Shown: piece after piece, positions 1-64,000 of the stretch | Numbering within the stretch: the stretch's first letter is position 1 | Layout of the letters: every line of letters begins with the position of its first letter | Source of the DNA: Thuidium tamariscinum | Taxonomy: Eukaryota > Streptophyta > Bryopsida > Hypnales > Thuidiaceae | Assembly (NCBI GenBank): GCA_947034885.2 | Contig: OX344754.2 | Coordinates: 9,803,001-9,867,000, forward strand | Reading direction: 5' to 3' | Length of the DNA: 64,000 nucleotides | Position numbers and translations under genes: made by a program | Notes under the pieces: generated by a model | The model's database searches: none | The model's input: the letters and a program-made list of their open reading frames with translations, nothing else | What the model was told of the DNA's origin: nothing

Positions 1-764
1 GATGATATCGATTGAGTAGAGGGAGAAAGATTTGCAATGCCGGCAGTTGTTGCGGTGAAGATCAAGAATGTTGATGGATCTCAATGATATTGAAATTTGG
101 AAGAGAGTCTGATTTCGAAATTTTGATTGTGGAAGTTTTGTTCTTGACTTTTAGGTTATTGAGATTGTTTTTTTGTTTTTTCTCTTTTTAAGTGTCAATT
201 AGTTGATCACACAACATCAAGTTGGTATAAAATGTGTTATTTTGATTGGTTGACGTGCTATTTGAAACACCAATTAGGCGTTATGCTTATTGGAATAATG
301 CAGAGTTTTGATTGAAGTGTGTGTCCGAGGAATCGAAAGAGCTTGTTGAATGTAATGTGTTTTAGGGGTTTACACCTGGAGGAGGACCTCATGGATCTAG
401 TGTAGGTTAAGAAAAGGTTTGATTGAAATTTGTGTTAAGCAAATGACGGAGCTTGTAGAATGTGATTGAGGTCACATTGTGTTCTCCAGGTTCGGTGAAC
501 ATGCTTTGGTCCCCGTGGGCTCACCTGGTCCTCCTCCTGGTCTAAGCTCTAGAATGCATTATCTTTTTGATTGATTTCATGGAAAATGCAAGTTCCAAGA
601 AGATTACTGTGATAAAACCCTGTACTTTTGTTGCAACTTCGACGGTAACACGTTTTTCTGATCTTTCTCTTTCTGCAAGAACACGGCGCAATGCAGAGTA
701 TGTATCTCAGCTGACTTTGATCTTTTTCATTCCACTGTTCTGAGAGAATGTCTGCACCGTGCAG

Positions 765-3700
765 GAATCATGTGGCTGTCACGATATTACAGCTATGGAA
801 AAGAGCTTAGCAGGTAGCTATTCTCAGCGTGCGCAAAATATCTCAGCAAATTAGCCCATGTTCCTTTTTCCTCAGCAATGCATTTGATGTACAGTTAACC
901 CTTAAGCGTCTCAATCCTTTTTTGAATTTTTGCACATTTTCGCTTATAGCTTTGTACAGATATATCATTTACCAGAATTTAATGAATTTGGTCATTAAAG
1001 AAGGTTGTCTTTTCTAGATTCAAGTATTACATTTGATAAATGAGAAGTGAATTGGATGAAACCGGGCCTTGAAGCCCTCTGTTCATCGTCCAGAATATGG
1101 ACGTCGGCGCGCTTCAGGGTTAAGCTATAGAAACTAGAATTGGCAATAGTGCTGACTTTGCTCTACAAGGCTCTGAAAGAGGGGAGATTTTCAGTTTTTC
1201 TAGTGAGAATCGTAGAGTGGTTTGCTACATGCATTCAATGACACCCTTTGTGCGCACACATAGAGCAGATGAAATTGGTTCATAAGTTTCACCATAATTC
1301 TGCCTTAGTTATAGATAACGGATTCTTGTGTTAGTAGGATGATTGAAACTTAAGTGTCTTGACAATAGGATACAGTAGGGACTAATACTGACGACGTCAG
1401 TGTTAAAGGGATCAAGAGTTTATGTTGATGTTGATGTTGTTTTTGACAGGTGTCAAGAGGGATATCTCGGACATGGATGACGCGGAAGAGGATTCCAGTC
1501 CCACCAAAAAGGTAATGGTATCTTGAAATAGAGTCTGGTTTAAGTGACTCACTGATATAATGCTTTCAATCCCTGCAACTATAGTGCGCCAACCAAACGA
1601 ATGTTGATGTTGTTTTCGGGTGCTTCTGATTTTGCAAAAGAGTTGAGTCCTCTGATCCGTAAAATTTCAAGTATTCTTGAAGCTGGAAGCTTGACTGATT
1701 CGTAAAATATTTCTCAGCCTCTCATTAATGTTTATCTTTTCTTGGTACTTTGTTCCAGATGAAGGCCAGTGTCGGTCTTGACAGTGCACACGGCACCATC
1801 ATAACGATAAATTCGCAGTACAGGTACTCCTGCAGGATTGTACTTCCGACCCCTGCATATACAGTAAGCATAAGGGTAAAGTTGGATCTTGTTCTTGTTC
1901 TTGTTTGGACGAAATGAATCCACCATACTACTTGTTGGATTTGCAGCTCTGAAGAACGTGACATCAATATTGCTGCTTTGAAGGTACTAATTTTATCTGA
2001 GTTGTCATTGTTTTGCTTTTTAATCTGCGAGTTTCTCAAAATCTAAATAGCTATTATGCATTGTTCTTTCTTGGTTGCCGTCCACCAGAATGAATTTTGT
2101 GCAACGTTTGTACTTTGCAAATGACCGTCCGCATTTTTTTCCATTCGATTTGTTGTTTAGCTCTGATTCACGTTCAATCTCTCGTCACAGGCATCCCTCA
2201 TTAATGCAAATGAGGAACTCGGAAGGTGGAAACACGCATTCATCACTCACTCCATTCTCCCCCCTGGTATTGATCCAGGTATGCACATTGTGGGCTTAAC
2301 TTTTCGCCATCTTTAAGAATGCTGGCTGATTTGTGACAACCACCATGTACTCGTCTTGAGGGGCTAGGACCTTGAAGTTGCTCCATAAACACCACGAAGA
2401 TTTTATTGCCGAGAATGTAGTCAAAATAATTTGGTATAGACATTATTTTTCTTCAAAAATGTATGGCATTTGGTACTATGCTGAACTGTATTTAGGCAGT
2501 GTAACTCGCCACCCAACCATAGAGGAGAGATCTTTAGTTGTTTCACAAGTGTATCTCTTTCAATCACCAAGCGATTAATATACTACCTAGGTGCCTTTCT
2601 ACTTGCTGGAGATAATGTTGGGACTTACCAGGTTTATTGCACCTAGTTGTGGTTTAGCCCTTTGGTCTTATGGCTGCCTCAGAATCCGTTGACTCGTAGT
2701 TAAGTAAATTACCGTGAAGTAACTTCACCCCAAACACTCCCACTTAAGCTAAGCGCCAGTAGTAAATTCCACTTGTTAAGGTTGTTCTCGTTCATTATTG
2801 CCTGACTAGAATTTGAAAACCTGCTTAGTCCCATAGAACCTGAGCTTTGGAACGGTGTTGATCGACATTTGAGATCTATAGTGCTCTTGTTGATGCTGCA
2901 ACATGTTCCCGAATGTTAACAATTCCGTCTTCAGATCCTACAGTGGTTGTACAGGCGATACAGAAGCTTCAGTCATCCGAGGCTCAGCTGCAAGAGCAGG
3001 TTCGTCTTTTGATTTACATTCTCCACTTTTATTTTCGCCAGTTTCGGCATAGCAATTCTCTGGTTTCCTGAAACTTTCTTATGCCCAAATTTGCAGCTAC
3101 TGATTGCTAGGAAGAGGGAGGGCGTGATGCTTTTCAACCTTGCCAACTCAGAGCAAGAGATTTTGGGTCTGAAGGTACCTCAAATATTAATTGTTAAAAT
3201 CCCCCAAAGATCAAGCATTACTGGTTCTAAAATGATCAATTTGATTGAGCATATTGTGAAACAACTAATTCTGATGAAGCCAAATAAAGAACAAGTCATC
3301 AGAAGCAATAAAGAACCTTGCATGTATTGGTCAAAAATTAAATAAATTGGCCAGAAGAGAATCTCCATATGGAGCACTTAAAACTGCTCAATAACACATG
3401 AGAGCCAATTCAGTCCTTCGGCGGTTAATGAAAATCAGCATTTTGCTGTTGAATGAAGTGAGTTTTGTTTTTGTGGGATCTGACCTAAGTTCTGAATTTT
3501 CCGAGTAATAATTTTTTTCGTCAAGAGTTCTCAAGCTGCAAGGAAAGCCTCGGCTCCTCATTTCTTGGTGGGAGTCTGCGTGCAGAGTGCTGTGCGAAGT
3601 TTGAAGCGGCTGTCCAAGCGGTCACTGCCGTCAATGGTTAGTGTTGCTCTTTGCGATTCTTAATTTTATGTTTTCGAATTCATCACCGCTCAATGATTTG

Positions 3701-6700
3701 AGCAATGTGTACTCTAAATTGGAATAAAATCACCTAGACAGTTTGACTGTAGTAATACCTCGTTTACTGAATAAACAGATAGATTTTTTCAATATTTGAT
3801 TTTGATGGACATTACGAATTGTCAACTTCTTTCAGGCAAGACCGTTGTTACCAAAGCCATCGAATTTTGACGAAATCTCGCGTTGGAAGGTAAATGTCCA
3901 AGAGCGCAAAGTTTGCATATCATTCTTGAACAGTGTTACAAGGTTCCTACGTTCTTGGGGATTCCTCTTATATTCTTGGGATTTTCTGAAGCCAAGTTTC
4001 AATGACAAAAAGAATGGTGAAAAGCCAATGTCCCAACAACAAGTTTGCTTGGTGATGAGTCGAGGATACTTTGGGTCTATATTCTTGGGGTTGGATGGAA
4101 TCTTGGTACATTGTACAAGAATGTCATGTGGAGTGCACAAAAATTGAATATTTTTCCTTATTCTCTGAATTCATCCTCCTTGATGACACAGAGTCTCAAT
4201 TCAGGCAGTGGCAGGAGCCTTCTGTATTTGTATCACATGTTTTATGAAATATTCTGTGAAGTACTGTGAATTTTGGCTTCGTGAAATCTCACATGCACCC
4301 CACAGAAGGAACTTGAACCTGCAGAAAAGATTTTAACGGAGCCTCCAGACAGTACGGCGTCTGTGCAAATGAGACAACAGGCCATGCACGACGGAGATAT
4401 GGATGCAGAGTGTTCTACTGTTTCGGCGGAGAATTTGGGTGCTGGTTGTGAAGGATCGGAGGGCAAGGTCAGTGTCATTCCTTCTGTGGGACCCCTAATG
4501 GACCATGTTCTTTTTTAGCAGTTTTAGAAGGTCATTTAGGGACATTTTTTTGTTCGATTTCAGTTGATTCTTTGAACATACCTACATGCAATGTTCTCCA
4601 TCTGAATCTTACTCTTCACAATATGATCAATCCAGCTTGCCACTTCAAACTTTGAGTTTCTTTGTCCTTTTGAGCTTAATAGGATCTCTGAATGGATGAT
4701 GGATGACACTAATTTTCGTAGAAAAGTGGAGTACGAGATTCATACAAAGAGCAAGGAAGTTTCACCAGAGCATGTATGTTTTGATGGCAGGATGAGGATG
4801 GATTGCGATTGATTAGTGCTTCGCCTTCTAATTCAAAGAAAAAGGTAGGAAGACCAAGGAAGTTCATGGTCGTGAAGGAAGAGGAAGAAGGGGAGGAAGG
4901 CAAGAAGAATTGGATGGATAGTGAAGTCGAGACTTTGATTTCACTTCGTTGGGAGATGGAACCTGACTTTCTGAAAAATGCATATAAACAAGGTGTGTAC
5001 TTCCGTGTCTTTGGAAGGATAGGTATCCTTTAGTCTGGAAAAACCTCATTAAACAGAAATAGGAGAGCACTTTTTGTCTTTAGACCATGTTCATATGAAC
5101 AATGACCCTAAGTTGTACATAAGACACGTCTCAACGTCTGTGTCATGTAAACATTGAATCGTTTTTTGGTGAAAGGTGTCAACTTTCGAGTAGAATGGTG
5201 GTTGAGAGGAATAGTAACACTGTTCATGTCATGAATGGGTGGGGTGTCATAGCAAGCACATGTTTTCTCTAGTGACATTGTTTGAGACGTTACTCCCGCT
5301 AATTTCCGAATTGATGTCTGAAGAGACATGAAGCTGAACGAGTTGTGCGTATGAAGAGTCGTCACTCAAAACTAGTTTTCTTAGTTTGCTAATGGTTGTG
5401 CTTGCGTTACAGGGGTAGATATGTGGGCACAGCTGCAAGCCCGAATGTCATCAGCCATTCCAGGATTTTCGCGGTCTGGTCTAGCTTGCCAACGGAAATT
5501 TAATTCGTTGATCAAGCAACACAAGAAAGATATACTTGAAGTAAAAGAAGGGAAACATCACACGTGGGATCGTCATGCACGTAAGTTCTTTGACAGCCTG
5601 GATCGGTGGTGGCACACCAATGGGACAATCATGAAATTTGCAACTACAAAGTCAAACAACATGAGTCGATTTGATGGTGATGCTGCACATCTTAGTGGAA
5701 ACACACAGCATATTGTACGGGTCAAAGAAGATGAAGAAGGAGAAGAAGCCAAAAAGAATTGGTTGGATAGTGAGGTGGAGACTATGGTTTCGCTACGCTG
5801 GGAGATGGAGCTTGAATTTGTGGAGAATGCTTACAAACCAGGTCCGTTATTAAGAGTAATTCCTTTTGGTGTCTTTCGTCTGGGGGAAAGAATGTGAGTG
5901 TCCTTTTTTTGATAGAGCAGCTTTCCTACCTGTTTCCCCTTTTTATGCTTTCCCCTTTTTTGCCATAACATTCTCAAGCAATGATGAGAAACTCACCCTT
6001 CTCCATATACTAAAAAGCATATAATAGATGACTCCAAACCTGGACACTCACTGTTGATAGCATGCATAGCGATCAGTCAGTAGGTCAATGCTTGTCTTTC
6101 TTCCCATAGAGATAAGCTCAAGATTGTACAGAAATAGAATCTAGATTCCGTTCCCAAGGATGTTCAGGTATCTTCTCGAGAATGTAGTGTTGTCCTGTGA
6201 CAATTTGCTGCTTTTTATGTTCTTGATTTACAGTTTCCGTGAAGAAGTTTGTGGTCTAGACCGGCAAGCATTTCTTACAAGATCTAATTTTTGGAAATGC
6301 AAGCATCATGATCAGTTGATGGACTTTTCATTGCAGGTGAGGACATGTGGTCGAAGTTGCAGAGTCGCATGATGTCATTGATTCCTGGCTTCACACGATC
6401 AAGTCTAGCTTGCCAACGAAAATTCAACGCATTGATTAAGCAACACAAGAAAGACGTACTTGATCTGAAAGAGTTTGGAAGGGATCGTCACTCTTACAAG
6501 TTTTACGATCTCCTAGATCGCTGGTGGCACACAAATGGAACGGTAATGAAACATGTCACTGCAAGTCTACATGAGTCTGAGTCACTCGGCAATCACTCGG
6601 AGTACATGGAGGATGCCGCCGACAAGTTTATTGGGGAAGAAGATGATGAAGAAGGGGAGGAAAGCAAGAAGAATTGGACTGACAGTGAAGTGGAAACGTT

Positions 6701-7829
6701 AATTGCATTACGTAGAGAGATGGATGCTGAATTCGTGAAGAACTGGAAAAAGCAAGGTACGTATTTCAGATCGTTGGCAAATCTTTAATACCCTTTTCTA
6801 CCTTAACAATCTTGAAGGCCATCTTCTGTCCCTGCGCCACCGCAGTCTCTGGAGGGATATGTATTAGAAGGGCTGGGACTGGAACGCTTGAGACGGTTAT
6901 CAGACATAACCCTCGCCTTTAGACTATTACAGGATCATCAAATCTGGGCTCGTTTGCGAGAATGACAAGCGTTATGACACTAGACCCTCAGCTTTCCCAA
7001 CTGCACTGCGTCAAATAGTGATATAAGTGGCACGCGAGGGTTATGGTTTTCCTATTTACTTGCAACCCAATTGAATTTGAGATTTTGCAATTGATTGATT
7101 GGTTGAGAAGCGTGCAATAGAGGAGGTCTACAGGCCCTATATTCCTCTCTAGGGTTTATATTCTTGCTTCATAAGATATCCTTTGCAAGTTGCTCAATAA
7201 TGTGACGACAACATCAGGTTCAAATGAGAATATCTTCTGCAACAACGAATCCCTGGCACTTCAATCTCTCTAATGTTGTTATGGTATGTGGGTGTTGTTC
7301 TTCTACTGCAGGAGGCAATATGTGGTCAAAGTTGCGGTCTCGTATGTCATCACTCTATCCAGGATTCTCAAGGTCACCTATTGCTTGCAAGCGGAAATTT
7401 AACACTCTGGTTCGACAATACAAGAAAGACCTGCATGCCATGGACGCTTCAGGAGAGGAGCGTCATCATCACTGCAAGCATCATGGACTCTTGGATCAAT
7501 GGTTGCTCAACAGCAATGGCTCCGCTGTTAAACACAACAACTGCAGCAGCAACAGCAACAACAACAACAACACGGCAAGTATTAGGAATGATGACCCTGA
7601 TGCTAGTAAACCTGACCATGCTGAAGTTTCTTTAGTTCCTTACGAAGAAGAAGAAGAAAGAGAACTGGAGAATGGCGACAGTATATTTGGTTCGTTAACA
7701 AAGATTGTGCAGGCTAGGAATGAAAATATTGTGCTTGAAATGGCAAAACCTAGTTGTTCACTGTTAGATAAAATGGATGCGCACATGGACCCCCTTATTG
7801 ACAACTTGAAGCTCACCGTTTCTAAATAA
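765..7829 (+). CDS. FIP37/WTAP-like N-terminus fused to three tandem trihelix domains
   Basis: Exons read at 765-813, 1450-1511, 1759-1823, 1947-1983, 2191-2278, 2935-2999, 3097-3174, 3586-3636, 3836-3889, 4306-4467, 4791-4992, 5413-5841, 6337-6756 and 7312-7829. Together they total 2280 nt, an open frame of 759 codons plus stop. The first ten match the FIP37 gene at 30478 exon by exon: seven of ten lengths are identical (49, 62, 65, 37 and, later, 65, 78, 54 and 162 nt recur), with conserved blocks such as DPTVVVQAIQKLQ and REGVMLFNLANSEQE. Exon 4791 then adds an AT-hook-like KKKVGRPRKF and the first half of a trihelix domain; the next exons complete three domains (NWxDSEVETL..., MWxxLxxRM, CxRKFNxLxxQxKKD). 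The tail has an Asn run and a short coiled stretch. FIP37 proteins act in the m6A writer; trihelix domains bind DNA. The C-terminal FIP37 third is missing. The first coding exon is not certain; an ATG at 38 with a GT at 89 is one option. Confidence 0.72.
4842..7530 (+). other. Triplicated trihelix (Myb/SANT-like) domain array
   Basis: Domain 1 spans 4896-4992 plus 5413-5640, domain 2 spans 5749-5841 plus 6337-6555, and domain 3 spans 6664-6756 plus 7312-7515. Each is cut by a phase-1 intron at the same codon, just before G-x-x-M-W. So each internal exon encodes the second half of one domain and the first half of the next. An acidic linker ending in K/E-K-N-W precedes each domain. This is the pattern expected from tandem duplication of an exon-intron unit. 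Copies 1 and 2 are closest; copy 3 has diverged (H-rich stretch, lost W-W-H-T-N motif). Confidence 0.75.
6893..7046 (+). ncRNA. Candidate structured intronic RNA, copy 1
   Basis: This lies in the last intron of the chimeric gene and aligns over about 150 nt with 34046-34198 in a FIP37 intron. It is closed by a perfect 11-bp inverted repeat, ATAACCCTCGC at 6906-6916 and GCGAGGGTTAT at 7034-7044. A small hairpin, GGTTAT-cagac-ATAACC, overlaps its 5' side. Shared blocks include TCAAATCT, CGTTATGAC and CCAACTGCA. The family is not recognised; an intronic snoRNA or a remnant of the ancestral intron are both possible. Confidence 0.4.
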
Positions 7830-9202
7830 TTTTATACTGTTTTTTGTATTTAATATCTGGTTATTGCCCTCATCTTGGAAATCTTTTGTCCTTGTCCTTG
7901 TATCATGTTCTACACTTTGCATCTGAAAAATTAATGCTCTTTGATGTATTGTGGGCCAATCAATACATCATTTAGCCAAAAGGCATCATGGTTTGGCTCT
8001 TTGTGAGGTGGCAGTCACCAAAGACTTCCAATTACGGGGTTAAGGTGGATTCTAGATTCCCTTAGAATGTATTTTTTGGACACTATACAAATAGACTATG
8101 AAATCTCAAAGTGTTGAAAATAGGTATTTCTAATATTGACCATAGAGTCTCATGAATAATGGGTGTACCATTTGGGCAAGAATTTAGATTAATTTGTTTT
8201 TTAAGAAAGTAGTTGAAATTTAGTGCAATTACTTGAAAATAACATTTTTCATCATGAATGGTTCTAACTATCAATGGGATTCATTTTGAAACTTAGGAAG
8301 ACAAATGTGTTGATGATGTGAGCATAACTCACCATTCAACCAATATTGAAAGATATGCTCAATTAAACTTGAAAACATATATAGTATAGTATATAGGGAA
8401 TTGCTTGGTAGATTCTATATTGATTAATGATGTAGTCTTTTGGCCTAAAAAATATGATGATTGTATAGTATTCTAGCTACTTTAAAGGCAAGACACTCTA
8501 ACTTTGTAAACTCTTAATTCTTAAAGTCCGAAGGTCTTTTTTTCAACAAATTTCATCCAAAACTACCACTACTACTATAAAATAAAAAAAACTTAAGAAT
8601 TTTTTTTTCCACATATCTAATCATAGGGAAATGTTCAAGAATAGTATAAGGATGTGTGAAAGAAATTTTATAAACTTTAATCATATGAATAGCTAAAGCT
8701 TTGCATTTAGATAGAAGAAATCTATATCTTTTGCACCCTTAGGGGGGTAGTGAGTAGTAGGAGTAGTTATTGATGTGTGATCAAATGATAGGGTGCCAGA
8801 AAAAAAAGATAAACATTTGAATTTATTTTGTTATACTATAGGGTATAGAATTTCCAATACTTGTCTTCAAAGTACTATAGGGTAGAGAAAAATAGGTCCC
8901 ATTAGCAAAAAAATTAGGCCTAGGATACCCTCCTTTATATTCTTTTTTTTCACCAAAAGTCCTAATTAGGGTTGCCTTGTGTGTGGCATATTCGAATTGC
9001 TCAATATAATTGGTATACAATAATAAATTCCAAGTTGTTTAGGGGCTACCAATGGATATTAGATTGGTGATTTGGTAGTTTAAGATTATTGTCGATGTGA
9101 TTAGGTTGCCTTTTCGGTCATTGAACTGTAATCAATCAATTTTGATAGTGCAACTCGTAGATTGAAGCAACCTAAATTTAACATTGCACAATTGAAAAGA
9201 AT
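7830..9202. other. AT-rich intergenic stretch, no gene seen
   Basis: This follows the stop of the chimeric gene. No open frame with coding character was found. Around 7975-7990 and 8440-8455 are weakly inverted motifs (TTAGCCAAAAGG against TTTTGGCCTAAA) that may mark a decayed small element. Confidence 0.5.
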
Positions 9203-9237
9203 ACAATAGAACCTCTCTTATTAAACCCTCTTTAGGC

Positions 9238-9241
9238 TAAT
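9238..9241. repeat. Target-site duplication TAAT, left
   Basis: TAAT directly precedes the GGGTCAATG terminus and recurs at 27608-27611 directly after the right terminus. Confidence 0.8.
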
Positions 9242-9275
9242 GGGTCAATGCAAGAAACACTTGTACTATTTGTTG
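9242..9275 (+). repeat. Left terminal inverted repeat
   Basis: About 30 bp, matching the reverse complement of 27574-27607 with one mismatch at base 5 (C against G). Just inside it, at 9295-9335, lie closely spaced GTACTAC/AGTACT repeats that could serve as subterminal transposase sites. Confidence 0.85.
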
Positions 9276-10131
9276 CGTTTTGGGTTTTTCTTGTATCTGT
9301 ACTACGTGTACTACGAGTACTGTGAGTACTATGAAGGGTACATAAGATGGATCGTGGGCCGTTGATTTGATTTCAGGATGTGGGACCTTCACGACACGTG
9401 GGCGTGTACGATAGGTTGGCAGGCCTGCACAACGATCGTGGATGAATGGAGGAAAGTGATTCTCATCCACTTTCTTCATCCTCTTCTTAATTTAGCCGTT
9501 TTTGAATTCCGGCGCCTAGGGTTTGGAGTTTCCCATTCCCGCGAAGTCGGTGTGGCCTCGTGACTTTGTCGCAGCTCTTGATTTGTCAAAGTGATGGTTG
9601 CGCACTGATTTTAGAATTGGAATTGAGAGAGCTTCAAGGTTTTAGACATACTTTTTACATTTTTGTGCTTGGTGGGGCCACTTGCGGTTTCATGATTCCG
9701 CCATTTCTGTCAGCAATCGATTTTGTGTGTAATTGGGCGGATTACACCACCGCGAAGCGTGAATTTGGCAAGGTTCGTTGTCGGGGTGCTGCACATTCAC
9801 TGTAGCAGTTGGGACGACTTCAAATTTGAGATTTCTGCATTTACAAGAGGTGCGTTTCTCCATTCCCAACACCTGTGTATGAATTATGTGCCATCTGAGG
9901 ACTTCATTTGCTTAGGGTTTAGGCTCGTGTCCAAGCATTTTTGTCCTACGAGACTGCGATAATGCCTTTCAGTGAAGGGATGTCAGTGAAGGATTTGCGG
10001 TCTGGGGAATGTCCTGTGTTGAAATGGGGTGCTGAACCACTTAGAAATGTCCAAATTTGACCTCATTTCTTAGTGCTTGGTTCGCAATCTCACACCGAAC
10101 AGTCTACCACATAAAGTCAGGCATTGGCGTC

Positions 10132-10545
10132 ATGGACAAACCAAAAAGATTGCGGGCAGCCCCACTTCATAGAAGGCAGAAGCGCAAAATTATGTGGAGT
10201 GATGAGGAAGAAGAAGCCAATGACCTACCTTCTGTCCAGATAAATGGAATGAGCTCTGACCTTACTCCCGCTAGTGTTCAGCACAATGTGAGTGCATTGG
10301 ATTTGAAGCCGAAGCCTCCTTCTCAAAAAAAGAAGATGACTTTGGCGGAACTAGAGGAGAGAAGCAACGCTGAGTATTCTAAATTCTTGCAGCGCATGAG
10401 AGAGCCATTAGGGTGTGAGGGGCCTCTTGACGCTAAAGACAATTCTCTTCCAAATCGTCTTCAAGGCTATGCTAGAGGACCTAAGAAGAAGTTCACCTTA
10501 CCTGTACTCACCTCTCTTGTGAAGGACAGTCCTGATGTCCCTTAG
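10132..10545 (+). CDS. Small basic transposon protein of unknown function
   Basis: An open frame of 137 aa starts at an ATG preceded by an AT-rich leader and ends in TAG at 10543. The N-terminus is very basic (PKRLRAAPLHRRQKRK), like a nuclear targeting signal, and is followed by an acidic DEEEE patch. Later parts contain KPPSQKKKMTLAELEE (possible short helix) and GPKKKF. No domain is recognised. It is the first gene inside the left end of the transposon. It could be a separate accessory protein or the first exon of a longer transcript; nothing shows which. Confidence 0.45.
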   Translation: MDKPKRLRAAPLHRRQKRKIMWSDEEEEANDLPSVQINGMSSDLTPASVQHNVSALDLKPKPPSQKKKMTLAELEERSNAEYSKFLQRMREPLGCEGPLDAKDNSLPNRLQGYARGPKKKFTLPVLTSLVKDSPDVP

Positions 10546-12165
10546 GAGTTAGGGAGAGTCCACATCTTTTTTCCTTAGTAGAATATGCATCCGTTGTTGA
10601 CTTATGTCTTGAAGCCAAACCTCTTCTTTGGCTATGTTTTATATCTTTTCAATGAAATGTAAAATTCGGACTCTATTCCCTTACAAAACAAATTGTTTTG
10701 CTTACTCTAAAATACCACTGCATGTGTTCAATGTCTATGGATTTGTTTTATGTCATTGTCATCTAGAAACGGGTAGGAACTACAACCAGTGCAGACATTG
10801 TACACCGCTTGCATACTCTTCTGTATTTACTATGTTGCATTGCGAGTTCAGGTTCGTTTTTTGAATTATGATGTCACTTTCTGAATGCATGGGGCACTTC
10901 TAGGGAGTACTAAATGGGTACTACTTCACTTTTAACATTCCTTATTTACTCCTTGTAGACTGGCAAGTCCTGAAGTGTAGGATCTTGATAGTAATGACTT
11001 TGTGCATGACATACAGTGTTGGCTGTTCAAACGAACCATATGCATTGTATATTCACGACTGTCAGTTTTGTGCTCCTAAGTGTATTCTATAATGTGTGGA
11101 CTTCGCTACTATATTCTTTCTGGAAAACCTATATTCGTCATACTACTTGCAGTACTTGTGGAACATCTGAATTTTACATTGTACTCAATGTGTGTTATTT
11201 CATGTGTTTAGGTTGGAAACATCATCGGACAGTACTTGGAGGCAGAGCTACAAGGCTTCGGTAGTACTGTCTTCCTATACTATTCCAGAAACTCCATACT
11301 CCAGGTACTTCGTGTCTTTCCTTCTTAAGCTTTCATATCCATAGTACTCACTTTTTGTTGCTTCTCTATATTATTAACATAATTCGTCATAGCATCAAGT
11401 TCCTGTACATTGAATTCTTTTAGTACTACTTACCAAGTGTGCTGTATTCTTTACCTCTTAGGCAGTACTATTCATTACTTCTACAATATACTAAGCCAAT
11501 TTCAAAGTACTACTTGCTTACTACTCTAAATTAGAGCTAATTATAGTGTACTATAACTTCACTTGGAAGTAATGCTAGTCACCTCTGAAGTTTACTGTAG
11601 AACTTGGTAGTACTATTATGAACTTTGAAGCACTACTTATTACTATAAGTTACGCTATGAGTCTTATTCTATAACTCTTCAGTACTACTCGGAACTTTTA
11701 AGCAGTACTTAGTACTATGCGCTGCGCTAAATCCCTAGTTCCATATCCACTGCCACTGATGTTCAGTACTATAGTACTATCTTCTGCATTAAAAAAATAT
11801 TGAATTGCTATCCTATGCTTTCTGACGAAGTGTTCCTTTTTTTCCTTTAGCATTCTTTTGTTGAGGCGGCTTTACATCATCTTTGAATTACAGACTCGGT
11901 ACCACATTGTTCTACTTCTCTATACGGCATCAAAGGCCTTTCACTTGCACTACGGCAGTGCTAAACATGTATGCTACTGCACTCACAAATTTTTTGGTGA
12001 AATACTCCTCTTTCCCTTTCTAAATATACCATGTTCATGAAGCTATAAAGTAGTAGAGGAAGGTGGATAATATTCTTGTCTTACATTACAATGTTAATTC
12101 AATATGTATTCTACTCTCATTGCTTTCTATGTTGTGAGTCACTACAGTTTCTACGTGTGCTTTCA
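10546..12165. other. Noncoding stretch rich in AGTACT motifs
   Basis: No convincing exon was found. At 11230-11790 the palindromic hexamer AGTACT and variants (GTACTACT) recur about every 40 bases. This is probably the promoter or leader of the RING-SET gene. Confidence 0.5.
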
Positions 12166-13789
12166 ATGGCGAGGATGAAGACCTCGATACCAGAAAGCCG
12201 ACCGAGGCCTTCTTCTGTAGACACAGCTGTCGAAGGAGAGGAGGTGGATACAGATACAGAGCCAAGAACTTATGATAAGAAGGGCAAGAAAAGGGGATTG
12301 CAACATCAAGTGCACTCTACTTCACAGAAGGCCAGCAAAGACTTAGCTCCTACTGCTGAAGAAGGTACTAGCCAGAAGAAGAGAAGAAATACCAAAGCTC
12401 CAGGATCATCAGTGCGTGTATCAAGTAGCCCAGGGAGAAGAAAGGCTGGATCCTTAGCGAAGAAACAACACTACCCCACTGTGTCTGGATCTGATGGTGA
12501 AGACACGGACCTTGCGTCTAGAAGTCAGGGTCAGTTAGACGACGATGATATTGTTGATGAAGTGCAAGTGAGGACCCCCTCCAAGTTGAAGAAGGCTAGT
12601 GCATCTTCTCGTGAATACACAAAGACAGAATGCCGCAAGCAATTGCATTTGCTTTCTCAGCCATTGAAGCGGCCTCCGACTGCAATGTCCGAAGACATTT
12701 TTGCCACCGCCTGCAACTTAGGCCGCGATGGTTTGAACCCACACCGGTTGCACATGAACAAAGATGTTTCTTTAGAGACGTGGAAGCACTCTTTGGTCAA
12801 GAGAAGAAGCGGAATGGCTTCCTCCTCGTAGAGAAACTGACTCCTGCCTTGCGTAGAGAGGTGGAGTCCTTGTACTGTCAGTGTTATCAGAAGCCCCATT
12901 GCAGTACTCACATCGGCAAAGAATTGGCCATGGGTTGGACCTTGGAGACAAAAGGGGTTAAAATAAATTGGGCTGGCTTTGCAGCGGAGACAAACTTGGA
13001 TCAACGGAGATCTTATGCTAGGCGTGTTCGGATGTGGCTCCTTCGGCTTGCACAGATTACAGAGAAGCCATTTGACGAACTTGCCAAGGTAGAGGGCTTC
13101 ACAAAGTATTTGGAGGTTGAAGATCCCAAGCAGCCAGTAGTGCAGCTGTTTCAAAACGTCAATGACAACAGTAGTGGAGTAGTTGACGGAAAGTCTTTTA
13201 CTGTGCCTATTCCTCCTTCACGTCTGAACTCATCGGAGTTGGCTGCCAGGTTTACCTCTTGCCTTCCTACTGAAATTCTGTAGCTACCACTTCCATTTTT
13301 TGTCTTCTTCACTTATACCTTCTAAATGCTCTCTTTGTTGGCTTCTTAATTAGGAAGGATTCCGTAAAAGTTGTGCTCGACTCTGTACATGTTGAGGTGC
13401 AAAGCTTGCAAGTCACAGCTGAAGAAGTTCAGAAGAAGGCTGATGCAGCAGCTGACCAGCACAGAGGTAGACTTCTCGGAATTCAGCAATTGCGGGAGAC
13501 TATGACTGAAATGGAGGAGGAAGGCGGCTGTGAGGTCCTACAACGAGTACTTGATGGTCACCTGAGGAAGCTCAACGAATTTGCTGACCAGGAAGTACAA
13601 CTCCGGAACTCTTTAGAGGAGATTACAGCAAAGGTAAAACGATGTGTTGCCCGTGAAGCAGCACTTGAAATGCATTTCAATGACTTGAGTCGTGGTGGTG
13701 AAGGACTAGTGCTGCACCCTCTTCCCCAATTGAAGAACTTTGACAACGTTACTTCGGAAAAGGAATCAACCGTCTCATTGACTGCCCTC

Positions 13790-13935
13790 CGGTGCTCCAT
13801 ATGTTTCGAAGGTTTTCCACTTGGGGATTTCCTTTTTTGCAGTTGCCAACATGTTTACCACCCATGGTGTGCTGCCAATTGGTTCAAGTCTAATTCTTCT
13901 TGTGCTGTTTACAACTGTGGGCCAGTGCATCCCTT
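13790..13935 (+). other. RING-like zinc finger segment
   Basis: Cysteine and histidine spacing is C-x2-C, then C-x-C, H-x2-H-x2-C, then C-x4-C, following a coiled coil of about 110 residues. This resembles RING-H2-type E3 ligase fingers, although spacing of the last pair is unusual and zinc binding is inferred. It precedes the SET region by about 400 residues in the same inferred transcript. Confidence 0.5.
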
Positions 13936-16874
13936 GTGGTCTATGAGTTGGGGATTTGGAGATGCCAATCAAAGCCCTGGAGGAAGTATGTTTGATGCGC
14001 CTCACAATGCAGCAGTTGCTTTTACACCGCTGACAACATGCCTACCTGCGTCTTCACATAAGACCAATTATATGATTGGTAATACACAGCTGCCTAGTAC
14101 TTTCTCCCAACTAGCACATGAAAGTTTGGTTTTGTATAAGAAACTTTGAAATTTTTTTGTTTCATAAGCTCATTTGTTTTCTTTGTGGTAACTGTACAGG
14201 GGTGGCCTCCATGGACACAGGGGCACCTAGCATATCTGCCTCGGATAGCACTTTCTCTAAGTACATGGGCCATGAGCAATTTCATCCACAGCTACATGTT
14301 GTAGGTTCAGATGAAGCAATGCACCTTCTGACACCTAAAGCAACGATGATTGATGGCGATGAAACATTGAATCCTTTTGCTTCTAAAGGTTCCACTGCTG
14401 CTGTTGGCTTCGAGTACCCTTCTGGAAGCGGTACTCTATCAATAGTACCTGGTGGAGCCCTGGAATGTTCGTCTTCGACCCCGATGTCAGCTGTGGTAGA
14501 CTCGGCATGCCCTGTAAATTCCTCTGCACCTGCGAAGGCCACAGGAGATGTATTGGACTTGCCCTCATCCAATCCTCACGAAGATACCCTACCTGCACAT
14601 ACGGTAGAGGAACCTCCGAAGAGACTAGATGCTCGGGCATTGGACTTCAGTTGCAAGAAGGTGCCTATCTTAGTGGATGTAGAGCCCTGTAGTGAACTAC
14701 AGGTGCTTCACTAACCACGTGCCTTTATGCGACTATTGTAGTCTTCGTCACTACTTTTGTAGTCTTTTTTGCATCAGTGGCATTTTGTAGATCCATATTT
14801 TAGAAGGCAATAAAAACTAATTTGTATTCTACTAACAAAACATAGAACGGGTTGCTTATAATTGTGCTTGGCTTACACACTATGCATAAAACATGATGCT
14901 AACAGATCATATGTGGGTTGGTGTAATGGTGAGCAGGACGCTGAAGACCCCTGGGATATAACGGTCACAGAAGTCACTAATACTACAAGCCGGGTGCAGC
15001 GTTCCGTTCAATCTATGGAAGGGCATAACAAGACTTCTGTAGCTGAAGATGCAAGTCCTGATGACCATGCGGTTCTTGCATGCAGTCCTCCAAGAGGACT
15101 ACCGAAGGAGTCTTCATCAGGTACGGTATAGAACCTTTGAGAACCAATAGTACTGGTTATAGTACTATTGGTATTGGTAAAGTTCAAGGTTACGTTTTCA
15201 CATTTTTGCTTTGAGCCCTTCTACTAGAATAGCACAAAGTGGAGAGGATCTAGTTCACTTGCAGTTGTACTTAACACTGAAGCACCACCTTTGACTACTA
15301 GTAGTGCTATCTTAGAGTAAAAACTGCACTATAGAAGCTTAAGAATTTTTTTTTTCCGATGGTTAATGTTGTATCTGTGATCCATACATGTATGGCTATA
15401 GCAGACTAACTTCAGGAAGTTGCTTTGGATTTTACTGTTGGCTTCTTAGGTAAGCAAATTTCATGTGTTGGATCCAAAGTAGATTGCCCCCCCCCAAGCT
15501 AGTAAAAGGCAATTGAGACCACGACCCGGAGCAGCGGCGTTGGAAACTGAAGGAACCAAAAAGACAGGAACTCATGGTGGACCACGATCTTTGAAGGAGG
15601 TGGGTAAAAAGTAATTCCAGTAAGGAACTAAGGACGCTCTTCTCGCCCACAAAGTAGGTGTGCTATGGAGGGGGGGGCAGGCATTGCTTCGACATGTAGG
15701 GTTGGAGAGGGGCCACGGGGCCCAACTTTGTGGGCCCTATTTTGAGAGACGCTGGGTTCCAGAGGGGCCATTGGGCACAATTTTCTGGGCCCTGTTTTCA
15801 TAGTTCTCATTCCCTATGTCACGGGAGGATAGTGGCCCCTACCTTTTGTAATTACTGTAGTACAAGGAATTATATTATATATGACTACCATCCATTTTCT
15901 ACTAACCACGTTTTTCTTTGCACTTTGGAGCAATTGTATGACATGTTGTTATGGACAGGGTGAAGAACAGTCACTTCCTTGGGACTTGGCTAAGGGTATG
16001 GAGAATTTTCCTATCCTAGTCGCCGAGCCAACTTCGTCAGATGCTTTGTCGTCATTCGATCATTCCTACATTTATGTATGCAGTCCTGTGCTGCATGAGT
16101 CAGTGACCGCAGGAGCACTGGCTCATGCACGTGCTATGGACCAATTTTGTTTGTGCATATCCACAGTCAATGCTTTTGACAGGGGTACAGAGAATTATGC
16201 TTTGCATAATACTGGAGGTGCAGCATATACATTGGATGGTGCTTTACTTCCGGAATACATAGCGCAGGTGAATTTATACCTTTGATTATGTTTAGTTTTC
16301 TTTCCTTATTGAATTGATTTGCATATAGAGTATCATGTATTGGCAGTCTTATCGAGAATAATGAACTTGGCCTAGATGTTGACTTCCTTGGGACTTGGCA
16401 ATTCCTGATGTTGCTATTTCTTCCTCAGTTCCTCTGTAAGCGCACAGTGCGTAATGGAGGGCTAATTCGATGCGGTGGACATCACTCTTGCCCTGAGTTT
16501 GAGAACGGCAAATGCGGTGGCCATGTTCATAGAGCCTACATTCAAGAGTGCTACGACACTTGCCGATGCATATCATCCTGTTCTAACAAAGTTGTGCAAG
16601 GTGGTGTGCACAAGAATCTCCAGGTACAATGCTTGCCAACGTTGACCCCGACATGGTAGACATTGAACTAGAGGGAAGAATGCAAGTGCCACCTCTAGTG
16701 AATCGTACACACTGCATAGATGCTTTTTTCCAGAAGTCCTTTCTTTTCTTGAAACTTCGACTGATTTGGACATGTATTGGTCCAAGTATTTCTTTATGCA
16801 TTATGCTGAGTACTTCTTTATACAGGTCTTTCATGTTCATGACTCCAAAGGGTGGGGGATTCGGACCACAAAGA

Positions 16875-16890
16875 GGTTGGGCGGTTGGGC
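16875..16890 (+). repeat. 8-bp direct duplication breaking the SET frame
   Basis: GGTTGGGC occurs twice back to back (16875-16882, 16883-16890). Discounting one copy restores the conserved KRLGRGCFVFEY junction, and the exon length then gives the phase needed for the next splice. An adjacent 8-bp repeat is also the form left by excision of an element with 8-bp target duplications. Confidence 0.8.
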
Positions 16891-17522
16891 CGAGGATGCT
16901 TTGTTTTTGAATATGCAGGAGAAATTGTTAGTAATGCTGAGTTATTGCGGCGTGGGGGGGCAAAGAAGTACTCTCTAGCACTTGATGCACATTGGCCATC
17001 TGAAGTGATGTTGGGAGATGAAGACTTGCTTTCTATTGATGCATCTAATTTCACAAACATTGCCAGGTGGCTAAATCACAGGTATGTGCTACTTTTTCCA
17101 CATTCCTCTGATTTCTCCTTCAAAAAATTATACATCTTCACTCTTGCTCTCATTGAGTGTTGCATATTTTTCATACTGTGCTTGTCTGTGGATGTTGTGG
17201 TTGCAGATGTGGTGATGCAAATTTAATAGACATCCCTGTTTGGATAGAGCAGAGGATTCCAACATTGTACCATGTAAGAACCTCCTCTGCACTCCTTCGA
17301 TTTTGAAAATTCTCTTATACAAGTGACTACGTATAGATACTTACACCTCACAGAATTGGCGTCATGGTCTCTTTGTTGTTGCAGGTAGCATTTTTCACAA
17401 GCAGAGAAGTAGAAGAGGGAGAAGAATTAACGTGGGACTACGGCTGTGCCTTCTCTACAGTTGACGGAAAGCAGGAGCCATTCCACTGTACTTGCGGTAG
17501 CACGTTCTGCAGAGGGCACTGA

Positions 17523-18719
17523 ATTTCTGAAATTCATGAATGGCTTTATGTGCAGAAAGATGTAAGAAGTCTGCACTTGAAATTTGTTGTATAGTTCAAC
17601 ACAGAATGGGGTCACCACAGTACTTATAAGTACTATTCTTCTTGTGTATAGTCCTTATATTGTTTCTTAAGGGAGACATCTTATCAAGATTAGAAGACAG
17701 TACTTCTATAGTACTTGGTGATTACAAACTATATTTTTTTGCTTCTTTTCCCATTGTAGTGGTACTGTTTTCTTAACATCAGCAGTGGAAGTGTGCCACA
17801 AGCAGTCTCCCTTTGTGGAAGTCATAAAACATTCTGGATGTCATTAACAATGTTGTAGCAGTTGTTGTATAATAAAATATAAGTGCTGCTAGGAAATTAG
17901 TATCTCAGTATGGTGTACCTCAATAATTCTTATTAAGGGCTTCATTTTCTGCATTCACAATTTATAGTAACATCTCAGAAGAAAAAGCTTAGAAAGAGTG
18001 TTTGTGTCAATGATAAGAGACTGCATTGTATAATACTATGAAGGAAGTCATAGAAGTTAAATATTCTGTCTTGTGGTATTGTTGTCGTTCATTCCATTTT
18101 CACAATATCCTTCTGAAAGTATGTCAAAAAATTTGTTGTTTCTCGGAAGCTCATAGAGAATATGGAATTTCTATGTTAGGAAATAGAAACTCTTCTTCAA
18201 GTGGCAACTTTCATATGTGTTTTAGGTATTTCCATCATATTTTGTAGGGGGCAAAAATGCAATGGTTTAAAAAATTGTGTTTGCACATATGTATAGAAAG
18301 CAATTGTTACTTCTTCAGATGACTAAATTCATGTCCAAATATTTACATGTTTCCAAAAATACAATTTCACTGTAGTTGTGAACATTGCATACAATAAAAC
18401 GATGGAATAGTTCTAATTATTACAGAACTTTTGTCGCCAAGTACTTTAGGTCCCCCTAATGTTATTTAGACTTAGTGAAGAGGGACTTCTCTCAATACTC
18501 TAATAGAATTAAAAAATTAAAAAAGATTGTACGCAAATACCGAAATTAAAGACAAATAGAAAAGACATGCCAAATGTACACAGTGAAGTACAAAAGGGTA
18601 GAATAAGGCCCTCCAAAAATAACTTGGGCAATTTTCCATGAACTCAATAACAGAAGCTATAAGAGGAATAAAGGGGAAGAGAAAGAAATAATAAATTACT
18701 AAAAGCCAAAATTAGTGTG
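17523..18719. other. 3' flank of the RING-SET gene, no further gene seen
   Basis: AT-rich, with AATAAA-like signals (for example AATAAAATAT near 17872) that could end the upstream transcript. Several AGTACT motifs lie at 17618-17715. No coding signal. Confidence 0.45.
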
Positions 18720-19796
18720 GGGTCATTGCACGAAATATTTGTACTTTGTTTTGTCACATGGTACATGCTGAATTGGTTTAGGGGCATCACTTTTGTGTTT
18801 TGGCTCTAAATGATTCAAAATTTATAGGCAACATATTTATAACTATTATGTATCTTTTCTATTTTTTTAAAGATTTCAAATTTTTTTTATTATTTTTCAT
18901 TAGCCCCAATGTTTTGTTACAAATTCCAATTCAGGGTTTTTTAGTATTCTTTTGAACCCCAACAAACGAATATGGAGGTGAAATTTGGAGAGCATGATCT
19001 CATAATATAATTATAGCTATTGACTAAAGGAGTTTTCAAATTAATTAATTTTATGTGGTAAAGAAGTCCACAAAGAGACCTTTGTGGTACTTGCTTTTTG
19101 AAACATATAAAACATTATTTTGGTGGATTTGTTGTTCAAATCTCATCACCAAAAAGTCTTCTTAAATAATATAATTTTAATTTTCTCTTAAAAATTAATC
19201 CTATTTTTTCTTAATTAAAAAATTGTATAGAGAAATTTTCTTCACTTGAATTCTATGTCTACAATTCCGATGAAGGAAATACAACTTTTACATTTTAATT
19301 TTCAAGAAATAGGAAAAATGAATTTAAAGAAATCTAGAAATTGGCCATTTCTGAATACTTTTTGGTGGTAAGATTTGAAAAAAGAACCCCACCAAAAAAA
19401 GGTTTCATATGTTCAAAACCGCAAGCAGGAAGAGGGTCTCTTTGTAGAATTCTATACCACATAAAATTAATTGTTTTGAAAATCCCTGTTTGGTAAATAC
19501 CTATAAGTATATTATGAAATCATCCTCTCAAAATTTCACCTCAACATTTGTTTCTTTGGGTTCAAAATAGGACTGAAACCCCTAAACTACTAAGTGTGAC
19601 AAATTAACAAAATAGACTTCTAAACAGAAAATGAATTTTTAAAATTTCTAAAAAAAAGGGATATCAATTGCAATCAAGATATCTAGAAATAGGTTTTCTG
19701 TTTTTTGCATTGAGTTCATAATTCGAAAGTTAGAGCCTTGTTTAAGTGGTCCAAAAAAAAGGCAACTAATAGTATAGGTGTTTCGTGCAATGACCC
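18720..19796. mobile_element. Nested 1.08-kb inverted-repeat element of the same TIR family
   Basis: Both ends read GGGTCATTGCACGAAA inward, and TGTG flanks both sides (18716-18719 and 19797-19800). The termini resemble those of the host transposon (GGGTCAATGCAAGAAA) and the TSD is also 4 bp. Most of the element is a long imperfect inverted repeat. For example, AGGTGAAATTTGGAGAG near 18977 returns inverted near 19530, and AATTAATTTTATGTGGTA near 19043 returns inverted near 19460. There is no coding capacity, so it is a non-autonomous foldback-like derivative. A transcript through it would form a long hairpin. Confidence 0.82.
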
Positions 19797-19800
19797 TGTG

Positions 19801-20199
19801 AAGCCCAAAAAATTGATGCCAGAAACAGAATGGAAGGCTACGTTTAGCCTTACAGAGTGGAAAGGCCCCAAACAATGGGGAGTGCAAAAATTCTAAAAGT
19901 AATTCAAGCCCAAATGAATAGGAAGGGGAAAAAAACTCTATAAACGGTTTAAACTGGGAAGAGAAACAAATCGGGAGCGGATAAAATGATGAAAGTAGCT
20001 ATAGCACACATGAATTCAAAAAAACAAAAACAAAGGGAACGTTGAAACATATAGAGGGAAAAAAAAGGGGGACTTGGAGTGTAATTGAGAAAAAAAGGCC
20101 AAAGAAAAAACGGAATGTGAGAGAATGGAGAGGGGAAAAAAGACAAGTGACTAAAGAAGGCCCAAAAAAAAAGGGAATGCAAAATAATTCGGGGGGGAG
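19801..20199. repeat. Purine-rich degenerate repeat block, left part
   Basis: A-rich and G-rich degenerate units with recurring GGCCCAAA..., AGGGAATG and AGGGGAA words continue on the other side of the nested 825-bp element. Not coding. Confidence 0.5.
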
Positions 20200-20209
20200 G
20201 GGGAGAAAC

Positions 20210-21034
20210 CGGGGATGCTATTTTCTGAGCTTGCGAAGCGTGAGCCTGTGAGCTTTTGAGCCTAGAATTTTTGGAGAAATTTTTAGTGATTTTTAGGGCA
20301 TGGACCTATAACCATGCTTTAAGAATTTTGGATTTCTATATCTAGTACCCCCCTCATGGGATTTGAAAATTTTGACTTTCAAATCTTTTTTTTTTTTTTT
20401 TTTAATTTTCAATTTTTTTCAATTTTTTTTAGTCCCTTTTTTTTCCAAATTTTTTTGCAACTCCATCACCCTCCAAAATCCCTCATGATATTGAAAGGGG
20501 TTTGGAGGTAGAGGGCTTTTGAGCTCTGAAAACTTTTTTTTCCATATTTTTTCAACTGTTTCCATTTTTTTTCCAACTATGTTACTACTTCATTTTTTTG
20601 GCGATTTCTCACCCTTGAAAACGATCTCTCGGTACCGAGAGATCAATTTGACGGTGATAAAGTCGGAAAAAAAGAGCTTTTTTTAATCTTTTTCAGGACT
20701 CCATCATCCTAGAAAACCTTTTGTTGGATTCTTGATTTTGAACCTCAAAAATAAATTCAGAAATTCAAATTTTTTTGGAAGGTATTTAGAGGCCCTTTGG
20801 AGATAGGAGGGTTCGAAATTTTAAAATACATAAACCACATTTCTATGGTCATTGGTCCACGGTCATAGGTCCACGATCATGAAGCTCACATTTTACTACA
20901 AATAGATTTTTTTGGAATGACCTCATTTTTTTTTCTCTTCGCTTAAGAAATTCACAGTTTTTTGGGTTAATTCTCTGCCTCAAAAACCCTATGCTCACAA
21001 GCTCATGCTTTTGGGCTCACAAACTAGCGTCATT
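20210..21034. mobile_element. Nested 825-bp element with 10-bp TSD
   Basis: GGGGAGAAAC flanks both sides (20200-20209 and 21035-21044). The left terminus GATGCTATTTTCTGAGC matches the inverted right terminus GACGCTAGTTTGTGAGC. Subterminal GTGAGC/GAGCTT words repeat inside both ends. A 9-10-bp TSD suggests a Mutator-like non-autonomous element. No gene inside. Confidence 0.55.
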
Positions 21035-21044
21035 GGGGAGAAAC

Positions 21045-21380
21045 TGAGAAGTAGTTGAAGCCTAATTGAATAAAAAAGTGCCCCCCCAAAAAAGGGATTG
21101 TAAAAACATGAAGAGGGGAATAAAAGATAAGTACTAGAGGCCCAAACAACTAGAAAAAGGCCAAAAAAAAGAGGGAATGTAAAAAAAATAATTACTGGAA
21201 TAAAAGAGAAGTACTAGAGGCCCAAACAACTAGAAAAAGGCCCAAAAAAAAAAGGGAATGTGAAAAAATGCAGAGGGGAATAAAAGATAAGTACTTGAGG
21301 CCCAAACAACTAGAAAAAGGGCAAAAAAGAAAAGGGAATGGAAAATAATTGGAGGGGGGAAGTGAAAAGTAGTTGAAGCC
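21045..21380. repeat. About 85-bp purine-rich tandem repeat, roughly four copies
   Basis: The words GAGGCCCAAACAACTAGAAA and GGGGAATAAAAGATAAGTAC recur at a spacing of about 80-90 bases from 21110 to 21345. Degenerate relatives lie at 20080-20200. Confidence 0.6.
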
Positions 21381-22347
21381 CTTGGAAGTGAATTGAAAAG
21401 GCATAGAAATGGGAAAGGAAAAAATTGGAGATGGGTAGAAATGGATTAGGAAGGACATTATGAACTGAAGTGAATGGGAAGTGTCAAAAATTGAATTTCT
21501 AATTCTAACTCTCATTTACGTTAGAAATTTCATAGTAGTTCAATATATATTATATGTAAAATGAAGTAATGGCAACATTTACCTATCCAAAATTACAATA
21601 TTTTATTTTTATTTTTTAAAATTCAGAATAAAATCGAAGTACGAAGGAGAGCATTTGTTTATACCCCTGAACAATAAAAATTTTGCTAATCAATAAAATT
21701 GAAGGGTAGATTTTGTTAAATAGCCAAATTTGACTTCAAAGTCTTCCTTGTATTTGTTTTGGAAGTAAAAAATAGAGTAATCACTTAGACATTAGAATTA
21801 AGAAATTCATAGCTACGTGTATGCATTGCACAACTTTTCATTTTTTTTTGTTTCAACTAATTTTACTTATTTATTATAAATTTTGGCAATAGAGTCCAGA
21901 ATAATTAAGTCTAACCACAGGACAAATAGCAATTTCTTAAAACAATGAGTTCCTAAAATAGAAAAGGCATTAAGTTGTAAATAAGTATGTTTGTAAAATA
22001 CAATAGTAGTCATATGTACACAAATCATTATATTCACTTATCATTCAGTGATGAAGTAAGCCCATGACAAGCAAAAGAAGTAATTTAGAATAATGGACTT
22101 CCTCATAGAAAGGTCATATGTTCATGAAGATTACAAAAACAAAAACATTGCATAGAATAGAATATTTGAAAATCATATGTGAGGAAAAGTTTGAGGTCTT
22201 CATTGTGGATTACCTAAACATTCTTGATAGTGAAGGAGAAGCACCTGCGTTGATGCTTCTTGCCCTCTGAATAAAATATGAAGTTCCCTAAGAATGCATT
22301 GTGCAATACTATAGTAGGCCTCTCTTATAGACTAGTTACCTTGCTAT
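21381..22347. other. AT-rich stretch downstream of the transposase, no gene seen
   Basis: Contains the probable 3' untranslated region of the minus-strand transposase. No open frame of note. Confidence 0.4.
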
Positions 22348-25300
22348 TTAAGCATCAGCCTGCAATTCTTCTAGAGCTGTGTTGATCACATCAACAGTCT
22401 CCTCTGATAGGGTGTAAACAGCATCTCCACCTTTGACTCTGTGCTGCCTTGGGATCATCTGGAATTTGCATGCAAGGACAGAGCTGCAATCCACATATGC
22501 TGGCCTCGAGGTCCGCAAATACACGTAGTTGTTTGCATCACCACGTCCCCATTTTTGGTAGTAAGTACCACAGATGACTGAGTCTCCAGCTTGGAAGTGG
22601 CTTCCCCAAACACAGTCAAAATCTTCTTGCACAATGTGTTTTGGAGTCTGGCATTGTAAAATGAAGAAAGGGACGCCTTCCTCATTGTTCTCACTAGTTG
22701 CCACTGCAAAATTGTCTCCCTGTTGCACTAAATCTGCCATACAATCAATGTCATATTCATAGTCCCAAGGTTCTTCGTCTTCTTCTTGGGTCATTTGCGT
22801 TGCAGCAAATCTGACATTCCGTGGTTGGATCTTCAAGGCAGTCCACGGCTTCACATAAGCTTTTTTCTCACAGTGAACAAAGTCTTCCTCCAAGCACGGG
22901 CCACAAAAGCAGGACAGGCCACGCACAAGTAGCTTTGTTGGATCTTGTTGATCAAAGCCGAAAATGGAGTGGAAATTTGAGGATCCGGGAATTGGATCAC
23001 AGTGTTCTACAGCTGAACGGTCCACATCGTTCACTCCTACGTGATGGAAATATCGGTACGATCTGCACACCCAATATGTGCATGGTTGAAGCCATGGTCG
23101 TTATTCGGGCAAGTCTGTAAATATAGATACTATCTCAAGTGCACTTGAAAATGGGAAAATGGGATTCAACATTTCAAAAATCAGAATTACATGGAATTGC
23201 AAAAGAGAAGACTTTATTCCTTGAGAACGACTAGGAACTTGTCCAGCCATAGTGGCATCCAAGAAGAGAACGCAGTCCGTTGCATTTTGGAGGCGTCGAT
23301 GGGGGTTCAGTAATTGCTCTGCCCGAAGTGCCCTTTTTATGACTGCTCCTGCACCATCCCATTCGCCTTTTCCATGGCCTGTACCATAATAGCTCCATAG
23401 CATCTTACATCCGCTTGTAAGTGAGGGATACCTATAGAAGTGGAAAGAGCAGAAGTGAATGCCTTAGAATTAGACATACTTATGTCAATGAATTGCAGGT
23501 ATAGAGGGCTCAGACATCCTTTATGAAACCTGTCGTCAAAATTGTCAGGCAATGTAGTAGGGGTAGTACTAAATTATTGGTGTTCAAAACAGTCGGTGAG
23601 GACTATGTATAGCTCATGAGTATTTAATAGTACTTCGGACTACCAAATAATACTACGTAGTACAGATGACAAAAGAAACAGGAGGTGCTTAGTACAGAAG
23701 ACAGTGGACTCAGTACCTAGTACTGACGAAAACAGTAGAAAAATGCAAGTAGCAGCAAAATATTCATGGAAATATAGAAGAGCACTTGACATAAAAAGAG
23801 GAAGCATTACCTTGCAGCGAAGTACATGGCTTTAGCACCTTTGAACTGTCCCGCACAACCATCACTAAAAACATAGTGAATTTGTGGTGAAAATCCCCTT
23901 GATTGCATCCAACGCCAATGCAGCATCAGGCAATGTTGGGCAAAGAAGGTATCATGAGTCTTGTCATCAGAGATGTAGAAGTATGTCTCTCTTTTCAATT
24001 GTATACCCTCTTCCAAAACATTCTCTTCAGCATCAGCACAGAATGTAACTTGCACCAAAATAGAGATTTGTTCGGAATGATAGTACATGGACTGGATCTC
24101 ATTTTGCACCTGAAATGTGTAGTTCTCAGAGAAATCTATGTGAATCAACATAGCCCCTGCTTGCAAACAGGACTGCAGAAGTTTTGCTTGCTCACTCTGC
24201 CACTTTGCTATGAAGTTATGGCGAATGAATTGTTCCACAGTCGGTAAAAAGAAATCCAAGAACTCAGAGAAAGACATTGTCATGAGAACCTCTTTGATGC
24301 GCTTTTTGGGTCGACCATCTGTAGACGTCCCTACAGTTTCGTACTGGAACTGCTTCCACTGAATGATTCGGATTGCATCTGTCACCCGTTCACGAGGACA
24401 AACTTTGAAGAAGCGCACACCACATCTATTGCAGCCTCCCATCAAGCATTTGCGCTTGTGGAATTCTTCACCTTCAAGCTTTGGACATAGCAAGTCATCA
24501 CACAATGCTGTCACCCCTGCATATTTACTACTGCCCACATTGCAAACTCCTCCATTCTCAAAGCCGCAGACAATACACTGGCAGGTGCATATGAAGAGTA
24601 CATGAGCACCTGTACGGGGATCACGGAATGCATTTAGGGCCTCTAGAAGAAACAGGACTTGAATGTGGTACCTACAGCAGCACACATTCCGCTCCTTGCA
24701 CTTGATCACAAAAAAAGGTCGGAGTTTGAAGAACGCTCTGCACTGAATGCTGAAATGGGGATGGGCTTCCACAAAGCGATTGAACAGCTGCATCTGTATA
24801 AATTATGGATTAGTATATATAGTAGAAAATGGAAGTAATTATAGAAGATAAGCCAACCTAGCACTATTAGTACTCAATAGTACTGCATTTCAATCATCAG
24901 AGTACTATTAACAGAGGAGGACTACTATAGTACAACACAGAAAGCAAAGTAAAACATAGTACTGAAGAAGAGAAAATTACCAACCATATTTCAGAAGAAA
25001 TAGAGGCCTTACCGCATTATACAAGCATAAAGTGTATATAGTACTCCATTGAGGACTATACAAAGAAAGAAGTGATAGTTCCAAGTTCAGTAAAAACAAA
25101 GAGGACATCATAGTACTTGACGGAGTTTGGAAAGATATGGAAGACCTCAGCGGTTAGAAGTGCACATCCGCATAATACAGTAGCATTGGCCTTAGTACGT
25201 AAAGAATACACGGAAACAACAGATAGTACTGTAAAGTAAACAGCAATATGGATGTAGTACTTACTGCATTCAAGTGAAAAAATTGAAGGAATGAAGCAAG

Positions 25301-26743
25301 TATCGGGAAACAACATAGTCCTACATAGTGGTTAGAAGATGTATTAAACAATATCCTAGGGCGTATCAAAAATGCGCATAGTCATGAACCAGTACAATTA
25401 GTGGTCTTCAGTATATGTGCACCGCATATGAGCTATGAATAGGTGGGAGTACTACATGTCTGATGCCCTAGGGTTCTCATAGTACTTCATGTAGATAGGG
25501 AATGCAATAGGGAGTACTAAGATGGACATAGGGTAATGTCTCTTACAAGTCAAATGAAGCAGGAAGCCTATAGGGAGCTAAGTACATAGTAGTATCATAC
25601 CTAAACAAAGAAGTGCAACCTAGGGATACAGAAAGTGCTTCTTGTTGTTCAAAATTCAGGAAGACATGGATGTTGTTAGAGTGTCCAGATTGTAATCAGT
25701 GATTCTGTTGCAAAGGCAAGTAATACCATACGGAGATGACAATCATTCAGAAATCACATCATATACAGAGTTCCTGTAGAGTTATTCGTATCCTTCACCC
25801 ATTCTATCCTTAATGTATAGAGTTTGAAGCTCTTGCATTATGTATTGTCATTGTAAAAGCAAAGGAAACCCAACTACAAGGAACTGAAAGCACTCATGGA
25901 AGACATGCAACCAAAATTCAGAGTAAAGCATTGGATACAAAGTAAAGGAACATAATTTAGCAAGCAAAGATGCACCTGATTTTCAAGAAGTAGATGTGCA
26001 GCATGTGTATCGTAAAGGCTACGTCCCAAGCGTTTTCGTCGCACGTCCCATCGCCTTGGAGTCACCCTTGTTTGTTCAGTCCACCACAGAAGAACAGCAG
26101 CCTTCACTTCTTCAGATATCCCGCCTTCCCGTCTCTTGCGCGTTGGAACTACATATCGACTTGATGTAGTAGTTGTAGCGGATCGCAATCGGTCCAGTGC
26201 GGCCACCAAATTCTCCTTCCGTGTACCCAAGATGTTGTGAAAGTTTGAAATGTCTGAGTCCAATTCGGAAACAGCTGCTTCCAGGATAGCTCGCTTCCGT
26301 GCCAACATACCAGAAGAATGCGGAACTTTCAATGCTTGTAAGTCGGCCCGAATGTTCTGCAATATATCTCGTTGTGCTCTCGCTTCATGAGGACGAGGAT
26401 AGTAATCTGGAAGTAACGGTCGTACGCGCTGGTTTGTGAAGACCTTGTCTAAAACAGCAGCTCGCACATCAGGATCTCTAACTCTTTCTAACAAGCGGAT
26501 GAGAGAGTCCACAATTCTTTGCGAACTTCTCCAGAGACTAGTGCAATTCCTACTGGAACCCCATCGAAGTGGTCGATGTGCAACAAGTTCTTCACGTTCG
26601 TTCTCTGCATTGGCCGCTGCTTGTGCAGTATGGCAGCGACGTTGCCGCTCCCTCCACAGTTGTCGTTGTACATCAATTACTGCAGCTGCCATGGAAGCTC
26701 GAGTCCGCGGATCCGGCCGACCTTCCCTCCTTCCTTCATCCAT
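22348..26743 (-). CDS. Spliced DDE-type transposase of the large transposon
   Basis: Exons on the minus strand: 26743-25976, 24793-23811, 23431 to about 23191, and about 23062-22348, coding for roughly 900 aa. The first exon gives an Arg-rich N-terminus and a likely DNA-binding region (ISEEVKAAVLLWWTEQTR). It joins in phase to exon 2 with FFKLRPFFVIKCKERNVCCC and several CxxC pairs. The catalytic core shows IHIDFSENYTFQVQNEIQ (first Asp), HYVFSDGCAGQFK (second Asp), then exon 3 with GKGEWDGAGAVIKR (candidate third acidic residue). Exon 4 carries CFCGPC and an acidic tail. These motifs belong to a widespread transposase-like family whose name I do not assign. The splice joining exons 3 and 4 is unresolved in phase, so a defect there is possible. 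It faces the RING-SET gene tail to tail. Confidence 0.75.
24794..25975. other. Large first intron of the transposase gene
   Basis: About 1.2 kb between exons 1 and 2, with many AGTACT copies (for example 24864, 24872, 24899, 25040, 25224, 25480). No separate gene seen. Confidence 0.5.
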
Positions 26744-26969
26744 GATTACCGGTCATATTGCCTCTTAGAATTCTAAGTAACGCAGCAAAAAACAACAAAG
26801 GCAACAACCACATTCCGACGCGCCTGAACACAATTGTAGCATAGAAGTTGACAGAAGAGAATTTGAAAACCCTGACAACGAAACTGAGGAAGGCGTTGGC
26901 GGCGGCATCGACCCAGTATTGGAATAATCACGACATTCAATAAGCGACGGCAGTATTCCTGCAGCGCCT

Positions 26970-26988
26970 GACGTGGACAGTCCACGTC
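26970..26988. promoter_or_regulatory. Perfect palindrome in the putative transposase promoter
   Basis: GACGTGGAC-A-GTCCACGTC lies about 230 bases upstream of the transposase ATG. It contains two inverted CCACGT cores, like G-box binding sites for plant bZIP or bHLH factors. Regulatory use is inferred from position and symmetry only. Confidence 0.4.
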
Positions 26989-27573
26989 TGCTAATTGTTC
27001 TTTCTAGTGGGCCCCACTAGTACTATGCAATGCTTTGCACTACCCCGCACTACTACTTCGAGACACAGTGTGTAATTATTCATGAAAAAACACAGTAATG
27101 GTTTTTCATTTTTAGAAATTACTAAAAGGACCTAAAAAATTATGGACAAAAATGGCCATTGTAGCTAAGAAACAGGAGAGGAGGAAAGCTGATCCAAAAA
27201 TTGAATTTTCATTTTTTAATGTCGGATAATTTGAGGTAATTGAAGCATACTTTAGGGCCATGAAGAACTCAGTCAAAGCATTATTTCTAAAATCCCTCTC
27301 CTGGGAAGGTGTATATTGCTTACACAAGCAAGCTCTATAAATTTCAGCTCCAATGACTTCAGCTTGGGTACTCAATAGTACTAGAAACTAGTAAAACTTC
27401 ATTTGTGACATTTATTGGAAATTCAATTCGACCCATACAACTAATTTTGATAAAATTGAAAAAAATTCCTTAAGTTTTAAATGTCCGTGTGAACCCTCGT
27501 TCGAAATTTCGTGTTCATTGGATCATTTTTGCATTACTTATGGTACAAAACTACTTTCAAATTGTTGGTGTGA

Positions 27574-27607
27574 CGAAAAATAGTACAAGTGTTTCTTGCA
27601 TTCACCC
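27574..27607 (-). repeat. Right terminal inverted repeat
   Basis: Reads AGTACAAGTGTTTCTTGCAT followed by TCACCC at the outer end and mirrors the left terminus. TAAT follows immediately. Confidence 0.85.
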
Positions 27608-27766
27608 TAATAAACCTCTATAACTCAATGTGTCAAACCAGTCCCAGATTGAGCCAAATTACAAAGGATGTAAGTAAATCTGGCCCTCTCTAAATGAATA
27701 AACCTCTATAATTCAATATATTAGACTAGGCTAGGACTGATTGAATTAGAGAGGTTCTACTGTAGT

Positions 27767-30477
27767 AAGAAAAAAATTATACTAGTCTTGATTTTTGAAT
27801 GTAGAGCAAAGTAAAATAACGTGACAAATGATTTTGATGGTATTTTGTTCCAGAGACAGATAGAAGTCTATTGGTACATGGAAGTTCTACATGTGAGAAC
27901 ATTTAATGTTATAATTCTTGCAACCTCTTGATTTGCCTTTGAATATGAGTTTGGTTAAGCAATCCTGTTTTGAATCTATAGCAACTAAAATTTCATCGTG
28001 ATAGTGCAATATCTTGTGTTTTGTGAAGGCTTTGCATGTACTAATGTTTCATAGCCTCTCAAACTTGTGCCTATTGTCCATGTTTGTGCAAGTAAATTTC
28101 ATATTTTTCTTTGTCATTTTCATGAATCCAATTGTGTATGTATTGCAATGCATGTGGGAAGCTATATGTCATTGATAAAATGAGGGAAATGCATTTCCCT
28201 CCTTCATGAAAGAGTGCAATTTATTTTTGTGTATAGCTGAATTATAGTAGTGTATGTTTGGCCTTAGTTGTACAAGTTCAATTTTGTTAGTATGTCCCCA
28301 ACTTGTACAAACTTTGCATGATATGCACATTTTTTTTTCATTCTTTGTGTTTATAAATACAATGTAGGTATTCTATTTTGTATTATTGTTACATTCTTCC
28401 ATGATGTTTCGTAGTATTGTTTCATATGAGTATGATTGTATAAAAATAATTTTGACATATTGTGTATTTTGTGAATTCAATTAGTTTTGACAAGTGTATT
28501 TGACATGACAATATCTTTACCCTCTCTATGAACATTACAAGTATAGAACTTTAGAAAATACAAGACATGTATACTTTGTTGTTATAAGTGTATTTGTTGT
28601 GTATTTTTCTTTTATCTTTTTGGTTTCACCTAGACTAATTCTAAGTTATTCCTAGTGCCAAGGAAGAAAATAGTTCACAAACATTTAGTCTAAGGAGAAG
28701 AATCTACCAAGCAATGCTATTGAAAAAAAATTTGTAAATTAAAAATAGAAGGTAGTTAAAAAAAAATCAATATAAGAAAATAATTGTGGCAAGGAATGTA
28801 TTGGAAAAAAATATATGAACTACTATAGCATATGATTTATTCATGTCTTTTGAAAATTATAAGTAACACAGGCCCCCTATTTAATGCCCCAAAGCCAAAA
28901 ATTAGATAATCATAGCATGCCTAAAAAAAATTTAAAAATATAATACCTACCTAAAAAATACTCATTGTATGCACCTATCCCCTCATATATTCTAGATAGT
29001 GCCCCCCCTCCTTCCCCCCGAGTTTGCACCTTGTTCATTGGTATTGAAAGTCTAAGATAAAATACTATTCTTATAGATTAAAGAAGTTGAAGTAGCAATG
29101 TTCTATAAACTCTCTGAAACTCTTTTTAAATTTTTCTACCTGTATTTTGAATATAATTTGGAACTTATATAAAAGAGATATGAATATTCAAATAACTATC
29201 TTTAGATGAATCCAATACCAACACTACTAGAATCTTTGTGGTCATTCTATATTTAATTCATTCAAAATATTAGGGCTAAATAATTTTGAAATTTTGAAAT
29301 TAAAAAAAAAGTCTTATATGAATACATTCTATATCAATAAAAAGATTTTAAAATATTCAAAACATATCAAATTTATAAAAGTGTTATTATTCTTTCAAGA
29401 ATTTACAAATGTTTACTATTCTTTCAAGAAACTATTATGTCTAAAGAAAATACTTTTCAATATTTAGGTCCAAATAGATACTATCAAATAATTGTTTTGT
29501 AAATTAGCCTAATAAATTTGTTACACATGCATGTATATTGAGGTGTATACATGATTGCCTAATAATTCAACATTTGTCGTTCTTTGTCTTATACTGAAAG
29601 TTGAAGCAGAAGTCTATTCTTGAGATTCCATCTTGGAATGATGAAAACACCACCAAAAAGATCCACAATGCTTTATAGGCAAGCATATACAAAAAATTTG
29701 ATTTCGAAGATTTTTTTTAATCACTTCTCTCTTTGTAAGTAATCTTGTCACTATTACAATGCAATTCATTACACTACTTTATGTAAACTTTGTAATCTTA
29801 GTATAGGAAAAGGTCAACTAGGAATGTAGTAGTTGTTGTGGTAATTTGTTTTAGATGTTTTTCATTGAATGAAAAAATGACATAAGTACTTGTTTTTTTA
29901 AATTGACTTTGGTTTTGTGTAGTTTTGGCAATTATCAATGAACCCCTCACTCCTTGAAGTTTATTAGAATAAATTGAAAAGGAAACAAAATTTGTCTCCT
30001 ACGGTGGTAAGGTATTAAAGTGAAAACACCAAACAAGTCCTAACCCACTCCTAAGAAGTAAACTTCTATTAAATAGTTTCCTCTAAAGTACCATTCACAT
30101 ATTGAATTGCCATTTGTTGATTGCTAATTTTTCTAAATTTTGGTTTTAGTGGCTTAGAGAATTCTATTTTGAAATTCTTTGAAATTACATATCTTCTCTA
30201 ATAATTTTTTTTTCCAAATTGATTTTCAATCACTAATACTCCAAAAGTATTTTTCAAACAATAAAGGTTCCTCCACCTATGCATGGTTACTAATTTTAAC
30301 GGTTTTATAGGTGTTTCCACCTTATCACACACACTCCAAAATGTTTGCCATTGGGTCCCTCGAAGTTGAAGTTCGAATAAAGCGAACTTAGTTGGAAGAA
30401 GTGCGAAACCCAACTTCGAGACTCGCATTTGAATCCCCTTGATCGCAAGATTGTGGAAATTCTTCAATTGCTCGGCT
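27767..30477. other. AT-rich intergenic DNA with a dispersed repeat
   Basis: No gene seen. The part at about 29040-29860 resembles 36070-36960 (shared ATTCTTATAGATT, AATACCAACAC, ACTAGAA, GATTCCATCT, GATGAAAAC), so it is a copy of a dispersed repeat. Confidence 0.5.
29040..29860 (+). repeat. Dispersed repeat, copy A
   Basis: Collinear similarity with 36070-36960 in the same orientation, judged by eye. The two copies bracket the FIP37 gene. No coding content. Confidence 0.5.
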
Positions 30478-33400
30478 ATGGCGTCGCCCAAGACGGCCGC
30501 TGCTTTCGCTGACGATGTAAGTGCACACATTCTCATTTCTTTCGAACCTTGCTTCCTTTCTGTGTTCGTAATCACAATGCTTTAAATGGGCTCCAACTAA
30601 TGCTACTTTTATAATCCCACTCTTCTTTCCAAGTTTCCGCAATTTCGGTTTTAGGGTTTCACCTGTGCATTTTGGAATTTGGCATTGAAACTGATTTCGG
30701 GAATAGACGATATTCCAAGAGCGTAAACGAGTTAATTACCAAGCGCATTTTGAAACATTTTGGAGACAAATATGATAAATTAGCAAGTTGGGGTGGGAAG
30801 TGGGAGGGTGGTTTAGGGCTTCGGGTGTGTTTGTGAGATCTTCCAACTGCTCTTTCCTGATTTTCTAGTAAGCTAATTTAAGGCAGGAATTTATTTTTAA
30901 TTTTTTCCCGGTCCATCTGATGTCAATCTGAGTGTGTGGATGATCTTTTGTTGCATTGCAGGAAATATTCGACTTTGATGGGGAAGCGGGTGGAGAGACT
31001 GCTCTGACAGGTGAGCCTCACTTTGGATTTCCCCTATATTGTGTTTTTCAGAATGTAGCTTCATTAGAGGCACCCATGATTGGAAGAGGGCCAAAAAGTC
31101 TTGGTAGACTCTTTAATAAATGCTTCATCGTGCAAATTTTTGCAATCAACAGGGAAATTTGTTTGTTGAAGCTACATTGTACAGTCACCCACAAAAATAG
31201 AAACAAGTGCATCGTGATGAAATATAGTTTCCTACCTGCTGACTTCCATTAAAAGTGATCTGACATTTGGTTATTGTAGCTTGTTGTGATGTCACCAAGG
31301 ACATGTTTTTTTGAGAGTAACTAATTTCTTGTGTTCCCAGGGGTGAAGCGAGAATTCGCGGATCTTGATGATGATGAAGAGGAATTATATCCTACGAAGA
31401 AGGTTTGATCACTACGATCACATCCTTACAAAAGAAATCCCAACGCATTTTGTGATTTGAGTTGCATTTGATTTTTGTACTCTAACCAAAGCTAAACAAC
31501 AGTGGTTCGCTGTTTTCAGTGTTGAAGAATCTTTGTTGTGTACAGTTAGTACTGATTTCCTCTGTGGTTGCGAACAGATATATGCTTCTCATGGGCCATC
31601 TAGTGACCATGCTACTACAACCATCCTCAACCTACGGTCCAGGTATACGACTTTTCGTACTTGTGACTTGGTCGATATGTAACAAGCTCAAATGTCTCAC
31701 TATATTTGCTATGGGCCTTCTTTCTGTCTTGCTTTAGATCCTCCAGTTGGTCACTTGCAATTTCTGGCGGTTCCCTGTTCTCCTTTTGGCTAATTTAGAA
31801 CATAATTTCTAGTGAGATTTTGTGGTTTATCGTATTTTGATGTGCCTATTCTAAGTAGAGCACACAATCGTGGCTAACCAAGTCTAATTGGGTTATTCCA
31901 GCTTGGAAGATCGTGACAGCACAATTGCTTCTTTGAAGGTGACACCACATTCCGCATTCAATTGTTCGTCTAAGTCTCATGTTTTTCCCTGCCAGAGTTT
32001 GTGAGTGCGAAGCCGGTTGTGGATGTATATCGATTATGCATTCACAATCTCGCGTTTTGACCCTTTAAATAAACATGGATTTGAAATACCTCTGCAGGCG
32101 TCTCTTGATGCTGCAAATGCAGAGGTGGAGAAGTGGACCAGTGGTTTCGCGAATGACTCCCTTCTACCCCCTGGAGTCACTGGTATTATCCCACTCAACT
32201 GACTTTGGTTTCTTCAAATTAGAATACCTTATTTGGATCCTGGGAGTAGATGATAAGGTAGAGGATACTAATTGCGTCACTTTCAAACTTTTAACAAGTC
32301 TGGGAGTGTGATTTTTCGGAGACTTACAGAGCCGTGGAAAGATTAGTTTGGACATAGAGACAAATTAGATGAGATCAAGTTTCTATTACTTTGTCTGATT
32401 TCTTGTGCAATCATCGGAGTTGGGAGATTGTAGACCTCTAAAGTTAACTGTAAACCACTCCTGCTTAGTCTGACTTCTGGCCTGATTGCTATGTATTCAG
32501 ATCCTGCGGTGGTTGTGCAGGCAATGCAAAAGCTTCAGGCCTCAGAAAGTCAATTGAAAGAGCAGGTCTAATTGCGACCCTGTACTTTCCTTAATAGATA
32601 TGTATTTCTGAAGCTGGAAGGTCATTTCTATTTTAGGCACACCCTTTTCTTCGTGCAGTCGAGTGTGTAAGTAGTAGTTTGTGTCAAGGATGGTACACTG
32701 AATACGCATTAATCTGTAGATTACGAGAGATCACTGTAAAATATATTTTAAAAGTTTATGGTGTCGTTTCGGACCACACGTTGGAGGCTGCAGAGTAGCG
32801 TACGCCCTCGGACATAATTGTCGGGGACCGCACTGATCTTTTCATCCACTGCCATTCAACACCCGAAGTGTTTGGTGTGTTTGGTGTACTTCATTCTCTG
32901 ATTGCCGAAGCTTTGACATTTTACATGCTTTGTGTAGCTCTTGACTGCTAAACGAAGGGAAGGCGTGATTGTCGTAAAACTCGCTAACACTGAGCAGGAG
33001 GTCGTGGATTTGAAGGTAAGGCCTTCGAAATTTTGCATTTACGGCCTGATTTTTTAGCTTACTTTGTGTTTTTCCAGTAATTTCTCCTGGGTTGCTAACT
33101 GTATCGTGTGTGGGGCTTATGTTCAGAGCACCGTCCATGACTTGAAGCTGATGTCAAAACCCTCAATGCAACAGGTTAGCTGAGGATGAATTATTGTTTT
33201 TTGCCAAGAACCTCAATGTTGCAGTATGCACCTTCGCTTATAATGAATGAATGTCAAGTGGTGTATGTTTCCGTTGGGCCATGGATAGTATCTAGTTCTG
33301 AGGACCTTTTCTCAACCCTTAAAATAAGCATGACAAGCATCAACGATGGATCTGTCCAGACTCGGCGATTGTTGTTGGATCCAGCTATTCATGCCGAATT

Positions 33401-35064
33401 CACACGCATGAAGGTAATTCTTCATATTTCTTTCTTTCTTGACTTCATTGTTTTGCTTTATGGCGACTTACTACGGAATGCCCTCAAATGTCACACCATG
33501 AGAACCCATCATGAGTAACATCACAAAAAAAACCACCCCTACCCCCGCACATTGTATTGACTCAACTCTTACTGTTAAGCTAATAGGTCTTAGATTCATC
33601 TAGTCCTCATGTTGAGTTAATGTTAGTGTAGTGAAAAACGTTGATAAGTTCGTGGTAGCTTTTGTGTGATGTTAGTTTCATTGACATGGACTGAATTGTA
33701 CATGAACAATAAATTAACATTAACTTACCATTTATAACTTTGTGAGTCAGATAGCGGGATCGTTTGAGATGAACTTATAAGAGTGATTACTTGCTCACAG
33801 AAAGAACTTGAAGCTGCTGAGAAAAGGGTTAAAGAGCTGCAAGACGACCTTGCAGCTGTGCAGTTCACCCCTCATAGCAAGCATGGGAAACTTTTGATGG
33901 CAAAATGTCGCACGCTGCAGGAAGAAAACACTGAAATCGGCCGTGAGGCCTCAGAAGGAAAGGTCAGTCAAAACCATGTTGCCTGTTGAACTCCTGCTTG
34001 TTACTATGTAGTGAAGAGCCAGGTGAGGGTCAGACGGAGCCAGATGGCTATCGGACGTAACCCTCTCCTTTTGACACATTCAGTACTGTCAAATCTAGAG
34101 CTCTGAGAATGCACGGGAGTGTGGCCGTTATGACTTTAGACTCTCCTCTTTTCCAACTGCAGTGCGCTATGTCTCGATCAGATTCGAAGGAGAGGTTCTT
34201 GATCAACTTTACATCTGTGGTGCGGTATTTGTATATTCGGTTGCTTGTGTTGATGGGTTAAGCTTTCCTCAGTGAGCCCGTACTTATTAAGTTGTATGGT
34301 TGTGGCAGGTTCATGAACTAGGAACGCGGCTCGCAGTGCAGAAATCTGTAAATGCAGAACTTAGACGCTGTTATGCAGGTTAGATACACCACTTGCTTGC
34401 AATTAGAATTGTTTACAGTACTTTGATGGCTTGGAATGTACTCTTTAGCTTTCACGGCAACCATCTCACGCAGTATGAAACCCTCCCCGAGTCATGCGAC
34501 TTGGACTGAAGAGTCACGTCATTATGTGAATTGATTCTTTTATCACTGCTGGGACCATGGCAGAATTATACGAGACTGTTGAAGAAGTGAACTACGAGTT
34601 GGAACGATCTCAACAAACGGTGAGTAACTGATCACTCTTAATTTTTTATCACCAGCTGTCATCTTTTCTTTCCTCCAGCTGCATGGGTAGTATATGCTTC
34701 ATGCTCAGATTTTTTTAGTGTTCTGAGGGTGAGATGTCATTAGAGATGGCAAAGCGTGGACCACTTATAGCTTAGTAAATCGCAACTTCCCACGGCTTTG
34801 TCAAGAAGAGTATGATCAATTTTGACTCAATATATTGAGATCTCAGAATGGAGCCTCGAGTGCCCGGAACAGTCACCTTACAAGTATTTTCCGTCGTCAT
34901 CTGATTCCACGCAGGTGTACAATCTGCAAAGAGAGTTGCAGAAAAAGGATTACCAGCTTGCTGAGCTTCGAAAACAAATGGGTGAACAGTTGAGACGGGA
35001 GGAGCCTACTGCGATGAATGAAGAACAGGATCAACAGGTGGTGGAGAAGGATGGTGACAAGTAA
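30478..35064 (+). CDS. FIP37: FIP37 (WTAP homologue), m6A methyltransferase complex subunit
   Basis: Fourteen exons: 30478-30516, 30962-31010, 31341-31402, 31578-31642, 31902-31938, about 32098-32182, 32502-32566, 32938-33015, 33127-33174, 33360-33413, 33801-33962, 34309-34378, 34564-34619 and 34915-35064. They sum to 1020 nt, in frame, 339 aa, close to the usual length for plant FIP37 (about 330). Family signatures are RRLLLDPAIHAEFTRMK, KELEAAEKRVKELQDDLAAV, KLLMAKCRTLQEEN and ASEGKVHELGTRLAVQKS. The protein is almost wholly coiled coil with an acidic N-terminus (LDDDEEELYPTKK) and a charged tail. It is the scaffold that helps place the MTA/MTB methyltransferase in nuclear speckles. Its partial paralogue lies at 765-7829. 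Confidence 0.93.
34046..34198 (+). ncRNA. Candidate structured intronic RNA, copy 2
   Basis: This lies in the FIP37 intron that follows the 162-nt exon. It matches copy 1 at 6893-7046, with the same spacing between stem arms (about 118 nt). The arms are AACCCTCTCCT at 34059-34069 and AGGAGAGGTT at 34188-34197, pairing with one bulged base. One stem pair differs from copy 1 on both strands, so pairing is kept. Function unknown. Confidence 0.4.
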
Positions 35065-37600
35065 CGACATCAAATGAGAGAAACCATTGCAGGAAAGATG
35101 ATTTGAGAATGGGTTAATATCTTTAGTTGAAGCAGTTGTGAACAAGCTGGGCGCCCTCATCATGTACACGGGTAATTCAATTTTTTTCTCTCGGCCTTAC
35201 AAAGTTAGCAGGCAGCTAGTTTTGTAATGTAATGTATGCTTAGTAATCAGGGTATTCGTGAGCTCTGCTTGGATTCTGTTCCTACTTTAAGAGCCATGGT
35301 TAAGGAGGGATTAAATTTTGAGCTAGGGATTAAATTTTGGTACTACCACTGAAGCAGAATGATCTTATAACTTCTTTGTCATGAGTTGGGTGCAGTGCCA
35401 GGGGCAAGTGTTTGCTCTGCAGAAGTTTTAGTGGTAGTATTTCGAAATTCAATGGAGGTTGGAAAAGCTTGGAGTAGCTTGTATGATACAATGACAGAAT
35501 CTCTACAGCAGAAACTGCAAATAGTACAGTTTTCCTGAAAAGCATACTTGGACAGATTATGAAGCAATGAATGGCAACATTGTTTAACGACAATTTTTTA
35601 GCAAATTTTGAGGTTGCCAGTGATATTTTGTTTACCTTGCAATGGAGGTCTTTGGCGGTGTTTGTTGTCGGATGCTCTAATCTAGATTCTTTTTGTGTTT
35701 ATTTGATTTGATCTCTTAGTGTGCTTTGAATGACAATATTTCTTGAGTTTTATGTTGGAGGTACCCATTACTAGCTAGTGCCTTATCAACAATAAATATG
35801 GTACCCTATTTCCAACCAAGATTGGAATGGATTTTCATTTTCTCCTTTGCATGCGTGTCTTTGTACTTTTCAGTAGGTCAAGCCCAACTTTTGCCTATCA
35901 AAATTTTTAGTAATTTCAATTCAAGAGGTAAAATTACCAAATTTTTTGCTTTCAACATCATTTTTGTCAATAGACTTTTGAAAATATTTGCTTTGCCTTG
36001 CACTACCATAGATCATGTCTAGATGTGCTTATCTATCAATTATAGGTACTTATACTACAATTTTATGTGGTTACAAATATAATTCTTATAGATTGAAGGG
36101 TTTGAGTGGTGATGTTCCAAAAACTATCTAAAGGTGGCCCTTTTCTAATTCTACTCTCTATATTTTGGACATGATTTGGATACCGTATGAATAAGTTTTG
36201 AATGTTCGAAGAACAATCTCCAAGAGTACAAAATACCAACACCACTATACTAGAACCTTTGTAGTCAATCAATGTATAATTCATTTGAAAAGCTAAGGCT
36301 GATTTGGAAATTACAAATTAGAAAAATATCTCTTGTATGAATGAATAAATTTTGTACCGATAAAAAGCTTTAAATATACTAAAAAAATATTTGTTGACTT
36401 ATACAAATTTATTTATATGGAAACACATCAAACAAACTATGAAGAAATTGCTAACTTCTTCATATGCATTGTTGTCAATTTGAATTTTGAGGAAGATTTC
36501 TTCAGCTCACTATGTATTAAGGATATACTATTTGCTATTTAGATCGGAATAGCTACTACTATAAATTTGTCTCATAAATTAGCCCAATATATCTATTTAT
36601 ATCAATATACATGATCACCTAAGATTAATTTTTGTCCTTTGTCTTTTACTGGAAGTTGAGGTTGCAATTGGCGTCCATTTGAAGATTCCATCTCAAAACG
36701 ATGAAAACGACAACGAAAAGATCCTTTGTGGATTGTAGGTGAACATATACAAAGAATTGTTGATTCTACCCATTGAAAAGATTTCTTCCAATCTCTTATT
36801 TTTTTATTAATATTCTCGTCACTACCACGGTGCAACCGACACCGGAAAGAACCTTCATGAGTAGTTGGTGCACATAAACAATATTGAGCCATATTTCTTG
36901 ATAAGCAATGAGTTAATGATGATAAGCTAAGAATACTTTCAATAAGGTAACCTCATGTACCAAATGTAGTGGTTAAGAATGACAATAAATAATTCTAAAT
37001 ACGTTTCTAAAAAATGTGATATATATTATAGAAGAAAGTTGTCAATTGTAATATGCTTTATAAATTTGTCTACTACCTATTTATATTCTGTGTCAAAATC
37101 TTTTACATTTTAGAAAAAGTAAAAGAAAAAATATATCACCAAATGTAACTTTTACTTTTATAATAATATAAATTTTACGTTTATAATAATGAAAATAGCC
37201 AGAACATTCTCAATTGAGACCCGGTGATGTACCCGGGACCTTCTGATCCACCCATCCCAATACCCTGGCCCACCGAACCCCTGTCACCCAACATATCTAA
37301 GAGCATGCACAGCGTAATAATTAATAACCAGGACAACGTGCATGATGCCCAGTAATATACCCGGGTCCAGTATCCTGACCCCACGCCGCCCACCAGTACC
37401 CTGGTCTGCCCGCCCCGAGTCTCCCCAAAAGGATTGCCGTTAAAAACTCGTAGGTCGTAGGCGCAAATGCCGTCGTTGCACACGAATCCACAGCGATGGC
37501 GGAATTGGCACGACTGACTCCCATCATGTGCATCGTCCCCTTCTCTCTCTTTCCTTTTACCCCGACGCGCTTGTTGCACGGAGCGCCGGTCTTCTCGCTC
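35065..37600. other. Intergenic DNA, no gene seen
   Basis: Holds the FIP37 3' flank and dispersed repeat copy B. Just before the DUF538 leader is a GC-rich direct repeat (37210-37290 and 37345-37430, both with TACCCGGG and TACCCTGG) about 135 bases apart. Confidence 0.45.
36070..36960 (+). repeat. Dispersed repeat, copy B
   Basis: Partner of 29040-29860, diverged with many indels. No coding content. Confidence 0.5.
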
Positions 37601-37839
37601 TGGACGAAAGGTTTGAATCCGTGAAGCACAATTTCACCTCCTCTCCTGAATGGCGCGTCCTAACCTTAGAATTCCCTGCTCTTACGACTCTGCTTCGTGG
37701 TTTCGTTATCTGATTTCTGAGTTAGATTTAGTCTCCGCTGCGTTTGACTGGTGGTTAGGTCTCAGCTGCAAGCACTGACGTAGTATAAGTCGAGGCGGCT
37801 TGGACTCTCGCCTGCTTGAACTGAGTGCAACTGTAATAT

Positions 37840-38410
37840 TCTTCTCTTTTTGATTAGTGGGTTTTACTAATCTCATTCTCGAGTTCTTTGGAAGGTATGA
37901 TCAGTAAATTAGATCGTTAGAATGGCGAAATTTTGAGGAATTTAGCACTTTCGAAGCGACCTTCTGAAGGCTGGAATCGGTTTTAGTCCTACTCTTTAGA
38001 ACTTTGTGGGGGTTATGAATTCAGTGTGTGGTTTGATTACCGGAGCCTGATTTCTCACTTAGCAATTTATTGGCAGGGTTACTTTGTTGTTGGATTGGAT
38101 CTGCATGGGTATAGTGGGTTCAGCATACTGTTGTGGATCCTATCTGCGACTCGGCTGTTTGGGCTGCTGCCGTGAGTATTTCCTCTTTTTGATTAGTAAG
38201 CCTCCGTAATTTCATTCTCGAGGTTTTCATGTCCTGATCATCATGACGAACTTTTGAGAAATTCGGCACTTTCCGGGCGACCATCTGAAACCTGGAATCG
38301 ACTCCAGTCCTACCCTTGAGAGCCTCGTGGGGTTTTGAATGTCACAGTGTGATTTCGTTGCCTGATTTTTTAGTGTACGATTTTTCTGGCGGGGTTACTT
38401 GTCCTTAACG
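37840..38410 (+). repeat. Duplicated leader segment of the DUF538 gene
   Basis: 37840-38090 and 38170-38405 align: CTCTTTTTGATTAGT, CATTCTCGAG, GGAATCG..., CAGTCCTAC, GGGTTACTT recur in order. The second copy begins at a GTGAGT donor; an acceptor ending TTCCAG lies at 38970, so a 5'-untranslated intron of about 0.8 kb is likely. Confidence 0.55.
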
Positions 38411-39018
38411 AATGTAGCCATCATTTAGTTGTCTTTCATTTCAACCAATTGCCGTAAATTCAGTGTTCGCGTCATTGTAGAACCCTTCCGAGAAAGTGTT
38501 CGTGTTGGAATTTTAGTTCTGTTGCTTCGATGGGGTTCTCTATCCTGCGTTCTAGTTCCCAGCAGAATTTATTCGGAAATTAGGATGCTTTTTTAAGAAA
38601 AAATTCAATGATCTAAAGCCAGGTGTTTAATTCTGAAACTGGAGTCTGACTCGCTTGCAGAAGCTGAGATCATTGAAAATTATGCCTGTCGGTGATTCCG
38701 AACGAAACAATTGGTGAATTTGGGGCATTCACGTTTTTCTGCAATAATTTTATATCCTTGTGCTGCGTCATTGTCATGTGTCTTACAGTCTTTACGCTTA
38801 TTAAGAAGACCCAGTTTTCCCAGCTGAAGTAGTCATCGTCTGGGTTCAGGGTTTGTGAGAACTGATTTCAAAGGGCGGTCGTCTTTCAATTTGGTCTGGT
38901 CGGCGAACTTCCCTGCGTTTGTTCTTTCGTTTTTCGATGCTGACCTAATTTGTGGTTTTGTTGTTCCAGGGAGGGCTTGAAAGTTTTACAGCAAAGTTGA
39001 ACTAGGCCTACCATTCCA

Positions 39019-39558
39019 ATGTCGAGTTTCGAGAGACAATGGGCGTCGACGCTCTATACGAGTCTACTGACTGTTTTCCTTCTTTCGACGCTCACGCACG
39101 CATGCTCTCAAGTACATTCCACAAGCCCGTCGGATGCCTCGGACGTATACGAGAGGCTTGAAGGCTATGGATTTCCCGAGGGCATATTGCCGCACATCGT
39201 CACAGGCTACTCACTAGAGCCGAGTGGGAGGTTCACCCTGTACCTTGAAAGCAAATGTCAAGTCCTCGTGGAAAACAAGTACCCTCTGGTTTACAACAAC
39301 GTCATCACGGGCATGCTTTCGTATGGGAAGCTGCAAGGGCTGCGCGGCATCACTGTGAAAGCCTACTACATCTGGTGGAACATCTACGGAATTGCGCTTG
39401 GCGATGATGAAAGCCTCTTCTTCGACATTGGGATCCTGAGCACCAAGTTCCCTTGCAATAACTTTGACGATCCCCCCGTCTGTGAGGTGCACTCGTCGGT
39501 TCAAGGAGCTTTCATGGATTCCATCTCCTCCGATTTCATCCCTGAACTAGCGATATGA
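39019..39558 (+). CDS. Secreted DUF538 family protein
   Basis: A single-exon frame of 179 aa. A hydrophobic stretch at residues 10-28 (LYTSLLTVFLLSTLTHA) looks like a cleavable signal peptide. The DUF538 domain follows: YGFPEGILPHIVTGYSLEPS, LYLESKCQVL, YNNVITGMLSYGKL, GITVKAYYIWW, then a conserved FPCNNF-D-PPVCE. DUF538 proteins are small plant proteins, some linked to stress and leaf surface, whose biochemical role is not settled. The start is the first ATG after a likely 5'-untranslated intron ending at 38970. The gene appears intact. Confidence 0.9.
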   Translation: MSSFERQWASTLYTSLLTVFLLSTLTHACSQVHSTSPSDASDVYERLEGYGFPEGILPHIVTGYSLEPSGRFTLYLESKCQVLVENKYPLVYNNVITGMLSYGKLQGLRGITVKAYYIWWNIYGIALGDDESLFFDIGILSTKFPCNNFDDPPVCEVHSSVQGAFMDSISSDFIPELAI

Positions 39559-41099
39559 GCACTTACTGTCACGTATTGAATGTGACTGCATTTATACAAG
39601 TCATTATGCAAGTAGGTCATTGTTCACTATCTATGCAATTCCTGATCAGGAGGGGATCTGGTTTAGAAGATTGAAGCGAAATTCTGTAGTTGAGAAATGG
39701 GTCAGTTGACCGCGGAACTCAATTTTGGTCATCTATTATTTGTAGTAGTATTCCAGCATATGGGTTTTCCATATCTTTGTATTAATATCTTATTGTGCAC
39801 CCCTGCGGTGATCCCATCTCTTGTACAATATATATTTATTTGGCTTGACGACTATTTTCTCCATTACCACTATACTGTACTCCTTTTTGCTCATTTAATT
39901 TTGTTTAATAATTGTCCACACTCTTCCGTCTGAGAAGCTTGGGAAATCTTTAATGTAGAACGTAAATCATGAAGTGAGTGCTCTAGTGTGACAGATTTCG
40001 GGAACCCCGAAATAGGTGCAGTTAACCGACCAGGGGAACTTGGAGAACAGAAGGGAACTCGAGGGGGGACATTGGAGGGAACAAGACTCTGCTGAACCGC
40101 TGAGGCGAAGAGAGCGCCGAGCTGATTGATGGCGAAGGGGCGGACTTACCGCGTCGTCGCTCTTCTTTTGCGCCTCCGCAGATCTACGTTTGTCCTTTTC
40201 GTTCGATCTCCGTTTTCGAGCTGCTGCCGCTTCCTGGGTCGCACTCGCCATCACTCCGTCGTCATTTCAAGGTACAAGTTGCACGATTTGGACTTCTATC
40301 AAGACAGATCGCGGAATTGGTCGTTGTCTTTGAGGTGGTGAGTGTTTTCAGGAAGCCGATCTGTTGCATGTTTGGAGTGGGTGGTGTTTTTATGTTGTGT
40401 CGCGCAGTGGGACTTCGCTCTTGATTCACTTGTTGGAGTTGCGGATTCCCTCCTAGTCGGAGATTCAAATCTGTTGCTCCCCGGATTGTGGGTTACATTT
40501 TTGCTTCACGTGGGGTTCGTTTTAGTTTATGACGCTTTGTTGATTTTTGAAACCAGTCCGGTGTTGGGTAATCCTGAGTTTGGGAGGTGAATGTGGCTTG
40601 TAGTTGCACGCCTTCTGTTCTCCTTGGCTCTTAGAGAGTAGTTCTTTCGTAAGGCAGGGTTATTAAAGTCGCTATTTCTGTTGTTGCGCACATTCATATT
40701 TCGTAGTGACTTCTTGAATTTTTATATGTCCTTGTTGGCAAATGACAAAGGATTCCAACTAACTAAAGTATGTGTTACTAGGATACAGAATGCAAAAGTT
40801 GTTCAAAATGAAGGGTCTAAGTTTTGTTGGTAGGTTTTCTTTTGTCTCAATAGGTACATTTTGTCAATACACCAGGTGAACATCTGATCAAGTGGCTTTG
40901 GGGGGCCTGTTGCGACTTCGGGTGTTCCTACCTGCGTAAAGGTTTCTACCTAATTTGGAGACTGGCATGCAGGATTATCAAGAAGAGCTGGCGCAATCGG
41001 GGAGTGCGGTGTGTAATGTGACTCACGAGTGTGACAATCATACCCTCGCTGTCTTGGCAGCTGATATAGAAGAGTTGTGTGCATTGAGGTCTATCAAAC
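39559..41099. other. Spacer and leader region of the RabA4-type gene
   Basis: The first part is the DUF538 3' flank. From about 40126 the composition rises in GC. A GTGAGT donor near 40338 and an acceptor (CATGCAG) near 40971 suggest an untranslated first exon and an intron before the Rab ATG. Confidence 0.45.
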
Positions 41100-42329
41100 A
41101 TGGCGAATGGGTACAATGAGTACGACCATAAGATAGACTATGTGTTTAAGGTTGTGCTTATCGGAGACTCGGCAGTCGGGAAGTCCCAACTGCTTGCAAG
41201 ATTTTCCCGCAATGAGTTTAGTCTCGAGTCCAAAGCCACAATTGGAGTTGAATTCCAGACGCGCACCATTGTTGTGGACGAGAAGACCATCAAGGCTCAG
41301 ATCTGGGATACAGCTGGACAAGAAAGGTACGATGTTTTTTGCATCATTATTGAATCTGTCACCAGTAACGAACATAGTTTTGAAACTATCAAGTGCCCTT
41401 TACTGGTGCTAATTTCCAGCTTAGTTTGCGTGTCACTTTGAAGATTTTGTTTGTAGTGAAAAAGCTTTTATGTAGGCCTTAGTCCATAATTCGATGACAA
41501 TCGCATAAACGGGTAACCCATCAGTGCCTAAGTTTAAAGATAGATATTACACTTTGTTGATGATCGTAAGTTTCAAAACGTATTTCTATCTTTGAAAATG
41601 TAGTGTATGATTTCTTCTTTATTTTAGCTTATTCTTTTTATCTTGAAGCTTACGGAATCGTTCATTCCAACTGTTGTGGAAGTAGAAGCAATCGCATTCG
41701 GACATTTGGGCACTTAAGGCCCTGTCTGGCACCGAATCCCTGATTTGTTCTTTCTATTGGTACACTTTGTTAGCCACTTCGAAGCTTTAAATGCTTTTGT
41801 TCAACTCCTTAAGTTATGGAAGTATTCGTTTGGGCACTTGGGAAGGAATGATATCCTTCTGATGTCTGAATTACTCTCACTGTGGAGCAGGTATCGGGCT
41901 GTGACAAGTGCCTACTACAGGGGCGCCGTGGGTGCCATGTTGGTTTACGATATCACAAAGCAACAATCGTTCGATCATGTTCAAAGGTGGCTGGAGGAGC
42001 TAAGAGCACACGCAGATGCCAATATTGTGATTATGCTGATCGGGAACAAGTCTGATTTGGTCAACTTGCAGCAAGTGGACACAGAAGTTGCGAAAGAGTT
42101 TGCCCAGAAGGAAGGGCTATCCTTTCTGGAGACCTCAGCCATGGAGTCTACAAATGTGGAGACTGCATTCTACACTGTTTTGTCTGAAATTTACAAGACT
42201 GTTAGTAAGAAAGCTCTCATTGCAGATGCAAAGCAAAGCTCCACTATTATGCCCGGCACGAAGATCAACCTTACAGAAAAGGACGATGTAACTGTATTAA
42301 CCAAGAGAGGGCGATGCTGTGGAAGTTAG
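41100..42329 (+). CDS. RABA4: RabA4-type (Rab11 family) small GTPase
   Basis: Two exons, 41100-41326 and 41891-42329, total 666 nt, 221 aa. The intron splits the AGG codon just after GQE. Visible GTPase motifs are P-loop GDSAVGKS (residues 22-29), switch I ATIGVEF (46-52), switch II WDTAGQE (69-75), NKSD for guanine binding and ETSA. The C-terminus RCCGS supplies two cysteines for geranylgeranylation. The [13 protein letters not shown] start and the middle region match plant RABA4, which directs post-Golgi vesicles to sites of polar growth. The gene is complete with no frame damage. Confidence 0.93.
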
Positions 42330-44777
42330 TCGATTCATAACCATAGGTAATGTACATTTCACAAAGTATCTATTCAGTGTCTGCCCAAGCCAGCTTCCTG
42401 TATTGAGTTGCTGAGTTACTACCCATTCTTAGTCTTGTATTAGCAGTTGTAGTCGCTGCAAATCGACTTCGGGAAAAATCCTTTGATTTAGGGGGGCAGG
42501 TTCTCACTAGCCTTCGTCAATTGAGCTATACGGTGTGTTCGTTTTCTGTTTTAAGCGTTGTTCTGGTAGGATCAAGCATTGTTTTAGAAGGCTTTTAAAA
42601 CGGTTTGGTTGCTTTCATTCCAACAAGTTAATTTGAAGTTTGAGCTGTGAATGCAGTGGAATAGCATCTATTAAGTTCTTCTCTAATCTCATTCAATGAT
42701 GAATTCTGTCTATTTGTTTAACTCCTTCGATTATCATGAGTGACTTTGTCAACATCTTCATGGGGTCTCATCAACGTTTTTTGAGGGAATATTTGACGAA
42801 TAATCGACCATTTTCAGTGAATGAAATCACAGAATTGCTACAGTGAATATTCTTGGAACAATATTTCTCTTTTTTGGATGAATAATTTACATTTGAACAT
42901 TTACATTGTTTTTTTTATCCACTTATATTGATGTCAACAGGTTCATCACTTCAGCACAGACTGCTTTTTGGCATTGCCCCAAATAAATGAAAATCTAAAA
43001 CTTTGGCTTTATATTGAAGGTTCTAGGTTGTTTTCTAAGTAATTTCAATTTCCTAACATTCAATTGAAGAGTGCACTTCAAGGTAATGACATGTTGTATT
43101 GAACCACATTATCATTATATGCCTATATGGAATAATCATTAAACTAATGAGATTCCTTGTTTTCTTCTTCTTCCAATTAAGGTTTAGTGTACCACTATCT
43201 AGTTCAAATTGATGCTTTTTTGTTGGTAGGTAGAATGGTAGAATGAATTTGGAATTGGATGAAAGGGATAGGTGTGGTGAATTCGGGGGTGAATTTAGAA
43301 TTGAAAGTTTTGAAATAAAGATAAAAGAAATTCTACATTAGTGTACAATTTAGAGGTTGAAAAAAAAATATGATCTTGAAATAAGCAAATTAATGCACAT
43401 ATCTAAAGTGGGAATCATCAATTGCCACAATGTGTATTGCAAAGCCCCTTGCATTCATGCCTCTTTCAATTAATACAATCATAGAACTCTCAAATTCATT
43501 TTGATTTGGTATTTTGTTATCATATTTAGCTTGGGATGTGAAATTATTATGCCCACCTTCAAAAATGATGATAGCCTTTGATGGGTTAACTAAAGGACCC
43601 TAAGGCTAAAAAGTTGCTAATGGATTGCTTAGTCATAGGTCTTATCTTTTGAAAATTATAGTGGATCAAAATGTAATGTTGAAGTAGACTAGTTTAGTTG
43701 TATTTTTCTACACATGCAAAGTCTCTATGATATTTAAGTAGGTTTATTTGTTCTTAAGGATCAAAGACATTACTTGCCTAACTACAAATTCAAGATGACA
43801 CCCATAGTCATATGATACATGTCGCAACATTAACTAGTACATGCACTACAAGCTCTTCTTGTAGCATTTTTAGGTGAAGTCAAACTTATTGAAAAATATC
43901 ATCTTTTCTTTGATACCTAAGAAAGAAGTTTCATAAAAGACATGATGGGCTTCAAAACTCAACCTAATATTGAAACACTATTTAATATAATTTTCTAATT
44001 TTATTTCTTTGTGTACCAATCCCTTTTCAAGGATGCAAAAGGAAGCCATTAGACTAACAAGCAATGCAATAAGTTTCTTGTCACTGCAAAACCTTTGCCC
44101 CTTTAGTCTACAACCATTAATAACTAGAAGCCCTACAATTTCAACTTCTCAAAGACACCCTTGCCTCATTAATTCCTAAAGACTAAAGAATTTGATTTTC
44201 CCACATACACTCTTTTGAAATACTTTACTCAAAACTACAAACAAAATTAGTGATTTTTCTAGATTTCCTTGTTCCAAAGCCAAGGTGGCTTCAAAATTAT
44301 TTATTATACCCATTTTCTAGCAAAATTTGAAGTCAAGGGGACAAATTCATTTGGCAACAATTGACTTGAGAGGCAAATATTTGGCTTTATAATCTAAATA
44401 GACAGATTCAACAAATAAAAGTAGGCAACAATTTTTTTCCTAGGAAACTATTGCAAGTGCAAGAACTACAAGGTCCCCAAACCCTAAACTATAGAATTGC
44501 CAATTGAAGTCAATGATACTCAAACTTGCAAATCACAAACTACAACAATTTGTCAATTATTGTGGATAATCTATGAATAGCTTGACCAATATACAAATGA
44601 AATATAGAAAAAGAATCAAATATGAATGAAACAAAAATCAAAGCAATTAAGTAAATTTATAAATCTATATTCAAGACACAACAATTGAATGGTTATTAAA
44701 CAATTATGATATTTGAAGTCCTACAAGAAAAATTTATGAACTCAACCCTCTCACACAAAAAAAACAACTAGCACCAA
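42330..44777. other. AT-rich intergenic DNA, no gene seen
   Basis: The first few hundred bases are the Rab 3' untranslated region. The rest is AT-rich and without coding signal. Confidence 0.5.
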
Positions 44778-45054
44778 TAAGGTAGGTACACCCAAAATGA
44801 CACCTGAATTAAAAGCACCATCTACAAGATGCATACATTTTCAAAATTAGTCATGTACCCAGATTGTAGATGGTGCTTTCAGAAACAAACTTTGATTGTT
44901 AATAACTTTTGCATACGGTATCCAAATCATGTATTCTTTGGTGCATTGGAACATGCTTTCACTCACCAACAAGACTGTATCAAAATCTGAACAACATAAT
45001 TATAGTTATTAGGCACAGTATGAATAAGTGGCACTTTTAGGTGTACCCACCTTA
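44778..45054. mobile_element. 277-bp MITE
   Basis: The ends are inverted: TAAGGTAGGTACACCCAAAA on the left, and on the right the inverse of TAAGGTGGGTACACCTAAAA. An internal hairpin pairs AAGCACCATCTACA near 44813 with TGTAGATGGTGCTT near 44865. No coding content. Confidence 0.65.
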
Positions 45055-45307
45055 ATACAAATCTAGAAGAGAAGTGGGCAAAAGGAGCAACTCAAATGCA
45101 TAAAATTTTAGCTATGAAGCATTGAGAAATGCCAAGTATTCATAGAAAGTGGCACTCTTGCATATAGTAACAATAGCTTCACGTTCAACTAATGGCTGGC
45201 TCCAACCGTCACATGGCTAGTGAATTTCTGGTGATAAAAAATCAAAATTATTGATTTATTTCCTCTTGAATAGAGAACCCCACCTGTTGATGTCAAAAAT
45301 AGACTTT

Positions 45308-45359
45308 ACTTTATTTTATTTTATTTTATTTTATTTTATTTTATTTTATTTTATTTTAT
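45308..45359 (+). repeat. TTTTA pentanucleotide microsatellite
   Basis: About ten uninterrupted repeats of the 5-base unit. Confidence 0.9.
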
Positions 45360-46010
45360 CCCAGAAAAAAAAAATCACTGGCCAAGAAATGCCTCTCCAT
45401 TCTCCAAGACTAAAATATCCCAAAACCCAGAACCCAAGATTCAAAAGTACTCGCCTCGCATTCGCAAACAAAAAGCCTCCTCTCCATAATCCACGTGCAT
45501 TCTGTCCTCATCTAACTTAGAGCCAGTCCCCCGCCCTTCAGTAAGTACATTCTCAAAATCTGCCGAAACTCCAGCTGCACGAACAGCACCATCTGCCCAT
45601 CCGCTTCATTCTGCAATTTTAAAACACACACACACAAACTTCTATGTTTTTTTGAAAAGGAAGATAATTTAGTCCACAAACTTAAACCCTGTTCTCCCCG
45701 CCGTAGCTCGCGACATTCCTTGGAAAATCCATGGTGACGAGCTGACTTCTTCAACGCTTTGGAGTATCTTATTTGTGAGCTGACGCTTGTGGGTCCGAAT
45801 TAACTTAGCGCTGGGTTTGCAGGAAGAGGACAGGAGATCAGTAGTACGGTACTGAAGGTGTGAAGGAGTCTTGGTTTCGTGGGTTTTTGGAATGGGGGAA
45901 TGGCAGTAGCCCGGCGCATTTCAGTGCAATTTTAGTGCATTTTAGTGCTCTTGTTGTGAATCTGGTGCGACTCTGGTTGTGGAGGATTTGGAGGCGAAAG
46001 TGGAGCTGCT

Positions 46011-49000
46011 ATGGAGGAGAAGACGCCGGTGCAGTTGCGGGGGAGAGCGGCCCTCAGATCTATTCAGGTCGGTCTTGGATTTTTTTTACTACAAGTTCTG
46101 GAGTAGCGGCAAGGATTTGCTTCTTTTCCTTTTGTCTTTTTTCCAGTTACAAGCTCTCGATTGCGATTTGGAAGCTCGACGCTGGATTTTTTCTGAGAAT
46201 TTGAGGTTTAGAATCAAGTAGAAAAAACAAACGGAGAGAATCTTGCAGCGGGGGCGTCTTGTCTTGTGGTGCGAGATTTTCTTCTACTTTGGAGAATGTT
46301 GACGTTGTTGTTTGGAAGTCCAATGAAGAAAGAAAGAGTGAGGGGATTATGATATTTTAACACTTTGGGGTAAGAGTGTTTTTTTTATTAGGAAAGCGAA
46401 ATCTAAGTCTTAGACTGTCCCAAAATGCATCTCTTAGACCTTCATTATCACTACTTGTACCAGGAAATGTGAACATACGTATAATATGGAGGCAATCAAC
46501 TTCATGTCGTGTAACTGAAATTTCAAATAATTTGCACAAAAGTATCAACCAAACGTTTCAGCGATTCCTCCTCTTTTTCAAATTCCCTTTTCAAATTTGA
46601 ATTGTGTTCTGTGTTGTGAGAGCTGCTGCGGTAACTCCTCCTAGTTGTCCCTTCATATTTTTATCTGAAGTGTACAAAAGCTTCTGTTAAATGAGAGCTC
46701 AAGGTTAAATGATCTTGACTCTCAACAAGATTCAACAAAAATTAGGCAACTTAATAGGGTATGTGCACCCGAAGACACCACCTGAAATGTACACAATGCA
46801 ATCCTTTCAAGTGGTAACTCTAGGTGCACATAGAGTAGGAGAAACCTTCCTCAAATAGCTAATATTTGTGATGATTTTAATTGTACCTCCCTTTCTACAT
46901 TGACTACTTTCACTTGACCTTCTCTTCAATGATAGTTTAAGGTATCTTGTAGACTTCCCACACCATAACTAACCATAGTTCATTTTTTTCACATCAACAT
47001 TACTTGACCTTTGTTATGACCCTCTTTTTAGGCAATTCATTTAAGTGCGTAATAGTAGGGGTTGTCACACCTTCTCTCCATTCCCAATTGTAAGAGAATG
47101 AGGATATGGCACTCTCTCCTTGAATCGCAAAGGGCCCAAGATTGGACGTTTTATTTCCTTCTTCTCTAGAAGTGAAGAACGGGCATGGTGAAGTTTTTGC
47201 TTGTAATAAAAAGTTTTCAAGTTTTGAGTCATGATTTTTGAATCTCACCCACTCTGTATTCTCCATTCTCCACAAGACATGAAATGGGTGTCACACTTTC
47301 TTCAAGAAGATGGGCTCCCTCCTATAGCCTCCTCTTTTTTCACTCCAAACCTTCTCATTTTTTGAAGTTTACAAGGTTTGGGTTGTGATTTTGGATCTCA
47401 CTCACTCTCCATTCTCCATTCTCATTCTCCACAAGACATAAAATGGGTGTCACACTTTCTTCAAGAAGAAGGGCTCCCTCCTATAATCTCCTCTTTTTTC
47501 ACTCCATACCTTCTCATTTTTTGAAGTTTACAAGGTTTGGGTTGTGATTTTGGATCGCACTCACTCTCCATTCTCCATTCTCATTCTCCACAAGACATAA
47601 AATGGGTGTCACACTTTCTTCAAGAAGAAGGGCTCCCTCCTATAGTCTCCTCTAGTTCACTCCATACCTTTGCGTTCTTCATAACAGTTTCATTCTCTGA
47701 GAAGGTGTGACAATTGCTACTGCCTGAAGTCTTGAACTCTCTCTCTCTCAGACAGTCTGATTGATGTACCCCTGAATTTCCCTGTTTCTTGTTGTGTTGC
47801 AGGTGAAGCATGAAGTCAATGTTTGGGAGCGTCTGTACAACTCCTACATCTACACCTTGCGCTTACCTTTGCCTTTATTCTTCCTCATCATGCTCACCAC
47901 GCCCTTGCTGCTGAGCTTCGTGTTCACGGGCTTCTACTTGCTGGACGTGGACGGACTGGCCATCTCGCAGGACGCCGAGCGCTGGAGGACGACTGCTTGG
48001 GTGGCAGGGTGGGCTGGGGAGACGGAGTTCAAAGTGTTTGTGTTCAGTCTGTCCTTGAGCACCTCGTTTGGCGGAACGGGGGTGGAGGCGCGGTCCCCGT
48101 ACAATCTCTTGGTCGCCAACTTGAACACGCTCACGGCGCAGCTCATCTTCGTCTTCCTCAGTGGGGCAGGTAACGTTCCGACTGATGAGATTGAAGGAAC
48201 TCACACGCAGGGCTTTTTTTGGGCGAAATTTTTTCAGGTTGTCAGAATTTGACAAACCAGGAGTGATCCCTCCAAAAATTGGCCAGTGTAGCATGGGGGA
48301 CACTGGTCCAAAAAAAATCTTGAAAGAAAGGAACTGGATGTAGTTAGGACTGTTGTTTCTCTGTCTGTGGTTGTCCATTGGAATGTACCCTTGTAGTGTG
48401 TGAGCATGAAGAAAAGGAAGGATGTATCTTCAATCTAGACTAGAGATATAACAAGCTGTTCTTAGAGTTTCTCTGTCTGTGGTTGTCCATTGGAATGTAC
48501 CCTTGTAGTGTGTGAGCATGAAGAAAAGGAAGGATGTATCTTCAATCTAGACTAGAGATATAACAAGCTGTTCTTAGAGTTTCTCTGTCTGTGGTTGTCC
48601 ATTGGAATGTACCCTTGTAGTGTGTGAGCATGAAGAAAAGGACGGATGTAACTTCAATCTAGACTAGAGAGATATAACAAGCTGTTCTTAGAGTTTCTCT
48701 GTCTGTGGTTGTCCATTGGAATGTACCCTTGTAGTGTGTGAGCATGAAGAAAAGGACGGATGTAACTTCAATCTAGACTAGAGAGATATAACAAGCTGTT
48801 CTTAGAGTTAATCGTAAAGCTTGCCTTTGCGTTTGGAAATGAGTGCTAAAGGAAGGTTTAACTAAGAATAGTATACAAGAAATACGGCACCAAACTTCAT
48901 CAGACCTTAGTTTTGGTGCTCCAAGAAGTTTTGTCATGTGTGTTTCCCAAACTTCTGCTCCTACATTGCACACACTTTACAATTAACTCTATTGCACATT

Positions 49001-50619
49001 TTTTGCAACTATTTTGTGAGGGCACAAGGGTTTGGTAGTAGTAATTGAATCTGCCATTGAAGAGGTGTGGGTTTTGTCAAACAGGTGTAAGTTTGTGTGG
49101 ATTTTTTTGATGTGAAGTGCTTGTGTAATTGTGTGCAGTATTCCACAGGATGTCTCAACCAGGTGAGCCAGTTCGGTGGGCCAAAATGGCGTTGATTATC
49201 GATGACAGATTCACAGAGCAGGCTGATAAAATATTAGCGCTTGGCAAGAAGTCATACAAGTAAGACTTTCAAATTCCAGCTTAAACAAGAACTAGGTGAA
49301 ATAGTCGGACTTTTTTTGGCATCAAATTCCTTTTTTGGTTGAAATGAATCATTAAATTTTTTTTGGTGGGTCAAAGGATAGATGATAAATATTTTGAAAT
49401 CAGAGTTGAAATCATCTACATTGGATGAGTAAAGTTAAAATATGTAAAAATGATTGGATTATTGGTTTTGTTTGGTGTACAATGATGAGTTGTGCCCTTA
49501 ATTATGGTGCTTGTATGAAGGGGATTCATTGCTTGTTAGCAAACTAGAGAAGGTTTACCCTATACAAGTATGGAATATAAAAATTTCGTTGAGTTTAGAG
49601 AGAAAAATGAGGTAATCCAATTAGAGTGAACTACATAAGATAATCAACAAACTAATGGAATTGAATGCACATTGTTGTGACTCCCTTTTTGGTGTCATTT
49701 ATATGAACAAGTTTGTGGCATGGAGTCTATTCTATAAGTGTAGTACTTACTATCTTTGTTCTTGTGCTATAGTTCTTACATACACCAACATTCATGATGA
49801 TTTATCATTCAACCAAAGTTATTCTTCTTTTTAACTTTATGTGGGGAGGATTGGATTCAGATTTTGGTTGTAGCTTTTATATTTTTTGGTTGTTGAATCT
49901 TTCTTTCATTTTTCCACAAATAATGTGTATTTTTGATTAGCAGGTCTTTCATTATTCGAGTAAATGTAGCAGATCCAGCCAAGATGGTGCTTATAGAGTG
50001 TAAGTTTGAGGTGATCTATCGATGCATTTTGACTCCAGATGGCTCCCACTCTCCATTTGTCACACAAGTTCCCCTTCGATTGGTTCGCCCGGAGGTTTCC
50101 TACCTCCAATTTTGCCTCATCATTCGCCACATCATTGATGACTCTAGTCCCCTTTATGGGATGGACTTTGAGGTATGTTCACCCATTTGTAACACTCTTT
50201 AGCCCATGCAAGTATACACTCTTACTTTGACGGTTTAGATGGACATTACAATTTGACCTTCTTAAAACTTATTAGTAGTGCTAATTCAAGCTACATGATT
50301 GATTTCTAGTGGGTCATAGAAATTAATATTTGTAGTTATTGATCTGTGTTTCATTAACTTGATTGAATTTATTTGTGAATGTGCGTTTTGCAAGATGTTG
50401 AAAGTCCAAGATGCTTCTTTCACTATCACCATGTTAGGGACAGAACGTTCCTCTATGCAACCAATCTTTAGTGAGAATTTATATACCATTGCCGATGGAG
50501 ATGTACTTTGGGACCGACAATATGAAGATCAAATTGTGACAGACAAGCATGGACAAACTGTCTTCTCTGCATATGAATTAGATTACTTGAAGCCTTTAGA
50601 TGAGCATTGTAAAGACTAG
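46011..50619 (+). CDS. Inward-rectifier (Kir-type) potassium channel-like protein with altered filter
   Basis: Exons 46011-46067, 47803-48169, 49139-49259, 49944-50172 and 50395-50619 total 999 nt in frame, 332 aa. After a short cytosolic start come TM1 (LPLPLFFLIMLTTPLLL), a long loop, a pore-helix-like FKVFVFSLSLSTSFGG, and TM2 (LNTLTAQLIFVFLSG). A Kir-like cytosolic beta domain follows: FHRMSQPGEPVRWAKMALI, KSFIIRVNVADPAK, IRHIIDDSSPLYGMDFE, VQDASFTITMLGTE, VLWDRQYEDQIV and YELDYLKPL. These blocks line up with Kir cytosolic motifs. At the filter, Kir channels have T-I-G-Y-G; here the sequence reads TSFGGTG, so potassium selectivity is doubtful. Kir-type genes are absent from seed plants as far as I know, which points to an early-diverging plant. 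Confidence 0.75.
46758..46833. mobile_element. Tiny inverted-repeat element in the channel gene's first intron
   Basis: GGTATGTGCACCC near 46758 is mirrored by AGGTGCACATAGAG near 46820, with CACCACCTG and CAAGTGGT inside also opposed. It resembles a deletion derivative of the MITE at 44778. Confidence 0.4.
47250..47665 (+). repeat. About 158-bp tandem repeat, three copies, in intron 1
   Basis: GGGTGTCACACTTTCTTCAA recurs at about 47287, 47446 and 47602, each followed by GGGCTCCCTCCTATA. The last two copies are nearly identical. Confidence 0.85.
48356..48808 (+). repeat. 112-114-bp tandem repeat, four copies, in intron 2
   Basis: TTTCTCTGTCTGTGGTTGTC starts at 48356, 48468, 48580 and 48694. 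Copies 1-2 share AGGAAGGATGTATC; copies 3-4 share AGGACGGATGTAAC and an extra GA, so they arose as two pairs. Confidence 0.9.
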
Positions 50620-53520
50620 GATGAAAAGCAATAAGTTGTATTATGAAAACAAATCTATTGTAAACAAACATTTATTCTTTAATGGAATCAACTACAAATT
50701 CTACTTCCAAAGATTGTTATAATGTAGGTAATATAAATTATAGATGGTAGATATTTTTTATATTTTTTTCTTGTTGAATTATATTATAAAAGATTAAGAC
50801 TAAATTTATTGTAAATAGAAAAAATATATACATATTTGGGGTAGTTGAAGAAGATAATTTCATATACTTTTTAACTTCTCTATTTATTGAGTTTCATTAC
50901 TGAATAGTAAAGAAGCTAATGAAATCTTTGAGAATTGTTGGAAGTTTTAGTACATGTAGTTGACATGTTATGAAATAAAACTAAGATTAATTTGTTCATT
51001 CTCTAATAATGGGAATATTGTTTTTGCTAGGATTGGTTACATTTTTAGTTGACTAGAAAAGAGCCTTTCTGCCTCCAATAGACGTTCAACTTAGCACATT
51101 TCCTTAGTCACTACTATCAAAGTATATTTGTATTTTCTCTGCTATTGTTTGAATAGTAAAATGAATTTTGCAAACAATTAAGAAAATTTGGAATCTATAT
51201 AAACAATTAAAATTAGTATGCTAAACATTTGTATGTGCATCCAAACATATAATTCAACTTAATCTAAAATTGAAGCACCACAATCTTGCAATTGGTGAAG
51301 TTTCTAACTATGAAATTTTAAGAGAATATACTTTAACCCTAAAGGTTTGTCAATATATTTTCACCAAAAATGCTCCAAAATTGTCATTTTTACTATAAGA
51401 ATCAACTTTTAGAAAAAAACATTTTTGGACCCATGTAATCGTAGGACCTTGTAGTAAACTAGTTTAAAATAGGTGGGAAAATTTCAAAAATTTCTATTTT
51501 GTAGATTGCAAGATATAAGTGTTTAAATTGACAAATATCCTTATCTTAAGTTTATAGAAAATTCTGCAATTGCACTTCAGGTGGTCCCATTTGTATGAAT
51601 TAATGTCCAAAATAGTAGTTATTCTTTGGATTTGTTCTTCAAAGCAAGTTGTCTACATGCTTGAGAATTTTGAAATTGCACAACATATAAAAAAAATAGT
51701 ATGTAGATAAAACTAGAGAATGATCTAAAATACCAAATTCTTAACAATTTAATTATAAATTGAGAAATGTCAATTTATTAATGGTTTTAATGTTGTAATA
51801 AACAGCATACATTATATATATATATATGAAAATAAAATTGAGTTAAACAAAGGACTTCAAAGTTTTTCATAGAGTTGAGATTCCATAATTACCCACAAAC
51901 TATCCACAAACTAAAATTCTTCATAACTTTCATCTCATTAATGAAAATGGAATGATTCAAAATTTTTACTTTCTATATATAAATCTAGTAAACCAATTTC
52001 AAATCTTGATTTCTTAAAAAAGTGACTTTTGAAGAATTCAATAATTTTTTAATCATGAATTCAAAAGTTATGAAAATTGTTGGGTCTTAAAGCTATTCCT
52101 TTGATACATGTTGTAGAAATTTTTAAAGAAAAATAAACTAAACTTTTATTTGTAATAAGCTACCCCAAATTGCTATTTTACGAAAAGAATGCGGATTAAT
52201 TAGGGCTTTAGGATTAATAATCTATCTAAGAAATATTATATTTGATCTAATAATAAACAAATAATTATAGATTTTAGCATTGATTCAAGTGAAGGTGATT
52301 TAACCTTTCTATACCTGATTGAGATATTTTTGAAATTATTAAAATGTGAATGAATGTTTTTTTTGATAAATTTTGATGCTCAAAAAATCAAATTGCCAAT
52401 ATTTTTTGAAATGTAATGAATAAAGAGCATTTGATGAATTATTGTATATGCATCTAATTTTAGCATTTTAAAAACTTTCATGGGTAGAAAATTGAGATAG
52501 AATTGGTAATTAATTTCTATCATCTTTTCAAAGGGGACAAAAAAAATTTATAAGAGAAAAATTACAAACTTATCCAATTATTACAAAGTAGAGTTGCAAT
52601 GACCACTCTTGCTATACAATCTATGAAAATATTATTTATCCTTGATTTTTATAATTCAAATAACAAGATTATATTATAATTTAAAATTGAATGTGGAATG
52701 TTATTTATAAGTTTAAACATAGGGTAATCAAGTCAACAACATAGTACAACTATTTTACTATGCATTCCTATAGAAAATTAAATTTGGAGATAGCTTAAAA
52801 ACAAATTTTCTAATCAAAATTACATCCAAATATCAAATTTTAGGTGAAATTTTTTTATTCTTCGTGCATTCAAAATTTGAAAGATACAATAAATATCTAT
52901 ACCATGATCCTATAAATCTAGATAAAGCAAAGCTAATAAACTATTATAATATTTTTTCAAGCCTCATCACCATAATAAAATAATCTTATAAATATTGAAA
53001 TGTTATCTTTCATTGTTCCCTCTTTAAAACATATGTATATTTAAATATAATAATATTCTTTTTGGAATGACATCAAATCATAATTACAAAGAAACATAGT
53101 CTTAAATTGCATTGGCTATTTTTTCAATTGAAAATTTAGTCTCATTCATATAACTTTGAACCAAAACTAATAATCCAAAAATTGGAAATGATTATTCAAG
53201 GGTTTTGAAAATGCACCATTTCTAATTTTATCTCAAATAGAAAAGCTAAAAATAAGGAATCTTAAGATTTGAAATACTCAAACCTTTTTAGATAAGAACC
53301 ATTCCCAATTTAGTCTCAAATTGCATTGCCCTCTTTCTAAATTGGAAATTCAAACTTATTCTTGCAACTCTAAGCTTCAAAAATATATTTGAAAATTTGA
53401 AAACTTAATTTTCTGAGTGTGTACAAGATATTGAAATTTTGTCTCAAGTTTCATTGACTTCTTTCTGTTTATGAATTTTAGTCTTAGCCTTGCAATTCTA
53501 AACTACAAAAAGGAATCCAA
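50620..53520. other. Very AT-rich intergenic DNA, no gene seen
   Basis: Long A/T runs, no open frame of note. A short AT dinucleotide run lies near 51815. Confidence 0.55.
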
Positions 53521-53540
53521 AAAATTTGAAAAGTCCATTT

Positions 53541-53850
53541 TTAAAAATGTACACCATTTCTAATTTACTCTTAAATACATTGACTTCTTTCTAAGTCCAT
53601 TTTAAAAAATGTACACCATTTCTAATTTACTCTTAAATACATTGGCTTCTTTCTAAGTCCATTTTTAAAAATGTACACCATTTCTAATTTACTCTTAAAT
53701 ACATTGACTTCTTTTTAAGTCCATTTTTTAAAATGTACACCATTTCTAATTTACTCTTAAATACATTGACTTCTTTTTAAGTCCATTTTTTAAAATGTAC
53801 ACCATTTCTAATTTACTCTTAAATGCATTGACTTCTTTCTAAATTCAGAT
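53541..53850 (+). repeat. About 60-bp tandem repeat, five to six copies
   Basis: The words ATGTACACCATTTCTAATTT and TTACTCTTAAATACATTGAC alternate every 59-61 bases, with few differences between copies. Confidence 0.9.
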
Positions 53851-54206
53851 ATTGGTCTCACCCTTGCAACTCTAAGCTACAAAAAAAATTAGGAATTCCC
53901 AAACTTAAAAATGTATATATTTATTTCCACTTCCATTTCCAAATTTCCAAATTTCCATTTCCAATTTAGGGAGAATTTTTTTGAAATGGAGACTCCGCCT
54001 CCTCCTCCAGTGTGATTGGTGAAGATGCCGCTCCTCAACAGGCAAAGGGCCACACCATCGTTGCTGTCTAGCGTAGTTTGTTGGCATCGTCGTCGTGGTC
54101 GTCGTCATTGCGCATTCTCTCCTTCCGCGTCCGCCATAGCCAGCCAGCGCAGGGTTTCGTCTCTCGACTTTCGCCGTTCCACTTCCTCTCGCATTGCCTC
54201 TCTCCA

Positions 54207-57200
54207 ATGGCGGACACTGTGCAGGCTTCGGCAGAAGACGGCGAAGCCAACAACAACAACAACAACAACAACGTCAACAAGGTAGCCGTCGCAGGTCCTC
54301 CTGCTGGTGAGCTTCTGTTTTGCGGCAGCACTTCATGGGAGACCGTCGGCCGCAAACAGTCGAATGATGGCTCCACTACGTTAGCTCTCCCCACGCGAAT
54401 CAAAGCGTTGTGTGGCGTGCCGATCGTCGTCGTCGCTGGGGGCTCAAGTACGTTCCCGCCTCGCCTTACCTGACCTGACCTTACCTGGTCTCGCCTCGTC
54501 TCGCCTTGCCTCCTGTATTCCTGTTCTGATACGCTTTATTCTTTTATTCTTATTTCTGAGTTTTCTTTTTTTTGAAAGCGTATACTAGACTTTTTTTGAA
54601 GTTTTTGAAAATTTGGAGAGTTTTGGGTGTGAGTAAGGCTTTCGGTGTTTTGATGTTGTTTTGCTGTTTTGTGTGGCATTGAGTGTGGAGTCGGGGGTTA
54701 AGGTTTTGGTAATGTTGAATGTTTTTTTTTGTTTTTTTTCTGCTGTTTTTTGTTTGTTATGGTGTTTCCGATTAACGTTCAGTTGCTATGAGGAATGATG
54801 ACTATGCTAACACTGAATGTTTTAAAAAGATGATGATCGAGTATTGGATTGAGGTGGTCGAGGTTTTTGGCTGGGTACCTGCATTTTGAGTTTTCGACAT
54901 TTCCCTGATTTTTTTTTGTTGTTTTGGAAAGTTTGCAGAGGTTTATGCGTGTGTTTGTGTGTCTGTGTGTGTGAAGTTTTTTTGTGTTTCGTGTGGCATT
55001 GTGTGTGGAGTCAGGGGTTTTGGTTTGGGAAATGTTGAATGTATTTTTTGTAATCGTTCCCTTTTTTTATGTTCTGGTGTTTTTTGATTAGTACTCTATT
55101 GTGACGAGGAATATTGACTATGCTGTCTCCGAATATTTTGAAATGCTGGTGATCGAGTATTAGATTAAGGTGGTCGAGGTTTCTGGCTAGGCGCCCACAT
55201 TTCAGTTTTCGACGTTTTTAGAATTTTTCCGACTTTTTTGGAGTTTCGAATTTTGTGAGGAGAGTTTGGAATTGGTTTTGGTGTTGATTTCGAGTTTCTG
55301 TTTTTTGTGGCATTGAGTGTGGAGTCAGGGGTTTACGTTTTGGAATTGTGGACTGCATTTTTTCTTTATGTTTTGGTGTTTTGTCGATTTCGATTTGCTC
55401 TTCGTTGCAATGAGGGATATCGACTCTGCGACACTGCATGTTTTGGTGATCGAATTAGAGCATTGGGATTAGTGTGGTCGAGGTTTATAGCGTGTCGTGA
55501 CTGGAACTCCTGCATTCAAGGTTTAGACGAAGGGGTGACTCATTGAAGAACCGTTGTAGCTCTGCAAGTTCAGTCATTTACTCTTCATTTTCACTCCCTG
55601 CTCCTTTCTTCAAGGTTGACTGTATGTGTCAATTCTCCATCGCTCTGTTTGTGTGTGGGATTTAGTCTTCGTAGTGAAGATCGCTCTCGTTATATTGGTT
55701 GGTCAGTTGCTTCTTACTACTCTTGCGAAGGCTTTCCTTCCGAGCTTTGCTTTTTATGAAACTCATATCATAATGAAGGAAGGCATGAACAAGTCTGCTC
55801 TTAATTCTTTTGATTTGTGCGACTACCTGCTTTTCGTACTTCTATACTAGTATACCCAAGAGAAGCACACCACTTCTCGTAGATGACTAGGGAAGTATGA
55901 GGTCGGAGTCGAATTGGCTAGCCTGATGCAAGGCTGTTGTGTGAGCTTTCAGCATGAAATGAAGAAGAATGCCCAAAATTTCCACATCAAACCGTTCATC
56001 GTCGTTTGATGGCATGGGTGGGCTTAAAGGGGTGAATTCGATTTGATCAAGCATTTTATATGTACGATGTCATTGACGTGAAGGTTGATATGTGGTTGAT
56101 GTATATGCAGCCGCATGCCATGCATTAGCTGTTGATGCGGACGGGAGGACTTACACATGGGGTCGAAATGAGGTACATTTGCCTCAACTTAACCTCTTAA
56201 AATATCAAAGATGCAATCGCTATCTCATAATTGAATAGAATGTTTCGAACTAGTGATTTAATTATCTATGCTGCCAGTTTTATTCGTCGGCAACGTCGTA
56301 GACGAGTTTCATCTGTCATATAAACCTACGGTTGGAGCCAGATGTAGTAGGTCTTTTCTTTTTCCAGTTATTACTTATGAGTAGAAACGTTCGGTTAATG
56401 CTTATTTGACGCCTCTGACAGAAAGGGCAACTAGGTCATGGAGATATATACACGAGGAACACACCAACTATTGTCGCGTCACTGGCCAGGTATTGCGAAT
56501 GCGATGGTGGTTGGGTTTTCGTAAATTTCTGCTGCATACATTTTTCAGTAGAAATCCGAGATGGCAAGTTTTTCTTTGTTTCTAATGTGAAGTAATTTTC
56601 TTCTCTTAGTTTAGTTTCAAACTTTGAATCCTTCTAGCAGGATTTGTCTTGCGCTTTTTATACTACTTCCTTTCAATTTCATCTAACTTCTTCTATATGC
56701 ATCAGGCATAAAGTGGTGAAAGCATCTTTGGGCCGCCAACATACTATAGTTGTCACAGCCGATGGACAGTCGTTGGGGTTTGGTTTTAACAAGCATGGTC
56801 AATTAGGCTCCGGCAACTGTAAAGAAGGTTAGCCTACTATACCCATTTTTTACCTACAATGCCGGTGATGACTTCTTATAATTATTGCAACTTGTTTTAT
56901 ATCTTAGGTGTGATATGTTACATAAAGTTGCCGCTGACGACTTTTTTCTTTCCTACATTGCAGAGTTCGAAAAGTCTCCCGTCAAGTGTTTGGTGACAGA
57001 TGCCACCCATGTCAGCTGTGGTGCTGACTTCACCATGTGGCTTACTTCTGTCAGTGGCTCTAGTATTGTGTAAGTTTGTTACTGATCTTCGCTGAGGTGT
57101 GCGTTGGGCTTAACGCGGATGCTTCTCACTCTTATTGCAATCTTTTGGTAGTTCATTTGAGAACGATTCTGGCTTCTTGAGTGTCATTTGATATGTTGGA

Positions 57201-60200
57201 AATTCTGTACGAGGATCTACGCTGCTGATATTGGAAGTGCTTTTATATTTTCAATCAAGTTAGGTACTCTGGAACTGAAGAGATTCGTTGAGTATCATGT
57301 TTTCGTGTGTTTGTGTGTTTATGGGGAACAGATCGGCAGGTCTGCCACAGTATGGCCAACTTGGGCATGGGACCGACAACGAGGTAGGTTTGGGCATAAT
57401 AGATCTTATGGTCCACTTTCTGTCATATCATGCCCAAAGAAGCTTGGTATTGATTTAAGTAACAGAGAAGGTTTCGGACAATACTGGATTAAGTTTGGAA
57501 CTTTCAAAGGCAATCGCGACCTATGTTTTGCGTGTTCAATGTGAAGCGTGGATTTGAGAATTGCACAGCAGGTTGGTATTTCTTTCGATTTTTATTATGG
57601 TTGTTTTCTCAATTTGGTGTTCCAGTATAATGCGAAGGAAAGCTCGGTGAAGTTAGTGCATGAAGCACAGCCCCGACCTCGCGCTATTGCAGCTATTGCC
57701 TCCAAGAACATCACGAAGGTTGCTTGCGGCAATAATCACACTGGTCTGGTTTTTTTCATGCAACCCTGTTTCTTTCTGTTCTGTTCATGAAGACTGTCAA
57801 TTGCTTAATACAAGTATAAAGTAATTGGAAATCCTCAGCGGATGGACTTTGTTGGACAGCGAACGTTACACATGCTAAAACCAATTTTTGAGGCGCATAC
57901 TTTGGAAGTTTTGTGGGTGCGATACATCACCATCTGGGAGTCTTTGGTTTAATACAGAGTGCGTTATATTCTTGCAGTTGCTGTGGACTCGGAGGGCTTC
58001 GTCTACACGTGAGTTTTTCGCTCTTCTTCATGTCTGCTGTAGCTCATCAGTATGCTCTAAGTTCGTTCATCATGGTTCTTGCATATTACTGTCAATTTTA
58101 AGGTTATAGTGTTGCATAATCTTATATATCTATTAGTTAATCCTGGAGTCCCTCCTCAGATGCTTAATTACAGGTCATGGTATGAAACTCAACTCAGCTC
58201 AGCCCAAATTTGGTTCACATTTTAGATGTTTAGGTGCTGCTCTATTTTTTCACGGTTGTGGGCTTATCAATTCATGCTTAGTCATCTCTTTGGGGTATCT
58301 TTTTGGGGTTGTGCAGGTGGGGATTTGGAGGGCATGGCAGGTAATATTTTGAATCGGTTTGCATGTATCCTCAGAGAGATAACGTAGCAGATACAGAGTT
58401 GTCTCTGGTCGGCATGTATTGCCGGTACATTTGATTTTTTCGTCAATCACTGTAGTATGGAATGTTGTATCTTATCGTATTTCTCATTGCAAGTTAAAGG
58501 TCAATTGTAACGTTATACATAGAAATCTTAAATCTGGAAGAGTTGGATGTTAAATAATTTTGTATTATAAATCAATCTATCTACTGAACTGTACGGTCTT
58601 TATAATCTAGTTCATGCTCACATATGAAGGGCTGTGTAGGTTGGGACATAAGGTGCAAAAAGATGAGTGGATTCCCCGCTTGGTAGAGGTATTTCAGCGC
58701 GGCAATATTATTCCTCCCACAGCTGTTGTTGCCGCTGGCTCAGCATATTCTGCGGCCACCGCTGGTAATTTTTTCAGATAATAACATTATAGCTGATAAT
58801 TCTTCAGATTTTTCATTGTGTCCTCGTATGGAGGAAATCCATTTCACGTTTTACTTCAAGTAACTGGAGTCTGTCCGCAGTCACTGTGATGATTTTACAA
58901 AAGCATGTAATAAGCTGGTGCTTTGATATGAATCTGCTCGATGTGTAGATTTTATTGGCTTTCTTAAAGGTATTTTACATTATGATGATAACTGGTGTTT
59001 TGAATTTCAAGTAATTAATGTTAACCTTACTGTATTATCGGTTGCAGCTGGTGGGCAGTTATACATGTGGGGTCGTGTGAAGGCTACAGGAGAAAATTGG
59101 ATGTATCCCAAGCCTGTCCTTGACCTAAGGTTAGGTCCTCGTGATTTTCGCTAGACTGTCTGTTTCTTCGTCATTAGTTTTCTTGTTATTGTATAGGTGG
59201 GTACAGGAGGTTCGTATTACTTTAGCCTCTGAAAGTTCTAATTGGGGACGTTCGAATTTTAGTTATTCACGTTTGCAAAAGTAATCGCTTTCGTTTCCAG
59301 TGTGCATATCCAAAAGTTTCATTGGTGTTCTCACTTTCTTTTCTGTTTGTTTGTATTTTCAAAGTGGGTGGAATATTAGGAGCATGGACTCTGGAAATAC
59401 GAGCAGTTTTGCGGCAGCTGAAGATTCCTGCATAAGTTGGGGCACAGCTCAATACGGGGAGCTCGGTTATGGACCCACAGGTCCCAAGTATGTATTTTCT
59501 TTTTCTTGTATTCCTTTGGTTCTGCTTATAGGGTGTTTTGAGTTGCACTAACTGGGCACCCTGCATCCAATTGAACATATGAAATTCATGTCAAGTATCT
59601 CCATTCGCTAGAATTTGAGTCCCCGTTTCCTGCGTGAAGGGTGGTCCTATTGGGATATGTATTGTACCACTAATTAATCTTGCATGGCCTTCAACAATAG
59701 GGCTGACAGGCTGTTGTCTGTTCAGGTCGTCTGCGAATCCTAAAAAGGTCGATGCACTCGAGGGCTTCCACACCATCAGGTCCTGATTCCTTATAGGAGA
59801 TGTTTTTTCTCACTTAATAGCTTGAGATCTTTCCGTCACTTTGTTGCAATAATGCCTTACGAGTGTATACTTGGTTATTGTGCAGTGTTGCTTGTGGATT
59901 GGGACATTCCCTGGTTATAGTGGATACTGAGAAAAATGGCGACAAATTGGAGCAGGTGACAGTCTTTAACGTTTTAGGTTTTGAGAATTTGGTTTTGCAT
60001 TCTATTAAATTTTTCATCGGAGCCTTGCACAATAGCTTAGAGACCGACATGAAATTTTCTGTAATTAATGCTGGAGGCTATTTATCAATGGAAGGTATGG
60101 CAACACCCCTATTAGGATCATAGCCTTCCGCCCAGGGGTTGCTTGATTTTTAATTCGACTATTTCTGACACCTGTTTTAAAGTGCTACAAAGTAACTCCC

Positions 60201-61617
60201 TTTGTCTTGTAGAATGTTTATATCTTACATTCCCTTTCCTTGATTGTGTTTGCAGTTTGATGTCTTCGAGGGTGTGGACAGCATGCAAGGTACAGCTCAT
60301 ATTTCAGAATTTTTTGTCATTGAAGAGGCAATTAGGTCGTCTTCACTTCACTTCACTTCGTTTGTAATAAAGGTGGCATCTTGTTTCGAAATGCGCGGGA
60401 AAGATTTGTGCATCACATCGTGATGTGTCATTGTGGCAGTCCCTGAAAGCAAGGATACCGATGATGCGCCATCCACTGACAAGAAGCGTAAGGCCCCAGC
60501 TAAGGGACGTGGCAAGCCTGGAAAGAAAAAGGGTTCATCATCAGAGTCCGATGAGGACGAGGACGAGGAAGTTGAGCTTGATGACGAAGACAGCGATGAA
60601 CCCCAACCTAAAGGTGCTGGCTCTGTTTTTTATTGTGATGTTATGTCTGAAAGGGTGGGGCTGAATCTTGTCGGAACTTCACGAACAGATGATGTCAGCC
60701 AGCATTTGTTCTGAATTAAGGAGTTATTTCTCTCTCATTTCGTTAATGCCTGGATCAAAGATAGAAATTCCCTCTTTGGGAACTCAATAGTTAATCACAA
60801 TTACTTCCAAGACATGTTTAATTGTTCGAAAATGTAGCTTGTAGTTTCTTCTTGCTTTTGGTATATTGGACTTAATGGTTCATCCATTAGCGCCTACATG
60901 ACCAAAGGTGGCCACTTACATTTCTATAGGAGTTGCAACGAATCATTAAGGAGGGTTTAAGGAAGGCAGCAAAATATACCAATAGAAAGAAGATAGTAGA
61001 ACCTAAAGTACACATACCCATTTCCCAGCGTTTGAAATTAAGTAATACTGAATACAAGATATACACGCGCTGTGCACCAATATTGGGACATGGTGCTAGA
61101 AACCTACTAAGTTAGACTTTGAAAATTCATAATTAATACATATGATATCCAAATAGTGAACAACAATGTTTTTCGAATTATGAAAAGGATCCAAAGTATT
61201 TATGACAATTTAATAATGGAAACTGCTTCAAATTGCTGAAGTGTCCATTCGTAGGTCCTCCTACCTTCAGTTTTTGTAAGTTGCTATGTTAACGGCTAAG
61301 TGCCTAAATTGGCAATAGTATGTGTTTTCTGGTTTAGGGTTACATATTGAATCTCTTTCAGAATAAGAGTTGGTTCACGTTTCTTTTGCGGTTTTGTAAT
61401 CGGCATCATTTCTGGCACAGCTCGCGGGAAACCAGCTGGACGGGGTCGTGGCCGAGGTAGGGGAGCAGCTACGAAGAATGGTCACGTTGAAGTATCACCA
61501 CCTGCAAAGAAAGGCCGCGGTGGTCGAGCAGCAAAAGAGGCTCCTGCGCCAGTAGAAGCTCCTGCTGAAGCTCCCAAAGTCCGTGGAAGGGGTCGACCTC
61601 GCGGTCGTGGAAAGTAG
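54207..61617 (+). CDS. RCC2/TD-60-like RCC1-repeat protein with basic RG-rich tail
   Basis: Exons read at 54207-54447, 56111-56172, 56422-56489, 56706-56827, 56964-57070, 57332-57382, 57627-57742, 57977-58009, 58317-58340, 58638-58764, 59047-59129, 59365-59488, 59726-59778, 59886-59957, 60256-60290, 60440-60614 and 61421-61617 (internal edges approximate). RCC1 repeats are clear: LFCGSTSWETVG, YTWGRNEKGQLGHGD, FGFNKHGQLGSG, SAGLPQYGQLGHGTDNEYN, WGFGGHGRLGHK, LYMWGRVKATGENWMYPKP, GWNIRSMDSGN, ISWGTAQYGELGYGPTGPK and VACGLGHSLVIV. This order and the AGLPQYGQLGHGTDNE block match RCC2 (TD-60), a seven-bladed propeller with roles in mitosis and small-GTPase signalling in animals. The tail has a KKRKAP basic patch, an acidic run and RGRGRPRGRGK, suited to chromatin or RNA binding. 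An AAC run encodes eight Asn near residue 15. Confidence 0.9.
54660..55530 (+). repeat. Three degenerate direct repeats of about 315 bp in RCC2-like intron 1
   Basis: GTGGCATTGAGTGTGGAGTC recurs near 54674, 54993 and 55308, each followed by GGGTT, then a GTGGTCGAGGTTT block near 54861, 55170 and 55474. Confidence 0.75.
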
Positions 61618-64000
61618 ATGGAGAGGTTTGTACTTTGTAGTACTTGGGTTCTGTTTTCTTTCCATTCGATTTGTCATAGATTTTCTTACTGTACTGTTGG
61701 TTTCAGGAGAGTAATTTGTCTGCGGTAGTTTAGCCGATTTGGTACATTGATAGCAGGAGGGACTAGATCAAACTGACACTAGTTGTTTCACAAGCCCCCC
61801 CGCAGTGAGATTCACAGCCATACAGGGGCACAGATGACAGGGAGGACTGTCCTCACAAATACAAACATTCTTTCAGCATTTGGGCTTGAAGCTTGCCACA
61901 GAACTGAGACTGTTTTATTTATTTTTTCTCATTCTCTTTGCACTTACTGGACTAGAGGCCTTTTTAGTGTTTCTAAAAAAGAAACGTGAAACCTACACAG
62001 TTTGCATTGAACGGATTACTTGTTTTACTGATCATTTATTGAAAGGGGGTTCCATTGCACTTGCTCAAACGTTATGTGAGTAACATGTTCAAATTCCGAG
62101 GGTTCAAAGGTTTGTCTGATTGTTGCCGTAAGGGAGGGTGCTCTAAAAGGGACCTTCTCTAAAAAGGACCTCTAACACAGGTAGATTTTGCTTTCTTCAA
62201 TGTACCAACAGTGTAAGGGAAAACAGACTTTTTACTTGCGGACTCTAAGGAATCAGCCCATTATGGTTTTCTTTGATAGAATGAGATTCTGGCCACAATC
62301 AATGTCTTAGCTAACTAGAATGGGGTGATTAGTGACCACAATAGGAACTTTCAACTTTTTTGTGTTAATTCACTATAGGAAGGGACTCTTTCAAGCCTTT
62401 TGTGTCAGAAGATATTTTGACTGCATGTGGTGAGTAAGATGCCATTTTAGAAACAGTTTTGGTTGGTTTTGGGGTAGTCTAGAAACCATGATGGGTAGAA
62501 CACTTCAAATATTCATAACAAATTCACACTTCGTCAAAAAAATATAATTTCCATTGCTCTCATCATTTCTATCACTTGTCTAAATGTAAAAAAAATTGGA
62601 AGATTTTAGGAGTGATATGAGGGCAAATTCTTCGTTTGGTCCATAATGGAATGTTTTACCTTACATTTTAGGAAGGGGTTGCTTTTAGAAACCACTACAT
62701 TTCAACTTTAGAAATTTGTAACTAATTCCACTAAGGTCTAAAAAATATGAAATGACTTGGGTTGGATGCCAATTCCACTTTCTTCCTTCAAAAATATATT
62801 AAAAATCATTTCAAGGAGTTCAACTTCATTCCAAATATAATAAGCTCTTAAAAAGGTTGCTTTAAAAGCACACTACCTTATATTTGACACATCCAACTTT
62901 GGACCTATGCATTGTGTTTGCTCCCCCAACTGTATATATCTATTCAATATTTCAACCTTCTTTGTACTTTCTAGTACAATTTCAAAAGAAGTTCAATTGA
63001 TGGAAATGCATTTTTGGATAATTATGGGTGTTTTCACCTTAGAATTGTGAGTGGGTGCTCTTATATAATTTTAACTAGTTGATCACTCATTGTAATACTA
63101 ATTGAAATAAAAGGATTTTGTTTAAGTGTCACTTTAGTGTATTTTTAGGATTTTCAAAATCTTTCAGTAAACTAAAATACCTCTCAAATGATTTTCATTT
63201 GATATTGTTGTATCACTCAATTCAAGCAAGTGTGAAAAAATGACATTGAAAAGATGGGCTTTTGTGATTGTATAAAAATTACTAAAGATATAAAACCTTT
63301 TTAATAATTATATATATATGAAGTTTTCTATTTATTTGTATATATATAATTCAAGATACATGATTATTATGTAAAAAATAATTATTTTTTATTTATTTTA
63401 ATGAACTAGTATATAAATGTATGTATCCAAAATATAATTATTCACTATAAATATATTGAAATTCTATTTAATCCTTCAATAGAACCAAACTCTCAAATGT
63501 GCATTTTATTGCAAACTTAACCTATTACTTTTAAAATAAACCAACTTATACCAAATGACAAACTTAGTATAAACACTAAAGTCTTGCACCAAGCTATAAT
63601 AGACTTTTTTCAGTAAATGAAATTTGGGCTACAATAGGTTGAGTTAGTAGTCACAAATAATTTCTTGATGATGGTTAGGTGGAGTAATTAGTGACTATAA
63701 TAGGAATTTTCACTTGTTGGGTGAAAACTCATGACAAGAAGTGACTTTTGTAAGCCTTCATGTTGTGGCCATGACTTAAGAAATATTGTGACTACTTTAG
63801 GTGACTAAAATATATTCACTTTTTGTTGGTTTGGGGTTAGTTTAACCCCTAAGCGCTCAAACGACCATTTTTTGGTCGCTGCCCGACTTCGGGCAGAATT
63901 TTCGGGCAAAAAAAAAAAGTTTTTTCAATTTTTTTTTTTCGGTTTTGAAAAATTTGGATTTTCTTTCAACATTTATATTCAAAACTAAGATCAGTACAGT
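61618..64000. other. 3' flank and AT-rich DNA, no gene seen
   Basis: Two related stretches, about 62270-62500 and 63590-63840, share TTAGTGAC(C/T)A(C/T)AATAGGAA, AAGCCTT and GTTGGTTT(T)GGGG(G)TAG words in order, so they are direct repeat copies. No coding signal. Confidence 0.5.
63837..63897. repeat. Three consecutive short hairpins
   Basis: GGGGTTA-GTT-TAACCCC, CGACCA-TTTT-TGGTCG and GCCCGA-CT-TCGGGC follow each other, then an A/T homopolymer stretch. The base composition is more GC-rich than its surroundings. Confidence 0.6.

Follow-up and report, generated by a model that had tools for sequence, protein, structure and literature searches.

Structure of the element and its two genes

The window (the whole 64,000-nucleotide stretch analysed) holds at positions 9242-27607 a complete DNA transposon of Thuidium tamariscinum (contig OX344754.2). 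Its terminal inverted repeats (TIRs), located at 9242..9271 (plus strand) and 27578..27607 (minus strand), are 30 nt long and pair at 29 of 30 positions (97% complementary), and the target-site duplication (TSD) TAAT is present on both sides (9238..9241 and 27608..27611). The TIR of this transposon group reads GGGTNAWTGCAMGAAA..., and when its 23-nt core was sought with up to 3 mismatches, only the two element ends matched in the window (0.00 expected). Across the genome, a degenerate 25-nt TIR pattern (≤1 mismatch) resulted in 2946 + 2985 matches, compared with 0 + 0 for a reversed-pattern control. A second element (C2:4648001-4667000, hereafter the C2 element), whose transposase main exon is 86% identical to that of the window element, gave an alignment starting at 9242 and stopping at 27607, precisely the ends of the window element, and is flanked by its own 4-bp duplication, GGCA/GGCA. 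The first-pass annotation had proposed that matched TIRs and a TAAT duplication enclose both genes, and this agrees with what we found; these are the features of a cut-and-paste TIR DNA transposon. Four of the five insertions examined carried a 4-bp TSD (TAAT, GGCA, TGTG and CAGC), with none at the remaining one, at C1:42.9 Mb; for the C11 element, neither end turned up in the 17 kb examined. Additionally, a nested non-autonomous relative with related TIRs and its own TGTG duplication lies at 18720..19796.

The transposase gene occupies the minus strand (~22351-26743), convergent with the SET gene, and consists of an N-terminal exon (25954..26743, boundaries approximate), a main exon (23810..24793, aligned across 14 rows), an exon with HGKGEWDGAGAVIKRA (23230..23403) and a C-terminal exon (22351..23070). 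In the translated main exon, aspartates 220 and 311 were invariant across the 14 aligned rows. Pfam gave below-cut-off matches only; comparison with the PDB returned nothing by sequence at E≤1 and one match in a profile search (E 0.9); an AlphaFold model of the transposase exon (pLDDT 31) was too poor for a fold search; and the transposase peptide patterns had no match in viral contigs. The gene and its strand are as originally annotated, while the accompanying label "DDE-type" derives from the conserved acidic residues only. Elements of the Sola superfamily make a 4-bp duplication, which we take as a lead only for the superfamily name of this transposase.

The plus strand carries the remaining coding exons. 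A short exon at 10133..10545, ~44% identical in the C2 element and with a short weak match in the C1 element, is either the 5' part of the plus-strand gene or a separate small gene. It is followed by an exon matching no known family, which we call domain X (12166..13279), and by an exon with a coiled-coil-like stretch (by eye) and a RING-H2 domain (13354..14149; RING at ~13790-13906). The SET gene itself has exons at ~15959-17522 with candidate introns that have GT-AG ends: an N-terminal pre-SET exon (15959..16267, start approximate), a pre-SET exon (16429..16623), SET exons encoding KGWGIR ... LNHR (16826..17081) and CGDANLIDIP (17207..17273), and a last exon with the end of SET and the post-SET (17385..17522, ELTWDYG ... 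CTCGSTFCRGH, stop). By splice-site logic alone, the X, RING and SET exons probably constitute a single gene, here termed X-RING-SET. Because of an 8-nt tandem duplication in the SET exon (~16879-16886), which shifts the frame, and a frameshift in domain X near 12760-12780, the SET gene of the window is broken; the duplication is absent from three near-identical copies. The annotated plus-strand gene with pre-SET, SET and post-SET motifs is thus confirmed as a multi-exon gene with these motifs, but its copy in the window is disrupted by frameshifts.

The C11 element scored 62.7 bits for SET (cut-off 22.4) and 49.2 bits for Pre-SET (cut-off 29.1) and the C2 element 50.2 bits for SET, with the window's own broken SET exon alone reaching 13.9 bits, below the cut-off. 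The PDB chains nearest to the SET of the C2 element were EHMT2, EHMT1, SETMAR, SUV39H2, SUVH6 and Clr4. WDY was kept in 28 of the 31 SET loci viewed, and 26 of 27 retained NH in the NHxC motif. The RING exon of the window matched Pfam zf-RING_2 at 28.0 bits (cut-off 27.3), and a RING-like exon is retained in the window, C2 and C1 elements; in the C11 element the RING scores under the Pfam cut-offs. Domain X was modelled in part with AlphaFold, at a quality (pLDDT 46) too poor for a fold search. Several cysteines present in the N-terminal pre-SET exon of the C11 element are missing, by eye, from that of the window, an apparent loss in the window family.

Linkage, selection and class of the SET gene

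Among the matches listed, the 363-Mb genome contains at least 146 related transposase loci. In one group of these, a SET gene lies within 20 kb of 104 of the 116 transposase loci (among the matches listed), and every one of the 104 pairs is convergent; random placement of the 151 SET loci over 1000 trials reached a mean of 2.5 and a maximum of 9 of 116. A diverged sister group, with members such as those at C5:343245 and C6:16301641, had a SET gene within 20 kb at 0 of its 30 transposase loci, a figure obtained by searching for SET exons with three queries, among the matches listed, and for which random placement would give just 0.5 of 30; the 42% limit dividing the two groups was chosen after the rows were inspected. 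Of 105 domain X loci, 88 have a SET no more than 40 kb away, and at 85 of these X and SET share a strand, with X upstream. These results show that two convergent genes, a transposase and, probably as one gene, the X, RING and SET exons, are the usual equipment of a large transposon group. The first-pass annotation had asked whether other copies keep both genes, and these 104 of 116 loci do, in a single arrangement. Its view of the SET gene as genuine transposon cargo is supported by this and by element SETs not grouping with one local host gene, as would be expected after a one-off capture.

The transposase and SET co-diverge (Mantel r 0.857, p 0.0001, 22 elements), and purifying selection acts on each of them (dN/dS of ~0.16-0.19 for SET). 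Between the window and C2 elements, with dS at 0.78-0.92 in both genes, dN/dS was 0.19 for SET, 0.22 for X, 0.24 for RING and 0.09-0.10 for the transposase, the exception being the N-terminal pre-SET exon, with 0.57 at a dS of 0.36. Taken together, these comparisons show that X-RING-SET and the transposase have been inherited together across much divergence, X-RING-SET being kept under purifying selection. The SET-bearing group is old and large, and SET has been retained by selection in many lineages. Entry of a host SET gene into a single transposon by one-off capture or chance insertion, in favour of which a related SUVR gene does exist in the host, is an explanation to which we assign almost no probability; it is ruled out by the counts (104 of 116 loci among the matches listed), the single arrangement, the co-divergence and the purifying selection.

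In a tree of 82 columns that includes one SUVR row, the element SETs group with the host SUVR exon and not with SUVH or EHMT (support 99/97 and 100/97). By this grouping and by its pre-SET and SET domains, the element SET is SUVR-type, and H3K9 methylation is its predicted activity. The tree is also compatible with the expectation that all element SETs form one clade, but support for that clade is just 49/66 and 78/67. In the host SUVR gene, WIYLD, the N-terminal domain of a subset of SUVR proteins, lies at C1:43265066, and SET follows 4.4 kb downstream, at C1:43260405, in the same orientation. WIYLD has three matches in the genome at E≤10, one above the cut-off (the host SUVR) and two weak, and none lies beside any listed element. 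The element SET is like plant SUVR methyltransferases in its sequence grouping and unlike them in having X and RING in place of an adjoining WIYLD.

AGTACT arrays and a possible function

The window element contains 47 AGTACT sites where 4.7 are expected, packed in its non-coding DNA, whereas its flanks contain 10 (9.3 expected). Enrichment was also seen in the C2, C1 and C11 stretches, and over 30 transposase loci the count was 352 against 40 expected. Non-coding arrays in the window lie at 10546..12165 (14 sites) and 24794..25953 (11 sites). In the corresponding 5' intron, the window element has 14 sites and the C1 element 12, with 0 in a shared column, so that density is kept while the individual sites turn over. 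The elements thus have a short motif enriched in their non-coding DNA, as in VANC-type self-targeting transposons. Near-identical copies also bear a strong CG and CHG C-to-T mutation footprint, the mark of copies that are silenced in the end, regardless of what the X-RING-SET protein does. To the first-pass suggestion that the element sets its own chromatin state or restrains rivals, the AGTACT arrays and the CHG-type footprint are relevant only in an indirect way.

H3K9 methylation, through the SUVH-CMT3 pathway, is one of the main plant weapons against transposons. We consider it somewhat probable, judging from the sequences, that one explanation joins these observations, namely that the X-RING-SET protein of the group is tethered to AGTACT arrays and methylates chromatin of its own family. 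Tethering to the arrays in the element's non-coding DNA could be via X or the transposase, and the tethered protein would then methylate H3K9-type sites on own-family chromatin. Against this explanation stand the mutation footprint of the copies, the sub-cut-off RING score in the C11 element, the apparent loss of pre-SET cysteines in the window family and the lack of AGTACT from L070/L074 and the L004 family in the stretches examined. The likeliest benefit would be a chromatin state controlled by the element, and not an attack on rivals; such a state might be a dormancy that can be reversed, or methylation at a level that keeps the host from silencing the element more deeply. Only tentatively do we extend this to a self-addressed system, in which a SUVR-type methyltransferase with RING and X would read intronic AGTACT docking arrays kept by selection and write the epigenetic state of the family to which it belongs. 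If true, the element and not the host would set its own level of silencing.

The same sites might instead bring the protein to its own family in order to relieve silencing, as VANC does, either by RING degrading a host silencing factor or by the SET mark blocking the host CHG-methylation loop. The non-coding AGTACT density resembles that of YAGTATTAY in VANDAL21 (available text of PMC5735166), and the RING-like exon kept in three elements and the purifying selection on X, RING and SET are consistent with such a role, but the strong CG/CHG footprint on the copies argues against it and we regard anti-silencing as somewhat unlikely. It is doubtful, too, that AGTACT marks transposase or transcription-factor sites, with the SET protein acting on the transposase, integration or host genes. 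A cluster of AGTACT/GTACTA adjoins the left TIR, so the motif could serve the transposase, and GTACTA also occurs within the TIR; most sites, however, are internal, non-coding and distant from the element ends, and the nested relative at 18720-19796 moved with 0 sites, the nested element in the C2 copy having 2.

Importantly, the presence of a conserved H3K9-class enzyme in this element group makes it possible to test directly if transposons control how they are silenced, and one genome offers ~100 SET-bearing copies, a sister group without SET among the matches listed, a broken-SET copy and a candidate docking motif.

Comparison with known systems

Transposons bearing SET are already known as a kind, since HarbingerS and MuDR elements of Phytophthora encode a SET methyltransferase (Kojima and Jurka, 2014, as cited in the available text of PMC12730594). 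As described there, those elements are likewise DNA transposons with SET histone methyltransferase cargo, but they belong to an oomycete and are named as other transposon superfamilies, whereas the present group has a SUVR-type SET with X and RING, a 4-bp duplication and AGTACT arrays. In plants, we found no report of SET-bearing transposons among the listed titles and abstract openings of the open-access papers searched. The packing of AGTACT in the elements' non-coding DNA is a new observation here.

To our knowledge, VANC is not a SET protein. VANDAL elements are MuDR-type (available text of PMC12730594) and share with the present group a second gene, a short motif concentrated in the element's non-coding regions and targets that differ among related elements, the difference being that the motif there is YAGTATTAY, with binding demonstrated, and here AGTACT, known from sequence alone (available text of PMC5735166). 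Fungal DNA transposons encoding TET/JBP have similarly captured an enzyme of epigenetic marks, but one that oxidises 5-methylcytosine, in fungi and in other transposon lineages (PMC12730594, available text). Finally, SETMAR is a SET methyltransferase fused to a Mariner transposon in primates (PMC12062965, in its available part); there too an H3K9-related-class SET methyltransferase is paired with a transposase, but as a fusion, whereas in Thuidium tamariscinum the two are separate genes within a mobile element present in ~100 copies.

Structure, boundaries and near-copies of the element

The element at 9242-27607 carries transposase exons on the minus strand (26743-22351) and, on the plus strand and ending at 17522, exons for domain X (which belongs to no known family), a RING-like domain, pre-SET, SET and post-SET. 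These exons were shared with relatives; all were common to the element at C2:4648001-4667000, and most were also found in the element at C1:42.9 Mb. In a diverged relative on contig C11, whose transposase main exon is 43-45% identical, X/RING, SET and transposase were still recognisable; Pre-SET and SET both exceeded their Pfam cut-offs there and the RING fell below its own, while the RING of the window scored 28.0 bits against a cut-off of 27.3. Putative introns separating the SET exons from one another, and X from RING, had GT-AG ends, and by sequence the X, RING-like and SET exons may represent either one gene or two.

The matched TIRs and TAAT duplication reported in the first-pass annotation were confirmed as 30-nt TIRs, 97% complementary, with TAAT on both flanks. 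Alignment to the C2 relative stopped exactly at the element's ends, and that copy has its own duplication (GGCA/GGCA). Since two nested non-autonomous elements also showed duplications (TGTG and CAGC), a 4-bp duplication was present in 4 of the 5 insertions inspected, the exception being the C1:42.9 Mb element. Across the genome (363 Mb, 19 contigs), a degenerate TIR pattern allowing at most one mismatch gave 2946 and 2985 matches, vs 0 and 0 for a reversed-pattern control. Pairs of TIRs some 700 bp apart recurred (about a dozen by eye among the first 100 places listed), which suggests that many non-autonomous derivatives of the element exist. Five transposase loci of the window's own group lie on the C1 stretch covered by the listed places; using 19 of those 100 places, chosen by eye as near, one locus was flanked by a fitting TIR pair separated by 14.9 kb, two had a single fitting TIR, one had none, and the sole TIR within 20 kb of the fifth was ill-oriented.

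Several features of the setting were also recorded. Two near-identical elements at C1:42.90-42.94 Mb are inverted to each other and may represent a palindromic duplication or an assembly artefact. Several near-identical copies occur on C11 (17.5 Mb), the smallest of eleven contigs compared and, at a guess, perhaps a sex chromosome. Between the two genes of the window element, the filler at 20000-21500 repeats, imperfectly and several times, a sequence resembling GAATAAAAGATAAGTACTAGAGGCCCAAACAACTAGAAAAAGG. Neighbouring genes in the window (C6:9803001-9867000) are of plant type and, as named by eye, are presumably trihelix-like ORFs (5.4-7.8 kb), a DUF538-like ORF (39 kb) and a Rab GTPase (41-42.3 kb).

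Near-copies at C7:24.8, C5:25.4 and C5:9.6 Mb, 97-99% identical in the compared stretches, all have the same SET gene. The window copy is SET-broken, with an 8-nt tandem duplication in its SET exon (absent from all three near-copies) and a frameshift that splits its X exon; its transposase main exon is open. Intact-looking relatives exist, the frameshift region being open in the C7:24.8 and C5:9.6 copies and holding one stop in the C5:25.4 copy.

Distribution, co-inheritance and origin of the SET gene

Merging of matches to transposase queries gave 146 listed loci (a lower bound), comprising a SET group of 116 that includes the window's and a sister group of 30, delimited post hoc by identities of <42% with the window query and <=42% with the C11 query. 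Merged matches to Pfam SET and to the C2-element SET gave 151 listed SET loci, also a lower bound. With these two queries a SET lay within 20 kb of 102 of the 116 listed SET-group loci, all convergent, and of 0 of the 30 listed sister loci. A C11-element SET query gave 170 matches; among those listed, 14 were picked by eye as possibly new and 2 loci were added, resulting in 104/116 and 0/30; random placement (1000 trials) gave means of 2.5 and 0.5 and maxima of 9 and 4, respectively. Domain X was found at no fewer than 105 loci. Of these, 88 lay no more than 40 kb from a SET, and at 85 of the 88 X was upstream of the SET on the same strand; X also lay within 30 kb of 73/116 SET-group loci and of 0/30 listed sister loci. 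Neither SET nor X was found near the 30 listed sister transposases (~40% identical; e.g., C5:343245 and C6:16301641). The earlier proposal that the SET gene is cargo of the mobile unit was thus supported, as copies commonly keep both genes and the two co-diverge: transposase and SET exon distances across 22 elements were correlated (Mantel r 0.857, p 0.0001), in a set where one pair (L029/L072) lies 26 kb apart and L025 and L026 are near-identical.

Forty-seven of the 151 SET loci were >30 kb from any listed transposase, 16 with X within 40 kb and 31 with neither a listed transposase nor X; host genes make up part of this remainder. A set of four SUVR-like SET genes, near-identical to one another (L004, L006, L007 and L008, at C5:20.14, C10:16.14, C2:35.05 and C11:4.77 Mb) had no listed transposase within 30 kb and no AGTACT in the stretches compared. 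Because two of them have X about 13 kb upstream, they may belong to a separate mobile lineage that uses another transposase.

Window and C2 elements differed by dS of 0.78-0.92, alike for X, RING, SET and transposase, with dN/dS of 0.22, 0.24, 0.19 and 0.09-0.10, respectively; the N-terminal pre-SET exon was less constrained (dN/dS 0.57, dS 0.36). Median dN/dS was 0.155 for the SET exon (54 pairs) and 0.096 for the transposase exon (46 pairs), over non-independent pairs with dS of 0.3-1.5; in C1 comparisons synonymous sites were mostly saturated. The WDY motif was present in 28 of 31 SET loci viewed (exceptions L051, L055 and L067) and NH in 26 of 27 (exception L062), with scattered stops among the loci.

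The genome has a SUVH gene (L003, with SRA, Pre-SET and SET) and also a WIYLD domain, whose one match over cut-off lies 4.4 kb upstream of SET locus L075 on the same strand; L075 was therefore taken as the host SUVR. In a tree of 82 columns, which omitted L064, L006 and L008 as near-copies of included rows, 29 element SETs and L075 clustered away from SUVH, EHMT2 and ATX (support 99/97; 100/97 without ATX). The first-pass annotation had raised a clade of transposon SETs apart from host SUVR genes: the affinity to SUVR rather than SUVH held, and the separate clade was weakly supported (49/66 and 78/67). A single SET capture would be compatible with this tree.

AGTACT arrays and methylation footprint

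AGTACT occurred 47 times in the window element vs a first-order Markov mean of 4.7, with 43 sites in 11.6 kb of non-coding and 4 in 6.7 kb of coding sequence. Counts were 32 vs 4.2 in the C2 element, 34 vs 4.3 in C1, 26 vs 4.7 in the 17-kb C11 stretch and 10 vs 9.3 in the window flanks. Such arrays were noted in non-coding DNA of the window element and of L009-L038. Thirty transposase loci, counting the window's, held 352 vs 40.3 expected, each with at least 3; 30 SET loci, some overlapping, held 148 vs 28.8, with at least 3 in 26/30 and 0 in L070 and L074. The L004 family had 0, and four host SET loci had 2 vs 2.2 expected. In the 5' intron, the 14 window and 12 C1 sites shared no column, and two were shared between the 14 window and 7 C2 sites; at 24794-25953, four were shared between 11 and 7 sites, respectively. 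Density thus looks to be maintained while positions turn over, and X, SET and transposase may be considered candidate AGTACT binders.

Across the four copies compared (the window's and the three near-identical ones), 107/121 and 68/87 singleton differences in two stretches were C>T or G>A, with per-site rates over both of 0.13 (CHG), 0.11 (CG) and 0.036 (CHH; chi-square p 2.5e-17). Two other element families showed the same order of rates and a smaller C>T share (95/180 and 173/411), all measured on transposon sequences. As plant CHG methylation accompanies H3K9 methylation, we infer from this CHG/CG-biased footprint that element copies probably finish in H3K9-type silent chromatin, whether self-imposed or host-imposed.

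Proposed role and comparison with known systems

Anatomy, co-inheritance, selection and motif density are observed features of the element; we favour self-directed chromatin control as its role, the main rival reading being anti-silencing by the element's protein. The SET enzyme would be active, to judge from its conserved active site and its similarity to H3K9-class enzymes, the AGTACT motif suggests self-targeting of the element protein, and the element would presumably benefit. That the SET protein restrains competing transposons or genes of the host, as suggested earlier, is conceivable.

Maintenance of motif density in non-coding DNA resembles that described for VANDAL21, where the VANC21 motif is YAGTATTAY rather than the AGTACT found here (PMC5735166). 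SET-bearing transposons are already a known kind, since SET cargo is reported from Phytophthora Harbinger and MuDR elements (PMC12730594). What is new here, as far as the open-access literature searched shows, is the plant host, the SUVR type, the X-RING partner, the scale and the motif arrays.
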